A stretch of DNA of 59,265 bases from Planctomycetota bacterium. Its GTDB lineage: Bacteria; Planctomycetota; UBA1135. The notes beneath the pieces were generated by a model that was given only the letters and a program-made list of their open reading frames with translations, had not been told where the DNA came from and ran no database searches. The stretch covers positions 1 to 59,265 of the forward strand of contig JAAESM010000028.1 of the NCBI GenBank assembly GCA_024229395.1, in the 5' to 3' direction. The position numbers were made by a program, and so were the translations under genes. Numbering within the stretch: the stretch's first letter is position 1; each line of letters opens with the position of its first letter. Of the stretch, positions 1-59,265 are shown in pieces.

Positions 1-347
1 CGAGCCACCAACTCGCGCGGGCGGGCCGGCTTACACACATAGTCATCTGCACCCAGGCCGAGGCCAAGGACGACGTCGGACTCATCCGACTTGGCGGTCA
101 GCATTAGGATCGGCACTTGCGCGAAGGCCTCATCGGCGCGCAGTTGGCGGCAGACTTCGAGGCCATCCAATTTCGGCAACATCAGGTCGAGCACGATGAG
201 GTCCGGGGCGTGACGACGCGCCTTAGAGATGGCTTGCTCGCCATCACTTGCCAGGACTGGATTGAATCCGTCCATCTCAAAGGTCAGCCGCAGGACCTCG
301 AGTAGGTCCGGGTCGTCTTCGACTAGCAGTAGAGTCTTCTTCAGCAC
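1..347 (-). CDS. Response regulator, OmpR-like receiver domain (partial, runs off window start)
   Basis: The minus strand encodes about 115 residues of a two-component receiver domain; the rest lies outside the window. Visible hallmarks are the acidic pair in LLVEDDPDLLEVLRL, the phospho-acceptor Asp in LIVLDLMLP, the Thr in ILMLTAKSDESD and the Lys-Pro of DDYVCKPARPRELVA. This is the layout of OmpR/PhoB-type regulators, whose C-terminal DNA-binding domain would follow. The start is uncertain: a GTG at 347 gives MLKKTLLLVEDD, and an in-frame TTG lies near 389. It is divergent from the Trm112-like gene. No partner kinase is visible. Confidence 0.85.
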   Translation of the reverse strand, partial: MLKKTLLLVEDDPDLLEVLRLTFEMDGFNPVLASDGEQAISKARRHAPDLIVLDLMLPKLDGLEVCRQLRADEAFAQVPILMLTAKSDESDVVLGLGLGADDYVCKPARPRELVA

Positions 348-450
348 AGGGTCCGTGGTCGCTCCAGTGGATGTATTCAGTGACAAGGCTTTGTGAAGTT
401 TACGTGAAGACGTTTCTGCGCGGGGCGCGATGATGCGTTAATCTGTGCCC

Positions 451-669
451 ATGCTCGCCTTCGACCCCGCGATTCTCCTGCCGAAACTGCGGTGCCCCGT
501 CAGTCACCAACCGCTCAAGCTGGTTGCTGAAGAATGCCTGGTCTCCACCGATGCGGAAACGCGTCTCAGCTACCCCATTGTGGAAGGCATTCCGGTGCTG
601 CTCGAAGAAGAAGCCACCGCCCTCAGTGAAAGTGATTGGCAAAGCCTTCTCGAGCGGGCCAATGGCTGA
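451..669 (+). CDS. Trm112-like small zinc-ribbon-related protein
   Basis: A protein of about 72 residues of the Trm112/YcaR type. In bacteria these are small accessory proteins whose exact role is often unknown; in eukaryotes Trm112 stabilises several methyltransferases. The sequence shows the family pattern LLPKLRCPVSHQPL, then a beta strand-rich middle and YPIVEGIPVLLEEEA at the end. The classical four cysteines are reduced: the first CP survives, while the second pair is replaced. The start is ATG 451 or GTG 445. The stop overlaps the start of the HIT gene by 8 bases, so the two are probably translated together. Confidence 0.75.
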   Translation: MLAFDPAILLPKLRCPVSHQPLKLVAEECLVSTDAETRLSYPIVEGIPVLLEEEATALSESDWQSLLERANG

Positions 670-1006
670 CACCATCTTCGCCAAGATTCTGGCCGGCGAG
701 ATCCCTGCGGATTTCGTTCATCAAGATGAGCTGTGCGTGGCCTTTCAGGATATTGCTCCTCAGGCTCCTGTTCACATCTTGGTGATTCCGCGCAAGCCGC
801 TGACCAGTCTGCATGTGGCGGCGCAAGAAGATGGCGAGTTATTGGGCCACATGTTGCGCATCTGCTCGAAAGTCGCAGGGTCTGCCGGCCTGGCGGAAGA
901 TGGATATCGGGTGGTTACGAATATTGGCGAAGACGGCGGCCAGGCTGTCGAGCATCTGCACTTTCATGTGCTTGGCGGTCGCAGCCTGACCTGGCCTCCG
1001 GGGTGA
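662..1006 (+). CDS. HIT family nucleotide-binding hydrolase (HinT-like)
   Basis: A 114-residue histidine-triad protein. HinT-type enzymes hydrolyse adenosine phosphoramidates and related nucleotide conjugates in the cytoplasm. The N-terminus MADTIFAKILAGEIPADFV and the core FQDIAPQAPVHILVIPRKP are typical, and the C-terminal triad reads EHLHFHVLGGR (His-x-His-x-His). Length is normal for the family. A longer open frame begins at 524, but ATG 662 fits the family start and overlaps the upstream stop, as in a coupled operon. Confidence 0.93.
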   Translation: MADTIFAKILAGEIPADFVHQDELCVAFQDIAPQAPVHILVIPRKPLTSLHVAAQEDGELLGHMLRICSKVAGSAGLAEDGYRVVTNIGEDGGQAVEHLHFHVLGGRSLTWPPG

Positions 1007-1047
1007 TTGCATCGGCCCTGGTGCGCAAGCTCCAGAGCCAATGATTT

Positions 1048-1821
1048 CTAGATCTGCTCGACCCCGCGCGTTGCACCCCGACGTGGGCGTGGAGCCTGTT
1101 GATCCTTAGGCTGCTGTTGGCCCTGTTGCTGGCGCATCTTGCCCATCTCAGCACGTAGAACTTCGCGCTCGGCATCGTTGAGGACCCCGTCACCGTTGGC
1201 GTCGAAACGCTTGAGCATTTCCGCCCGACGTTGACCGCGTCGGTCTTGTTGGTTCTTCTGGCCTTGTTGGTTCTTCTGGCCGCGACGTTCTTGCGCCTGC
1301 CCCTGCCCCTGGCCCTGACCCTGACCGCGTTGACCGCGACGCCCTTGGACTTGATCTTGCTGACCACCCTTACCGCGGCGGCCTTTCGGTTGACCTTGCT
1401 CGCCACCTTGGTCCTGTTTACCACGCTGAAGACCGCCACGACCATCTTCGATGTTCTGTGAACGCTTCTGATGCATGCGGAAAGCATGTGCGGCAAGGCG
1501 CTCTTCCTCGTTCAAGGTGCCATCGCCGTCGGCATCAAATTTCTTCAGCATCTGCTCGCGATCTGGACGCTGCTGCTTGCCCTGTTGGCCGCGCTGACCA
1601 CGACGCCCCTGGCTTTGACTTTGGTCCTTGCCCTGCTGACCACGGCGACCTTGCGGTTGACCTTCTAGATGACAATCGCAACCACAGTCTGCCTGCTGTT
1701 GTTGCTGCTGCGGCTGAGGGCCGCGTTGACGCTCGAAGCGCTTCTGGTTGCCCTGTTGGGCGGAGGCGGTGCCTGCAGCGAGTGCAAGCACGAGAGGAAT
1801 CAGTGTGAGGGAGTGTTTCAT
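1048..1821 (-). CDS. Secreted EF-hand protein with Gln/Gly/Arg-rich repeats
   Basis: A 257-residue exported protein. ATG 1821 begins a clear signal peptide (MKHSLTLIPLVLALAAGTASA). Two canonical EF-hand loops follow, DADGDGTLNEEE at about 96-107 and DANGDGVLNDAE at about 207-218. The rest is low complexity, with many copies of a GRRGQ / QGQ unit and a cysteine cluster DCGCDC near residue 46. EF-hand loops bind calcium. The basic, glutamine-rich linkers suggest binding to a polyanion or a scaffold role, but this is only inference. The open frame extends upstream to 1956, but that part lacks a signal sequence and overlaps the FIST gene. Confidence 0.8.
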   Translation of the reverse strand: MKHSLTLIPLVLALAAGTASAQQGNQKRFERQRGPQPQQQQQQADCGCDCHLEGQPQGRRGQQGKDQSQSQGRRGQRGQQGKQQRPDREQMLKKFDADGDGTLNEEERLAAHAFRMHQKRSQNIEDGRGGLQRGKQDQGGEQGQPKGRRGKGGQQDQVQGRRGQRGQGQGQGQGQAQERRGQKNQQGQKNQQDRRGQRRAEMLKRFDANGDGVLNDAEREVLRAEMGKMRQQQGQQQPKDQQAPRPRRGATRGVEQI

Positions 1822-1894
1822 TTTTCCGGGGTTTTGTAGACCGGAAGCTTCAACCCAAGCCTCAGCGATTGGTTCTGGCGAGTTTGCGCTTTGC

Positions 1895-3064
1895 TCAGTC
1901 GTTCTCGACCAGCAGTCCAATGCAGGCAGCCAAACCATGAATGTAAGGCAAGCCACAAACAGGTCCGATTTCTCCGGCTACGAATCCGCCACTCACGGCA
2001 AGGTCGGGCCAATAATCATGGATTGTTTGGATGTCGTGATCGGCGCGCTGGAATAGTTGCAGCCCACGACCGGTGCAGGAAAACTGCAAGGCACCAAGAA
2101 CCTTGCCGCAGAAGGAGCCGGCAAGTTCCAACGAGGAAGCAAGTTCGGAATGCGCTGCTTCACGATCGCGCGCTTGGAACTGCACCGACATGCCTTCGCC
2201 CAAGTGATCGGTAATCGCTACCGCACCAGCCTGAGGGTCCACCCCCATCACACCACGCACCAACATGTCGCGACCAGGCTCCCCGGTGCGATTCTGCATT
2301 GGCAAGATGCCAACATGCGGAGCGCGCATGAAGTTGCGCCGCTCTTCTTCACCGATGGCAATCAGGACTTCACTCAGTTCTTCATACGCCGGACGCCCAC
2401 CAAGTTCCAACAACACGTTGTCTTGACAGCGCGTCACTTCGAACCGCGGACCAACCGGACGACAACCTTGTGCGAGCACCGGCTCCAATCGATAGGCGCC
2501 ATCCAGCACGAAACCGACGGCGCCTTCCTTTGCGATCGCATGATCGAAGATGAAGACGTTCTCACCACGTCGGTCGGCGCCACTTGCAATGCCGCCAATC
2601 AACACCGGCAGTTTCTCTTGCGTGCGCAAAGAAGTGAAGAAGGGTTCGAGCGGAAAACCGAACGGCTCGGCGATCATCATCGCGCTGGCGGTGTCAGGCA
2701 TGTCGGGCCAACCAATGATCCGACTCTTCTCCTCTTCCAACTCCAAATGGAACGGAAAGACCTGCGTGTTCGGCAAGTGCGCCGCCCAGATTGCAACACC
2801 GGGACCGGCTTGGAACTCGCGACCACCGCCAACCACTCCCGACATGCTGCTGCCGACCACGTGGCGTGGGCGCAGTTCCGCATGAATCAGGTCCAGCATC
2901 ACGCGTGCATTGACGCGATGGTGCGGTGAGAAGAACACGGTCAGCAAATCCGGCTCACGCCCGATGGCTGCGCGAATCTTCTCCATCGCCTCAACCACCG
3001 CCTGTGCGGAGTTCTCGATCGTCGAAACGGCTTCGGCGACGACGGCTTTTTTCTCGGTTCCCAA
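1895..3064 (-). CDS. FIST domain protein (FIST_N + FIST_C sensor)
   Basis: A 389-residue protein with the FIST N and C domains, predicted small-ligand sensory modules often placed near two-component genes. Family features are FFSPHHRVNARVMLDLI, then VVGSSMSGVVGGGRE in the N half, and SCTGRGLQLF followed by GFVAGEIGPVCG near the C-terminus. It starts with TTG 3064 if the helix before the first FIST strand is included; ATG 2986 is the alternative. It has no output domain of its own. Whether it works with the response regulator 1.5 kb away is not shown by the sequence. Confidence 0.85.
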   Translation of the reverse strand: MGTEKKAVVAEAVSTIENSAQAVVEAMEKIRAAIGREPDLLTVFFSPHHRVNARVMLDLIHAELRPRHVVGSSMSGVVGGGREFQAGPGVAIWAAHLPNTQVFPFHLELEEEKSRIIGWPDMPDTASAMMIAEPFGFPLEPFFTSLRTQEKLPVLIGGIASGADRRGENVFIFDHAIAKEGAVGFVLDGAYRLEPVLAQGCRPVGPRFEVTRCQDNVLLELGGRPAYEELSEVLIAIGEEERRNFMRAPHVGILPMQNRTGEPGRDMLVRGVMGVDPQAGAVAITDHLGEGMSVQFQARDREAAHSELASSLELAGSFCGKVLGALQFSCTGRGLQLFQRADHDIQTIHDYWPDLAVSGGFVAGEIGPVCGLPYIHGLAACIGLLVEND

Positions 3065-3139
3065 AATAGGCTTCTATCTACCTATCGACTGAAAAAGCGG
3101 GGTGCACAACAAGAAAGAAGGCGCAGCCGATGACGAAAT

Positions 3140-3952
3140 CTAGAATTCGGCTGGGCCTTGCGGGATGAAATCGCCGAAACCGGTGGCTGCGTCGAAATCT
3201 GAAGGCGCTTCGGGGTCATCGAAATCAATGATCCTATACGTGGTGTTCTCCAAACGGAAGAGGTCTTCAACCAGACCATCCTCCATCTCAAAAACCACGC
3301 GCAAAGTGCCGGTCACCTCCACCGTGTTGTAGGTGTATTCCATGCCGTCTTCGTCGGCGAGCGTCACGCGCAGAATCTCGTTCAGTTGCGGTGGCGCACC
3401 GAAGCAGCAACTGAAGAGGCTGCGCACGAGATGGAACTTGCGGATGTTCTCGAAATCGATGTCCGGCATCATGAAGCCGCGAATCGTGAAGGTCATTCCA
3501 TCCAACGCAAGGACGTGATCCGGGAACGGCTGCTCCTTGCCTTCATCAAACTCCCAACCACCCAAGTCATGCATGTCGACGACATAAGGCTCGGTGCCGG
3601 TGGACATCGACTTCTCCAGACTGGCGATGCGCTCCTCGAGAGTCATTGCGGTGGACCAAGGTTGGTCATCGACCGGTGGTGCTTCCGAGACTTCCATGCG
3701 ACCCCGCAAGGAGCTGCCTGAAGAATCATCACTTGAGTCTTCCTCGCCGTTGCCTTCATTCGGCGTTTCGTTTTCACCGGGGCCGTTCGCGCCCGAGGTG
3801 CTATCTGCGACCGGGTCCTGAGCGGCGCCACTAGTCTCATCCGTGACCACGTTCACGTCTTGCGGATCAGGGGTGGGGTCTTCCTTGTCCGAACATGAAG
3901 GAGCCGACAGCAACAAGGCTGCGAGCGCCAATGGGTACCAATGCTTCATCAT
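3140..3952 (-). CDS. DUF3299-like lipoprotein, probable partner of the adjacent ABC transporter
   Basis: A 270-residue predicted lipoprotein. The N-terminus MMKHWYPLALAALLLSAPSC ends in a lipobox-like cysteine and is followed by about 70 acidic, Ser/Gly/Asp-rich residues. The C-terminal half is a compact domain with FTIRGFMMPDIDF and LVRSLFSCCFGAPPQLNEI, which resembles DUF3299. It lies 7 bases downstream of the permease gene. In other bacteria DUF3299 genes travel with FtsX/LolD-type transporters that have been linked to zinc (the zrg-type operon). The vicinal CC pair could bind a metal. The family call is from memory of motifs. Confidence 0.65.
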   Translation of the reverse strand: MMKHWYPLALAALLLSAPSCSDKEDPTPDPQDVNVVTDETSGAAQDPVADSTSGANGPGENETPNEGNGEEDSSDDSSGSSLRGRMEVSEAPPVDDQPWSTAMTLEERIASLEKSMSTGTEPYVVDMHDLGGWEFDEGKEQPFPDHVLALDGMTFTIRGFMMPDIDFENIRKFHLVRSLFSCCFGAPPQLNEILRVTLADEDGMEYTYNTVEVTGTLRVVFEMEDGLVEDLFRLENTTYRIIDFDDPEAPSDFDAATGFGDFIPQGPAEF

Positions 3953-3959
3953 TTCAGGA

Positions 3960-5300
3960 TTAGATGTTGGACGACAAGTAGTGAGCCGCTTCAGTGCGGT
4001 AAGCGGAAAGGGCGGGAATCAGTCCAGCAACCGCCCCTGCCAGAGTAACCGCTATCAGCAATTGCAGCTCCGGCAAACCAGGCGTAACGGACACGCGCAC
4101 TCCAGTGGCCGCATGAACTTGATCCGTAACGGCGTAGATCAGCGCACCGGCGAAGAGCAAACCGACCACACCGCCAAGCAGTGCAATCACGGCAGACTCG
4201 CCAGTGACCAGACCAAGGATGGTGCGTCGGCGCGCGCCAAGGGCGCGCAGGGTCGCGAACTCGCGTCGGCGCGCACCCATGGTGTTGTAGATCGCGACCA
4301 TGACACCAACCAAAGCCACCACCACGATCAGCGCAGTGATCAGACGTAGTACCAGATCACCCTGGCCAATGATGGCGAACAACTTGCGCACCTCTTGGCT
4401 TGGGTAGACCGCTTGCGCATCGAGGCGGTCGTTCAACTTACGGAAGATGCCTGTGCGATAGAAGCCAGCCTTGGTGCTGAGCATGACGGCGCTCAAACCA
4501 CGTGGATCGCGCGTGCCGCCCTCGACCATGTCCTCGGTGGCCTCGTGACCATCGATCACGTAATAGGCGCCGATCGGAATCAGGATCGCGCGGTCCAGCG
4601 GAGTACCGGTTGGTTCCAACACACCAACCACTTCGGTCTCGGCCTCTTTGTGACCATCGCCCCCGCCGACGCCTTCCACTCCATGCGATGGCGTGAAATG
4701 CGAACCGACTTTCAAGCCGGTGTCTAGTGCAACGTCTGCACCAACGACGGCCTTGAACATGGAAGCAAGATGCGCTTCATGATCATGTTCGTGTTCATGG
4801 CCATGTGCGACTTCTTCGGCTTCATGTGCCGCCAACTCTTCCTTGATCTCGGCGAAGTCCGCACGCGAATATTCGAAGGGCCCGCCTTCGGCGAAGGCCA
4901 AGGTCTCGGTGCTCTCGGCGCCACCTAAACGCACATCCGAGAACAGGTTCGAAGTCACACCAACGATGCGTTTGCCGCGGAAACTATCACCGACCGCGAG
5001 CGGCACTGACCACAGCACACCAGGTGTATCGGCCGTCTCTTCATAAAGCGCATAAGGCACGTTGCCCTGGCTTTGCCCCATGTGGTAAAGCGCGTTCAAG
5101 GTCAGCTGTAGGCCGGAGCCTTTGGCGCCGACGAGCATGTCGCAGACCGATGCCGAGCGATTGAAACCTTGTTCACTTGCATCGCGCAGTGCACCGACCG
5201 TTGCGAACAGCCCCACGCCGAGCGAAACCGAAAGTCCCGTCAAGATCGACGCCAACTTGCGGCGTTTGAGGTTGCGCATGACCATGGTGGGCAATCTCAT
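3960..5300 (-). CDS. FtsX/MacB-type ABC transporter permease with His-rich loop
   Basis: A 446-residue permease with one N-terminal membrane helix (about 16-38), a large extracytoplasmic domain, and three C-terminal helices (about 318-337, 368-390, 412-433), the plan of the MacB/LolCE/FtsX superfamily. The cytoplasmic segment GARRREFATLRALGARRRTI is the usual coupling region. The odd feature is a histidine-rich stretch at about 159-177 (HEAEEVAHGHEHEHDHEAH) and a second at about 201-218 (HFTPSHGVEG and GDGHK) in the outer domain, which look metal-binding. Its start overlaps the stop of the ATPase gene (ATGA). Confidence 0.88.
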   Translation of the reverse strand: MRLPTMVMRNLKRRKLASILTGLSVSLGVGLFATVGALRDASEQGFNRSASVCDMLVGAKGSGLQLTLNALYHMGQSQGNVPYALYEETADTPGVLWSVPLAVGDSFRGKRIVGVTSNLFSDVRLGGAESTETLAFAEGGPFEYSRADFAEIKEELAAHEAEEVAHGHEHEHDHEAHLASMFKAVVGADVALDTGLKVGSHFTPSHGVEGVGGGDGHKEAETEVVGVLEPTGTPLDRAILIPIGAYYVIDGHEATEDMVEGGTRDPRGLSAVMLSTKAGFYRTGIFRKLNDRLDAQAVYPSQEVRKLFAIIGQGDLVLRLITALIVVVALVGVMVAIYNTMGARRREFATLRALGARRRTILGLVTGESAVIALLGGVVGLLFAGALIYAVTDQVHAATGVRVSVTPGLPELQLLIAVTLAGAVAGLIPALSAYRTEAAHYLSSNI

Positions 5301-5947
5301 TTCAGATCCTCCACGCGCACGGTGCTGTCGAATGCCGCCGACACATCCATGTCGTGCGTGGCGCAGACCACGGTGATGCCGGATTCACGTGCAGTGCTCA
5401 ACAACAAGTCCAGCACCTGACGACCGTTCTCATGATCCAAGGAGCCAGTCGGTTCATCGGCCAGCAACAAGTTCGGCTTGTTCATCAAAGCACGCGCGAA
5501 TGCGACGCGAGCCTGTTGGCCAACCGAAAGTTGGCGCGGCGTATGTTCCAGGCGATGCCCCAGGCCAACCGCCTCGAGCAAATGCTCGGCGCGACCTGGC
5601 TCGGCATGCTTTTTGGCGAACACGGCACCCAGCTCGACGTTTTCTTTAACCGAATATCCATCCAATAGATGAAAGGATTGGAAGACATAGCCGATGTTGT
5701 CGGCGCGAAAGCGATCACGTTGGGCTTCGGAGAGTTTGGCCAGGTCCGTACCATCGATGGAGACTACCCCGGTATCGGGCGAAACCAGGCCGCTCAACAA
5801 GTTCAGCAGCGTGGTCTTGCCGGAACCACTCTCACCGATCAGCGCCACCTGGCCGCCACTCTCGACCTGCCAATCCTCAAAACCGAGCACCAGACCGGAA
5901 TCGGTCTCACTTGGATAGCTTTTACGGATTTTCTGTAGGTGAATCAT
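5297..5947 (-). CDS. LolD/MacB-type ABC transporter ATPase
   Basis: A 216-residue ABC ATPase. Walker A is GESGSGKT at 38-45, the signature is LSVGQ, Walker B is LLLADEP, followed by TGSLDHENG and the switch His in CATHDMDV. It powers the FtsX-type permease encoded next (ATGA overlap), most likely moving or releasing a substrate at the outer face of the inner membrane rather than transporting across it. It is divergent from the fatty-acid oxidation gene; the 65-base gap must hold promoters for both. Confidence 0.93.
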
Positions 5948-6012
5948 GGGTCGGGGAAATCATCGGCACGGCTAGAATACGCTCCGCCGAGCCTTGTGCT
6001 TGCCCCAAAGTC

Positions 6013-8061
6013 ATGAGTCAATACAACATTCAAAAGTTCGCCGTGATTGGCGCCGGAAACATGGGTTCCGGAATCGCCCAGAAGATTGCCACCGAGGGTT
6101 TTCCCTGCGTGCTGGTCGACCTCGATGATGAGAAGGTGGAGCGCGGCATGCAGACCATCCGCGACCTGCTGGCCCAAGGCGTCGAGCGCAAAGTCTTTCA
6201 CCCTAAGCAGGTAGAGAAGATTCTCGGCAACCTAAGCGGAACTAGCGATTGGTCCGAGCTGGCCGACGTCGACCTCGTGGTCGAAGCCGTGTTCGAGAAC
6301 CTCGATGTGAAGCGTTCGGTTTTCGAGCGCCTGTCAGAAAACTGCAAGCCAAACGCAATCCTGGGTAGTAACACTTCTTCCTTCCACGTACGCGATCTGG
6401 CCAGTGCGGTGAAGAACCCCGAGCGCTTGGTTGGCCTGCACTACTTCTTCCATCCTGCCAAAAACCGTTTGGTCGAGGTGATCGGCCACGAGGGCACCTC
6501 GGATGAGGCTTACCTGGCAGCTTGGGCCGCCCAGGAGGCCATCGGCAAGACCCCAATCTGGTCTTCCGATGCACCCGGTTTCGTGGTCAACCGCTACTTC
6601 GTGCCGTGGGTTAACGAGGGTGTGCGCTTGTATGAAGAAGGAATCGCCAACATTCCTACCATTGAATGGGCTTCTAAGAAGGCCTTCGGTGTGGGCATGG
6701 GCCCCTTCGAGCTGATGAACGTGACCGGCGTGCCGATCACCATGCACGCCGCCAACACCCTGGCCGAGCAGCTCCACTCCTTCTATGCCCCTTCGCAGGC
6801 GCTGGTCGATTTCTGCGCTGGCGATGAGCAAAACTGGAGCCTTGAGGGCCCGGTCGATGAGAGCAAGTACGACGTTATCGCCGACCGCTTGTTCGGCGTG
6901 ACTTTCTACGTGGCCTCGAAGCTGGTTGATGAAGAAGTCTCCTCGATTGAAGACACCGATATCGGTGCGCGCGTTGGCCTGCGCTGGCCGACCGGTCCTT
7001 TCGAGATGCTCAACGATGTCGGCGTGGAACGCGCCCGCTTGCTGGCGGAAGCTGTAGCCACCACTCACGGCCTAAAATTGCCCAAGCTGCTGGTCGATGC
7101 TCCAGCGCATGGCCTGCCGATCGAGCTGGTTTCCTCATGCGACGCCAACGTGGCTACCGACTTGCGCTTCAACAACCCGGCCACCATGAACGCCTTAGAC
7201 AAGAACGTGTTCATACAGTTCGATGGCAAGCTGCAGTTCGCGCGTGCCACCGGCAAGGCCATCGTGCTGCGCAGCACCGGCAAGGCTTTCGTGGCCGGCG
7301 CCGACATCAAGTTCTTCGTCGATTCGTTGAACAGCGATAACTACCCATCGATCGCCGAGTTCGCTAGTCATGGCCAGAAGATCTTCCGCACATTGGCGGG
7401 TGGCGACAAGTCGGTCGTCGCACGCGCTCATGGCTTGGCCTTGGGTGGTGGCGCCGAGTTGGCGATTGCTTGTGATTGGATCGTCGCCTCGCCGAAGGCT
7501 GCGATCGGTTTCCCTGAGACCGGTATCGGCATCTTCCCAGGTCTTGGTGGAACGCAACGCTTGCCGCGCCGCATCGGCATGCCGCTGGCCAAGTACTTGC
7601 TTTACACTGGCTCGATCCTCGACGCCAAGTCCGCATTGGATATCGGTTTGATCGACGCCATCGCTGGCTTCAGTGACATCGATGAGGTCTGTCTTGAATG
7701 GGCCGCCAAGGCTCCATCCGAAGAGCGCGAAGCGCCCACCGAATGCCCAGGCGAAAAGTGGCAAGCCATCTGGAACTTCTTCGATAACTACTCGGTCGAT
7801 GAAATGCTTTCCGGCGAAGCCGACTGCATGGCCAACCCAGTTCTCGAGAAGGCGGTCAAGCGCATGAGCCAGAAGTCTTATCACGCACTGAAGTTGTGTG
7901 AGGGTCTGTTCGTCGAAGGCGCACATCAGTCGCTCGAACGTGCACTGGACCTAGAGTCACGCGACCTCGAGAAAGCATTCATGCACCCCGATGCACTGGA
8001 AGGCTTGAGCGCTCTGCTCGAAGGCCGCCGACCAGGATTCGCGAAACCTGCATTCGCCTGA
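6013..8061 (+). CDS. 3-hydroxyacyl-CoA dehydrogenase / enoyl-CoA hydratase fusion (FadN-like order)
   Basis: A 682-residue bifunctional beta-oxidation enzyme. The dehydrogenase comes first: NAD-binding FAVIGAGNMGSGIAQKIA at about 8-25, then GLHYFFHPAKNRLVEVIGH with the catalytic His region, and two C-terminal helical domains. The hydratase follows from about residue 400: GKAFVAGADIKFF, the oxyanion and Glu region ALGGGAELAIACD, and FPETGIGIFPGLGGTQR. This order is opposite to E. coli FadB and matches Bacillus FadN and archaeal fusions. ATG 6013 fits the Rossmann start, although the frame is open from 5911. It would hydrate enoyl-CoA and oxidise the product with NAD. No thiolase is adjacent. 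Confidence 0.9.
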   Translation: MSQYNIQKFAVIGAGNMGSGIAQKIATEGFPCVLVDLDDEKVERGMQTIRDLLAQGVERKVFHPKQVEKILGNLSGTSDWSELADVDLVVEAVFENLDVKRSVFERLSENCKPNAILGSNTSSFHVRDLASAVKNPERLVGLHYFFHPAKNRLVEVIGHEGTSDEAYLAAWAAQEAIGKTPIWSSDAPGFVVNRYFVPWVNEGVRLYEEGIANIPTIEWASKKAFGVGMGPFELMNVTGVPITMHAANTLAEQLHSFYAPSQALVDFCAGDEQNWSLEGPVDESKYDVIADRLFGVTFYVASKLVDEEVSSIEDTDIGARVGLRWPTGPFEMLNDVGVERARLLAEAVATTHGLKLPKLLVDAPAHGLPIELVSSCDANVATDLRFNNPATMNALDKNVFIQFDGKLQFARATGKAIVLRSTGKAFVAGADIKFFVDSLNSDNYPSIAEFASHGQKIFRTLAGGDKSVVARAHGLALGGGAELAIACDWIVASPKAAIGFPETGIGIFPGLGGTQRLPRRIGMPLAKYLLYTGSILDAKSALDIGLIDAIAGFSDIDEVCLEWAAKAPSEEREAPTECPGEKWQAIWNFFDNYSVDEMLSGEADCMANPVLEKAVKRMSQKSYHALKLCEGLFVEGAHQSLERALDLESRDLEKAFMHPDALEGLSALLEGRRPGFAKPAFA

Positions 8062-8079
8062 TCACTGGCGAACGTTCTT

Positions 8080-8121
8080 CAGGCCGACGGCATTCTTGGA
8101 GTGCCGTCGGCCTGTCCTTTT
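8080..8121 (+). terminator. Rho-independent terminator after the dehydrogenase/hydratase gene
   Basis: A perfect 13-bp inverted repeat (CAGGCCGACGGCA at 8080-8092 and TGCCGTCGGCCTG at 8102-8114) with a 9-base loop, followed by TCCTTTT. It lies 19 bases past the stop codon at 8061. The T-rich side is downstream on the plus strand. Confidence 0.85.
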
Positions 8122-8145
8122 GCCACTATTCGTTGAATCGCTTCT

Positions 8146-8316
8146 TCACGACTCCAGCGGATAGCCGAAAAGTTTGCGGAGCCAAGGACCGCTGGTAGTC
8201 CAACCATTGGGGCCAAGCATGTAGTCCTGCGCGAAAGCGCCATCGAAGGACAGTAGATAATCTTCGGAATCATCGACGTGCATGTAGCGGAACCAACCGG
8301 GCGCGTTGACGCCCAT
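8146..8316 (-). CDS. Small hypothetical protein, possibly the frameshifted tail of the next ORF
   Basis: A 56-residue frame on the minus strand, ATG 8316 to TGA. It begins MGVNAPGWFRYMHVDDSEDY, contains FDGAFAQDYMLGPNGWT, and ends in KLFGYPLES. Its codons favour G/C at third positions like the neighbours, so it looks coding. It overlaps the C-terminal end of the 75-residue membrane ORF by 47 bases in another frame. A TAG closes its frame just upstream of the ATG, so it is either a separate gene or the end of one protein broken by a one-base shift. I do not recognise the family. Confidence 0.45.
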   Translation of the reverse strand: MGVNAPGWFRYMHVDDSEDYLLSFDGAFAQDYMLGPNGWTTSGPWLRKLFGYPLES

Positions 8317-8497
8317 TGATGATGGCTAGATTATCGAAGCTGCGCAGGTTGACACACGCCAAGAAAAGCAGGCCGAGGGAAATCGGTGCCATCATCGCGA
8401 CCCACGAATCGGGGATCACTGCCAACAATAGGTAGCACCAAACACCCCAAAACACCGATGCAATAAATACGTGGCATGCTGCGTAGAGGCTCTTCAT
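8270..8497 (-). CDS. Small two-helix membrane protein, hypothetical
   Basis: A 75-residue protein with two hydrophobic segments, about residues 5-28 (ACHVFIASVFWGVWCYLLLA) and 31-50. Its last 25 residues are basic and hydrophilic. The end of this frame overlaps the start of the 56-residue ORF below it. The basic tail (RQRARLVPLHARR) may be an out-of-frame extension if a frameshift has occurred. No known family is recognised. Confidence 0.5.
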   Translation of the reverse strand: MKSLYAACHVFIASVFWGVWCYLLLAVIPDSWVAMMAPISLGLLFLACVNLRSFDNLAIINGRQRARLVPLHARR

Positions 8498-8528
8498 AAC
8501 AGAACTCTCGAAACCGCTTCAGCTCGAG

Positions 8529-8924
8529 TTATTCATCGTACGCTAAATAAGTAAACGTGCCTTTGGCGAGGTGCGATTCTCCTTGATAGACGTCGGCCTC
8601 GCAGACATTAATTTTGCGCCCGCGCTTGATCAGTTTGGAGCGCGCCGTGATCGGTCCGTGGTTGGCGCGACCTGGGCGGAAGAAGTTCATTTTGAACTCA
8701 ATGCTGGTCATGTGCTTTCCTTCCGGTAGGTCGGGCATGATGGCATAGACTGCGGCGGTATCGGCAAGTGTGGTGAGGATTCCACCGTGGACAATGTCGC
8801 CCTCTTGGGTCAGTTTGCTGCAATCGCTGATCTGGACTTCGGCGCCGGGGTTTTCGGAATCCCCCACGCGAATCAATTCCAAGCCGAGTTCGCGGTTCAC
8901 TGGCGTGTGTGAGAAATCAATCAT
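8529..8924 (-). CDS. PaaI-type hotdog thioesterase
   Basis: A 131-residue hotdog-fold protein of the PaaI/YdiI acyl-CoA thioesterase family. The core motif HGGILTTLADTAAVYA carries the long helix of the hotdog, followed by SIEFKMNFFRPGRANHGPI. Such enzymes hydrolyse aryl- or acyl-CoA thioesters. The start overlaps the pdxH stop by four bases (ATGA), so it is probably co-translated with PdxH. The natural substrate cannot be read from the sequence. Confidence 0.85.
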   Translation of the reverse strand: MIDFSHTPVNRELGLELIRVGDSENPGAEVQISDCSKLTQEGDIVHGGILTTLADTAAVYAIMPDLPEGKHMTSIEFKMNFFRPGRANHGPITARSKLIKRGRKINVCEADVYQGESHLAKGTFTYLAYDE

Positions 8925-9562
8925 GGTGCCAAGCGCTCCACCTCCCAGTGGTTGCCTTCGGTTGGATTGATGTAGCGGAATCGATCATGCAATCGGTTCT
9001 CGCGGCCTTGCCAGAATTCAATCGATTCCGGTTTAATTCGATAGCCACCCCAATGTTCTGGCATCGGCACTTCTCCGCCAGCTAATTTCTTCAGGGCATC
9101 GCGCAATTTGCCTTCCAGCAAGCGACGCGACGAGACCACCGAGCTCTGCGGCGAGACCCACGCACCGAGCTGGCTGCCGCGCGGGCGGGTGGCGAAATAC
9201 TTCATCGATTCCAAGGCGGTGACGCGACTGGCGGTTCCATTAATGATCACTTGTCGCTCCAGCGGCAGCCAATGGAATAACATCGAAACGCGCGGATTTT
9301 CCTCGATCTGTAAGGACTTCGTGCTCTTGTAGTTAGTGAAGAATACGAAACCGTTGTGATCGAACAGTTTGAGCAACACGGTGCGCACGGTCGGGAAGGC
9401 GTCGGCCGAAGCGGTGGCCAAACTGAGTGCGCTGTAGTCGATCAAGCCAGCATCTTTGGCTTGGTTGAACCACACCTCGAACTGTTTGTACGGGTCGGCG
9501 TCGAGCTCATCACGATGCAATCCAGCACGTGAGTATTCGCGGCGTAGGTCACTGAGGTCCAT
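8921..9562 (-). CDS. pdxH: Pyridoxamine 5'-phosphate oxidase
   Basis: A 213-residue FMN-dependent enzyme that makes pyridoxal 5'-phosphate from pyridoxamine or pyridoxine phosphate. Matching features include MDLSDLRREYSRAGL, DPYKQFEVWFNQA, FPTVRTVLLK, FFTNYKSTKS, and the C-terminal signature HWGGYRIKPESIEFWQGR followed by NRLHDRFRY. The last part forms the FMN/PLP site in the family. Length is normal. It is divergent from the dehydratase gene; the gap between them is 57 bases. Confidence 0.96.
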   Translation of the reverse strand: MDLSDLRREYSRAGLHRDELDADPYKQFEVWFNQAKDAGLIDYSALSLATASADAFPTVRTVLLKLFDHNGFVFFTNYKSTKSLQIEENPRVSMLFHWLPLERQVIINGTASRVTALESMKYFATRPRGSQLGAWVSPQSSVVSSRRLLEGKLRDALKKLAGGEVPMPEHWGGYRIKPESIEFWQGRENRLHDRFRYINPTEGNHWEVERLAP

Positions 9563-9619
9563 GGCGAGAGTTTAACGGACTCTGACAATTGCCGACCAAA
9601 AGGTAGATAGAATATAGTA

Positions 9620-11425
9620 ATGGGACTGACCCTCATCGAAAAGATTATTGCCAGTCACTGCGACCAAGAGGTCGTGCCTGGCGCAACGGTGGATATGCGG
9701 GTTGATGTGCGTGCGGCGCGCGATTTTGGCGGAGCCAATGTCGCGAAGAATCTGCAGGCGGCGGGCCTCAGTGTGGAGGACCCTGAAAAAACCCTTTTCA
9801 CCTTCGACTGCAACCCTGGCGGAAGCGATCAGGGTTATGCGGCTAACCAACAACTGTGCCGCGAGTTCGCTCGTGAATCGGGTGTTGGTCTACGTGATGT
9901 GACCCAAGGAATCGGAACGCACATCGCTTTCGAAGATGGCCTGGTCGGGCCGGGCTCCACTTTCGTGAGCACCGACAGCCACGCCAACATCATGGGTGCC
10001 GTCGGTGCCTTTGGCCAAGGCATGGGTGACCAAGACATTGCCTATGCATGGAGTGCAGGCAAGGTCTGGTTCAAGGTTCCGAAGTCGGCCAAGGTCATCT
10101 TGGTCGGTAGGCCCGGGCCAACTGCGACCGCCAAGGACATCGTGCTGAAGATGTTGCAAGTCTTGGGTGCGGGTGGACTGCTCGGTTATGCTGCCGAGAT
10201 CACCGGTGAAATAGTGAAGGATTTAACTCTGGAGGATCGCGTCACGATTGCCAGCATGTCCACCGAGATGGGTGGAATCATTTCCCTATTCGAGCCAAGT
10301 CCTGCGATTCTCGATTTCTGCCGTAACGCCGGTGGCCGCGATTTCCAAGCGATCGCCGCAGATGGTGATGCGCATTACGACAAGGTCGTGGAGGTGAACA
10401 TTGAAGGCTTGTCGCCAATGGCCGCGCGGCCTGGCCACCCCGACGACACTACCGACCTTTCCGACGTTGCTGGGCGTAAAGTGGATTCGGTTTTCATCGG
10501 TTCCTGCACCAATGGTCGCTTGGAGGATCTGCGCAGAGCAGCCAATGTGTTGCAAGGTCGCAAGGTCGCTCCCGGCGTGGTGTTGAAGGTTGTTCCAACC
10601 ACACGCAATGTTTGGGAGGATGCACTGGAAGAGGGGATTGTGAAGGCCTTCATGGATGCGGGTGCGTTGATCGGCAACGCGGGTTGTGGCGGATGCGCCG
10701 CTGGCCAGCTTGGACAGAATGGTCCTGGTGAAGTCACGGTCAGCACCGGCAACCGCAACTACGCAGGCAAGCAAGGTAAGGGCGAGGTCTACCTGGCAAG
10801 TCCAGAGACCGCGGCCGCAACCGCGATCGCCGGCGCGATCACTTCGGTCGACGCCATCCCTGAACAGCCTGTGTTGTTCGAGATCGGCAATAGCAACGGA
10901 AGTTCGGCACAAGAATCTTCTGCTTCTGCTGTTGATAGAATCAAACCAACCAAGTTAGAGGGACGTGTTTGGGTCGTGAATGTGGATAACGTCGATACCG
11001 ACATGATCTTCCATAACCGTTACTTGGCGATCACCGAGCTCGACAAGATGGGCCAATACACTTTCGACAACCTTGAAGGGTGGAAAGATTTTGCCAGCAA
11101 AGCTAAGCCTGACGATATCGTGATCACAGGCTCCAACTTCGGTTGCGGTTCTTCAAGGCAGCAAGCGGTGGGCTGCTTCACTGCGCTTGGTGTGCAAGCC
11201 TTGATTGCCCAGAGTTACGGCTCCATCTATGAGCGTAACGCAATCAACAGTGGTATGCCCATCGTGGTTGCAGATGCCCTAAATGCTGGATTGAAGGACG
11301 GAGATCATGTTTCCGTAGATTTGGAAACTGGCACGATCAACTGGGATGGTGGCTCCTTACAGGGCGAACCATTCTCTGAAGTACAGATGCAGATCTACCA
11401 ACGCGGTGGTTTGTTGGCGCTGTAA
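9620..11425 (+). CDS. LeuC-LeuD type fused aconitase-family dehydratase
   Basis: A 601-residue protein in which a LeuC-like large subunit (about 1-420) and a LeuD-like swivel domain (about 440-601) are fused. Fe-S ligands are the Cys of GSCTNGR and the pair in NAGCGGCAAG. Substrate and active-site loops include VSTDSHANIMGAVGAFGQGM in the large half and TGSNFGCGSSRQQAVGCF in the small half. It could be 3-isopropylmalate dehydratase, homoaconitase or 2,3-dimethylmalate dehydratase; the swivel loop NVDTDMIFHNRYL is not enough to decide. No other leucine or lysine pathway gene lies nearby. There is no Shine-Dalgarno motif, and a -10-like TAGAAT ends six bases before the ATG. Confidence 0.85.
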   Translation: MGLTLIEKIIASHCDQEVVPGATVDMRVDVRAARDFGGANVAKNLQAAGLSVEDPEKTLFTFDCNPGGSDQGYAANQQLCREFARESGVGLRDVTQGIGTHIAFEDGLVGPGSTFVSTDSHANIMGAVGAFGQGMGDQDIAYAWSAGKVWFKVPKSAKVILVGRPGPTATAKDIVLKMLQVLGAGGLLGYAAEITGEIVKDLTLEDRVTIASMSTEMGGIISLFEPSPAILDFCRNAGGRDFQAIAADGDAHYDKVVEVNIEGLSPMAARPGHPDDTTDLSDVAGRKVDSVFIGSCTNGRLEDLRRAANVLQGRKVAPGVVLKVVPTTRNVWEDALEEGIVKAFMDAGALIGNAGCGGCAAGQLGQNGPGEVTVSTGNRNYAGKQGKGEVYLASPETAAATAIAGAITSVDAIPEQPVLFEIGNSNGSSAQESSASAVDRIKPTKLEGRVWVVNVDNVDTDMIFHNRYLAITELDKMGQYTFDNLEGWKDFASKAKPDDIVITGSNFGCGSSRQQAVGCFTALGVQALIAQSYGSIYERNAINSGMPIVVADALNAGLKDGDHVSVDLETGTINWDGGSLQGEPFSEVQMQIYQRGGLLAL

Positions 11426-11446
11426 CGCTGCGTTTTGAAACCTACC

Positions 11447-11484
11447 TAAGGAAGCTCTGGTTCGTTCGAACTAGAGCTTCCTTA
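11447..11484. terminator. Bidirectional terminator-like hairpin between convergent genes
   Basis: A 12-bp perfect stem (TAAGGAAGCTCT at 11447-11458, AGAGCTTCCTTA at 11473-11484) with a 14-base loop that can pair further. It lies between the convergent dehydratase and hypE genes, and its right arm contains the hypE stop codon. U-tracts are weak on both sides, so it may act as a block or RNA stabiliser rather than a strong intrinsic terminator. Confidence 0.6.
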
Positions 11485-12492
11485 ACAGATGCGAGGCAGG
11501 TCCATCCCCGACAACACATCGACAGGTTGTTCGCCGCCGAATGCCGTACGCAGACTTACCGGAACCGTTCCTTGTGTGCGTTCGTGAATCGTTCCAAGGC
11601 GTACTGCGCCTTCACCTTCGGGTAAGGCATGCCACGCCGCTAGAGCTTGATCGACTTGGTCAGCTGGCACCCAAGCCAGGACGCGGCCTTCGCAAGCGAG
11701 GTATAAGGGATCCATTCCGAGTAGTTCACAGACGGCGCGCGTTGCAGTACTCACTGGTACATCCGCCGCGTCGATCACTAAACGGTGACCACTGCGATCG
11801 GCGGCTTCGTTGCATGTAGTTGCGACTCCACCACGAGTGGGGTCATGCATGACCCGAACATCCACGTCGGCATCGAAGAGTGCCTCGGTCAAGCGATTCA
11901 CGGGACCGCAATCGGACTTCAACTCCAAGCCGCTGATGTCGTGGCGACAAGCAAGGATGGTTGCACCGTGATCACCGACCGTACCGGACACGATCAACGC
12001 GTCGCCGACCTCAATGTTCTTGTCACTCAGCTTACGTTCCGGTGGCACCACTCCGATTCCAGCGGTCACGACGAAAGCTTCGTCGCCCTTGCCACGCGGT
12101 ACCACTTTGGTATCTCCACAAACAATCTGCACGCCAGCTTGAGCGGCGGCGGCTTTTGCGCCATCCACGTAGATCTGCAACTTCTCCATGGGTAGGCCTT
12201 CCTCAAGAATCAGTGCCCAACTCAGCCACAGCGGACGGGCGCCCGCAACAGCCAAATCATTCACCGTTCCACACACTGAGATTTCACCGAGATTGCCGCC
12301 CGGGAAGACTGTGGGTTCGACCACGAATCCATCGGTAGAGAAAGCAACTTGGCCTTCGGGCAAATTGGGAAGTAAAGCGGAGTCGCTGAGTTCATTCAGC
12401 CCGGGATTCTCGAATGCGGGCACGAAAGCCTTGCGAATGAGTTCTCCGGTCAGACGTCCGCCCGAACCATGGGCGAGAAGGATGTTTTTCAT
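11482..12492 (-). CDS. hypE: Hydrogenase maturation protein HypE
   Basis: A 336-residue PurM-like ATPase that dehydrates the thiocarboxamide on its own C-terminal cysteine to a thiocyanate, the source of the cyanide ligands of NiFe hydrogenase. The N-terminus MKNILLAHGSGGRLTGELI and the exact C-terminal motif PRIC are both present. ATG 12492 overlaps the hypD stop (ATGA); a longer open frame to 12567 is not needed. It is the last gene of the hyp operon. Confidence 0.96.
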   Translation of the reverse strand: MKNILLAHGSGGRLTGELIRKAFVPAFENPGLNELSDSALLPNLPEGQVAFSTDGFVVEPTVFPGGNLGEISVCGTVNDLAVAGARPLWLSWALILEEGLPMEKLQIYVDGAKAAAAQAGVQIVCGDTKVVPRGKGDEAFVVTAGIGVVPPERKLSDKNIEVGDALIVSGTVGDHGATILACRHDISGLELKSDCGPVNRLTEALFDADVDVRVMHDPTRGGVATTCNEAADRSGHRLVIDAADVPVSTATRAVCELLGMDPLYLACEGRVLAWVPADQVDQALAAWHALPEGEGAVRLGTIHERTQGTVPVSLRTAFGGEQPVDVLSGMDLPRIC

Positions 12493-13619
12493 GACTTCGG
12501 GGAACTTAGGGCAAGGCGTTCGTGGCGGTGCCAAGCTGCACAGGTTCCTTCGCTGGAAACCATGCATGCACCGACGGCATGTTCTGGATCACAACCGTTA
12601 CCGAATAATGGACACTCCGGAGGATCGATGGTTCCTTGCAGGACCTCGCCACAGCGACAACCTTTCGGCTCACGTGCGACCGGCAGGTCCACTTCGAGCA
12701 AGGCGGCATTGCGGTGTGCGAATTCCACTTTGAGTTCCAAGCCGGAACGCGGAATGATTCCAAGGCCGCGCCAATCCGAATCGGTCTGTACGAAGAACTT
12801 ATCCAGCAAGGCTCGTGCAGCTGGATTGCCGTCGGGTTGGACCACGCGACCATAGAGATTGCTGACCGCCGGCTTGTCATTCGCCAGCTGGGCGAGCAAT
12901 TCAGCCACTCCAGCGAGTACGTCGTTGGGCGCGAAGCCGACCACCGAACAGGGCAGGCCAGCAGTAGCCACCGGGGCGTAGGCGTCCGAGCCGATGATGA
13001 CGGAAACATGGCCCGGGCAAAGCAGACCATCGAGCTTCACATCGTTGTTGTCCATCAGGGCCTCGAGAGCCTCGGGGATGGTTTTGTGGCCAGCCAGCAC
13101 CAAGAAGTTGGGCAGGTTTTCGCGCTCGGCTTCTTCTAGCGCGGCTGCGATGGTCGGTGCGGTGGTCTCGAAACCAACCGCGAGGAATACGACCTTCTTT
13201 TCCGGGTTGTCGCGCGCGATCTGCAGAGCATCGCGGGTCGAGTAACAGATGCGGACATCCGCACCTTCGGCGCGTGACTCCTCTAGGGTTCCATGACTTG
13301 CGGGAACGCGCATCATGTCGCCGAAAGTGGTCACGATGACATCTTCACGGGCGGCCAAGGCCATGGCGCGATCCACCCAACCGATCGGGGTCACGCAGAC
13401 AGGGCAGCCGGGGCCAGAAACCAGGCGCACATTGCTCGGCATCAAGCGTCGCAACCCTGCGGCTGCGATCGAATGCGTATGGGTGCCGCAAACTTCCATC
13501 AAAGTCACTGGCCGCTCAATGGTTGCGGCAAGTTCTTCGATGCGCTTCAACATGGCACCGCCCGCAGCAGGATCTTCAAGTCCACGGCGAAGCGCCGAGA
13601 AATCCATGGAGTCGCTCAT
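12489..13619 (-). CDS. hypD: Hydrogenase maturation protein HypD
   Basis: A 376-residue Fe-S protein that, with HypC, holds iron while cyanide and carbon monoxide ligands are added. Conserved segments include TLMEVCGTHTHSI, SGPGCPVCVTPIGWVD, FGDMMRVPAS and the C-terminal cysteine cluster CRCGEVLQG followed by CPLFGNGCDPEHAVGACMVS. ATG 13619 overlaps the hypC stop (ATGA); upstream in-frame starts exist but lie inside hypC. Confidence 0.97.
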   Translation of the reverse strand: MSDSMDFSALRRGLEDPAAGGAMLKRIEELAATIERPVTLMEVCGTHTHSIAAAGLRRLMPSNVRLVSGPGCPVCVTPIGWVDRAMALAAREDVIVTTFGDMMRVPASHGTLEESRAEGADVRICYSTRDALQIARDNPEKKVVFLAVGFETTAPTIAAALEEAERENLPNFLVLAGHKTIPEALEALMDNNDVKLDGLLCPGHVSVIIGSDAYAPVATAGLPCSVVGFAPNDVLAGVAELLAQLANDKPAVSNLYGRVVQPDGNPAARALLDKFFVQTDSDWRGLGIIPRSGLELKVEFAHRNAALLEVDLPVAREPKGCRCGEVLQGTIDPPECPLFGNGCDPEHAVGACMVSSEGTCAAWHRHERLALSSPKS

Positions 13620-13861
13620 TTCTCGCTCCCCCAATCCAACGCGCCAGCTTTGGCTGCCTGATGCAGCAAGTCCAAGGTTTCTTTCGCCTGCTCTTCATCC
13701 ACATGACTGATCGCATAACCAGCGTGAACCAGAACCCAATCACCAAGTTGCGGTGGTTTCGGAAGCAGCATCAGCGACACCTCGCGGCGCACGCCATCTA
13801 CTTCGGCAACGCCGGCGAGATCTTCTTTCTCGACCAGCTTCATCGGAATACTCAAACACAT
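13616..13861 (-). CDS. hypC: Hydrogenase maturation chaperone HypC
   Basis: An 81-residue HypC/HupF chaperone. It begins with the invariant MCLSIPMKL, whose second-position cysteine binds iron with HypD and contacts the hydrogenase large-subunit precursor. GDWVLVHAGYAISHVDEEQA matches the family core. It overlaps both hypF upstream (by 10 bases) and hypD downstream (ATGA). Confidence 0.97.
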   Translation of the reverse strand: MCLSIPMKLVEKEDLAGVAEVDGVRREVSLMLLPKPPQLGDWVLVHAGYAISHVDEEQAKETLDLLHQAAKAGALDWGSEK

Positions 13862-16212
13862 GTTGGGACCTCGATTTGTTGCGGCTCGCAGTTGCGCGCC
13901 AGGGCGACGGCTCCAATCACCGCCTGCCCAAATGATAGGCCTCCGTCACCCGGTGGGAGGTCCGTTGCCATCAAGCATTCATACCCCAGTGCCTCCAATT
14001 CGAGCTGAAGGCCGCTACGGAGCAGGCGATTGATCATGCACCCGCCACCAAGAGCAATCGTGCGAATCTCAGGGCTTAAATTGCGGCGTGCCATGGTGGC
14101 GACGGCATGGCAGAAAGTGGCGTGAAAATCCGCCGCGACCACTGCTGGATCCTGTCGGCTGATGAGACGCCGCGCAGCAGCAGTAAGAAGTTGTGCCGAC
14201 GGCAGTATGGACTTGGAGGCTCCGATGTGCGGGCGCACATCTTCCCAGATGATTGCACGATGGGAGCTCGATGCGGCCAAGGCCTCGAAACGCAGAGCAG
14301 CTTCGCCTTCATAGTCATTGCTGTCGACCAATCCGCACAGGGCACCTGCGGCTTCGAACAGTCTTCCTGCTCCGCTAGCCAAAGGCCATCCGCCACTATT
14401 CTTCGCGGCAAGTTGTTGGACCAAGCCAAGGCGTTGCGCTGAAACCTTCTTCGCCAAAGGCAATTGTTCAAGCAGTTCTAAGCGGTTGGCTAGGGCCAAT
14501 GCCGCGGCTACCAAACGCCAAGGTTCGCGCACCGCTGCCTCGCCACCGAGTAGTGGCAGTGGTTGCAAGTGGGCAACTCGTTGCCATTGAAGATCGCCAC
14601 CGAACTGCAGCAACTCTCCACCCCATGCGGTTCCATCGGGGCCAAAGCCAGTGCCATCGAGAGCAAGCCCGGCAAAACGTTCTCCAACCTTGGGGAAGCG
14701 ACCACGCTCAGCAGCGGCAGCCACCACATGGGCAAGATGGTGCTGCACGGGCATTATCTTGGCATTCCAACTCTCCGCGAGTTCCGCACCCAGCTGGGAA
14801 CTTGGATAATCGGGATGCTGATCGACCACGACCAGCCTCGGCTCAGTCTGCAGGAAATCGCGTAGCCCCTCGGTAACCTCAAGATGGAATGCGCGCGCGG
14901 AAGTACTGTCCAAGTCGCCGACGTGTTGGCTTGGGAATGCTTGATCCTTGATCGCGAAACAAGTCGTGACCTGCAGGTGCCCGCCCAGGGCGAGCACGGG
15001 TTGAGGCGTTTCCACCACGAGTGGCACTGGATCGGGAACCCAACCGCGGGAGCGCCGAACCAAAACATGATCTTGATCCACGCTGCGCGCGACCGAGTCA
15101 TCGACACGGCGCACGACATCGCGGTCGTGCAACAGGAAACAATCGGCAAGATGCCCAAGGCGTTCGAGCGCTTCGCGGTTGCCTTTGCAGATTGGCTCCT
15201 CGCTCGCATTCGCCGAAGTCATGACCAGTGTGCGCAGCTTCAGGTTGCGGAATAATTCCACATGCAATGGAGTCGTCGGGATCATCACGCCGACGTCATC
15301 GATGCCAGGCGCGACCTCTGCGCATAAGGCATTGGTCTCGCGTTTGGGCGCAAGAAGGATCGGTGAGCGCGGCCCCTGTAGGAACCTTTCATTGACGACA
15401 TTAAGTTCGACGATGTCGCGGGCGTCGGCGATATCTTTCACCATTACGGCGAACGGTTTGCCTGGGCGATTCTTGCGTTCGCGTAATTTCCTGCAAGCCG
15501 CGGTTGAGGATGCATCACAAGCCAGCTGAAAGCCGCCGAGCCCTTTCAGTGCTACGACGCCACCGGCTTCCAGCACCTTGCGTGCTTCGATGACCGCATC
15601 TTCGCCTTGGCTGGTCGTTTCGCCTTGGACATTGGTGGACCACAAACGTGGGCCGCACTGGGGGCAACAGACCGGTTCGGTATGGAAGCGTCGGTTGCCT
15701 GGATCGTTGTATTCCGCTTGGCAATCGACGCACAATGGGAAGCAAGCCATTGCAGTCTTCGCGCGATCGTAAGGCAAACTGTGAACCAAAGACAAGCGTG
15801 GACCGCAGTTGGTGCAGACCGTGAATGGGTACCGCCAACGGCGATCTTCCGGGTTTTCCATTTCGGCACGGCAGTCATCGCACAGGCGCGAATCCGGTGG
15901 CACCAATGCGCGCTTGCGTGCACCTTGTTCAGTGGCGACGACCGCGAACTCGAAATCGTTTTCGATCTCTATCGGGAAATATTCATAAGCATCCAAGCGA
16001 GCCAACGGCGGCAACTCTTTGGGCAAACGCAGGACGAACTCCTCCACCGAGGTAGGTGGCCCTTCGACCTCGATGACCACGCCGTCGGGGCCATTGCGTA
16101 CCCAACCGAAAAGGCCGAGCTCCATGGCAAGCCGGAATACGAAGGGCCGAAAGCCTACACCTTGAACCGCGCCTTGGCATGCAAGGCGGTTTCGAATAAG
16201 TCTTTGAATCAC
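13852..16212 (-). CDS. hypF: Carbamoyltransferase HypF
   Basis: A protein of about 786 residues that makes the carbamoyl adenylate and passes it to HypE. Domains in order: acylphosphatase (AVQGVGFRPFVFRLA near the N-terminus), two zinc-finger motifs (CDDCRAEMENP with CTNCGPRLS; CVDCQAEYNDP with CPQCGPRL), a YrdC-like domain, and a Kae1-like domain with HHLAHVVAA and IALGGGCMINRLL. I chose GTG 16212 because it overlaps the hypB stop as GTGA, like the other operon junctions; an in-frame GTG at 16263 is the alternative (803 residues). Confidence 0.95.
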   Translation of the reverse strand: MIQRLIRNRLACQGAVQGVGFRPFVFRLAMELGLFGWVRNGPDGVVIEVEGPPTSVEEFVLRLPKELPPLARLDAYEYFPIEIENDFEFAVVATEQGARKRALVPPDSRLCDDCRAEMENPEDRRWRYPFTVCTNCGPRLSLVHSLPYDRAKTAMACFPLCVDCQAEYNDPGNRRFHTEPVCCPQCGPRLWSTNVQGETTSQGEDAVIEARKVLEAGGVVALKGLGGFQLACDASSTAACRKLRERKNRPGKPFAVMVKDIADARDIVELNVVNERFLQGPRSPILLAPKRETNALCAEVAPGIDDVGVMIPTTPLHVELFRNLKLRTLVMTSANASEEPICKGNREALERLGHLADCFLLHDRDVVRRVDDSVARSVDQDHVLVRRSRGWVPDPVPLVVETPQPVLALGGHLQVTTCFAIKDQAFPSQHVGDLDSTSARAFHLEVTEGLRDFLQTEPRLVVVDQHPDYPSSQLGAELAESWNAKIMPVQHHLAHVVAAAAERGRFPKVGERFAGLALDGTGFGPDGTAWGGELLQFGGDLQWQRVAHLQPLPLLGGEAAVREPWRLVAAALALANRLELLEQLPLAKKVSAQRLGLVQQLAAKNSGGWPLASGAGRLFEAAGALCGLVDSNDYEGEAALRFEALAASSSHRAIIWEDVRPHIGASKSILPSAQLLTAAARRLISRQDPAVVAADFHATFCHAVATMARRNLSPEIRTIALGGGCMINRLLRSGLQLELEALGYECLMATDLPPGDGGLSFGQAVIGAVALARNCEPQQIEVPTCV

Positions 16213-16880
16213 ACTAGGGCTGCGCGTTTCGCTTGATGCTCCCGCTCTAATAGATTGCACCACTCTTCAAAACCATCGCCATTCATGGCTGACATCTGAA
16301 GAATGACCGAGTCGGGGTTCAGTAAGTTGACATGTCTTACCGCATCCTCTGGGGAGAACGGTAAATGAGGAAGTAAATCGGACTTAGTGATCAGGCACAC
16401 CGCTGCCCGTGAAAAAATCGCAGGAAATTTTAAGGGTTTATCATCGCCTTCCGGAACGGAAAGCAACACAGCTTTAAAATCCTCACCCAGGTCGTAGGAA
16501 GCTGGGCAGACCAGATTTCCGACGTTCTCAAGGAACAGGATATCTGGCAAGTCGAAATCCGCTGATTCCAGGCCGTCGGCAACCAAGTGGGCATCAAGGT
16601 GGCATGCCCCGCCGGTGATGATCTGGTGCGCTGGGCCGCCCGCCTCGCGGATTCGTTGGGCATCGCGCTCGGTTGCGACATCGCCTACCAAGACTGCAGT
16701 ACTGAGGCTGTCCGCGAAATAGTCAACGGTCAACTCCAGCAAGGTAGTCTTGCCGGAACCTGGTGATGACACCATGTCCACGACCAAGGTTCCCGCCGCG
16801 TTGAACTGTTCGCGCAACTGCGCGGCGCGACGATCATTCTCCTCGTGCAGGCGGCGGCGGACCTCTATAGGTTCAGACAT
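16209..16880 (-). CDS. hypB: Hydrogenase nickel incorporation GTPase HypB
   Basis: A 223-residue SIMIBI GTPase that helps HypA deliver nickel to hydrogenase (and in some bacteria to urease). P-loop [12 protein letters not shown] at about 38-49; GTPase-domain metal site GGACHLDAH; FLENVGNLVCPASYDLGE; base-recognition motif TKSD. The N-terminal CxxCGC nickel motif and His-rich tail of some HypB proteins are absent, so nickel must bind at the G-domain site only. It is the first gene of the operon. No hypA is adjacent. Confidence 0.96.
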   Translation of the reverse strand: MSEPIEVRRRLHEENDRRAAQLREQFNAAGTLVVDMVSSPGSGKTTLLELTVDYFADSLSTAVLVGDVATERDAQRIREAGGPAHQIITGGACHLDAHLVADGLESADFDLPDILFLENVGNLVCPASYDLGEDFKAVLLSVPEGDDKPLKFPAIFSRAAVCLITKSDLLPHLPFSPEDAVRHVNLLNPDSVILQMSAMNGDGFEEWCNLLEREHQAKRAALV

Positions 16881-16942
16881 AGTAGGTGAGCTCGCATATC
16901 GGTATCCTACCCCTCTTGGAGCAATAAAAGACTAAATAATCG

Positions 16943-18211
16943 TTATTTTCCCGTGCCCCCACCGAGAGCCTGGAAATCTGCTCCGCTGGGCTGCTGGAAA
17001 ACACGCAGGCCGAACTCTGGAATCACCGCGATGACATGGTCAAAGATATCGGCCATGATGCCCTCGTAATGGGCCCAGCGCTGTTCGGCGCTGAATACAT
17101 AGATCTGAATCGGCAGGCCATCCTTGCTCGGCTCGAGCTGGCGAACCAGAAAAGTCATGTCCTTGCGGATCTGCTCGTGGTTGCGCAGATAGTTTTCCAG
17201 GTAGGCGCGGAATGTTCCAAGGTTGGTCATGTGACGACCATTCACCAATGTGTCTGCTTCGGTGACATGCTCGGCGTTCCAAGCAGCCACTTCCTGCTCC
17301 TTCTTCTCAAGGTAGTCGCCGATGTATTGAATTCGCTTCAGGTGGTTAAGGTCCTCTGGCTGTAGAAAACGCACACTGGTCATGTCCAGGGAAATAGACC
17401 GCTTAATCCTGCGACCGCCCGACTCTGACATGCCGCGCCAGTTCTTGAAACTGTCGGACATGAATGCGTAAGTTGGAATCGTGGTGATGGTCTTGTCCCA
17501 GTTCTGCACCTTCACGGTGTGTAGACCTATCTCCAATACATCGCCATCGGCACCATGCTTTGGCATCTCTACCCAATCACCTTGGCGCACCATGTCGTAA
17601 CTTGCGATCTGCACGCTGGCGACGAATCCAAGAATTGAATCCTTGAAGACCAACAAGATGATCGCAGTCATGGCACCAAGACCGGTGAGCAATGCCCATG
17701 GTGAACGATCGGTCAGGGTCCCTACCACGATGATCGACACCGCCAACCACATCACCAACTTGAACACTTGCGAATAACTACGCAAGGGTTTGCCGCGTGC
17801 GCCAGGTCGATCCTGGGCGATAGCGACCATGGCATCAATGAATGACGAAAGTGCACGCGCGCCGGCCAAGAACATCCACGCATTGGCGATGCGCTGCATG
17901 GCTTGCTGATAACTCTCTTGGTCATCGGCCGGGAAGATCAGCGGGCCGGCTGCATAGAAGACGAGCGCAGGCGCAAGATGAGCAAGGCGGTGGAAGACCT
18001 TGTGCTCGACAAGCGCATCATCCCACTTGGCCTTACTGCGACCAACAAGCGAACGCACGGCGCGAAGGATGAATCGACGCGTGATGAAGGTGGCGAACCA
18101 GGCCACCACGATCAGCGTGATCCACGCGATTATCGCACCATAGGTCGGATGCGAGAACCATTCCCGGAGCCAAGCCCCGGCGTCATTCCAAAACTTATTG
18201 AGCGTTGCCAC
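16943..18211 (-). CDS. YbdG/MscM-type mechanosensitive channel
   Basis: A 422-residue MscS-superfamily protein close to E. coli YbdG in length and layout. Several membrane helices occupy the first half (AIIAWITLIVVAWFATFITR; VMWLAVSIIVVGTLT; ALLTGLGAMTAIILLVFKDS). The pore-lining/beta-domain junction is LGFVASVQIASYDMVRQGDW, followed by VQNWDKTITTIPTYAFMSDS and GGRRIKRSISLDM. It should open under membrane tension and release ions or small solutes. The next gene in the same direction is hypB, 62 bases away. Confidence 0.9.
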   Translation of the reverse strand: MATLNKFWNDAGAWLREWFSHPTYGAIIAWITLIVVAWFATFITRRFILRAVRSLVGRSKAKWDDALVEHKVFHRLAHLAPALVFYAAGPLIFPADDQESYQQAMQRIANAWMFLAGARALSSFIDAMVAIAQDRPGARGKPLRSYSQVFKLVMWLAVSIIVVGTLTDRSPWALLTGLGAMTAIILLVFKDSILGFVASVQIASYDMVRQGDWVEMPKHGADGDVLEIGLHTVKVQNWDKTITTIPTYAFMSDSFKNWRGMSESGGRRIKRSISLDMTSVRFLQPEDLNHLKRIQYIGDYLEKKEQEVAAWNAEHVTEADTLVNGRHMTNLGTFRAYLENYLRNHEQIRKDMTFLVRQLEPSKDGLPIQIYVFSAEQRWAHYEGIMADIFDHVIAVIPEFGLRVFQQPSGADFQALGGGTGK

Positions 18212-18232
18212 TGGCTATTGTGATTTGATTCC

Positions 18233-18613
18233 TTAGCGTGCTGCTTCGATGAGCTTGATCAGCGTTTCTTCAACGTCATTGGCCAAATCTTGCAACGGTG
18301 CTTCCGATACCGTCTGCAACAACGCCGACGGCTTCAGCATTCCGATGTAGTGCTGGCCTTCTTGTCCCCAAACCGACAGGCGGCAAGGTAAAGCCAAATT
18401 GACCTCTATATCGGCACTCATTGCCGTTTTGGCGTGATGCGGGTTGCACACTTCCAGCACGCGAACCTCGCGATCGAAGTCCACGCCCTTGCTCTTCATC
18501 GTGGCGCGCAAGTCATAGGTATGCAACACGCCGAACTTATTCGCGACGGTGGCTTCTTCCAGATCGGCTTGTGCTTGATCGATGCTCTTGTCGGTCTTGA
18601 CAACGTACTTCAT
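18233..18613 (-). CDS. DUF302 family protein
   Basis: A 126-residue cytoplasmic protein starting at ATG 18613 (MKYVVKTDKSIDQAQADLEE). The pattern KFGVLHTYDLRATMKSKGVDF, then VLEVCNPHHAKTAM and LPCRLSVWGQEGQHYIGMLK, is typical of DUF302 domains, whose biochemical function is not established. The conserved cysteine followed by NP and the CRLSV segment match the family. The frame continues upstream to 18688 but overlaps the nuclease gene there. Confidence 0.85.
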   Translation of the reverse strand: MKYVVKTDKSIDQAQADLEEATVANKFGVLHTYDLRATMKSKGVDFDREVRVLEVCNPHHAKTAMSADIEVNLALPCRLSVWGQEGQHYIGMLKPSALLQTVSEAPLQDLANDVEETLIKLIEAAR

Positions 18614-18641
18614 GATGATTCTCGACTGTTGGCCGCGCGTT

Positions 18642-19559
18642 TCACTGCACGACTTCGGGACAGATGCCACGGAATCGGCACCATCCACATTTTCTCGGTT
18701 CCGGTGACGCCACCCAATTCTCCATCATCAGGTCATCGACGTCGGGATCGTAATGCGCATCCATCATCTCGCGAAGGCTGAATGACATGCGATCCTGTGC
18801 TTCGGAAAGTTGGTTCAGGTCCACGGCGACGGACTGTACTTTTCCTTCGCCAAGGTATGCCGCATGCAGAGTGATCTGCTCTGGATCGGTCGACCATTTC
18901 TCACACGCGTACAGGGCATAAGTATGTAGTTGGAAGATGTCGTCCTCGCGAGGCTTGCCAGTCTTCCAATCATAGATATGCAACATGTCGCCATCAGTGA
19001 AGGCGAAGTCGGGCACCGCGTAAACCTTGGTGCCGAGGAACTGATAGGTATCCATGGTCTCCAACGAGCGCCATGAATCCGGATGCGCATCACGTGCTGA
19101 AGCCAAGTCCGGCGACTCGCAGAAGTACTTCGCGCAACGCTCCAACAATTGGCGCGCCATGTCGGTGCGCTCCTTGGGAATCTCACGGCCGTAATGATGT
19201 TCATCAAGATGCACGCTCTTGTTCGGCTTGGCCTTCCAATCATCGCCGGCCGACTGACGCCAACCATCACGGAACAGCTCGACGCACTCCTCGAACAACT
19301 CCTTGGTGCTCATGGTGGTGCCGTCGCGTTTCAATTCGAACCAACGCTGGATCGCACGGTGCGCACAATCACCGGCATGCGCCGGCAACGAAGTCAGGCA
19401 CTTATGCACCATGATCTCGTACTTGTCGCCACGCGGTTGTTCGGTCCACCAACCCCAAGAGGCATAGCGTCCGTACCAGTACTCGCGCTGGCAACGTTCC
19501 CATTCCTTGGCCCGACTCGCAGACCAAGATAGTTCGCATTGAAATTGCTTCATCGCCAC
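18642..19559 (-). CDS. RecB/Cas4-like PD-(D/E)XK nuclease
   Basis: A 305-residue protein with a single PD-(D/E)XK nuclease core. The motif AVPDFAFTDGDMLHIYDWKT supplies the catalytic Asp and the DWK triad; later Q in FQLHTYALYACEKW corresponds to the QxxxY motif of RecB-like nucleases. A cysteine in ERCQREYWYGRY near the N-terminus and CGWCRFRGICPE at the end could ligate an Fe-S cluster, as in Cas4 and AddB. No helicase or CRISPR gene is adjacent, so it may act in DNA repair. Start is ATG 19559 or the second Met. Confidence 0.85.
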   Translation of the reverse strand: MAMKQFQCELSWSASRAKEWERCQREYWYGRYASWGWWTEQPRGDKYEIMVHKCLTSLPAHAGDCAHRAIQRWFELKRDGTTMSTKELFEECVELFRDGWRQSAGDDWKAKPNKSVHLDEHHYGREIPKERTDMARQLLERCAKYFCESPDLASARDAHPDSWRSLETMDTYQFLGTKVYAVPDFAFTDGDMLHIYDWKTGKPREDDIFQLHTYALYACEKWSTDPEQITLHAAYLGEGKVQSVAVDLNQLSEAQDRMSFSLREMMDAHYDPDVDDLMMENWVASPEPRKCGWCRFRGICPEVVQ

Positions 19560-19601
19560 GAACAGAGTTTAACGGGGCGGGAGGCCGGATTCTCTGCCGA
19601 C

Positions 19602-21122
19602 CTAGTGACGGAAGTGACGCGTGCCAGTGTGCACCATGCAAACCCCACGAACGTCGCAAGCGTCGTTGACCTCGCTATCGCGCATCGATCCACCAGGTTG
19701 TACGATCGCAACCACGCCGGATTCAGCCAGCGCCTCGGGACCATCCGGGAACGGGAAGAAGGCATCGCTGCCGACTACTGCACCAATGGCCTTGTCGCCC
19801 GCCTTCTTGACAGCGATTTCAGCACTATCAACACGGCTCATCTGGCCTGCACCGGCACCAACCAACATTCCGCCGTTGACAAGGCAGATCGAGTTCGACT
19901 TGAGGTGCTTGGCTAAAGTCTGCGCAAGGCGAAGGTCGTCTTCACGACCTTCTGGCATGGCGATCTTGCCCGCCACGGTCAGCTCGGCATCGAAACCGCT
20001 CTTGGTATCGGAGCCCTGTACCAAAGTGCCACCCCAAACGCGACGCTCCTCGGCCTGATCACGCAGGCTTCCGATATCGCCAACCTTGACGATACGCAGG
20101 TTCTTGCCCCACTTCGGACCGGTGCGCAACAGGTTGACTGCATCCTCATCGAAATCAGGAGCCGCAAGTACTTCCACGAAATGACCCGGGCCAGTTAGGA
20201 ACTTGGCGCAGGTCATGTCGAACTTTGCGTTCAGCGCAATCACCGAACCGAAAGCCGAAAGTGGATCGCCTTCCCAAGCACGCTCGAGGCAATCACCGAC
20301 GTTGTTGCCAAGCGCCGCACCACATGGGTTGGTGTGCTTGACCACCACCGCCGCCGGACTTGGCAGATCATTGACTGCGGCGACCGCGCCATCCAAATCC
20401 AACCAGTTGTTGTAAGACAACTCCTTACCACCAGGCAAGACTTCAGCGGAGCCGAGACCAAAACGCTTGGCGTCGGGATAGAAGCCCGCGGTCTGGTGTG
20501 GATTCTCGCCGTAACGCAAACCAGCACCATCTTGTTCGGCGAACCAACGACCAATCGCAGTGTCGTATTCACCGGTGCGCGCGAAGACCTTGGCGGCCAA
20601 CTGCTTGCGGGTTACCAAAGTGGTTCCGCCTTCGTTCAGTTCGGCGGCGACTGCTGCATAGTCACTGGTGTCACAAAGAACCGCAACGCTGTCATGGTTC
20701 TTCGCGGCGGAGCGCAACATGGAAGGGCCACCGATATCAATCTTCTCGATGATCTCTTCATAAGTTCCACCGCCTGCGACGGTCTCTTCAAATGGGTAAA
20801 GGTTTACCACGACCATATCGATCGGGCCGATGTCGTGTTCATCCATCGACGCAAGATGACCAGCATCATCGCGGCGCGCCAACAGGCCACCGTGAATCTT
20901 CGGGTGCAGGGTCTTCACGCGACCATCCATCATCTCCGGGAAGCCGGTGTAGTCGGCCACCTCGGTGACTTCAAGGCCAGCATCGGCGAGTGCCTTCATC
21001 GTGCCGCCGGTCGACAACAACTCTGCACCTTGTGCTGCTAGGGCTTTGCCGAGTTCGACAATGCCATCCTTATAAAAAACGCTCAACAGGGCGCGACGGA
21101 CTGGGACTCTTTCGCTGGACAT
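19602..21122 (-). CDS. purH: Bifunctional AICAR formyltransferase / IMP cyclohydrolase
   Basis: A 506-residue enzyme for the last two steps of IMP synthesis. The N-terminal cyclohydrolase domain shows LLSTGGTMKALADAGL and TLHPKIHGGLLARRD; the C-terminal formyltransferase domain shows LRYGENPHQTAGFY, VVVKHTNPCGAA and SDAFFPFPDG. ATG 21122 lies 4 bases after the prfB stop; an open frame to 21182 overlaps prfB and is unlikely to be used. The length is slightly below E. coli PurH (529). Confidence 0.96.
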   Translation of the reverse strand: MSSERVPVRRALLSVFYKDGIVELGKALAAQGAELLSTGGTMKALADAGLEVTEVADYTGFPEMMDGRVKTLHPKIHGGLLARRDDAGHLASMDEHDIGPIDMVVVNLYPFEETVAGGGTYEEIIEKIDIGGPSMLRSAAKNHDSVAVLCDTSDYAAVAAELNEGGTTLVTRKQLAAKVFARTGEYDTAIGRWFAEQDGAGLRYGENPHQTAGFYPDAKRFGLGSAEVLPGGKELSYNNWLDLDGAVAAVNDLPSPAAVVVKHTNPCGAALGNNVGDCLERAWEGDPLSAFGSVIALNAKFDMTCAKFLTGPGHFVEVLAAPDFDEDAVNLLRTGPKWGKNLRIVKVGDIGSLRDQAEERRVWGGTLVQGSDTKSGFDAELTVAGKIAMPEGREDDLRLAQTLAKHLKSNSICLVNGGMLVGAGAGQMSRVDSAEIAVKKAGDKAIGAVVGSDAFFPFPDGPEALAESGVVAIVQPGGSMRDSEVNDACDVRGVCMVHTGTRHFRH

Positions 21123-21126
21123 GGTC

Positions 21127-22225
21127 TTAGCGGGTTGCTCGGCTACGGAGGTATTCTTCAATGAAGGAATCGATGTTGCCATCTAGGACGGACTGTGTGT
21201 TGCCGACCTCGTGATTGGTGCGATGATCTTTGACCATCTGGTAGGGATGAAGCACGTACGAACGGATCTGTGATCCCCAGGCGATCTCGCCTTTGTTGCC
21301 GTACATGGATTTGAGTTCGTCGTCGCGCTCGCGTTCGCGCAACTCGAACAATTTCGCGGTCAACATGCGTGTGGCGATCTGCCGGTTCTTCAGTTGACTG
21401 CGTTCGTTCTGACATTGCACGACGATGCCCGTTGGCTCGTGCGTCATGCGAACTGCAGAATCGGTCTTGTTGACATGTTGTCCACCGGCACCACCTGCGC
21501 GGTAGGTGTCAACACGAACGACGCTCATGTCGATATCGATGGCACCTTCGTCATCAAACTCGGGCATGACTTCCACCGCCGCGAACGACGTATGCCTACG
21601 CCCTTGCGCGTCGTATGGCGAAATTCGTACCAAACGATGAACGCCGCGCTCGGCCTTCAATTTGCCATATGCGTACGGTCCGCGGAACAATAGCGTGCAA
21701 TGGCGAATGCCGCCTTCGTCGTTGGGCAGCAGTTCAATCTCGATTGGTTCGATCTCCTGGCGCTCGCCCCAACGAAGGTACATGCGCATCAACATCTCGG
21801 CGAAGTCGGTCGCATCGACGCCACCGGCTCCGGCTTGGATGGAAAGGAATGCGTTGCGATTATCGTTCTCGCCACCGAGCATGACCTGGAATTCCAGGGC
21901 CTCGAGTTTGGCGACCGATACCTCTAACGCCGTTGCCAATTCCTCTTCGACGTCGGCGCCGCCTGATTCTTCACCGAGCTCTGCGAGCATCTCGATCTCT
22001 TCGAGAGACTCGGCTGCATCGTCGATGGGATCCAGAACTGCCTTGGCGATTTTCAATTCACCAATGACTTTCTGCGCAGCTTCCTGGTCATCCCAGAAAC
22101 CTGACGCGGTCATCCGCTTGTCTAGTTCGTCGCGGCGCTGACTATGTTTCTCATAGTCAAAGACGCCCCCGAATCTGTTCCAGGCGACGCTCCATCTCGG
22201 CAGCTTGGTCGAGGGTCTCTTTCAT
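21127..22225 (-). CDS. prfB: Peptide chain release factor 2, expressed by programmed +1 frameshift
   Basis: RF2 recognises UGA and UAA stops and triggers peptide release. The full gene starts at ATG 22225 (MKETLDQAAEMERRLEQIRG), runs 22 codons to CTT TGA C at 22162-22156, and continues in the +1 frame as DYEKHSQRRDELDKRMTASG to the stop at 21127, giving 365 residues, exactly the usual RF2 length. The GGQ catalytic loop is YRAGGAGGQHVNKTDSAVRM. The stop-codon recognition tripeptide reads SPY (SPYDAQGRRHTSF) instead of the usual SPF. Without the frameshift only a 328-residue fragment from 22113 would be annotated. Confidence 0.96.
22156..22170 (-). promoter_or_regulatory. Programmed +1 frameshift site of prfB
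   Basis: On the minus strand the sequence reads GGGGG CGT CTT TGA C: a purine-rich Shine-Dalgarno-like run, three bases, the slippery CTT, and an in-frame TGA followed by C. This is the autoregulatory signal known from E. coli prfB: low RF2 slows termination at UGA and lets the ribosome slip forward one base. The downstream +1 frame is RF2. Confidence 0.95.
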
Positions 22226-22265
22226 CTTTTCGCTCGGGGGAAACGTGGGTTTGTGTGGGATGTAT

Positions 22266-22868
22266 TTAAGAAGCGTCGCGCGCAGCGGCGATCGCATCTT
22301 TCAGCGCGTGGTACAGCGCAGTGTTGGAAGCGAGGACCAGTGGCAGCACTGCTTCTTCGGATTCCTTCAAGTACTCCTCGCGACGCTCAGGCGTAAACGC
22401 GCCTTCCATCGAGAGCAGGTTGTCGAGACGGTCGGCACTCTTGACGATGTGCGTATCGCGACCTTCCCAACGAAGGTGTTCCAAGTAACGCATGTTGCGT
22501 TCGAACTTGGTCTCACCATCTTTCAATTCAGGATGCGTCAGGGCACGCACCATGTCACCGACCTGGTGACCGAATTGATCCTCAAGATCATTCACCTCAA
22601 CGCCAGTGTCTTCGGCGGCATCGTGCAACAGTCCTGCACAGATCACCGCGGCATTGTGCTTCTGCTCGGCAAGTTCCAACAGGATCAATGCCGTGCGCAA
22701 CAAGTGGGTGATGTAAGGCTCACCAGAACCCTTGCGAGTCTGACCTTCGTGCGCTTTCTTGGCGCATTCCAGTGCATCGGTGATTGACGGCCAAGTGGAA
22801 GTTCCCACTTGGTCCAACAGACGTTTCTCCAACTCGTCGGCGGGGAGCGTATAAATTTCGTTGAGCAT
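22266..22868 (-). CDS. HD-domain (p)ppGpp hydrolase-like protein (small alarmone hydrolase candidate)
   Basis: A 200-residue stand-alone HD hydrolase of the SpoT/MESH1 type. Motifs in order: AKKAHEGQTRKGSGEPYITH (metal His), LLHDAAEDTGV (HD and ED catalytic motif), and VKSADRLDNLLSM. There is no synthetase, TGS or ACT domain. Family members hydrolyse ppGpp, and some act on NADPH. The gene lies between prfB and rpiA on the same strand, 40 bases from the former and 2 from the latter. Confidence 0.85.
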   Translation of the reverse strand: MLNEIYTLPADELEKRLLDQVGTSTWPSITDALECAKKAHEGQTRKGSGEPYITHLLRTALILLELAEQKHNAAVICAGLLHDAAEDTGVEVNDLEDQFGHQVGDMVRALTHPELKDGETKFERNMRYLEHLRWEGRDTHIVKSADRLDNLLSMEGAFTPERREEYLKESEEAVLPLVLASNTALYHALKDAIAAARDAS

Positions 22869-22870
22869 GT

Positions 22871-23566
22871 TCAGCGATTGAGTGTGATGACTTGGCCATC
22901 GTCTTGGCCTTCAAAAACGATGTCACATAGATTCAGGAACAGGCCAACTTCGGCGACCCCTGGGATCTGTGACAAGTCGGCGTGCAGCTGTTCGGCATTG
23001 GCAATCCCTTGCTCGAATTTGCAGTCGAGGATGTAGTTGCCGTTATCGGTCACGAAAGGCTGCCCTTCTTCGGTGGTACGAAGGTAAGGGGTAGAGCCGG
23101 AAGCGTTGGCCACACAATCACGCGTGGTGACGTAGCCAAACGGGATGATCTCGACCGGCAGCAAGAAGGTGGTGCCAAGTCTCTCAACTCGCTTGCCTGT
23201 GCCGATGATGATCGCCACTTTGGCGCTCGCCGCCGCCACAATCTTTTCACGCAACAAGGCTCCGCCGCCGCCCTTGATCAGGCGAAACTCGGGATCCACC
23301 TCATCGGCGCCATCAACCACCAGATCCAGTGCAGGATACTCCTCCAAATCCGAAATCGGGATTCCAAGTTTCTCTGCCAGTTCTGCAGTTTGCACGGATG
23401 TCGACACGCCGATGACCTCGAGATTCTCCTTCTCGATCCGCTCCGCGAGCGCTTCCAGGAAGAAAGCCACGGTGGTGCCCGTGCCAAGACCAAGTTTCAT
23501 CCCGGTCTGAACGAGCTGTGCTGCGGCTATGCCGGCCGCTTGCTTTGGCGAAGGGGTGTCGACCAT
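22871..23566 (-). CDS. rpiA: Ribose 5-phosphate isomerase A
   Basis: A 231-residue enzyme interconverting ribose 5-phosphate and ribulose 5-phosphate in the pentose phosphate pathway. Signatures are KLGLGTGTTVAFFLEAL, LVVDGADEVDPEFRLIKGGG with the active-site Asp-Gly-Ala-Asp, ALLREKIVAAAS, and the C-terminal NYILDCKF. Length is as usual. It is divergent from feoA. Confidence 0.97.
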   Translation of the reverse strand: MVDTPSPKQAAGIAAAQLVQTGMKLGLGTGTTVAFFLEALAERIEKENLEVIGVSTSVQTAELAEKLGIPISDLEEYPALDLVVDGADEVDPEFRLIKGGGGALLREKIVAAASAKVAIIIGTGKRVERLGTTFLLPVEIIPFGYVTTRDCVANASGSTPYLRTTEEGQPFVTDNGNYILDCKFEQGIANAEQLHADLSQIPGVAEVGLFLNLCDIVFEGQDDGQVITLNR

Positions 23567-23606
23567 TTTCGGGCTTATGATACCGCACTCATTCGTTGCA
23601 TTTTTG

Positions 23607-23637
23607 TTGACATAAAAGACTTTGAGGTCGTTATACT
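23607..23637 (+). promoter_or_regulatory. Candidate sigma-70 promoter for feoAB
   Basis: TTGACA at 23607-23612 and TATACT at 23632-23637 are separated by 19 bases, somewhat long but both hexamers are strong. Transcription would begin about 45 bases before the feoA ATG at 23691. I see no clear Fur box, so iron control is unproven from sequence. Confidence 0.5.
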
Positions 23638-23690
23638 TTCAGCCTGGCTATTTGACACCCAGTCTCATTAAGCCTCCGGAGCTTCGTCTC

Positions 23691-23957
23691 ATGAACCCTC
23701 TCCCCGACGTCCTCACGATTGCCGACTTACCTCGCGTATTAGTGGGTAAAGTCTTGTCTGTGGAAGGAAATGGCAAATTCAGTGAGCGCCTCCGCGAGCT
23801 AGGCTTTTGCTGTGGCACCGAAGTCCGTTTCGAGCGCCAGGCTCCTATGGGTGGGCCGATTATCGTGAGCCTGCGGGGCTATCGTTTGTGTCTGAGAATC
23901 TCTGAAGCGAAGCAAATCCGCATCGAAGGAATGGCCGGCCTAGGAGGCATTGGCTAA
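23691..23957 (+). CDS. feoA: Ferrous iron transport accessory protein FeoA
   Basis: An 88-residue SH3-like protein that works with FeoB. The pattern LTIADLPRVLVGKVLSVEG, then RLRELGFCCGTEVRFERQAP and GGPIIVSLRGYRLCLRISEA, is typical. ATG 23691 is preferred; a GGAG lies 13 bases upstream. The stop is three bases before feoB, consistent with one transcript. Confidence 0.93.
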   Translation: MNPLPDVLTIADLPRVLVGKVLSVEGNGKFSERLRELGFCCGTEVRFERQAPMGGPIIVSLRGYRLCLRISEAKQIRIEGMAGLGGIG

Positions 23958-23960
23958 GCC

Positions 23961-25832
23961 ATGGCGAAACCGATCCATTTGGCCCTCGTCGGTAGCCCCA
24001 ATTCGGGCAAAACCACGCTTTTCAACGCGTTAACCGGGCTTTCCGGTAAGACCGGCAACTATCCAGGTGTGACTGTCGACCGCCGTCGGGGTCACTTTCA
24101 TGTCGATGACAAGGAAGTGCACTTGTCGGACCTGCCTGGCAGCTATTCGCTGCATGCCATCTCCGAAGACGAGGCGGTCACCTCCAAGGTCCTGCGTGGC
24201 GATATGGATGGTGGCATCGTTCCCGATGGCGTGGTCTTCGTGGCCGACGCCACAACCCTGGAACGCTCGTTGCCGATGCTCGCCGATGTGCTGCACATTG
24301 GCCGCCCCACCTTGTTGGTCCTGACCATGGTTGATGAGCTGAAGGTCCGCGGCGGTGACTTGGATCTATTCAAGCTGCAAGCCGAACTTGGTATTCCCAT
24401 TGTGGGTGTGGTCGGCAACAAAGGTCTGGGCATCGATGACCTACGCATGCGCCTGCCCGACTTCGCCAACTGGGTGCAACCGAAGACCCTGCCCGAGCGC
24501 GACACCGAGTCACGCTTTGCTTGGGCTGACGCCATCCTCGAAAAGGTCACGCGTCACCCCTTGTCGGAAAGCCCGCTGACTCGACGCATGGACAAAGTGC
24601 TACTGCACCCCGTCATTGGCATCATCGTCTTCGCTGCATTCCTTGCCCTGTTCTTCCAGGCCATCTTCAGTTGGGCTGCCCCAGCAATGGACTTGTTCTC
24701 TGGCTGGATGGATGGAGCCGCCGATTGGGTTCTCGCCACATTCCCCGAGAGCTTGATGACCGATCTTCTCGCCGACGGAGTCATCCGCGGTGTTGGCGCA
24801 GTCATTGTTTTCGTTCCGCAGATCGCGTTGTTATTCGCGCTGATCTTCTTCTTCGAAGCATCGGGCTATATGTCGCGCGCGGCTTTCGTGGTCGATCGCG
24901 TCATGGGTTGGGCCGGACTTGAAGGCCGCTGCTTTATTTCATTACTTTCCTCTTATGCATGTGCAGTACCCGGCATCATGGCAACGCGCACGATCCCATC
25001 GCCGCGCGATCGCCTCGCCACGATCCTGGTCGCGCCCTTCGCGACTTGTTCGGCGCGTCTCCCGGTCTATGCCATCTTGATCTCGGCGTTCATTCCGGAC
25101 ACCCAGGTCTTCGGACCGTTTACCTTGCAAGGCTTGACCTTGATGGGTTTGTACATCCTTGGTGGTGTCAGTGCTGTGACCTTTGCAGCCGTTTTCAAGC
25201 GCGGCATGTTGCGCGGCGCCAGCTTGCCCTTCTATCTGGAGCTTCCGCCCTACCGATTCCCTTCTTTGAAGTCGGTCGTGCTGCAAGTGTTCCGCCGCGT
25301 CACTGTCTTCCTAAAGGATGCGGGTTCGGTCATCCTGGTTGGCTCGATCGTGTTGTGGTTCCTGTTGAACTTCCCGCGGCATGAAGCCCCTGCCGACGTT
25401 TCCCCGGCACTCGCGCATAAGGCACAGATTGAACAAAGCTACGCCGCCGACATCGGCCATGCCTTGGAGCCTGTGTTCGAACCACTCGGTTTCGATTGGC
25501 GCATCAATGTTGGGCTAGTCGGTTCCTTCGCTGCACGTGAGTTGATGGTCAGCACGCTTGCACAAGTCTACGCCTACGAAGGTGAGGATGAAGACTTCGC
25601 TGGCTTCAGTGATTTGCTTTCCAAGCCGGATCCAGAAACGGGCGAGCCGCCGATGACATTCGCCAGTGCAGTCGCACTGATGTTGTTCTTCGTCTACGCC
25701 TTACTGTGCTTGTCCACCGTTGCCGTCATCAAGCGCGAAACCAACAGTTGGAAGTGGCCCATGTTCATGATGGGTTATATGAGTTTGGTTGCATGGGTAG
25801 CCGGTTGGATCGGCTATATGCTTGCTTCTTGA
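23961..25832 (+). CDS. feoB: Ferrous iron transporter FeoB, with an altered G4 motif
   Basis: A 623-residue inner-membrane Fe(II) transporter. The cytosolic G domain has G1 GSPNSGKTTLFNALTG, G2 around NYPGVTVDRR, and G3 DLPGSYSL. The G4 position reads TMVDE where most FeoB proteins have Asn-x-x-Asp, so the guanine-recognising Asn is Thr (codon ACC). The membrane part contains two Gate-like regions, including SYACAVPGIMATRTI and ATCSARLPVYAILIS. It is short compared with E. coli FeoB (773), mostly in the G-domain spacer and C-terminus. No FeoC follows. Confidence 0.93.
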   Translation: MAKPIHLALVGSPNSGKTTLFNALTGLSGKTGNYPGVTVDRRRGHFHVDDKEVHLSDLPGSYSLHAISEDEAVTSKVLRGDMDGGIVPDGVVFVADATTLERSLPMLADVLHIGRPTLLVLTMVDELKVRGGDLDLFKLQAELGIPIVGVVGNKGLGIDDLRMRLPDFANWVQPKTLPERDTESRFAWADAILEKVTRHPLSESPLTRRMDKVLLHPVIGIIVFAAFLALFFQAIFSWAAPAMDLFSGWMDGAADWVLATFPESLMTDLLADGVIRGVGAVIVFVPQIALLFALIFFFEASGYMSRAAFVVDRVMGWAGLEGRCFISLLSSYACAVPGIMATRTIPSPRDRLATILVAPFATCSARLPVYAILISAFIPDTQVFGPFTLQGLTLMGLYILGGVSAVTFAAVFKRGMLRGASLPFYLELPPYRFPSLKSVVLQVFRRVTVFLKDAGSVILVGSIVLWFLLNFPRHEAPADVSPALAHKAQIEQSYAADIGHALEPVFEPLGFDWRINVGLVGSFAARELMVSTLAQVYAYEGEDEDFAGFSDLLSKPDPETGEPPMTFASAVALMLFFVYALLCLSTVAVIKRETNSWKWPMFMMGYMSLVAWVAGWIGYMLAS

Positions 25833-25840
25833 ATCGCCGG

Positions 25841-25888
25841 AGGCTTCGTGAGCAGTGCGGTATGAAGCCTTAACACCACACTGCTTCA
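25841..25888. terminator. Possible hairpins between convergent feoB and gyrB
   Basis: AGGCTTC at 25841-25847 pairs with GAAGCCT at 25864-25870; an alternative stem pairs 25851-25861 with 25875-25885 with one mismatch. There is no U-tract on either strand. The mutually exclusive stems lie in the 72-base gap between convergent stop codons and may help end transcription, but the evidence is weak. Confidence 0.3.
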
Positions 25889-25904
25889 GCAACACACACA
25901 CCCT

Positions 25905-28683
<2,779 letters not shown>

Positions 28684-28687
<4 letters not shown>

Positions 28688-29823
28688 ACTAGAGCGCTCA
28701 GTGGCATGACCACGTAGGTGTAATCATCGCCGAGCATGAACTTGGCCGGACGGGATGGATCGTCGATCTGTAATTCGATCTGCTCGGAGTGCGCAGCCTT
28801 CAAACCATCCAGCAGGAACGCTGGGTTGAAGGCGGTCTTCAAGCCGTCGCCGACGTAATCCACTTCGAAGTTCGCCGACGCGCGCCCGCGACCTTCGTGC
28901 TCGGAGGCGATCTCCAAGTTGTTTGATGACATGGCCAGGCGTACCACTGCAGCGGAATCCTGGGTCAAGTGACTGGCCAGCCGCAGCTTCTTGGTGAAGG
29001 ACTCACGATGCGCGTTGAGCACATGCTTGCCGCCTTGCGGAATCACGTTGGCGTAGTTCGGGTACTCGCCGGTCAACACGCGACCGAAGGACTCCAAGTT
29101 GCCGAGCTTGAAGCCGACCAGGTTACCGAGGAACCAGATTTGAATCTCGTTACCTTCCTCGTCTTGGCCGAATCGATAGATCTGATCGAGCACCTTCGGC
29201 AGCAAAACCGAACGTGACTTATTGCCCTTGCCGCCGGTGGTTGGGCGCTTGATGCAAGCCAAGCGACGACCATCGGTGCCGACCATAGTGGCTTGCCCCT
29301 CTGCCAGTTCGAGCAAGATGCCCTCGGTGGCGAAGCGTGTGTCTTGCACGCGCGACGTTGCGAAACGGGTGGAGTTGACCATCACAAGGAAATCGCCCTT
29401 GTCCATGGCGATATCGGCATCGCCGTCGAGGGTCGGCACCAATGGGAAACTCTCCGAATGCGCAGCAGCGGTATCGGAAGCACTGGATTCGAAGGTCACC
29501 AGCGCGCAGATGTCATCACCGGATTGGACCTCAACCTGGCCCTTCTCCTGCAAAGTCAACGTGACGGTGTCGGACTCCAGGTCCTTGATGATGTCGACAA
29601 GCTCGCGGCCTGGGATCACGGCCCAGCCAGGCTGATCCACCTGCACGAAGTCCACCCGATAACGAACGGCCATATCCAGGTCGTTGGTCATCAGAACCAC
29701 GCTGTCATTGGCGGCTTCGATGAGAATGCCTCCGTAAACGGGATTGGTCGGTTTGCGATCAATGCCCATTTCCACGCGCTGCAAAGCGTTGCGGAAGGCA
29801 AGACGGTCAATGAGGATTTTCAT
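28684..29823 (-). CDS. dnaN: DNA polymerase III beta sliding clamp
   Basis: A 379-residue clamp with the expected start MKILIDRLAFRNALQRVE and three repeated clamp domains. Middle- and C-terminal features include LLELAEGQATMVGTDGRRLA and KFMLGDDYTYVVMPL at the end, the region that contributes to the partner-binding pocket. ATG 29823 has no Shine-Dalgarno motif. It follows dnaA across the origin region and overlaps the DUF721 gene (ATGA). Confidence 0.97.
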
Positions 29824-29839
29824 GCGGGGCGGGTCTTCT

Positions 29840-30110
29840 TCTTAAAGGTAATGAATTAAGAATTAGTCGTAGTAGTATAGACGACGACTGATTGTGGAGA
29901 AAGCCAGAATGCCAGCTGTAACACACCTTGTTTAAGGGAGTTACAGAGGGCTGTTTGGATTTTGTTGGGGCCTAGGCCCTGTGCAATCCGCGGGAGTGCT
30001 TGTGGAAAGTTCTTGAGGTTCTCAACAGCCCCCAAAAGTGGCTTTTTGCTTTGTGGGAAAGTGTGGAAAACGCCACCCTTTTTGCCCTGCTCCTCCCCTG
30101 TTTTCCACAG
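29840..30110. other. oriC: Probable chromosomal origin oriC (DnaA boxes, DnaA-trio-like repeats, AT-rich zone)
   Basis: The dnaA-dnaN gap holds TGTGGAGAA (29894-29902), TGTGGAAAG (30001-30009), TGTGGGAAA (30052-30060), TGTGGAAAA (30062-30070) and TTTTCCACA (30101-30109). The last two fit the TTWTNCACA DnaA box exactly; the others differ at one position. Reading the minus strand from the box at 29902, a 13-base spacer is followed by CTATACTACTACGACTA. This places GAT-type triplets on the opposite strand (plus TAG-TCG-TAG-TAG at 29864-29875), then an AT-rich stretch to about 29840. This is the box-spacer-trio-unwinding order described for bacterial origins. Confidence 0.8.
29874..29879 (-). promoter_or_regulatory. 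Possible -10 element of a dnaN promoter
   Basis: The minus strand has TATACT, a good -10 hexamer, about 50 bases before the dnaN ATG. A -35 is poor (TTTCTC 17 bases upstream), and it would overlap the DnaA box at 29894-29902, which could give DnaA control. The same bases form part of the trio-like repeats, so the promoter reading is uncertain. Confidence 0.35.
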
Positions 30111-30123
30111 GTTTTCCAGGCCA

Positions 30124-30161
30124 AAAGAAAACCCCGTCCGCTCCAAAAGCGCACGGGGTTT
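30124..30161 (-). terminator. Intrinsic terminator of dnaA
   Basis: On the minus strand AAACCCCGT (30161-30153) pairs with ACGGGGTTT (30137-30129), a 9-bp stem with a 15-base loop, followed by TTTTCTTTT. It begins 18 bases past the dnaA stop at 30179, so dnaA transcription should end before the origin and dnaN must have its own promoter. Confidence 0.85.
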
Positions 30162-30178
30162 AGCGGACAAAAGCAAGA

Positions 30179-31603
30179 TCAACTGTTCCTGACTCGGCGT
30201 TCCAGGTCAGCCAAGAGGGAGGAGAAGTCACCATCGACACGACGACGTTTCTCCATCTTCTCAATGGCGTAGACAGCGGTGCTGTGATCGCGGCCACCGA
30301 AGTAGCCACCAATCTCTTCAAGCGACAGATCGGTCATGGAGCGCGCCAGGAACATCGCTACCTGACGTGGGTAGACAATGGACTTGGTGCGGCTCTTGGA
30401 CTGGAGGTCCGCAAGACGCACGCCAAAGTGCGTGATAATGACGGCGATGATGTCGTCCATGCGTACAACCCGGTTCAAGCGCGCGGTGCGCTCCGATCCC
30501 AGTGCCTGGCGCGCAAGCGGCAAGCTGATTGGCAAGTTGTGGAGCATGGCCAGTGCATGCAAGTGAGTGAGCGTGCCTTCCAGCTCGCGTACGTTGGAAT
30601 CGACATGCTCAGCAATGAAGTGGGCGATGTCATCCGGCAGGTCAATGCCGATGCGGTCCGCCTTGCGACGCATGATTGCGACTCGAGTCTCGAAACAGGG
30701 CGTTTCGATTTCTGCCACCAAACCCCACTTAAAGCGGCTTACGAGCCGTTCTTGCAAAGCTGGGATATCGCCCGGAGGGGCGTCGGAAGACAACACTATT
30801 TGCTTGTTCGCGTTGTGTAGCGCGTTAAAGGTGTGGAAGAATTCCTCTTGCGTGCGCTCTTTATTGGCAAGCAGTTGGATGTCATCGATGACCAGCACAT
30901 CGACATTCCGATAGCGTTCGCGGAAGTGCATGACGCTGCCTTGCCGAATGGAGCTGACAAAGTGATTGACGAACTCTTCACAAGACAGGAATGCAATCCG
31001 CACTGCAGGATTGTTCATGCGCAGACGGTGCGCGATGGATTGCATTAGGTGGGTCTTGCCTAGACCTACCGATCCATGCAAAAACAGCGGGTTAAAGGCA
31101 TCAGCAGGGCGATCAGCGACGCCATGAGAGGCGGCGTGGGCAAAGCGGTTGCACGGTCCAACGACGAAGTTGTCAAACTTGTATTCATCGTTGAGCAGCA
31201 GAGGTTCAGCTGTTGGGCACTCAGGCGCGGTGGGCTCCGCTTGCATGGCGGTATCCGGGGTGGATAACTCAGGCAAGACAGGAGCAGCGATGGCAGCATT
31301 GAGATCTTCAGGAGGGAGAATCTGCTCGATATCGAGCTCGTTCACCTCAAGATCACAGCTGGTCACCCCGAGGGCACCACAAATGTGAGCTAAGTGCCGA
31401 TCCCGAATACGCTCTTGGTGGAGCGAGGATGGGACGGAGAGCTTGGCGACGCCAGCATCAATGGCGACAAGTTCTGCTCCGCGCAGCCAGCCATCCACTT
31501 CGGCTGAGCCCAAACTTGCCTCCAGGGCGCACAAGGCGGCCTGCCAGGTTTGGGTCAAATTGTGGTTCAAGGGGGCTTGCACGTGAAAATTCGATGCCGA
31601 CAA
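30179..31603 (-). CDS. dnaA: Chromosomal replication initiator DnaA
   Basis: A 474-residue AAA+ initiator. N-terminal domain I, an acidic/Pro-rich linker (about 95-135), Walker A FLHGSVGLGKTHLMQSI at about 177-184, Walker B VLVIDDIQLL, and the C-terminal DNA-binding domain with YPRQVAMFLARSMTDLSL and GGRDHSTAVYAIEK. The usual GG of Walker A is GS here. TTG 31603 is the likely start: AAGGGG lies seven bases upstream. Its promoter region (31604-31727) holds TTATCAACA, a near-consensus DnaA box, suggesting autoregulation. Confidence 0.96.
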   Translation of the reverse strand: MSASNFHVQAPLNHNLTQTWQAALCALEASLGSAEVDGWLRGAELVAIDAGVAKLSVPSSLHQERIRDRHLAHICGALGVTSCDLEVNELDIEQILPPEDLNAAIAAPVLPELSTPDTAMQAEPTAPECPTAEPLLLNDEYKFDNFVVGPCNRFAHAASHGVADRPADAFNPLFLHGSVGLGKTHLMQSIAHRLRMNNPAVRIAFLSCEEFVNHFVSSIRQGSVMHFRERYRNVDVLVIDDIQLLANKERTQEEFFHTFNALHNANKQIVLSSDAPPGDIPALQERLVSRFKWGLVAEIETPCFETRVAIMRRKADRIGIDLPDDIAHFIAEHVDSNVRELEGTLTHLHALAMLHNLPISLPLARQALGSERTARLNRVVRMDDIIAVIITHFGVRLADLQSKSRTKSIVYPRQVAMFLARSMTDLSLEEIGGYFGGRDHSTAVYAIEKMEKRRRVDGDFSSLLADLERRVRNS

Positions 31604-31671
31604 ACATAAACCCCTTAAAACAAAAGGGTTAGGCTGTCGGCCAGGGGAAGGTCAGTAATTTAGAGGTTCGC

Positions 31672-31699
31672 TGTTGATAACTCACCAAAGTTTTCAACA
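31672..31699. promoter_or_regulatory. DnaA-box-like sites upstream of dnaA
   Basis: TGTTGATAA at 31672-31680 (TTATCAACA on the minus strand) and TTTTCAACA at 31691-31699 each differ from the DnaA box consensus at one or two positions. They lie in the 124-base gap between the cysteine desulfurase stop and the dnaA start, so they may mediate dnaA autoregulation or form a second half of a bipartite origin. Confidence 0.5.
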
Positions 31700-31727
31700 A
31701 AACGCATAAGCCACTTGTTTTGGGCCA

Positions 31728-32960
31728 CTAACGATTTGCGACTTCGTAAAGGCGCAGAAGCAACTTGGAAAGCTGTTGAGCGAGCAACGGCAGCTCAGAG
31801 AGCTCAAAATCGGGCCCAAAACTGAGCCTACAGGTGGCCATTGCTGTCTTCTCATCTAAGCCGGCAGCCAATAACACCGGCGACGCCTGTGCCGCACCCG
31901 AGGAGCAGGCAGAGCCGGCCGACGCTTCGATCCCCTCGGCATCTAATGCTGGGATCAACAAGCGACCATCCAATCCGGGGAAAGAAAGGTTCAGTGTATT
32001 AGGTAGAGATTCCTGGAATCCTTCATGCTGGTTCTGCGTGAATGGGATTTTCTCGGAGGAGAAATGATGAAGCAATCCTTCACAACAACGACGACTTCGT
32101 GCGGCGAAATCCTGTTGCTCCGCCAGCGCCAGCTTCAGCGCCAGCGCCAAACTTGCCGCCAAAGCCGGCGACTCGGTTCCCGACCTTCGGTTGTATTGTT
32201 GACCACCCCCGACTTGCAGCGGTGAGATCATTGCGGATTCGGTAGCGCGCAAAACACCAACACCCTTTGGCGCTCCAAATTTATGGCCCGATAAGGACAT
32301 CGTGGTTGCGGAAGTTAAGGCTGGCAACCATGGCAGCTTGCCGAAACCTTGCGCAGCATCCACATGCCAACTGTGATTAAAGTCTGTTGCGGTGGCGAGT
32401 TGCTCCAGTGGTTGCACCGTACCGGTTTCATTGTTCGCCCACTGCACCACACTCAAGGTGTGAGGGTGTTGCGCGATTGCATCCAATACCGCGGACATGT
32501 CAATGCCCGCAAAGCGATCGATCTCTACTAGATTCAAGTTGAAACCTTGCTGCTGCAACTTCTTCAATGGCGCCAAAGCTGCTGGATGCTCTGCGCGTGA
32601 AGCAATCAAAAGAGGCTTTTCCGCTTTAAATTCAGCCATTGCCGACGCCATTCCCAAAATCGCCAAGTTGTTTGCTTCTGTAGCACCACTGGTGAAGATG
32701 ATGTCGCGCGACGCGCAAGCCAAACACTCTGCGACTTCATCGCGGGCGTTCTCCAACACGGCTTGTGCGTGACGGCCACTGCGATGGATTGCAGCGGGGT
32801 TGCCGCGTGTATCACGCTCCACCGCCACGAAGAGTTCAAGGACTTCGGGGCGTACGCCTAATCCGGCGTTCGCATCGAGGTGAAACCTATTCAGCTTCTC
32901 TTTCCAAAAGTGGCTCCGGCTTTGGAGCGACGACTTCGGCGGCCACGACAGGAGGTGCAA
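31728..32960 (-). CDS. NifS/IscS-type cysteine desulfurase
   Basis: A PLP enzyme of up to 410 residues that takes sulfur from cysteine for Fe-S clusters or thio-modified tRNA. Motifs: FTSGATEANNLAILG, the NETGTVQP loop, HVDAAQGFGKLPW, the PLP-binding SLSGHKFGAPKGVG, and the persulfide loop GSACSSGAAQ. The start is unclear. ATG 32960 gives an N-terminal extension that overlaps parA by 74 bases, while homologs usually begin close to RFHLDANAG. A CTG at 32897, next to the parA stop, is possible. No IscU or other isc/suf gene is adjacent. Confidence 0.9.
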   Translation of the reverse strand: MHLLSWPPKSSLQSRSHFWKEKLNRFHLDANAGLGVRPEVLELFVAVERDTRGNPAAIHRSGRHAQAVLENARDEVAECLACASRDIIFTSGATEANNLAILGMASAMAEFKAEKPLLIASRAEHPAALAPLKKLQQQGFNLNLVEIDRFAGIDMSAVLDAIAQHPHTLSVVQWANNETGTVQPLEQLATATDFNHSWHVDAAQGFGKLPWLPALTSATTMSLSGHKFGAPKGVGVLRATESAMISPLQVGGGQQYNRRSGTESPALAASLALALKLALAEQQDFAARSRRCCEGLLHHFSSEKIPFTQNQHEGFQESLPNTLNLSFPGLDGRLLIPALDAEGIEASAGSACSSGAAQASPVLLAAGLDEKTAMATCRLSFGPDFELSELPLLAQQLSKLLLRLYEVANR

Positions 32961-33816
32961 TGTTCGTGGCTACGACTTCTTCCGTGGCGACAGGCGCTGG
33001 CGCATCTGCTAGAGGAGGTGTTGCTCCACCTTTTTCCTCACATGCCAAGCCAATACGCATGGCCAATTCTGCGGCGATCTCGCGGAACTGATCCGCGGCA
33101 GTGCTGTCCGGCGCGTACTCGAAGATCGTCTGTCCGTGACTCGGAGCCTCGGCCAAGCGTACATTCACGCGCACCTGCGTCGGGAAGACGAGCTCACCGA
33201 AATGATGATTCAATTCCTCAACGACTTCGCGCGACAGATTGCGTTGTTTGCTGAACAGGCCTACCAGGATTCCAGCCAACTCGATCCTTGGATTAAGACG
33301 ACGCTTGACGCGTTCGAGCACGTCGAGCAATTGAGCCATGCCCTGGAGGGCGAAGAATTCAGCCTGTAGTGGCACGATGACGAAGTCCGAGGCCACCAAT
33401 GCATTCAGGGACAGGGTGCCCAAAGATGGAGGGCAATCGAGCAGCACCAGGTCCGGCGCGTTCTCGGAGCGGGCCAAGTCATTCAAGGCCAAGCGCAAGA
33501 TGCCTTCGCGACCGATCTCGTTGGAGAGTTCACTCTCCGCACCGGTTAGGTCAAGGTTGGTCGGAGCAATCGAGAGCCCCTCGGTTTGAGTGGGCTGGCT
33601 GACGTCGGCGAAAGCGTGACCCTGGGTGAGCAAGGTATAAACCGACGGATCGCCTGGCTCGGGCATCCGGTCAAAGCTAATCGATAGGTGAGCTTGCGGA
33701 TCAAGATCGACCAGCAACACCCGAAGGCCCTGCTGCGCCAAAGCGGCGCCGATATTGGCGCACGAGGTGGTCTTACCTACCCCACCTTTTTGATTGATGA
33801 TTGAAAGGACCTGCAC
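32887..33816 (-). CDS. parA: Chromosome partitioning ATPase ParA/Soj
   Basis: A 309-residue Walker-type ATPase. Deviant Walker A KGGVGKTTSCANIGAALA near the N-terminus, RVLLVDLDPQAHLS, and the ADP/DNA region LLDCPPSLGTLSLNAL are diagnostic. A 50-residue Ala/Pro/Val-rich tail follows the ATPase domain, unusual for Soj. Unlike most chromosomes, parB is not next to it but about 5.5 kb to the right on the other strand. Confidence 0.95.
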   Translation of the reverse strand: MQVLSIINQKGGVGKTTSCANIGAALAQQGLRVLLVDLDPQAHLSISFDRMPEPGDPSVYTLLTQGHAFADVSQPTQTEGLSIAPTNLDLTGAESELSNEIGREGILRLALNDLARSENAPDLVLLDCPPSLGTLSLNALVASDFVIVPLQAEFFALQGMAQLLDVLERVKRRLNPRIELAGILVGLFSKQRNLSREVVEELNHHFGELVFPTQVRVNVRLAEAPSHGQTIFEYAPDSTAADQFREIAAELAMRIGLACEEKGGATPPLADAPAPVATEEVVATNIAPPVVAAEVVAPKPEPLLEREAE

Positions 33817-33834
33817 GGCATTAGAATAACGAAA

Positions 33835-34809
33835 TCAGGTGGGCATCTGCACCTTTTCCTGGCCTACACAACCAGATAGGGTTGTGAGATAAGCGGAAAA
33901 GTCATGATAATCAAGCTGGAAGCTGGCAATCGCGGTCATCAAGGACAAGCCTCGCTCCTGCGCCTGGTCATGCGGCCGAATCGCTTGCGCCAGTGCATGC
34001 AATCTCGTGTTGCGAATTCCAACGCGATTGCGGCCCGATCGGTCAGCTCGTTCTGCGAATTCCTCTACCGCGCTGCGAACATCGCGACGCAGCCGTAGCC
34101 ATGATCCAGTTAAGCGTGCGTCGACCTCTTCGGCCAACGGTTTAAGTGCAGTAAGATGGCGCTCGTTGTCTTGCTTGAACGCTTTGACCTCCTCGCCAAG
34201 TTCACCCGCAGGCACCGCGGTCAGCTGATCCTTGCAAAAGGCCTCTCCTTGCAGCACCGCTTCTATTGGCAAACCAAGTTCTTTCATGGCCGCGCGATGA
34301 CGGCTATCGAACCAGGTGATGCCGCTTTCTTGCTGGCTTTGTGGTTTGGCGTTTTGCGGCGAAGTGCCGCCGCGTGGAATGCATTCGATTTGAAGTTGTG
34401 GGAACCAGTGCGCCCATAGTTCCTTTGCGGATTCCAACGGGGTCTGCAAAGGAGCAGGCAATAGAACTTCCATGGAAGCAACCAGCTCAGCTGTTTGCGG
34501 CAAACTATCAAGCAGGGCCTCGGAGATTGCGACATGCGACCCAAAACTGAGTTTGCCATGATCCGGAATCTCAAGGTGCACCACATCGCCATTGGCGTTC
34601 TGCACTGGAAGGCGCAGATCATGCACCATGGTGAGATTCTCATCAAGGATCAACCGCACTTGCGGCGCATCCCCGCCCGACGTCATGGAATCTTGCGCCG
34701 CAGCTAAGGTTCGCAGGATTCGGTTGAGCAATAACAACCGACCACCGGCAAAGCTTGGGGCAAGGATGACCGTGAAATCATCTAGAACCGGCTCCGCCTG
34801 TTTGTTCAT
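33835..34809 (-). CDS. BshC-related protein (C-terminal coiled-coil region)
   Basis: A 324-residue protein I assign tentatively to BshC, the cysteine-adding enzyme of bacillithiol synthesis. The C-terminal part LTALKPLAEEVDARLTGSWL then RNRVGIRNTRLHALAQAIRP and QERGLSLMTAIASF follows the BshC pattern of a long helical hairpin and an (F/H)xxxQER motif. Typical BshC is about 540 residues and starts with a nucleotide-like Rossmann domain (VVTGQQPG); that domain is absent or heavily reduced. It overlaps pyrF by four bases. Alternative: an unrelated helical protein. Confidence 0.45.
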   Translation of the reverse strand: MNKQAEPVLDDFTVILAPSFAGGRLLLLNRILRTLAAAQDSMTSGGDAPQVRLILDENLTMVHDLRLPVQNANGDVVHLEIPDHGKLSFGSHVAISEALLDSLPQTAELVASMEVLLPAPLQTPLESAKELWAHWFPQLQIECIPRGGTSPQNAKPQSQQESGITWFDSRHRAAMKELGLPIEAVLQGEAFCKDQLTAVPAGELGEEVKAFKQDNERHLTALKPLAEEVDARLTGSWLRLRRDVRSAVEEFAERADRSGRNRVGIRNTRLHALAQAIRPHDQAQERGLSLMTAIASFQLDYHDFSAYLTTLSGCVGQEKVQMPT

Positions 34810-35711
34810 GCGCGCGCGCCGCCAGAAACACTGGCCAGCTGTTGCTGCATTTCAACAACAGCCACTTCCGTGCGCTCTTCCCAGGTCTTGAGATTTTGCA
34901 AATCCTCGCGCTGGAAGGCGAAGAGGATCGAGCGGCTTGCGTTGACCACAGCGCCTTGACCATGAGCATCAAAAGCCGAGCTTAGGCCATCGGCGGTTCC
35001 ACCTTGGAAACCGAAACCAGGTAATAACAGGACTGCGTTGGGCATCAAACTACGGAAGTGCGCCAACTCTTGCGGGCGGGTTGCGCCGACCACGGCGCCA
35101 ATGGAAGACCAACCGGACTCACCACAGCGCGATTTGCCCCATTCGGCGACCTGGCTGGCCACGATATCGGCCAACGGAGGCGTTCCGTGGTCCTGAAAAA
35201 GACCAGCTCCGGGGTTGGAAGTCTTGACTAGGAAGAACACGCCCGCCTGATTGGTGTCGGCGGCGGCCAAAAATGGCTCGGCAGCATCGCTCCCCAGATA
35301 GGGGTTCACCGTGAGGGCGTCGCAAGGCGGAAAGGCGTTTTGGAAACCGCCACCCAAGAATGTGGAGGCGTAGGCCTCGGAGGTGGAACCGATGTCGCCG
35401 CGTTTAGCATCCATCAGGACCAGCAGTCCGCGCTCTTTGGCATAGGCGCAGGCGTCGGCCATGGCATCAAAACCGGCGGCACCAAGCACTTCAAAAAAGG
35501 CACTCTGCGGTTTGATGATGGCAACATGCGGAGCAATGACATCGATCAACGCACGGTGGTATTCCTTTAGCGCTTCCGCCGCGGCTGCGGGACCAGCCTG
35601 AACACGGGTGGCAAAAGGCTCGGGCAAAGAATCAAGGCGTGGGTCCAAGCCCACCATGGCGGGCGATCCTTTTGCTTCGATGGCTTGATGGAGGCGGTCG
35701 GGGAACAGCAT
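34806..35711 (-). CDS. pyrF: Orotidine 5'-phosphate decarboxylase, type 2
   Basis: A 301-residue decarboxylase making UMP. The type-2 pattern is clear: VGLDPRLDSLPE, IIKPQSAFFEVLGAAG, catalytic LLVLMDAKRGDIGSTSEAYA, ALTVNPYLGSDAAEPFL, and LLPGFGFQGG near the phosphate site. Length is normal for the group (about 270-300). It overlaps the BshC-like gene downstream (ATGA) and follows hemW by 15 bases. Confidence 0.96.
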   Translation of the reverse strand: MLFPDRLHQAIEAKGSPAMVGLDPRLDSLPEPFATRVQAGPAAAAEALKEYHRALIDVIAPHVAIIKPQSAFFEVLGAAGFDAMADACAYAKERGLLVLMDAKRGDIGSTSEAYASTFLGGGFQNAFPPCDALTVNPYLGSDAAEPFLAAADTNQAGVFFLVKTSNPGAGLFQDHGTPPLADIVASQVAEWGKSRCGESGWSSIGAVVGATRPQELAHFRSLMPNAVLLLPGFGFQGGTADGLSSAFDAHGQGAVVNASRSILFAFQREDLQNLKTWEERTEVAVVEMQQQLASVSGGARA

Positions 35712-35726
35712 GATGATTCGGCAAAA

Positions 35727-36956
35727 CTATACCGACATGCTCGGGCCCTCAGGCAGGAAACGCGTGAGGATGTCATCCAGGATCATCAGACCACCATGGG
35801 TAGTGCGCAGGCGGTCGCCTTGCACACTAGGAATGATTTCCAGCAACTTGCGATCGAGGAGTTCGCGCAATTCATTGGCATAGACTTTGCGCAGGTCCAG
35901 GCCGGAAAGATGTTGTGCGCGTGGGATTAATACTCCCTCATAGGGCAACCGCAATCCCATCATCAAATGATCGAACAAGACGGTTGCAGGATTCAATTGC
36001 TCGGCCTCCGCAACGGGATCTTTTCCCCGCTGGACTGCGGCCTCATATTGTTCTGGCCGTTCGAGATTGCGCCGACGCACACCTTGATGCCAACCTGCTG
36101 CACCCGCACCAATGCCGACGTAATTCAACGAGCGCCAATAACTGAGGTTGTGCATAGAGGCCTCCCCCGCCTTGGCGAAGGCGCTTACTTCATAGGCCTC
36201 GTAACCGGCAGCCTCATTGGCTTCCCGCGTGATTTCGAACATGGCGGCGCAAGTCTCTTCGCTTGCGGCTTGCCAGCGACCGGCATCTTTTAGGCGAGTT
36301 AATGCGGTGCCGGGTTCGTAACTCAATTCGTAGCAGGAAAGATGCTCGGCGCCGAGTGTGTGAATGGTTGCTAGATCATTCAACCATTTCCGTTCACTTT
36401 GACCAGGGAAGGCATAGATCAGATCCAAGTTGATTCGTTGGAAGCCAGCGTTACGCGCGATTTCGAAAGCACCCAAAGCGGTTTCGGGTGAGTGCACACG
36501 GTCATAGGCCTGTAGAACTTCTGGCCGCAAGCTTTGAATGCCGATCGACACGCGATTCACCCCCCCCTCAAACGCTGCTTGTGAAGTGGCCCTATCAAAG
36601 GATTCAGGGTTGGCCTCCATTGTGGTCTCTAGAGAGGAGCTTTGGAATCCACAGATGGAATCGAGTTCTGTCAGGAAGCGATGCAGTAGGCCGGCGGGCA
36701 ACAAGCTCGGCGTTCCTCCACCAAAGAAGACCGTCTGAGGATTCAGCTTGGTGATGCGTGCACGTGCTTCTTGCAGCACGGCATCTACGTGGCGCTCGAG
36801 ATCCTGGTCGGTGAGCGCATAACTATTGAAATCGCAATAGCGACACTTGGAAACGCAAAATGGCATGTGCACATAAAGTGACACGCCATCGTCATGAGGG
36901 AATCCCTCGCGTATTGCCTTACTGAGCGCTGCGGTGTGGTCCGGTCTTGCCGACAC
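35727..36956 (-). CDS. hemW: Radical SAM heme chaperone HemW (HemN-like)
   Basis: A protein of about 410 residues from the HemN/HemW radical SAM group. The Fe-S motif is YVHMPFCVSKCRYCDFNSYA, with the extra cysteine typical of HemW; FFGGGTPSLLP, NRVSIGIQSL and NLDLIYAFPGQSERKWLNDL follow. HemW proteins bind and may transfer heme; true HemN oxidases are longer at both ends. The frame is open back to 37079 inside the sigma-factor gene. I chose GTG 36956, 38 bases into that gene; GTG 36884 is also possible. Confidence 0.88.
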   Translation of the reverse strand: MSARPDHTAALSKAIREGFPHDDGVSLYVHMPFCVSKCRYCDFNSYALTDQDLERHVDAVLQEARARITKLNPQTVFFGGGTPSLLPAGLLHRFLTELDSICGFQSSSLETTMEANPESFDRATSQAAFEGGVNRVSIGIQSLRPEVLQAYDRVHSPETALGAFEIARNAGFQRINLDLIYAFPGQSERKWLNDLATIHTLGAEHLSCYELSYEPGTALTRLKDAGRWQAASEETCAAMFEITREANEAAGYEAYEVSAFAKAGEASMHNLSYWRSLNYVGIGAGAAGWHQGVRRRNLERPEQYEAAVQRGKDPVAEAEQLNPATVLFDHLMMGLRLPYEGVLIPRAQHLSGLDLRKVYANELRELLDRKLLEIIPSVQGDRLRTTHGGLMILDDILTRFLPEGPSMSV

Positions 36957-37965
36957 TTCCGGCGCGACGCCCTGAGAATGGCAGGATCTGTTCCGGCGAG
37001 GCTCCTTGGACGACGTAGGCATGTAGCTTGCGCAGGGTATGGTTTTCGATTTGGCGAACGCGTTCACGCGAAACACCAAGTGCAGTCGACACCGCCTCTA
37101 GGGTTGCGGGGTCTTGGTTATCGAGACCATAACGCATGCGCAGAACCGCTGCTTCGAGCGGGTCGATAATCTCAAGGATATCGCGCAAGGTCGAAAGCGA
37201 ATCTTCATGCATTACGATTTCGTCCGGAGTCTTGCAGTCGCGGTTATGTTCACGATGCTGACCTGGTACCGAATGCATTCCTTCACTACCTAAAGAAGGC
37301 GCCGCCTCTTGACTGCGCAAGGTCTGCTGCACGACCTTGGTGTTCTTCTTCGAGATTCCGATCTGCTCGGCGACCTCCAATGGTGATGGGCGATGTCCGG
37401 CGTCGCTTTCGATTTCGGTCGAGACGCGGTTCCATTTGGTCAGGATCTCGACCATATAGGAAGGTACGCGGACGTTCTTGACCGAGTTGATCAGGGCGCG
37501 ACGGATGGTCTGTTGGATCCACCAAGTCCCGTAGGTAGAGAAACGGAAACCAGCTTCGGGATCAAACTTCTCGATTCCTTTCAGGAGGCCGATATTGCCT
37601 TCTGCAATGAGGTCGGGCAGGGTGAGCCCTCGGTTGCGGAAACGCTTCGCGACAGATACGACCAAGCGTAGGTTTGCGCGAATCATCTCCTCGCGGGCCT
37701 CTTCATTGCCCTGTTGGACAAGTCGGCCTAGGTGGACTTCACGTTCCGCATTTAGCAGCGGAACCTCGTCGATTTCACGAAGGTATGTTTCTAGACAGCG
37801 GTCGGAAGCGATGGGTTGGCTCCTGGTGGATGGAATGGGTGAGGCATGGGCTCCACCCGCACCTCTATGACCTTTTCGGCAAGCGAAGTGTTCCCCTTTA
37901 GATTTTGCAAACCCCACAAAGGCCAACATCCAAATGGCCGAAATGAGACAATGGTGTGACGTCAC
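36919..37965 (-). CDS. Sigma-70 family factor, group 2-like (RpoD/SigA-like without region 1.1)
   Basis: A 348-residue sigma factor. Region 1.2: RCLETYLREIDEVPLL. Region 2: LRLVVSVAKRFRNRGLTLPD, DLIAEGNIGLLKGIEKFDPE, FSTYGTWWIQQTIRRALIN. Region 3 follows, and region 4.2 is ALGVSRERVRQIENHTLRKL. It lacks region 1.1 and the large non-conserved insert of housekeeping RpoD from many Gram-negatives, so it could be the primary or a RpoS-like factor. Start is uncertain (37965 or ATG 37929). The first 53 residues are not sigma-like. Confidence 0.9.
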   Translation of the reverse strand: MTSHHCLISAIWMLAFVGFAKSKGEHFACRKGHRGAGGAHASPIPSTRSQPIASDRCLETYLREIDEVPLLNAEREVHLGRLVQQGNEEAREEMIRANLRLVVSVAKRFRNRGLTLPDLIAEGNIGLLKGIEKFDPEAGFRFSTYGTWWIQQTIRRALINSVKNVRVPSYMVEILTKWNRVSTEIESDAGHRPSPLEVAEQIGISKKNTKVVQQTLRSQEAAPSLGSEGMHSVPGQHREHNRDCKTPDEIVMHEDSLSTLRDILEIIDPLEAAVLRMRYGLDNQDPATLEAVSTALGVSRERVRQIENHTLRKLHAYVVQGASPEQILPFSGRRAGSVGKTGPHRSAQ

Positions 37966-37976
37966 CGACTTCTCTT

Positions 37977-39314
37977 ATGGTTACTCCCTCATCCTGGCCT
38001 GCAGAAGGCCCCCGCCGAACCCCTCTTACCGAGGCGCAATTCTCCGAAGCCCTTTCAGGTGAAGGAGTTGAGTTCATCCAAGAGTTGCAATTTTTGCGCA
38101 CCCAGGGTGCCGATGGCTGGATTGAACGACGCCTCTATTCCATGTATAGAAAGAGCACCGATCTCGAGACTTTTCTCGATGATCATGGAGCCCAGGCAAA
38201 TCAAACTTTCTATAGAATTCGTGAACTGGTTGCGGGAGCAAGGTGGCTTTCCTTGGCCTGTTCATGCCTAGTACACCTAAGAAGTCGTATTTACGTTTAT
38301 CCCCCATCGGATGAGGAATGGGCAAATACGGCCTTGCCAGAGCATTTGCAGGAGGCGATTTCAGGCTTTGGCAAAGACCTGCTTAAATGTCTGGAAACCC
38401 TTTCCGAGGAATGGGTTAGGGCCGGGTTGAAGATGCCGGAGCAAGCTCCATTATTGGCATCTAGTCCCGCAGGCCCCACCTTCGTATTGCCCGCAAACCG
38501 CCTTCCAGAGGCTGACGAGCGGGCCGAAGCTGGCCAAAAGGATTCCCTTCCCGCGGCAAGATTGGTTGGCCGAGTGATCCGGACCATCGAGAATTGGGCC
38601 CCCATTCATTCTGTGGCAACCGGCAATTCAATGGAGCGCCGCGCCTTCATGGAAGAGCTATGTAATGAAGTAACGGCGCGTGATTTTGAGTCACGGGTTC
38701 ACAACCTTCAAAGCGAATACGACTCCACCATCAGGGGGTCTTCCGACGAAACCGAACAGCCTGCACTATTGCAGCTGCGTGGTGCAATTAGCCAATGCCT
38801 ACACCTTCTCGAAGCAGTCACGGCGCTGACACACCTTTACGAGCGCCACCAGGTTCACCAGCGCCATCCGGCAACCCGCAGGGTACTGGCTAGAGTGTTG
38901 GATTGGGAAACTTATCTAACCAGTCTGATTGATCATTGCTTGCGTCCGGCCTTAATCAGCCTGGAGCACTCGAAAGAAGTGGCTTCAATACTGATTGAGG
39001 ACCTTACCACCAAAGCGTTTAGGGATGTTGAAATTCCCAACGGCGTTACGCTGCACGCACGCCCACTATCCCTAATCGTAGGCGTTGTGCACCATTACGG
39101 CCTTCCAATTGAGATTGAGATTCGCGATGAAAAGGCAAGTGCCGCCAGCATGATGTCAATGCTGGTCCTGTGTGGTAGTCACTTGGATGCCAAGTCCGTA
39201 CGATTCCATGGCGACCCTTCCGTTTTGGATGACCTACAGGCCTTGTTTGAAGCCCGCCTTGGCGAAGATGGCATTGATGCCCTACCAGGTAGTTTGAAGT
39301 ACCTGATTCATTAG
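37977..39314 (+). CDS. Uncharacterised protein with a C-terminal HPr-like domain
   Basis: About 445 residues (ATG 37977; GTG 37956 is the alternative). The first 340 are mostly helical with no family I recognise; they are rich in Leu, Glu and His and include HLLEAVTALTHLYERHQVHQ. The last 98 residues read like HPr: GVTLHARPLSLIVGVVHHYG aligns with the phospho-His loop of HPr, and KASAASMMSMLVLCG aligns with the Ser-46 region (NAKSIMGLMSL). No PTS EI, EII or HprK gene is near. It is divergent from the sigma factor (starts overlap) and 48 bases before parB. Confidence 0.6.
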   Translation: MVTPSSWPAEGPRRTPLTEAQFSEALSGEGVEFIQELQFLRTQGADGWIERRLYSMYRKSTDLETFLDDHGAQANQTFYRIRELVAGARWLSLACSCLVHLRSRIYVYPPSDEEWANTALPEHLQEAISGFGKDLLKCLETLSEEWVRAGLKMPEQAPLLASSPAGPTFVLPANRLPEADERAEAGQKDSLPAARLVGRVIRTIENWAPIHSVATGNSMERRAFMEELCNEVTARDFESRVHNLQSEYDSTIRGSSDETEQPALLQLRGAISQCLHLLEAVTALTHLYERHQVHQRHPATRRVLARVLDWETYLTSLIDHCLRPALISLEHSKEVASILIEDLTTKAFRDVEIPNGVTLHARPLSLIVGVVHHYGLPIEIEIRDEKASAASMMSMLVLCGSHLDAKSVRFHGDPSVLDDLQALFEARLGEDGIDALPGSLKYLIH

Positions 39315-39362
39315 GGATAGTGGCTTTTAGGCAGCCATTTCGTTAGGCTGCGCGAGAAAGCC

Positions 39363-40265
39363 ATGGTTAATCCGTCATCAAAACGCCTCGGCAAGGGCAT
39401 CGGCTCCTTGCTTTCTAATCGTCACGCCACCGATGTTGAGGGCAGCGAAGGCAAATTGTGGGTTTCCCGCGAATTATTGACCCCCAACAGCGAGCAGCCA
39501 CGTGTCGCCGTAGACAAAGGTGTTGAAAGGCTCGCTGAGTCACTTCGGCGCCATGGAATGATGCAGCCGATCGTGGTCACGGTTCAAAGCGATGGTAGCT
39601 ATGAAATCCTGGCTGGGGAACGTCGTTGGCGCGCGTCTGAGCTGGCGGGCATGAAGAGCGTGCCGATTATCGTTCGCGAAGGCTCGCTTTCTGGAGACGA
39701 GAAGCTGGAGCTTGCCCTGATTGAAAATATTCAGCGTGAAGACCTGGATTCGATTGAAAAAGCCAAGGGCTGCGCCCGCCTGATGTCGGAATACAACCTG
39801 ACCCAGGAAGATGTCGCAGCCAAGCTGGGCTACCAACGCTCCACGGTGGCGAACCTGGTGCGACTCCTGGACCTCCCAGTGGAGATTCAAGACGATGTTT
39901 CACGTGAAACAATTACCGCAGGGCATGCGCGGGCGCTCCTCAAGCTCCAGGACACGCCCCTGCAAGCCCAGGCCTGGCAGGAGATTAAGGCAGGTGAAGT
40001 GTCAGTTCGGGGGGCTGAGAAGCTATGCGCCAGCCTAGCGAAGGGTGGGCGCGAGCCAAAGCACATGCCCAGGGCCTCCAAGCCGGCATGGGCGGCCGAG
40101 CTTCAAGATAAGCTCACAAGAAGCCTGGGCTTGCGTGCGGAGATCAAGCTGCATGCCCGTGGCGGCGGCAAGTTGGTCCTTCACTTTGCTGAGCTGGACG
40201 ACCTAGATCGTCTTGTTCGGGAGGTGGACATGCCTAGCGAGCTCGAAGAGTTGATGCAGGACTAA
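39363..40265 (+). CDS. parB: Chromosome partitioning protein ParB/Spo0J
   Basis: A 300-residue CTPase/DNA-binding protein that loads on parS and spreads. Box I EILAGERRWRASELAGM, box II ENIQREDLDSIEKAKGCARL, and the helix-turn-helix LTQEDVAAKLGYQRSTVANL are clear. The C-terminal dimerisation domain follows a basic linker. ATG 39363; no Shine-Dalgarno motif. The coding sequence contains a perfect parS at 39896-39911. parA lies on the other strand. Confidence 0.96.
   Translation: MVNPSSKRLGKGIGSLLSNRHATDVEGSEGKLWVSRELLTPNSEQPRVAVDKGVERLAESLRRHGMMQPIVVTVQSDGSYEILAGERRWRASELAGMKSVPIIVREGSLSGDEKLELALIENIQREDLDSIEKAKGCARLMSEYNLTQEDVAAKLGYQRSTVANLVRLLDLPVEIQDDVSRETITAGHARALLKLQDTPLQAQAWQEIKAGEVSVRGAEKLCASLAKGGREPKHMPRASKPAWAAELQDKLTRSLGLRAEIKLHARGGGKLVLHFAELDDLDRLVREVDMPSELEELMQD
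39896..39911. promoter_or_regulatory. parS centromere site inside parB
   Basis: The sequence TGTTTCACGTGAAACA is the perfect 16-base palindromic parS of chromosomal ParB systems. It is read in parB as codons for VSRET. It lies about 9.8 kb to the right of the origin candidate, a typical distance. I found no second perfect copy in the window. Confidence 0.97.
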
Positions 40266-40304
40266 AAAAAGAGCCGTCCACCGCGCATGTAGCGGTGGAC
40301 GGCT
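40264..40304 (-). terminator. Intrinsic terminator of the cyclophilin-like gene
   Basis: A perfect 13-bp stem (AGCCGTCCACCGC at 40272-40284 and GCGGTGGACGGCT at 40292-40304) with a 7-base loop. On the minus strand it is followed by CTTTTTTT (40271-40264), so it ends transcription of the gene that stops at 40323. On the plus strand there is no U-tract, although it may still slow readthrough from parB. Confidence 0.9.
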
Positions 40305-40322
40305 ATGGCGAGGGGGATTGTC

Positions 40323-41219
40323 TTATAAAATCGTTGCCGAAGTCACCGTGAAGGTGGTGTCGGCTTCAGCAGACTGAATCGCCGCCTTGAGGTCTTCGAG
40401 GCCCTCTGTGATGTCGCCGAAAACGGTCGAGGTGCCATCCGCGAAGGTGTTGTCCTCGAGCATGATCTGAATGCCGTCGGCCTCATGCTCGCCAGGGGAG
40501 GCGGGCTTCTGGATCATGCCAACCGAGCCAGCGAGGTGGAAGTAGCCGAACTCACGCTCAAGTGGCGCACCGCTTTCAGCATCCAGGCCAGGAACCTTGA
40601 GGGTGCGGCCGCCGAAGGTTTCAATAGTGACGCCATTGAAGGTGCCAGCCTCAACGGCGCTTAAGAACAACTCAGTCGAGGCGGGGGCGGCATCTTCAAA
40701 GGTGCCGATTGTTAGCCCGTAAGTAGTTTCCAAAGAGTCAGTTACGACCAGCCTGACCGAGGCCCCAGTGGGTGCCGGATTTGCAAACTCCTTGCTACCA
40801 CCGGTTTCCAGCTCATTGACTCGTTCAAGTAGGAAGCTGGCAATCGAAACGGCGCCGGAGGGAGAACTTACCTGCCAAGCGTCACCGTCCGAAGCCAAGG
40901 TGGTCAGCTCTGGCTTGAGGGTTTCCAGTGCTGCCGCGTTGCGTTGCAGTAAAGCGGCTTTGGTGGCACCAAAAACAACCCAAGGGTAGATACGTCCGTT
41001 TTCACGAGCCAGGTTCAGGCTGGAGGCCAAATTCTCATCGAGATCCAGGCCAGAGGTGACGGTCTGGAACAGAGTCCAGGACTCGATTTGTGCCTTGTCG
41101 CGCAATGCTGGGCCGAAGCGCTCATACGCTGCGATACCAATGATGCCGACTAACAGGACTAGCAAAAAGATGCGGTTCTTTTTGAGCCAGTCGAACAGGG
41201 GAGTGTCTTCGAATTCCAT
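40323..41219 (-). CDS. Membrane-anchored divergent cyclophilin-like protein
   Basis: A 298-residue protein with a cytoplasmic N-terminus, one membrane helix (RIFLLVLLVGIIGIAAYERFG, about 16-36), a helical tetratricopeptide-like middle, and a C-terminal cyclophilin-like domain from about 160. Recognisable parts are SLETTYGLTIGTFEDAAPAS, FLSAVEAGTFNGVTIETFGG, GYFHLAGSVGMIQKPASPGE and DGTSTVFGDITEGLEDLKAA. The FHR and SQFFI active-site motifs of true peptidyl-prolyl isomerases are lost, so it may be non-catalytic and chaperone-like. The N-terminal half resembles YfgM-type proteins. Confidence 0.7.
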   Translation of the reverse strand: MEFEDTPLFDWLKKNRIFLLVLLVGIIGIAAYERFGPALRDKAQIESWTLFQTVTSGLDLDENLASSLNLARENGRIYPWVVFGATKAALLQRNAAALETLKPELTTLASDGDAWQVSSPSGAVSIASFLLERVNELETGGSKEFANPAPTGASVRLVVTDSLETTYGLTIGTFEDAAPASTELFLSAVEAGTFNGVTIETFGGRTLKVPGLDAESGAPLEREFGYFHLAGSVGMIQKPASPGEHEADGIQIMLEDNTFADGTSTVFGDITEGLEDLKAAIQSAEADTTFTVTSATIL

Positions 41220-41427
41220 GTGCTGCTCTAAAGCTTGTGTTTACAGAAAGTTACAGCCGAATTTCTGCAAGAGTGGCGAGCCTAGAGGGAGGGTGGCCAC
41301 AAGTGGTTAGGAATCGTATCTGAATCCACGTCCTTGGTCAGGAATAATTGTGACTCCATAACAAGAAAGTCGCCTACAAATTTGGCGGTGGTGCGTAAAC
41401 TAGGCACCCGAGCAATTGCAACGCCTC

Positions 41428-43422
41428 ATGAAAACACTCTCCTCCGTCTTAATTGGACTCGCGCTTTTAGGTGGCTCAGCCACAGCAACAGCCCAGCTTG
41501 CCCCCCAGGATATTCAGCCACAACGCGCCTCCTTCGCTGAGCGCATGCCGACCTCGACTATCCTCTATGTCGAGATTCCCGATATCGTTGGCCTTCGCGC
41601 TGGCATCGAGAAGTCCAGCCTCGGCAAAATCTACAACGATGATGAGCTTCAGACCTTCCTAGGTGAAAGCATTTCCTTGTTGGATCAGAGCTGGGCCGAA
41701 ATCCGCGGTATGGCCGTTGGCTTTGGCGTTCCTGAAGAACTCACCTACTGGGATGCTCTCCGCTCCATGGAAGTCGGCTTCGCCCTCGAAGCTAAGCCAG
41801 GATTGGAAAACCCATTCAGCCAAGAGCCGAACATCTACTTTGCAGCTCGCGTCGGCCTGTCCGAAGGCTTGAGCCAGCCAGTGTTTGCTTTGCTCGCTAA
41901 CTTCCTTGAGCCGGAAGGCTTTGAGGTGGTCGGTACTGAAAGCGGCCAAGCCCTGACTATAAGTCAAGGCCAGATGTTCAACCCTGAAAAGGAATGGTTC
42001 ACCGTCGAAATTCTTCAAGAAGGCGACGACATCGTTCTTGAGTTCGTGATGGGGGCAAAGCCTGGTGGTAGCCTCGCAACCACCGAAAACTTTGTCTCAG
42101 CGCACAACGATCTTTACACCGATGGCGCAGTCGTCTTCGGATACTTGCAGATCCAAGAAGTCATGGAGACCATCGTTACTGGTCTCAAGTCTGAAGCGCC
42201 AGCTGAAGTACACGATGTAATCTCGATGATCTACGATCGCGCGATTCGTCCACTGAACAACATCTCCTTCTCTTCCGGTTGGACCGACGAAGGCACCTTC
42301 ACCAAGTCGCGCGTTCAGCTGAGCGAAAACCCAGGCGAACTTTATGCCACTGGTCAAGCAGACTTGGCTCTACTCGATTACGTGCCATCGGAAGCCACTT
42401 CTTTCTACGTACACAGCGGACCCTCCAAAGCTTGGGGCACTTTCCTGTTGGATTGCCTCGATGCAGGTGGCGCAATGGATGTTGGCCAGGGCGCGCCAGC
42501 ACACGAGATGCTCAAGCAACAAAGTGCTGAGCTTCACACTTGGTTGTTCGGCGATAAGCGCCCAGAGCTGGAAGCAGCATTGGCCGCGTTCGGTGACCAA
42601 ACCTTCGGTTATTCCATCTCACAAGGAATGGCCAGCGAGAGCGTAACCTTGATGGAGCTGAACGATGGCCCAGCGCTATCCAAAGTCTTCGAGCAACTGA
42701 TGCCACGTTGTCGCGAGATGCTTGAGCAGATGGGTGCACCTGTCGGCTTGGACATGAAGTACGTTCGTCGTCGCGTGAAGCAAGACGACGGCACCGTCAC
42801 CAACGTTCCTGGCCCAGCGTACTACATGATTAACCTGGATGGCCTTGCAGACATTCCGCCAGAAGCCGCAGTGATCCTGGGTAGCTTGCAGCCAACCATT
42901 GGTGTTACCGAAGACGGTTGGTTGGTGTTCTCGATGTCTAAGCAGCGCGTTCGTCAAATGTTGTTGAAGGGCCTCGAAAAGCCTGAGAGCAACATCAAGA
43001 CCAACCCAGAAGCAGCTGCTTTCATCAACTCACTGAACGATTCGGTTGCAGGCGCAGTTTGGTCGGACCCACGCCCAACCGTTGGCGCATTGGCAGGCAT
43101 GGCAGTCGGCTTCGCGCCGATGGCTTTCAACATGGTCCCACCAGACATGGACTTGCCAGTCGACAAGGACAACATCCCGTCGGCAGAACTGTTCGTCCGC
43201 CACTTGCGCACCAGCGAAGCAGTCAGCTGGTCCGAAGGTGACGTACGTCTTTCATCTCACGTAGGCAGCTTCGGCTTGGCCGACGTCTTCACCGTGCTTG
43301 GCAGCTCTACCGCCTTGGCGCCTCCGATCTTCCAGTTGTTCATGATCCAATCCATGGACCACGGTCACTCGGAAGAGTTCCTGGCTGTTCCGGATGAGGC
43401 TGAGTACGACGAAGAATTCTAG
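41428..43422 (+). CDS. Secreted DUF3352-like protein
   Basis: A 664-residue exported protein. ATG 41428 begins a signal peptide (MKTLSSVLIGLALLGGSATA). The mature part starts with ERMPTSTILYVEIPDIVGLR, a pattern I associate with DUF3352-like proteins of planctomycetes and other bacteria: repeated beta-rich halves with ...SGWTDEGTFTKSRVQL and DWLVFSMSK-like segments. It ends in acidic residues (EYDEEF). Function is unknown. It starts a plus-strand run ending at MoaB. No Shine-Dalgarno motif is visible. Confidence 0.6.
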   Translation: MKTLSSVLIGLALLGGSATATAQLAPQDIQPQRASFAERMPTSTILYVEIPDIVGLRAGIEKSSLGKIYNDDELQTFLGESISLLDQSWAEIRGMAVGFGVPEELTYWDALRSMEVGFALEAKPGLENPFSQEPNIYFAARVGLSEGLSQPVFALLANFLEPEGFEVVGTESGQALTISQGQMFNPEKEWFTVEILQEGDDIVLEFVMGAKPGGSLATTENFVSAHNDLYTDGAVVFGYLQIQEVMETIVTGLKSEAPAEVHDVISMIYDRAIRPLNNISFSSGWTDEGTFTKSRVQLSENPGELYATGQADLALLDYVPSEATSFYVHSGPSKAWGTFLLDCLDAGGAMDVGQGAPAHEMLKQQSAELHTWLFGDKRPELEAALAAFGDQTFGYSISQGMASESVTLMELNDGPALSKVFEQLMPRCREMLEQMGAPVGLDMKYVRRRVKQDDGTVTNVPGPAYYMINLDGLADIPPEAAVILGSLQPTIGVTEDGWLVFSMSKQRVRQMLLKGLEKPESNIKTNPEAAAFINSLNDSVAGAVWSDPRPTVGALAGMAVGFAPMAFNMVPPDMDLPVDKDNIPSAELFVRHLRTSEAVSWSEGDVRLSSHVGSFGLADVFTVLGSSTALAPPIFQLFMIQSMDHGHSEEFLAVPDEAEYDEEF

Positions 43423-43431
43423 GTCGACTTT

Positions 43432-44421
43432 TTGACCAACCGATCCTTTACCGTGACGCTCCTGGCATTCGTGTTGGGAGCGTCACTCTTTATTAGCCCG
43501 GCTGCCGCTCAGTCGAGCGACGGCCAGGTGCGTGGTAGCACGACACATTTCAACTGGGCCACACCTGAGAATCTTGTCGCGCGTACGCGACCGCTGACGA
43601 ACCTCGTGGAAGAGGATCTCGTGGAGATCACCGAGTGGCTTGGTCTATCAGAAGTGCCTCGCGGCGAATTAATTTGGGTCAAGGACCGCGATGGACTCGA
43701 CAAACTCCTCGGCTTCGATTCACCGTCTTGGTTTGCTGCGGTCACGCAGGCGGGAAAGAAGCGCATCATCATGGTGGTCGATGCGGCGCAAAGCCAAACC
43801 CAGTTGCGCACAACCTTGCGCCACGAGTTGGTGCACTGGGCGATGCAGGGGATGGGCCCCGAGGCATTGGTGCGGTTGCCGGCTTGGTTCCACGAGGGTG
43901 TTGCGGAAGCCTGGGTCGACCAGCACCTGCTCGGCTCCATCGGTTCGCCACTCGGCTGGCGCGCCTTCCGCAACGAGCTGCCGCTGCTTTATGAATACAA
44001 CAACGGCTTCGGGCAAGAGCCACTGCACGCCTCCGAAGGTTATGCCATGGCTTATGCCTTCGTGGAACGACTCACCAGGATCCATGGTGAAGGGGTCATC
44101 GCCGACATCATGGCAGCCTTGCGCGACGGCAAGTCCGTCGACAGTGCGTTGATCGATATCACTGGCATCGGCGTGATTGACCATGAGCAGGCGATGCGCG
44201 CAGAACTCGGTTCCTTGAGTCGGTTGCTTGCCGATACCTATCCGTCGTTCTTCCTGATCATGACGCTGATTCTCCTGGTCGGCTTCCCGTTCGCGATGCG
44301 TCGCCGACGTCAGCGTTGGGAGCGCAGGCAGGCGCGTTGGCAAGCCGAGGAACTAGAAAACGAGGAAGAACTCGACGCGGGGCAGGGGACACAGGACGAT
44401 GGGCGGCGGCCCACCATCTGA
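43432..44421 (+). CDS. Membrane-anchored gluzincin metallopeptidase (peptidase MA-like)
   Basis: A 329-residue protein starting at TTG 43432 with a signal peptide (TVTLLAFVLGASLFISPAAA). The zinc motif LRHELVHWAMQGM (HExxH) and the downstream glutamate motif WFHEGVAEAWVD match gluzincins of the peptidase MA family. A C-terminal membrane helix (FFLIMTLILLVGFPFAM, about 270-288) is followed by a basic, then acidic, tail, so the protease domain should face the periplasm. It lies nine bases after the DUF3352-like gene. Confidence 0.8.
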   Translation: MTNRSFTVTLLAFVLGASLFISPAAAQSSDGQVRGSTTHFNWATPENLVARTRPLTNLVEEDLVEITEWLGLSEVPRGELIWVKDRDGLDKLLGFDSPSWFAAVTQAGKKRIIMVVDAAQSQTQLRTTLRHELVHWAMQGMGPEALVRLPAWFHEGVAEAWVDQHLLGSIGSPLGWRAFRNELPLLYEYNNGFGQEPLHASEGYAMAYAFVERLTRIHGEGVIADIMAALRDGKSVDSALIDITGIGVIDHEQAMRAELGSLSRLLADTYPSFFLIMTLILLVGFPFAMRRRRQRWERRQARWQAEELENEEELDAGQGTQDDGRRPTI

Positions 44422-44430
44422 ACCCCGACC

Positions 44431-45132
44431 GTGAAAGCCAAACAGTCCTTGCTTCGACGCTGGAAGAAGCGTTCCTCGAACTACCTCACCCGAGCTGTCG
44501 GCCCGGGTTTGTTCCGCATGTTGGCGTGGTCCTGGAAGATTCGCTACGTGAATCGGGCAGAGGTCGAGGCGCGTGGCAGCAAAGAGTTCGGCCCGGTAAT
44601 CAGTTTTTGGCATCAACATATCCCTGCTGGCATCGGTGCACATATCGGTTACCCAGCACGCGTGGTGGTGAGCCTGCATCGTGATGGCGAAATGATTTCG
44701 CACATTGCAACGCGCCTTGGTTACAAGACCGTGCGTGGCTCGACATCCAAGGGTGGCTCGAAGGTTGTGCGCGAGATACTAGATGGCTCCTTCGGCTTGG
44801 ATGCACTTTGCTTCACTCCCGACGGACCGCGCGGACCATGTTATTCGGTGGCTCCTGGAGTGGCGTTCATCGCTGCGCAAACACGTCGGAAGGTCGTGCT
44901 CACAGGTTTTGCCGCATCGAATTACTGGCAAGCGAAATCATGGGACCGCATGATCATTCCGAAACCATTCTCGAAAGTTGTCGTGACCTATAGCGATGAT
45001 CTGGGAGTGCCGTCGGAAGAGGTAAGTAACGCGGGCCCCGAGCAAGAACAGTTCCGCAAGGACCTACGCGCCGGCATGGATGAATGCGAGGCGCGCGCCA
45101 AACAAGAAATCCAGGACTGGCTAGCAGAATGA
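44431..45132 (+). CDS. DUF374 / lysophospholipid acyltransferase-like protein
   Basis: A 233-residue protein starting at GTG 44431. The DUF374 pattern FGPVISFWHQHIPAGIGAHI, LHRDGEMISHIATRLGYKTV and DALCFTPDGPRGPCYSVAPG is clear; the family is related to LpxL/PlsC acyltransferases. It could acylate a lipid A-like or phospholipid substrate. An N-terminal amphipathic helix likely binds the membrane. Its stop overlaps the rnhC start (ATGA). Confidence 0.88.
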   Translation: MKAKQSLLRRWKKRSSNYLTRAVGPGLFRMLAWSWKIRYVNRAEVEARGSKEFGPVISFWHQHIPAGIGAHIGYPARVVVSLHRDGEMISHIATRLGYKTVRGSTSKGGSKVVREILDGSFGLDALCFTPDGPRGPCYSVAPGVAFIAAQTRRKVVLTGFAASNYWQAKSWDRMIIPKPFSKVVVTYSDDLGVPSEEVSNAGPEQEQFRKDLRAGMDECEARAKQEIQDWLAE

Positions 45133-46034
45133 GCAACACGCAAGTCTTCAAGTTGTCACCGGCGGCCGCGCAGAAGTTACGCGCCGAGTTGAATGAAGCG
45201 GGCTTTGAGTTCCGCAAGTTGCAGCATGCCTTATTCCAAGCGCGCGGCGAAGGCGTGGTGGCTAGCATGTATCGCAGCGGCAAACTAGTTGTCCAAGGCA
45301 GTGGCGCCGAAGCGTGGCATGTCCGTTATCTTGGCGCTACGGAAACCGTGAAGACGAAAGAGAAGAGCGTTGCCGCGCCGGAAGGACTTCCCGATATTGC
45401 CGATAGCTTCGGTTCCGATGAAGCTGGCAAGGGCGACACCTTCGGTGGCCTCACCGTTTGCGCCGTCGCGGTGCCCGCGGAATCCAGTGAGTTGTTGATG
45501 TCGAGTCGCGTCGCTGATTCCAAGAGCTTGAATGATGATTTGATTGGCACGCTTTCGCCATGGATCAAGGAGAACTTCCCGTTCGCCCTGCGTGTGCTCG
45601 GGCCGGCGGAATACAACCAACGCTGGCAAGAAGCCGGCAGCAACGTCAACAAGCTACTCGCCCAACTGCATTTCGAATGCCTGAAGGAGTTGCATGACCG
45701 CTGCGGTTTCTTGAATGCCGTCGTCGACCGATTCTCGCCATCAGCACCAGTCTCTTCGCGCCTTCGCGTGGTCGCTCCACAGATGAAAGTCGTTGAGGTG
45801 CCACGTGCCGAACGTCATGCGGCAGTCGCTGCAGCATCGGTCATCGCGCGCGACGCATTCCTGACCAACATGCAGGAACTGTCGCAACAATGGGCGATGG
45901 ACTTTCCTTTAGGCAGTGGAGCACCGGTGCCGCGTGCAATGCGAAAATTTCTGCAATTGCATTCCGCTGGCGACATGCAGCAGGTGACCAAGATCCACTT
46001 CAAGAACGTGCAGACCTTCCTAGCCGGAAATTGA
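45129..46034 (+). CDS. rnhC: Ribonuclease HIII
   Basis: A 301-residue RNase H that cuts RNA in RNA-DNA hybrids. The N-terminal TBP-like domain (TQVFKLSPAAAQKLRAELNE ... YRSGKLVVQGSG) separates HIII from HII. The catalytic domain starts with IADSFGSDEAGKGDTFGGL, then SKSLNDDLIG and the ERHAAVAAASVIARDAF region. ATG 45129 overlaps the upstream stop; the longer frame from 45084 is not needed. Confidence 0.93.
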   Translation: MSNTQVFKLSPAAAQKLRAELNEAGFEFRKLQHALFQARGEGVVASMYRSGKLVVQGSGAEAWHVRYLGATETVKTKEKSVAAPEGLPDIADSFGSDEAGKGDTFGGLTVCAVAVPAESSELLMSSRVADSKSLNDDLIGTLSPWIKENFPFALRVLGPAEYNQRWQEAGSNVNKLLAQLHFECLKELHDRCGFLNAVVDRFSPSAPVSSRLRVVAPQMKVVEVPRAERHAAVAAASVIARDAFLTNMQELSQQWAMDFPLGSGAPVPRAMRKFLQLHSAGDMQQVTKIHFKNVQTFLAGN

Positions 46035-46035
46035 A

Positions 46036-46572
46036 ATGAGTAAAGATTCCCACATTGCACATGATGGTGCCGCCCATGACTTCATCGCCCTTGGCATCAA
46101 GGTGTTGGTGGTGTCGGATTCGCGCACTTTGGATACCGATAAGTCTGGCCAATACATCGAGCAATGCTGTCGCGATGCTGGTCATAGTTTCCTCGAGCGT
46201 AAGATCATCGCCGACGAAGCCGCCGAGATTTCCGCATGTGTAGCGGAGTGGAGCGCGTCGGCAGAAGTTGGTGTCGTGATCGTAACCGGCGGCACTGGAG
46301 TCACCCCGCGGGATGTCACGCCGGAAGCGGTGGAACCATTGTTCACCAAAGCCTTGGCTGGTTTCGGGGAGCTGTTCCGCATGTTGTCCTACAAGGACAT
46401 CGGTACTTCTTGCATTCAATCGCGCGCCACTGCCGGCATGGTTGATGATTGCATCGTGTTCGTGATCCCGGGATCCACGGGCGCATGTCGCTTGGGCATG
46501 GAGGAAATCATTCTTCCTCAATTGGATGCACGCACCAAACCGTGCTCCTTCGCCGGACTGCTGAACGGCTAG
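46036..46572 (+). CDS. moaB: Molybdenum cofactor biosynthesis protein MoaB/MogA-type
   Basis: A 178-residue protein of the MoaB/MogA family, which adenylates molybdopterin. The core VVIVTGGTGVTPRDVTPEAV and LLSYKDIGTSCIQSRATAGM, then VIPGSTGACRLGMEEIILPQ, is diagnostic. It is cytoplasmic. Its stop shares the CTAG bases with the convergent TatA/B-like gene (46569-46572). No other moa or moe gene is nearby. Confidence 0.92.
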   Translation: MSKDSHIAHDGAAHDFIALGIKVLVVSDSRTLDTDKSGQYIEQCCRDAGHSFLERKIIADEAAEISACVAEWSASAEVGVVIVTGGTGVTPRDVTPEAVEPLFTKALAGFGELFRMLSYKDIGTSCIQSRATAGMVDDCIVFVIPGSTGACRLGMEEIILPQLDARTKPCSFAGLLNG

Positions 46573-47090
46573 TCTTTCTTTTGGGCGGAGTCGTCGCCGG
46601 TGGGATCCTGGTCCGCATCAGCACCACAATCGCGGTCGGCGCCATCGGCGGTAGCGCTACCAACATCGCTGAGCCGTTCGCCGGTGACCCCGTCGATGTC
46701 ATTCATGTCATCGATCGGATCGCCGTCGGCAACCGTATCGGTGGGGGAGCTCCAGGCCTTGGTGGCATCTACCTCGACGTCTTGTGCATCTTCGGCGTCT
46801 GCCGATTTCTGTGACTCTTCCGGTGGCCACTTGGTCGGCTCAGGCCCAGCGAATGGATCCATGCCTTCCTTGAAGTCGTTGGCAATGTCCCGGATGCCGC
46901 CGGTCTCACTGCGGATGTCGCGCAAGGCATCTTCGAGTCCGGTCTCGCGCTTCAGGTCATTCAGCGAGCGCCGAAACCCGAACCACACGCGGCCAACCTG
47001 ACGCATGACTTCGGGCAGCTTGCCGCCGAAAAGCAGCAGGCCAACAAGCGCGGCAATGGTCAGCTCCGAGGGTCCGATGAAGGCAATCAT
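46569..47090 (-). CDS. TatA/TatB-like twin-arginine translocase component
   Basis: A 173-residue protein with an N-terminal membrane helix (SELTIAALVGLLLFGGKLPE) and an amphipathic helix (EVMRQVGRVWFGFRRSLND), the TatA/B hallmark including the FG-x-KLP loop. A long acidic tail of about 110 residues, rich in Asp, Glu and Ala, is unusual and may be unstructured. Whether it acts as TatA or TatB cannot be decided; tatC is not in the window. It follows lptD by three bases. Confidence 0.82.
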   Translation of the reverse strand: MIAFIGPSELTIAALVGLLLFGGKLPEVMRQVGRVWFGFRRSLNDLKRETGLEDALRDIRSETGGIRDIANDFKEGMDPFAGPEPTKWPPEESQKSADAEDAQDVEVDATKAWSSPTDTVADGDPIDDMNDIDGVTGERLSDVGSATADGADRDCGADADQDPTGDDSAQKKD

Positions 47091-47093
47091 GGC

Positions 47094-49577
47094 TCAGTTA
47101 AACCTTAGTTTAGCGAGATCCCGGCTACCGTAGGAGTCCATAAAGAAGCGTGGGCTCAAGTTGAAGTAGAAGCCGGTTTCGCCAGTGAACTGGATCTTGG
47201 TGTAGCCGACCTCGAAAAGGAAGTCGTGACCGTAGTACTGGGTGGCAAAGCCGGATCGCAGGCCCGCGTTGCCGTCGAAGTTCACCGACTGCTTGAAGCC
47301 GACACCCCATTGCTCGGTGAAGCGCAGCCCGCCAAAAACCGACCCAAGGGCAGCATCTTTGCTGGTGCGGTTGGTCTCGAAGTAGCTGGCGCCGTAGTAG
47401 AGGCTGCTGCTCGGAGCAATCATCAGGCGCGTGAAAATCTCCTCGGTTTCCGCCACCTCAAAATCGTGTCGCACGCGCGCATCCCAGCGCACACCGCGCA
47501 GGGTTTCACCATAACGGCCCGGCGTCCAGACCACGCGCAGTTCGGTCGGGCCGATACCAGCACTATGTTGGGCGCGCGGGAAGGGAGTGATTGGCGACTC
47601 CAGCAGGTTGGTGCCATCGGTGTACCAAGGCACCAGCATGTTCACGTCCAGCCAAGGCGAGGTTTCACCAGGAGCGTAGAAGAACTGACGCAGCGACATT
47701 TCTGCCACCTCGCCATCCACCACGATGTCATTGCCATCGAAATCGAGGATCACTCCGGTGGCTTCACGGTTTGCAGTTCGCTTGCGCAAACGCAGCTGCG
47801 GCAACACCTTATGGCGCCAGCCATCTTCATAACGCTTCTCCAGCACGATGCCCGTCTCGAAGAAAGCCTCGGTGTGGAGTTGCTCATCCTGCTCGGCACT
47901 GGCGGTATCGTCTTGCCACAAGGAGCCACTCAATCGCAGGCCTGGGCGCAGGAAAAAACCGCCGGTGTTCATGGGCAGGGCAGCCTCGCTCCACAAGCGC
48001 GCGCGGGTGCGGGTGATCTCCGGCAGCGAGCCGAAATCACTCCTGCGCGCTGAAACCAGGTCACGGTCACGCAGCTGGAACATGCCGACGTCGCCGCCCC
48101 ATTCAAAGTTCACTGGGCTGCTGCCAGAATGGCCGCCGAGGAATCCGGTGGGCACCTCAAACAGGCTGCTCGAATAGGCGTCGTAACCTAGGCGTGGCAG
48201 CACATCGAGGGATTGCTCGGCTGGATCAGGTGAACGGCCCAAGCCTTCGATGGGGGTATAGCCGACGTCATCCAAACGATAGGTAGCTTCGGCGACCAAG
48301 AAGGAGTTCTCACCACCGCGGCGCAAGTACAGACGCGACTCAGCATCGTCGTTGCGCTCCCATTCACGTCGGAAGAATTCAGGGTCGACCAGGGGATCAG
48401 AAGTGTAAGCCAGGTTGGCATCCAAGCGCCAAGCATCTGGGAGGCTCCAGCGATTGTGCCAACGAATACGCTGACGTACGTCGGAATCGCGACCAAGCGA
48501 AGCGCTCAGACTGTGCTTGTCATGGGCGCCGTCGTCGAGGTGGAACACATCTAAATACCCGGTGTAGTTCGGGCCGGTGGCCTCGGCGAAAAGACGCAAA
48601 GGGAAACCACGGCGCTCGCTATATGCAGGCGTGAGGTTCCAGTCGATGTTGAAGCGCCCGTCGTCGGATTTCAGCAAGCCACCGAATCGTGGCGTGACCG
48701 TATTGCCTAAGGCCCGCGACGAGTCAAAGGTGATTCCGCGGAAGCCCAGGAAGTTATCGCCAGGCGAGAAGTCAGGTGTGGGCACCGGCAATAGCGGGAC
48801 ACCCATGACCTGGAACCAACCTTCCGACGGGCGCCAGACGAAGTTGTTGTCATCGCTCCTTGTTGCGATCAGCTCACCGAAGAACACACTGTAGTGCGGT
48901 GGGCGTTCCAGGCAAGTCGACATTGTTGTGTCGATGGCGTGCAGGCTGCCGTCGGGATGCTCTTGAATCGAGACTGCCGACAAACGCATTGGCCAGCCGT
49001 TCGGCCCACCAGCACCAGGTGGAAAGTCCATCACGGCGGAAGTCGCCTCACTGCGTCCATCGGCGGGCCAGTCCTGCAAGCGATCGCATTGCATCAACAG
49101 GCCTTCGGCGGCGATTACCACGTGGCCATCGAGGCGGATTTCGCGGATCAACTTGTTGTCTTCCGGCAGACCCAGTTCGGTCAAGATGCGGCGACTCCAA
49201 AGACCACCGAAGAAGGTGTCATCGCCCTTGGCGATCGGCACGGCATCTTGTGCAGAGCCATCGTTACCCTCAGCGGTGGGGTCCATTGCCTGCGAGCCAT
49301 CGGCCAACGACTCACCGGCATCTTCGGGCTTGTCCTTTTTCAGTCCGACCAGCTTGCGGTACTCGGCGGCATCGAACCAGATCGTGGCGCTATCGGCGCG
49401 CAGTTGCAGGTCGGGGCCAACCAAAGTGATCTGCTCGATTCGATAGACCATGGCGTCGCCTTCTTCCTTCGAATCGATGGCTTGCGTGGTCAACTTATAG
49501 CCCTGCTGTGGTGCGACCGGCGGTGGCACTGGATCTTGCGCGAAGGCAAGCAGCAAGCAGCAGAAGGTGGACAGCAT
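47094..49577 (-). CDS. lptD: LPS-assembly outer-membrane protein LptD-like
   Basis: An 827-residue protein with a signal peptide (MLSTFCCLLLAFA), a beta-jellyroll OstA-like N-domain (YRIEQITLVGPDLQLRADSA) and a long beta-barrel rich in alternating aromatic residues (VFGGLRFTEQWGVGFKQSVN). The plug-entry segment PHYSVFFGELIATRSDDNNF with GVPLLPVPTP is LptD-like. It would insert LPS into the outer leaflet. The LptE partner is not recognised. It follows the LptC/LptA-like gene directly (TAG then ATG). Confidence 0.8.
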   Translation of the reverse strand: MLSTFCCLLLAFAQDPVPPPVAPQQGYKLTTQAIDSKEEGDAMVYRIEQITLVGPDLQLRADSATIWFDAAEYRKLVGLKKDKPEDAGESLADGSQAMDPTAEGNDGSAQDAVPIAKGDDTFFGGLWSRRILTELGLPEDNKLIREIRLDGHVVIAAEGLLMQCDRLQDWPADGRSEATSAVMDFPPGAGGPNGWPMRLSAVSIQEHPDGSLHAIDTTMSTCLERPPHYSVFFGELIATRSDDNNFVWRPSEGWFQVMGVPLLPVPTPDFSPGDNFLGFRGITFDSSRALGNTVTPRFGGLLKSDDGRFNIDWNLTPAYSERRGFPLRLFAEATGPNYTGYLDVFHLDDGAHDKHSLSASLGRDSDVRQRIRWHNRWSLPDAWRLDANLAYTSDPLVDPEFFRREWERNDDAESRLYLRRGGENSFLVAEATYRLDDVGYTPIEGLGRSPDPAEQSLDVLPRLGYDAYSSSLFEVPTGFLGGHSGSSPVNFEWGGDVGMFQLRDRDLVSARRSDFGSLPEITRTRARLWSEAALPMNTGGFFLRPGLRLSGSLWQDDTASAEQDEQLHTEAFFETGIVLEKRYEDGWRHKVLPQLRLRKRTANREATGVILDFDGNDIVVDGEVAEMSLRQFFYAPGETSPWLDVNMLVPWYTDGTNLLESPITPFPRAQHSAGIGPTELRVVWTPGRYGETLRGVRWDARVRHDFEVAETEEIFTRLMIAPSSSLYYGASYFETNRTSKDAALGSVFGGLRFTEQWGVGFKQSVNFDGNAGLRSGFATQYYGHDFLFEVGYTKIQFTGETGFYFNLSPRFFMDSYGSRDLAKLRFN

Positions 49578-51977
49578 CTAGTCGGTTTCGAATTCAGCGC
49601 CGCGCGAATCGAACAATCCGGAATCCAGGTTGTAGCGCAACCAATCGCCGACCATGCGTCGACCATCTGCGGCACGTAATCGGGCAGGGGAATCCTTGGC
49701 GCCAATCGAAGTGATAGTACTCGCGCGAGTGTCCATTTCGATACGCGGGCCGCGCGCTTCCACGGCGTCATGTTGCAGCAAGGCATTGCCGACGAGCACC
49801 AACACATGTTGCGCTAGATCCACGCGTGTCCAATCGACGCGATCCGCCGATCCGGTGAGTTCGTTGGAAAGGAAACGGGCCTCACCTTCGGCCCATCCGG
49901 AGTTCTCGCTGAACTCCAAGCGTGCGCCATAAAGTTCTGCCGGGGCTTCCTTGTCCTTGCCTTGATAGGAAGCGAAGGCCTGTCGTTCGATCGCCATGCG
50001 GCCGTCGGAGTGGTAACGCAAGACCTCGCCGCGACCACGGAAGGCGGCGCCGTTCTCAAGCGCTCCTTCTAGCCACGCGGTCTCGTTTTTGCCGCCGCGG
50101 AATCGATCGCCGGCTTGCAGCTCGAGTCGGTCATTAGGAACCAAGATGGCTCGCGCTCCCTCGCCTTTCATCGCCCCGCCAAGGCGCACGTTATCCACCA
50201 GCTCCCAAGTTCCACTCGCGGCGTCTTGGCGAATCTGATCGGCATAGACCAGTACGCGGTCACCACTAAGGTGCAAGGCCGCTGCCGGCAGGCTGACCAT
50301 GGGTGCTTGCAACACTTCGACTTGCACGCCATCCCAAACCAACAAGCCACAGTCCAGTTCAGCGGTGTGCTCATCAAGCTGATAAGTGCCAGTCACGCGC
50401 TTGCCTTTGGCTGGGTCGCCGGTCATCTGGAAGGATTTGTCGCCAGTCTGCAGAAGGTGTTCACCCATCAAGGTGCGCCCTTCATAGATCACTTCCAGGT
50501 TGCCGTCGGCGGTGGTGCGACGCACATCCGGTTGCAATGAAGTTGCGCCGGCTTCCATCTTCGATTCGAAACTGTTGCCGCGCGCGAGCAACGGTTTGCT
50601 GTCGATGTTTGCCTTGGCTTGGAAGGTAGCGTCGGTCTCGACCAAACCATCTTCGGTGAAGTGAATCGCTGGGCTGCGCAACCATTCGACATCGGTCTCA
50701 TGAGGGCGCAACTCCGCATTGCCGGTCAACCACCAGTTGCCTTGGCGATCGCTTTCCAGCAGGTCTGAGATGCCACTGCCATCGACTCCCACGGCCGTGA
50801 CCGAACCGCCGACTAACCATTTCTCGGGAGCCAGCTCTGCCCAATCGCCCTTCAAGGTTCCGCGCTCATGCTTGGCGACGACCTTGTCTTCGAGGCGAAC
50901 CGAATCGGTAGAAGGGGCGTAACGACCGAAGCCGTCGGCCGACGCCCACTCGAAGGAGCGGTCATGCGGCTCGACCGTCACTGGGCCGAGCACCGTCAGA
51001 TTCTGAAGATTGCCGGTCTCATCCCATGCCACGATCGAAGAGGTTCCAAGCATGTGTAGCGTATCGCCAGTCCAATCGGTCGGGCCGTCCGCGGTGGCAC
51101 GGTGCGGACGCCATGAGCCTTCCTCGTTCGGAAGCAACTCGAGTGTTAGGTCCTTGGTCAACAAGGTGCCGGGCATGATCGACTCGGCTGGGAACCATGA
51201 TTGCACTTGATCGATCGCATACAGCTCCAGGCGATAGCCACCATCTTCGCCAGGGAAGAACGCGCCAGGGCCATCGCACTCGCCGCGATAGACCACACCA
51301 TCTTCTCCACGGATCTTCCAACTCAACACGCCATCCAGCGGTTGAAATTCCACGCGCGAAACATTCGGGTCGAAGAACAAGTCCGCGCCTTCCAAGCGCA
51401 AGTTTCCCGACGTCATCGTGAACGGTCCACGCCCAAAAACTTGATCCGTCTCTGGATCCAGATCCGCATGTGCAGTCTCCAAAACCAACGCACGCCCTTC
51501 GGTGAAGTCAGGCATGGTGAGCACCGGTTGCTCAAGCTGCCACAACTTCTCCATACTGAAGGTGAAGCGATCCGCTTTTTCGTCGAGCGGCATCCAAGCC
51601 TTAGGCGAGACCACGGTGAATGCTGTGCGCACAGGTTTACCGGGTTCGGCTTCCAGCGAGTCGATCCGGGTATCAGTCATCGACACGCCATCCGCGAGTG
51701 GTGACGGATCGACGCCATTCACATGGAATCGCGGAACATAAACCGTGGTGCCAGTGAGTTGCGGCACGCGTTTCTCCGCAAGGATGCTGATGGGACCACG
51801 GAAGGCGGTGTACACCTTGCCGACACCACTCATATTTTGACTGAAGCCTTCCGGGCTAAGCTCGGCGGTCTCGCTGACCAAGGCCACTGCACGCGCATGC
51901 TGGAACATGTCCAAGCCAACTAAGCCAAGAATCACGGCGGCACCTGCAAGGCCGGCAACACGAAGGCTACGGTTCAA
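49578..51977 (-). CDS. Very long LptC/LptA-like OstA-fold protein
   Basis: A 799-residue protein starting at TTG 51977 with one N-terminal anchor (VAGLAGAAVILGLVGLDMFQ) and then many beta-strand repeats of the LptC/LptA/OstA kind, for example FRGKGEVLRYHSDG-like and GRTLMGEHLLQTGDKSFQMT segments. In E. coli LptC is 191 and LptA 185 residues, so this one protein may provide both, forming the periplasmic bridge. Its start overlaps the kdsC stop (TTGA), and lptD follows without a gap. No LptB, LptF or LptG is in the window. Confidence 0.65.
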   Translation of the reverse strand: MNRSLRVAGLAGAAVILGLVGLDMFQHARAVALVSETAELSPEGFSQNMSGVGKVYTAFRGPISILAEKRVPQLTGTTVYVPRFHVNGVDPSPLADGVSMTDTRIDSLEAEPGKPVRTAFTVVSPKAWMPLDEKADRFTFSMEKLWQLEQPVLTMPDFTEGRALVLETAHADLDPETDQVFGRGPFTMTSGNLRLEGADLFFDPNVSRVEFQPLDGVLSWKIRGEDGVVYRGECDGPGAFFPGEDGGYRLELYAIDQVQSWFPAESIMPGTLLTKDLTLELLPNEEGSWRPHRATADGPTDWTGDTLHMLGTSSIVAWDETGNLQNLTVLGPVTVEPHDRSFEWASADGFGRYAPSTDSVRLEDKVVAKHERGTLKGDWAELAPEKWLVGGSVTAVGVDGSGISDLLESDRQGNWWLTGNAELRPHETDVEWLRSPAIHFTEDGLVETDATFQAKANIDSKPLLARGNSFESKMEAGATSLQPDVRRTTADGNLEVIYEGRTLMGEHLLQTGDKSFQMTGDPAKGKRVTGTYQLDEHTAELDCGLLVWDGVQVEVLQAPMVSLPAAALHLSGDRVLVYADQIRQDAASGTWELVDNVRLGGAMKGEGARAILVPNDRLELQAGDRFRGGKNETAWLEGALENGAAFRGRGEVLRYHSDGRMAIERQAFASYQGKDKEAPAELYGARLEFSENSGWAEGEARFLSNELTGSADRVDWTRVDLAQHVLVLVGNALLQHDAVEARGPRIEMDTRASTITSIGAKDSPARLRAADGRRMVGDWLRYNLDSGLFDSRGAEFETD

Positions 51978-52489
51978 GAGAGGCGAGCGCTTTTGTGCGC
52001 AGCGATGAGCAAGTCGCAGACTTCACGAACCGCGCCCTGGCCGGCAGAAGCTCGCGTTACCCAATCCGCATGGCTGCGCACTTCATTGACTGCGCTTGGC
52101 GGTGCGAAACAAAGACCGGCTTCCTTGAACATGGCAAGGTCTGGAAGGTCATCACCAATGGCGGCAACCTGTTCGGGGCTCAAACCGCGATCGGCAATCA
52201 ACTTGCGGATCAACGGCGCCTTGTCGAGTGATCCAAGGTGGATCTCTTCGATTCCAAGGCGACGCGCACGATGCTCCACCGAAGGGTTCTTGCGACCACT
52301 GATCACCGCCACTTCGACTTCGGCGCGCAACAGGCGCACGATGCCTAGTCCATCAAGGATAGAGAATGTGGTGCTCTCGGTTCCGTCGGCGTGAACGGTG
52401 ATGCGGCCGTCGGTCCAGACACCATCGATGTCCGACACGAACAACTTGATCTGTGCTGCACGTTCCAACAATGCACTTGGGAAAGTCAA
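51974..52489 (-). CDS. kdsC: KDO-8-phosphate phosphatase KdsC
   Basis: A 171-residue HAD phosphatase that makes free KDO for LPS. The nucleophile motif KLFVSDIDGVWTDG, then VAVISGRKNPSVEHRARRLG and the metal motif IGDDLPDLAMFKEAG, match KdsC. The start is TTG 52489 overlapping the kdsD stop (TTGA), and the stop overlaps the LptC/A-like start in the same way. The cap domain is absent, as in all KdsC. Confidence 0.93.
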   Translation of the reverse strand: MTFPSALLERAAQIKLFVSDIDGVWTDGRITVHADGTESTTFSILDGLGIVRLLRAEVEVAVISGRKNPSVEHRARRLGIEEIHLGSLDKAPLIRKLIADRGLSPEQVAAIGDDLPDLAMFKEAGLCFAPPSAVNEVRSHADWVTRASAGQGAVREVCDLLIAAHKSARLS

Positions 52490-53472
52490 ATCCGAACCTC
52501 CAGTAAATCTTGGACATCAACGAGACCAACGACACGATTGCCTTGCGCGGCGACCACGGGCATCTGGTCGACATGAGTATCCTTGAATAGGCGCAAGACC
52601 TCGCCGACGAGTTGGTCCTCACGAACATGGCGTGGGTCAGCGGCCATGTGATCGGCAATGCTTTCTTCGAGTGGCAAGCTGCCGGTCTCGGCGAGGCGAC
52701 GCAAGTCTCCATCAGTGAAGATGCCGGCCAAGTCACCAGCGTCATCGGTGACCAACGCGGCACCAGGTCGGCCGGGCGTGCGGGTCATGACAGTGAGAAC
52801 TTCGCGAACGCTACTGGTTGTGGCCACCAACGGAAGTTGTTCACCGACGCGCATCATCTCTCCGACCTTCATCAAGGACTTGCCTAGCGAACCGGCCGGG
52901 TGATAGCGCGCGAACTCCTCGCGAGTGAAGTCGCGGCCCTCCAGCACCGCCATCGACAGCGCATCTCCGAGTGCGAGCATTAAGGTAGTGCTCACGGTCG
53001 GCGCCAGGCCAAGTGGACAGGCCTCGGGTACGTCGCCAAGCTCGAGCACTAAGTCGGCGTGTTTACCTAAAGCCGAGTCTGCCGAGCCGCACATGGCAAT
53101 GACCTGGGCGCCGATCGCCTTGACGGCTGGCAGCAGTTGCACGACCTCGCGGGTGGCACCACTCTTGGATAGTGCCAATAGGACATCTTCGGGGCGCAGG
53201 CGACCAAGGTCACCATGGAGCGCTTCGCCGGGATGCAAGTACAGACTTGGCGTGCCGGTGCTGGCCAAGGTTGCCGAGATCTTCTGGCCGACGATGCCAG
53301 CTTTGCCCATGCCACTTACCACCACGCGCCCTTGGCAGCGCAGGATCTGTTCGCAGGCGGCACCGAACGAGGGTCCAACTCTGCCGGAAAGGGCTGAGAG
53401 GGCCTCCGCCTCGAGGCGCAGAACTTCGAGACCGCGGGCAAGCGCGCGTGGAGCATCAAAAACCATCGGCAT
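52486..53472 (-). CDS. kdsD: Arabinose 5-phosphate isomerase KdsD
   Basis: A 328-residue sugar isomerase feeding KDO synthesis. The SIS domain carries VVSGMGKAGIVGQKISATLA, then LHPGEALHGDLGRLRPEDVL and LALSKSGATREVVQLLPAVK; the C-terminal half has two CBS domains, including TDGDLRRLAETG and DQMPVVAAQGNRVVGLVDVQ. Length is normal. It starts the four-gene LPS operon and is divergent from the M50 protease gene (78-base gap). Confidence 0.95.
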   Translation of the reverse strand: MPMVFDAPRALARGLEVLRLEAEALSALSGRVGPSFGAACEQILRCQGRVVVSGMGKAGIVGQKISATLASTGTPSLYLHPGEALHGDLGRLRPEDVLLALSKSGATREVVQLLPAVKAIGAQVIAMCGSADSALGKHADLVLELGDVPEACPLGLAPTVSTTLMLALGDALSMAVLEGRDFTREEFARYHPAGSLGKSLMKVGEMMRVGEQLPLVATTSSVREVLTVMTRTPGRPGAALVTDDAGDLAGIFTDGDLRRLAETGSLPLEESIADHMAADPRHVREDQLVGEVLRLFKDTHVDQMPVVAAQGNRVVGLVDVQDLLEVRI

Positions 53473-53550
53473 TGGCGTTTAGGGGGTGGGAAAGCCCACA
53501 CCCGGGCTTATTGTAGGAGAAGCAAGGCCGTGGGAGAATGCGGCAGCCCT

Positions 53551-54222
53551 ATGGATCCATTCACACTCATTGGCGGAATCGTAATCGTGGTATTCGGCAT
53601 CACGACGCACGAGGCTGCGCATGCCTTCGTGGCTGATCGCTTGGGCGACCCGACCGCACGCAAGATGGGTAGGATCACGCTTAACCCATTGCCCCACATT
53701 GACTTATATCAAACCATCATCATTCCATTAGTGATGTTTTTCACCGTCGGATGGGTGTTTGGTGGTGCAAAACCAGTGCCGGTACAGCTCCATCGCATGC
53801 GCAATCCGATGCGTTCGATGGCCTTTGTGGCCATTGCGGGTCCGGCAAGCAACTTCCTGCAGGCCCTGCTGTGGGGCGCCGTTTTGAGCATTTTCCTGCA
53901 CACTGGGATGTGGACACCGGAATCTAAGGGCGTCACCGTGCTCCAAATCGGTATTTTCGCCAATGTCCTGTTGATGGTCTTTAACCTCATGCCGGTGCCG
54001 CCGCTGGATGGTTCGCGCGTGGTGATGTACTTCCTCAAGGGAGATGCGCGCCGCACATACATGAGCATGGAGCGCTACGGAATCATGATTCTGATCGGCT
54101 TATTGCTATTCGTTCCAGGGTTCCGTGAGTTGCTGTGGTTCGGCATCTTTTACGCCGGTAAACTTGTGGCGACTTTGGTTCAGTTGCCAGACTATGTCAG
54201 CTGGGCACCACCACTTGGTTAG
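53551..54222 (+). CDS. Site-2 protease-like M50 metallopeptidase
   Basis: A 223-residue membrane peptidase with the zinc motif GITTHEAAHAFVADRLGDPT (HExxH) and the second metal motif NLMPVPPLDGSRVVMYFL in later membrane helices. At least four hydrophobic stretches are visible. It lacks PDZ and CBS domains, like many compact M50 proteins. ATG 53551 is chosen because the family begins just before the first helix; the frame is open to 53530. scpA follows five bases later. Confidence 0.9.
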   Translation: MDPFTLIGGIVIVVFGITTHEAAHAFVADRLGDPTARKMGRITLNPLPHIDLYQTIIIPLVMFFTVGWVFGGAKPVPVQLHRMRNPMRSMAFVAIAGPASNFLQALLWGAVLSIFLHTGMWTPESKGVTVLQIGIFANVLLMVFNLMPVPPLDGSRVVMYFLKGDARRTYMSMERYGIMILIGLLLFVPGFRELLWFGIFYAGKLVATLVQLPDYVSWAPPLG

Positions 54223-54227
54223 CCTCA

Positions 54228-55166
54228 ATGATTGAGCCCGTCGACCCAGAACTTCTGCCCCCATCCCGCCCTCATCCGGCTGGAGAGGATAGTGCAAATG
54301 TTGATGAGTCGGCTTCAGCCAAGCCTGCCTTCACCGTGCAGCTTGATCGCGTGTTCTTCGGACCGCTCGATCTTCTCCTGCAGCTAGTCCGCGACAAGGA
54401 ACTGGAGATCCACGTGGTCTCCCTGGCCGATGTCTGCGACGCCTACTGCAGCTTTGTCCGCGACCTAAAAGATGTCGATGTCGACGAAGCCGCCGATTAC
54501 TTGGTGATTGCGGCAACACTGCTGTCGATCAAGAGTCGCTCCTTGCTGCCGCAGGAAGAAATCCAAGCTGACGAGGATCCATTCGATCCCGGCGAGGAAC
54601 TGGTCCAGCAGCTGATGGCCTATAAGGAGTTGCGTCGAGTTGCCGGCGAGCTTCAAGATGCCTGGGATCGCCGCGGTCGCATGATGGCTGCCGGTGGTCG
54701 TTGGTTGGGCAAGGCCGATGAGCCAGAGCCCCCTGAAGAGGATGAGAACAACTGGGACCTAGGCGATGTCTCCATCTGGGACCTGCTCAAGGTCTTCACT
54801 CGCCTCGAAGCCGAGACCGGTTTCATGCGTCCACACCATGTCCGCCCGGTCGGCAAACCATTGCGCGCGTACGTGGAAGACCTGTGGCACAAGGTGCAGC
54901 AAGTCGCCGAGACCAGCCTGCGCACCATCCTCAAGGAAGACGGCATTTCGCGTGCCGACGCCGCCTACTATCTTGTCGCTTTGTTGGAGCTGGCTAAGCA
55001 GCAGCAGATCGACATCAAGCAGGAGGCACCCTTCGCCGACGTACTCGTGAAGCACCGCGCCGAAGCCGGCGTCCTGCATCTCGAGGATATCGACGAGACC
55101 TTCGATCGTAAGCACGACGAGTTCGACCCGGAGTTGGGCGAACTAATCGGCGACGATCCGCTGTAA
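54228..55166 (+). CDS. scpA: Chromosome segregation and condensation protein ScpA
   Basis: A 312-residue kleisin that binds SMC and ScpB. The N-terminal helical pattern FFGPLDLLLQLVRDKELEIH and YLVIAATLLSIKSRSLLPQE, and the C-terminal winged-helix region VALLELAKQQQIDIKQEAPF, are typical. A 35-residue N-terminal extension and a long acidic middle precede the winged helix. scpB and smc are not in the window. Confidence 0.93.
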   Translation: MIEPVDPELLPPSRPHPAGEDSANVDESASAKPAFTVQLDRVFFGPLDLLLQLVRDKELEIHVVSLADVCDAYCSFVRDLKDVDVDEAADYLVIAATLLSIKSRSLLPQEEIQADEDPFDPGEELVQQLMAYKELRRVAGELQDAWDRRGRMMAAGGRWLGKADEPEPPEEDENNWDLGDVSIWDLLKVFTRLEAETGFMRPHHVRPVGKPLRAYVEDLWHKVQQVAETSLRTILKEDGISRADAAYYLVALLELAKQQQIDIKQEAPFADVLVKHRAEAGVLHLEDIDETFDRKHDEFDPELGELIGDDPL

Positions 55167-55185
55167 TCACAACGAGATAGAAAAA

Positions 55186-55509
55186 ATGTCGAACGCAATC
55201 GATGTCACTGACGAGACCTTCGAAACCGAAGTTCTCCAGTCCGAAACTCCCGTCCTTGTTGATTTCTGGGCACCTTGGTGTGGTCCATGTAAGGCAATGG
55301 GCCCAGCAGTCGATCAGCTCGCCGGCGAGACCGCAGGCAAGCTCAAGGTCGTAAAGCACAACACGCAAGATGACCCTGGCACCGCCAGCACGCTTGGCGT
55401 GATGGGCATCCCATGTTTCATCGTGTTCAAGGGCGGCGAAGAAGTCGCACGCAACGCAGGCATGATGAACTACGACCAGTTCAAGGCCTTCGTCGAGCCA
55501 CACATTTAG
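55186..55509 (+). CDS. trxA: Thioredoxin
   Basis: A 107-residue thioredoxin with the active site FWAPWCGPCKAMGP, the cis-Pro loop GVMGIPCFIVFKGG, and the N-terminal ETFETEVLQSETPVLVDF. It is cytoplasmic and reduces protein disulfides. An extra cysteine precedes the Phe-Ile after the cis-Pro. It lies 19 bases after scpA. Confidence 0.95.
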   Translation: MSNAIDVTDETFETEVLQSETPVLVDFWAPWCGPCKAMGPAVDQLAGETAGKLKVVKHNTQDDPGTASTLGVMGIPCFIVFKGGEEVARNAGMMNYDQFKAFVEPHI

Positions 55510-55552
55510 GCCCGCTGGCGAAAGCCCGCGCCTTTCTCTATAGCCGATCGTT

Positions 55553-56512
55553 TTGCGCGTAGCATTTCTCGGTTCTCCACCCTTCGCCACTGAGGTCTTT
55601 GCCACTTTAGTGAAGGGTGGAATTGATATTGTCGGCTTGGTCACGGCGCCAGCGCGCAGGGCCGGGCGCGGACGCAAGGAAGTGCCGAACCCTTTGGTGG
55701 AGATCGCGGTGGAGGCGGGCATTCCAGTGTTGCGTCCAGATTCCGCACGCAGCGCTGACTTCAAGGCGAGCTTCCAAGAATGGGGCGCTGAGGTTGGGGT
55801 GGTGGCAAGTTACGGCCAGATCCTTGACCAGGGGTTGTTGGCCATTCCTCGTTGTGGTTGCTTGAACCTGCATGGCTCTTTGTTGCCACGGTGGCGCGGC
55901 GCAAGCCCAATCCAAGCAGCCTTGTTGGCGGGTGATTCCGAAAGCGGGGTCAGTGTGCAACGCATGGTGCTGGCTTTGGATGCCGGCAACGTGATTGCCG
56001 AGAAGTGTTTGGCAGTCGGTCCACGCGAGACCGCTCCAGAGTTGTTCGATCGTTTGGTCGCAGCCGGCTCAGAGTTAGTCTTGGATGTAGTGCAAAAGGG
56101 TAATGCCGAAGGTGATTTCCCAATCGGAGAAGCGCAAGACGAAAGTGCGGTCACGATCTGCAAACGTATCCACAAGAATGAAGGCCAGCTGGATTGGTCT
56201 AGCTCGGCGATTGATGTTGACCGACGCGTGCGCGCCATGGCCGGCTGGCCATGCGCATTGACAACCTTGCCAGATGGAACCGCATTGAAGATTCATAGTG
56301 GTGAGTTGGGCGAAGGTTGTAGTGAGTCCGCCGATGCAGATCATCCACATGGCGTGATCGTGTCACTAGAGAATGGCATCACAGTCGCATGTGGTGAAGG
56401 TTCGTTTCGCATCACCGAGTTACAACGCCAAGGCAAGGCACGCCTGACTACAAGCGAATTCCTGCGCGGCGTGACCTTGAAGGTTGGCGATCAATTGGGA
56501 ATGAAATCATGA
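55553..56512 (+). CDS. fmt: Methionyl-tRNA formyltransferase
   Basis: A 319-residue enzyme that formylates initiator Met-tRNA. TTG 55553 gives MRVAFLGSPPFATEVFATL, as in the family. The catalytic core is CLNLHGSLLPRWRGASPIQA, with the Asn/His/Asp set and the RGASPIQ motif. A C-terminal OB-fold follows. rsmB overlaps the end (ATGA). No def gene is adjacent. Confidence 0.95.
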   Translation: MRVAFLGSPPFATEVFATLVKGGIDIVGLVTAPARRAGRGRKEVPNPLVEIAVEAGIPVLRPDSARSADFKASFQEWGAEVGVVASYGQILDQGLLAIPRCGCLNLHGSLLPRWRGASPIQAALLAGDSESGVSVQRMVLALDAGNVIAEKCLAVGPRETAPELFDRLVAAGSELVLDVVQKGNAEGDFPIGEAQDESAVTICKRIHKNEGQLDWSSSAIDVDRRVRAMAGWPCALTTLPDGTALKIHSGELGEGCSESADADHPHGVIVSLENGITVACGEGSFRITELQRQGKARLTTSEFLRGVTLKVGDQLGMKS

Positions 56513-57873
56513 GAGATAAATCCAAGTTCCCCTTTGGCCCGCGCCGCGTCGTTTGGGAATTGCTCATCGATGACGGTGACTTCCCAACCCGCCGCTTTTC
56601 ACGCGCAGTCGAGAATGCACAACTCGAAGGACCGGACCGTGCACTGGCGCGCGAACTGTTGTCAGGTGTCTTGCGTACGCAAGGAACCTTAGACAAGATC
56701 ACCGCCGCCTTCTGCACCAAACGCGTAAAGGATCCCTTGTTGGCGATCGCATTGCGGATTGGGATCTACCAACTGCTGTACATGGATCGCGTGCCTTCGC
56801 ATGCTGCGATCGACACTACCCTGCGCGCAGTGCGGCCTGAGGTGCCGGCCAAGATTGCGTTCCTGAACGCAGTGTTGCGTGCGGTATCGCGTGGTTCCAA
56901 TGTTGGTCGTAACGACGACCGCCCAGCGATGCATTCCATGCTCGCACCAGCTTGGCGATTCAATCGCCGCGTGTTTAGCAATCCTGATAAAGACGCCATG
57001 GTCTACCTGGCCGAGACGACTTCCTACCCGAACTTCCTGGTCAAGCGTTGGGTAGAGGGGGTCGGCGAAGATGCTACGCGTTTGCGACTGGCGGCCATGA
57101 ACAAGGCTGCAGCACTTTGGATTCGCGTGAACCCATTGCGCTCCAGTGTTGAGCAAGTGCGCGCCAAGTTGGGTGACTTCGGTGTGGTCTTTGCTGAGGA
57201 TGAAGTGGCAGAGGGTTTGCCAATGCTGCGCGTCTTGCCAAGCGAACAACGCGCACCAATCCACACATGGCCTGGATTTGAAGAAGGCGAGTGGGCGGTG
57301 CAAGACATTACTTCCTATCGCTCGTTGGCCTTAGGCAAACCGAAGGCAGGCATGCGCATTCTTGATCTATGCGCAGCGCCAGGCGGCAAGAGTTTCGCTG
57401 CCTATGAGATGAGCGGTGGTAAGGCGGAAGTGGTCGCTTGCGATATCAATGAATCGCGTTTAGAAACAATGCGCGCCGAAGCACAACGCCTTGGGCATGA
57501 AGTGACCATTCGCGCGATCGCTGAAGATGGCAGTGACCTGCCTGATGGTCCGTGGGACTTAGTCCTATGTGATGTACCTTGCTCCAACACTGGCGTGTTG
57601 AACAAGCGTTCGGAGGCGCGTTGGCGTTTCTCGAAAGTGGAGCTCCACCGACTCGTTACAATCCAAAACATCTTCCGCAAGAAGCTGCTGTTGCCGAGCA
57701 TGAGTGAAAACACGCGCGTGCTCTGGACGACCTGCTCCTTGGAAACAGAAGAAAACCAGGAAGCTGCACAACGCGTTGCCAAACATGGTGACCGCGTCGT
57801 GGCAGAGAGCCTATTGTTCGAACCCAGTCGCGAGCAAGCTGGTGGGTTTGCCGCACTCCTGGACTTGCCATAA
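56509..57873 (+). CDS. rsmB: 16S rRNA m5C methyltransferase RsmB/Sun
   Basis: A 454-residue methyltransferase with an N-terminal NusB-like domain (LARELLSGVLRTQGTLDKIT) and a SAM-dependent domain. SAM site ILDLCAAPGGKSFAAYEMSG, catalytic CDVPCSNTGVLNKRSEARWR, and the second cysteine motif LWTTCSLETEENQEAAQRVA are as expected for C967-type enzymes. It overlaps fmt (ATGA), the common arrangement fmt-rsmB. Confidence 0.94.
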   Translation: MRDKSKFPFGPRRVVWELLIDDGDFPTRRFSRAVENAQLEGPDRALARELLSGVLRTQGTLDKITAAFCTKRVKDPLLAIALRIGIYQLLYMDRVPSHAAIDTTLRAVRPEVPAKIAFLNAVLRAVSRGSNVGRNDDRPAMHSMLAPAWRFNRRVFSNPDKDAMVYLAETTSYPNFLVKRWVEGVGEDATRLRLAAMNKAAALWIRVNPLRSSVEQVRAKLGDFGVVFAEDEVAEGLPMLRVLPSEQRAPIHTWPGFEEGEWAVQDITSYRSLALGKPKAGMRILDLCAAPGGKSFAAYEMSGGKAEVVACDINESRLETMRAEAQRLGHEVTIRAIAEDGSDLPDGPWDLVLCDVPCSNTGVLNKRSEARWRFSKVELHRLVTIQNIFRKKLLLPSMSENTRVLWTTCSLETEENQEAAQRVAKHGDRVVAESLLFEPSREQAGGFAALLDLP

Positions 57874-57885
57874 CATTTCCCACTC

Positions 57886-58434
57886 ATGACCGACTCCCAG
57901 TCACCGCCGTCGCGCCGTCGCCAAGCTCCAGCAAAACGAAAAGCTGGATGGTTTGGGCGTTTGGTTTTCCTGACTTTGGGTATCGCAGGAACCTTGTTCT
58001 TCCTTGAGGTCCGCGAGAAAGGATTCGAAGGTGCGGTGAATGGTTTGCGCGCACTTGTTACTGGGAAAGAAGAAAACCCAGTGGTACAGGTCAACCCTTC
58101 CACAGGCGGGCGCATCGTCGATGCAGTAGATGCAGATACGCGTCCGTTGCATGAACAAGATGAACGCTGGGAGGCCGCCATCGCGCTCGGCGAGTCCGGC
58201 GTGAAGCAACGCGAAGACGCCCTGTACCAGCACTACGAAGTGGAAGGCGACCCATTCGTCTTGCGCGAACAAAGCAAACAGGCCTTCGACAAATTGGCGG
58301 AGGCACTCGTTGACTTGCGTGCGATGCGTGAGGAATACGGCCACAGTCGCGAGTCGCGTGCGCAACTCGACTTCCAGATCGGCCGCTTCACCAAGATCGT
58401 CGAAGGTATGAACGAAAAGAACAACCGTCGCTAA
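57886..58434 (+). CDS. Small membrane-anchored hypothetical protein with coiled-coil tail
   Basis: A 182-residue protein with a basic N-terminus ([15 protein letters not shown]), one membrane helix ([20 protein letters not shown], about 22-41) and an extracytoplasmic part that is charged and helical, with [20 protein letters not shown] and [21 protein letters not shown] recognise no family. It lies 12 bases after rsmB and one base before the next gene, so it belongs to the same transcript. Confidence 0.75.
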
Positions 58435-58435
58435 G

Positions 58436-59265
58436 GTGATACAACTCGGCTACAACTCCAACGGCTTCACCTCGCATCGTCTCGAGGATGCGGTGCCATG
58501 GTTGGCGGAGTTAGGTTATCAAGCGATCGCCGTCACGCCCGATGTCGGCCACCTCGATCCGAACCTTACGACCGATTCTGAAGTGAAAGCGTTCGGCAGG
58601 TTGTGTCGCCAACATGGATTGACCGTGGTGGTGGAGACTGGTGCGCGTTTCGTGTTGGATCCGCGCAACAAGCATCGCCCTAATCTACTGGAACTCGATG
58701 ATTCCTATCGCCTGCGCTTGGACTTCTTGCATCGCATGATTGATTGGTGCGAGTTACTTGATTCGAAAGTCTTGTCCTTCTGGTCAGGTGCATTGCCCGA
58801 AGGCCAAAGCGATGAAGGTGCGCGCAATCGGTTCTGCTCCGCAATGAAAGAGCTTGCCGTGCACGCCGAACAAGGAGAAGTGCGTCTTGGCGTTGAGCCG
58901 GAGCCGGGCCATTGGTTGGCGAACCTCAGTGATTGGCAGCGTCTGCGCGAAGACTTGCCCGAAGAGATTGGTCTGAGTTTGGATGTAGGCCATTTGTTGG
59001 TCAACGACACCTACACGCCGGCGGAAGCCATCGGCGCTTTCGGCGAAGACATCATCAACCTGCAGTTGGATGACATGCGGCATGGTGAACACACGCACCT
59101 TCCACCTGGCGAAGGCGACCTTGATTGGCTGGAACTGGTGAAGGCCGTAGGCGCAAGTGGACTGGAAGTCCCGGCATGTTTCGAGTTGAGTCGCGACGCG
59201 CATCGCTTCCATGAACTGGCACCGCGTTGTCACGAGATGTGGCGCTCGCTGGAAGAACGGTTGCG
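58436..59265 (+). CDS. TIM-barrel sugar-phosphate isomerase/epimerase-like protein (partial, window end)
   Basis: The frame starts at GTG 58436 and is open to the window end (about 276 residues). It begins [20 protein letters not shown], then [34 protein letters not shown] and [20 protein letters not shown], ending near [20 protein letters not shown]. The Glu-Asp-His-Glu metal positions of the AP-endonuclease-2/xylose-isomerase-like barrel are visible. The N-terminus resembles the EboE-type sugar isomerase of ebo metabolite-traffic clusters; whether such a cluster continues beyond the window cannot be seen. Confidence 0.8.

Follow-up and report, generated by a model that had tools for sequence, protein, structure and literature searches.

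Predicted DnaA-trio unwinding module with adenine or cytosine as the middle base in planctomycete origins

In a draft planctomycete genome, dnaA and dnaN are separated by a gap that contains a DnaA box, then a 14-nt spacer and a trio array. Their layout is conserved order-wide, and we are fairly confident that together they represent a predicted unwinding module in which DnaA would capture A or C as the middle base of each trio. The presence of such a module is not in itself new. A sequence-only reading of this DNA had considered the arrangement to be known mainly from firmicutes, a view that is out of date, since the portion of PMC8287927 covered here predicts a basal unwinding system (BUS) in 1755 of 2070 species (85%) and describes tests with cognate DnaA for Helicobacter pylori, Synechococcus elongatus and Deinococcus radiodurans. 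The news is a trio code with A or C in the middle. For this lineage the code appears to be 3′-N(A/C)T-5′, with A and C interchanging and G and T nearly excluded.

Layout of the dnaA-dnaN gap

The window, that is, the whole stretch of DNA analysed, is a complete contig of 59,265 bp, one of 93 in a draft assembly of 3,125,658 bases that is 87% complete. On its minus strand, dnaA, a 355-bp gap, dnaN, a dciA-like gene and gyrB follow one another. The genes flanking the gap, the DnaA boxes within it and the parts of the putative module are as follows.

30179..31603, minus strand: dnaA, 474 aa, TTG start as listed (TIGR00362, 466 bits)
29824..30178, no strand: dnaA-dnaN gap, 355 bp, predicted origin
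28684..29823, minus strand: dnaN (TIGR00663, 219 bits)
28355..28687, minus strand: dciA-like gene (PF05258, 2.3e-11), predicted helicase-loading partner
30101..30109, plus strand: DnaA box TTTTCCACA, exact match to TTWTNCACA
30062..30070, minus strand: DnaA box TTTTCCACA, exact match to TTWTNCACA
30052..30060, minus strand: weak DnaA box TTTCCCACA, two mismatches
30019..30027, plus strand: weak DnaA box TTCTCAACA, two mismatches
30001..30009, minus strand: weak DnaA box CTTTCCACA, two mismatches
29893..29901, minus strand: DnaA box TTCTCCACA, one mismatch to TTATCCACA, anchor of the trio array
29879..29892, minus strand: GC-rich spacer, 14 nt
29864..29878, minus strand: array of five trios, displayed as ATA CTA CTA CGA CTA
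29867..29869, plus strand: cytosine trio 5′-TCG-3′, that is 3′-GCT-5′, displayed as CGA
29839..29863, no strand: AT-rich stretch past the array

The plus strand, 3′-TAT GAT GAT GCT GAT-5′, is the one that DnaA is predicted to bind. The sequence-only reading had placed a box, a spacer, trios and AT-rich DNA in this order on the minus strand, and all four are present, with an AT content of 72% over 29841-29880. Several of its particulars require correction. It counted three near matches beside the two exact TTWTNCACA boxes, but there are four (at 29893, 30001, 30019 and 30052, with one or two mismatches). The box next to the trios, correctly assigned to the minus strand, lies at 29893-29901 and not one base further on at 29894-29902, and it is not a TTWTNCACA site. 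The reported 13-base spacer is the distance from this box to TATACT; it is 12 nt to CTATACT and 14 nt to the in-register array. Neither the CGA trio, which puts cytosine on the trio strand and is of the type that dominates in relatives, nor a conserved upstream element described below was mentioned.

In the text covered, PMC8287927 defines a BUS by a box with at most two mismatches, a spacer of 0-16 nt and at least three contiguous 3′-NAN-5′ trios. By these published rules the window itself qualifies: TTCTCCACA at 29893-29901 is within two mismatches of TTATCCACA, the spacer of 14 nt is in range, and three contiguous NAN trios (ATA CTA CTA as displayed) precede CGA CTA. The most frequent BUS form, at 57%, has a second DnaA box in tandem, which according to the same portion of that paper is not obligatory. 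None of the 23 family gaps has a tandem second box beside the anchor box, and among 40 order loci we found one downstream and one upstream, with up to three mismatches allowed. The pattern TCCACA-N14-16-(KAN)KA has a single occurrence in the assembly (3.1 Mb), spanning 29867-29898; its reversed control has none. Across 26 family genomes the same box-spacer-array pattern gives 17 matches, 10 of them at the dnaA-dnaN gap; outside the gap it is at background, since the reversed control gives 11. As a separate feature, the spacer and array at 29861-29893 constitute an imperfect inverted repeat with 13-nt arms (85%) that could form a hairpin on the melted strand, the RNA fold of 29861-29873 with 29881-29893 giving −6.6 kcal/mol (z −2.64).

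Conservation of the array and choice of its middle base

Comparison with relatives was based on two sets of loci. For the family, 26 genomes were searched, of which 25 yielded dnaA and 23 a dnaA-dnaN gap. For the order, 91 loci were fetched (L111-L201), 16 without a dnaA-dnaN gap were dropped and 75 were kept; one genome (G121) contributes two loci, three dropped loci are family genomes, and the loci are mutually related. Sampling at the level of the class drew 121 genomes, all within the same order, and added nothing. A first trio scan, with a 3′-GAT-weighted score and 40 shuffles per gap, was rejected: shuffles often lack a box, so that poor arrays reach p values near 0, and the score takes the middle base for granted. 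In its place we used a strict scan, blind to the middle base, that demands a box with at most two mismatches, followed after 10-17 nt of spacer by five triplets of which at least four have A as third base.

From box to array, the alignment of the 23 family gaps is free of indels, save for a 12-nt spacer in L100; four letters of the box (T, C, C and C) never vary. By the strict scan, arrays are present in 17 of the 23 family loci (7.1% in shuffles) and in 43 of the 75 other order loci (1.9% in shuffles), and all 60 lie on the dnaA-to-dnaN strand. Real sequence served as a further control, flanking genes yielding 13 arrays in 301,673 bp as against 60 in 53,552 bp of gaps. The AT content of the 25 nt past the array is 74% versus 49% for the gap in the family, and 56% versus 37% in the order. 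The strict rule detects no array in 32 of the 75 order loci, many of which show one by eye behind a weaker box; arrays of family f5 are mostly unconvincing, and 3 of the 43 order arrays, located more than 200 nt from dnaN, may be due to chance. Other planctomycete families were represented by 40 loci; a dnaA-dnaN gap is present in 29, and 13 of these have arrays (5.5% in shuffles). Five order loci (L112, L113, L120, L139 and L153) share the near-identical block CTATTAAGACGAAGATATCA, or a variant of it, some 260-290 nt from dnaN; no good box precedes the block, making it an array whose anchor is unusual.

The middle base of the trios is sharply restricted. As displayed, it is T in 53, G in 23 and C in 2 family trios, and G in 127, T in 59, C in 9 and A in 3 order trios. 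Read on the trio strand, A or C (keto as displayed) thus occupies the middle in 76/78 and 186/198 cases, respectively (shuffles, 36% and 44%), and every scored middle base is A or C in 35 of 43 order loci. Keto middles account for 263/275 in gaps versus 17/53 in flanking genes. Because the first base of the order arrays is keto in 95/198, the restriction is limited to the middle position. Other planctomycete families have keto middles in 48/56 (shuffles, 46%), and since some of these arrays belong to genomes of low G+C, composition is not the whole cause of the bias. Within the family, trios of both the adenine and the cytosine type occur. Elsewhere in the order the middle base is more often C than A, and most trios are of the cytosine type 3′-NCT-5′, displayed as AGA, TGA and CGA. 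Adenine rules in firmicute-like arrays: of 40 named loci, grouped by record titles, 37 have arrays, with displayed middle bases T 146, G 10, C 8 and A 4.

How the two letters exchange was followed in 63 loci, comprising the 23 family loci (TATAMT-anchored) and 40 order arrays no more than 200 nt from dnaN; the DnaN tree covers 61 of them. On this tree the five middle positions undergo 51 changes, 10 of which cross between keto and amino, compared with 52 of 81 at first positions. Third positions change 26 times, 4 times across purine and pyrimidine and mostly by A-G transitions. Nearly all middle changes are T-G exchanges on the displayed strand, and as a T-G exchange is a transversion, the pattern is not that of usual drift. 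The share of cytosine rises with the G+C content of surrounding genes (Spearman 0.68, n=63; 0.60 within the family and 0.58 outside), a trend that holds for independent contrasts (r=0.53, p=1.2e-5).

These data bear on whether the loci are simply ordinary BUS elements with 3′-NAN-5′ trios, in which CGA, AGA and TGA are degenerate, non-functional trios and the middle bias comes from purine-rich or GA-rich sequence. That the window itself obeys the published rule, that PMC8287927, in the part covered, calls the motif degenerate, and that arrays in family members of low G+C consist of CTA only all speak for this account, which we nevertheless judge improbable. In our own coding, as distinct from the authors' program, and with the chosen box, the NAN rule (at least three contiguous trios within 16 nt) fails at 43 of 63 sites and is passed at 20, at only 12 of them in the register of the array. 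The same arrays, moreover, are free at first positions, and they change by transversion in the middle and mostly by transition at the third position. In a different register, TGA repeats also give NAN trios.

Promoter, upstream element and origin context

Four further elements lie in or near the gap.

30129..30161, minus strand: terminator-like hairpin, then TTTTCTTTT, just after dnaA; 14-nt arms, 93% complementary
29874..29879, minus strand: TATACT, conserved in family gaps as TATAMT; shares bases with trios one and two and may be the −10 of dnaN
29917..29945, no strand: dyad TGTAAC-N17-GTTACA upstream of the anchor box, present nowhere else in the assembly, with an AA...TT core conserved order-wide
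39896..39911, plus strand: exact parS within parB; even with two mismatches allowed, the assembly has no other

TATACT raises the question of whether the stretch from box to array is mainly a dnaN promoter, with this hexamer as the −10, the box as an operator for DnaA control and the trinucleotide appearance incidental. The hexamer TATAMT (or TACAAT) occurs in 23/23 family gaps, 13 nt after the box (12 in L100), in an alignment anchored on it, and 7 of 40 order arrays hold a 5/6 match to TATAAT, as against 0.65% in shuffled gaps. A promoter of its own is also needed by dnaN because the terminator-like hairpin separates it from dnaA. The terminator proposed in the sequence-only reading fits this hairpin and TTTTCTTTT on the minus strand, and the predicted fold reaches −24.5 kcal/mol (z −2.58), but a consensus terminator scanner does not list 30129-30161. 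What a promoter fails to explain is the array, because 33 of the 40 arrays outside the family have no −10-like hexamer, yet retain box, spacer and array. It does not predict the middle-base restriction across five trios either, and no −35 or full promoter is listed on the minus strand of the window gap. We therefore consider a stretch serving chiefly as promoter unlikely, while promoter and trio functions may share one site.

Upstream of the box, the AA...TT element keeps a nearly fixed distance, as AA-N19-TT, to the trio-anchoring box across the order. Counted from the box start, the family has A in 23/23 and 22/23 at −41 and −40 and T in 23/23 and 18/23 at −20 and −19; the corresponding figures for the order are A in 32/40 and 27/40 at −42 and −41 and T in 28/40 and 33/40 at −21 and −20. 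A dyad test in the family gave 82/138 paired cells versus 72.9 by permutation (p 0.0095, with the best axis pre-picked from the same data). Over all 63 loci the dyad reading fails (p 0.29), and we claim only the AA...TT core. The element could be the site of a putative origin-binding dimer.

The surroundings are those expected of a chromosomal origin, the cluster of DnaA boxes adjoining dnaA and dnaN with parS nearby, 10 kb from the gap. Both parB (39363-40265) and a ParA-like gene (32887-33816) lie to the right of dnaA; the latter, 6 kb from parB and on the opposite strand, does not adjoin it. A GC-skew switch had been anticipated near 29.9 kb, and the cumulative skew of the contig is lowest at 28,510; in a single-contig relative (G078), 20 sampled stretches of 20 kb gave no clear switch near dnaA. 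Order-wide conservation and the sole parS 10 kb away make it well supported that the gap is a predicted origin with a DnaA box, spacer, trios and AT-rich DNA. That the boxes and repeats serve dnaA autoregulation only, with replication starting elsewhere, might be suggested by the skew of G078 and the 93-contig draft state of the genome itself, but is very unlikely given the dnaA-dnaN-dciA-gyrB order, the density of boxes in gaps (433 in 53,552 bp versus 397 in 301,673 bp of flanks), the nearby parS and the skew minimum of the contig.

The DnaA pocket and comparison with known systems

A structural rationale for two interchangeable middle bases is available from the B. subtilis structure 8BTG. 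In the part of PMC10721633 covered, adjacent DnaA molecules hold the first and second base of a trio between them, and Asn187 is contacted by the amine of the middle adenine. Cytosine likewise bears an amine and supports a similar rate of strand separation, and in vivo initiation was more frequent in mutants with cytosine than in those with G or T. When the window DnaA is aligned to 8btg, the ISM pocket residues E183, N187, R202 and E228 (B. subtilis numbering) are kept, with I190 replaced by Val and N196 by Gly. N187 is kept in 22/22 readable family proteins and in 10/10 order proteins (L111-L120), which rules out its loss as the cause of cytosine trios. As the residue is kept in the family and order proteins read, adenine and cytosine are very likely both read by one and the same pocket. 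Other planctomycete classes may differ, N187 being kept in only 5 of nine named planctomycete loci. The DnaA proteins of L018, L029, L038, L044 and L051 (Phycisphaerae-type and others) have Thr or Asp at the Asn187 site and Met or His at 190, and trio reading in these may differ altogether. Many genomes of the phylum give two DnaA-like matches, suggesting a second DnaA paralog.

In the sequence of events that we envisage, a DnaA oligomer would grow from the box at 29893-29901 along the plus strand, taking hold of the middle base in each trio, with A or C probably being accepted because both carry an amine. The melted AT-rich stretch past the array would then receive the helicase, with loading likely aided by the DciA-like protein encoded after dnaN. 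Beyond this locus, we think it somewhat probable that DnaA reads an amine and not adenine as such: planctomycete origins would be opened through 3′-N(A/C)T-5′ trios with cytosine as the default, the trio code would allow either of two letters at the centre, and some of the seemingly trio-less origins would carry cytosine trios. Such origins exist according to the text of PMC8287927 covered here, which finds no trios in 15% of origins and suspects deviant trios lacking the middle adenine. To judge from their sequences, planctomycete origins look like a natural occurrence of these. The A-to-C result in PMC10721633 is taken, in the part covered, to suggest that DnaA proteins elsewhere might recognise various sequences. 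DnaA-trio and cytosine are both mentioned in the covered parts of PMC10721633 and PMC13220808, a 2026 review still gives the motif as NAN in the portion covered, and our literature search found no paper on both Planctomycetes and DnaA-trio. With planctomycete origins, the capture of bases by way of an amine can be tested comparatively, their trios correct the NAN rule used for finding origins, and their box-spacer-array sequences are scaffolds for direct assay.

The Bacillus subtilis oriC was reportedly described by Richardson in 2016 with DnaA-boxes 6/7, a GC-rich gap and DnaA-trios. As far as PMC8287927 and PMC10721633 were covered, the module described here resembles the B. subtilis BUS in having a box, a GC-rich spacer and a trinucleotide array on the same relative strand with AT-rich DNA beyond, in its placement between dnaA and dnaN, and in the pocket residues E183, N187, R202 and E228. 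It differs in admitting A or C in the middle instead of A, in a strongly kept T as third base, in a single box without a tandem second and in Gly at the position of Asn196. With the BUS elements of H. pylori, S. elongatus and D. radiodurans (PMC8287927, in part) it shares occurrence outside firmicutes; the Gram-negative BUS elements of that paper, demonstrated with cognate DnaA, were predicted by the NAN rule, and no cytosine-centred trio appears in the text covered. Thermotoga maritima, with the extended trio described in the part of PMC10316083 covered, likewise has a variant layout of trio repeats in its unwinding element, but there the repeats are TAG, with a central A and a different distance from the boxes. 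The closest parallel to the middle base is provided by the engineered A-to-C trios of B. subtilis (PMC10721633, in the part covered), in which a central cytosine permits strand separation and, for initiation, does better than G or T. There the exchange was a laboratory substitution, whereas here the same exchange is present in natural origins across an order.
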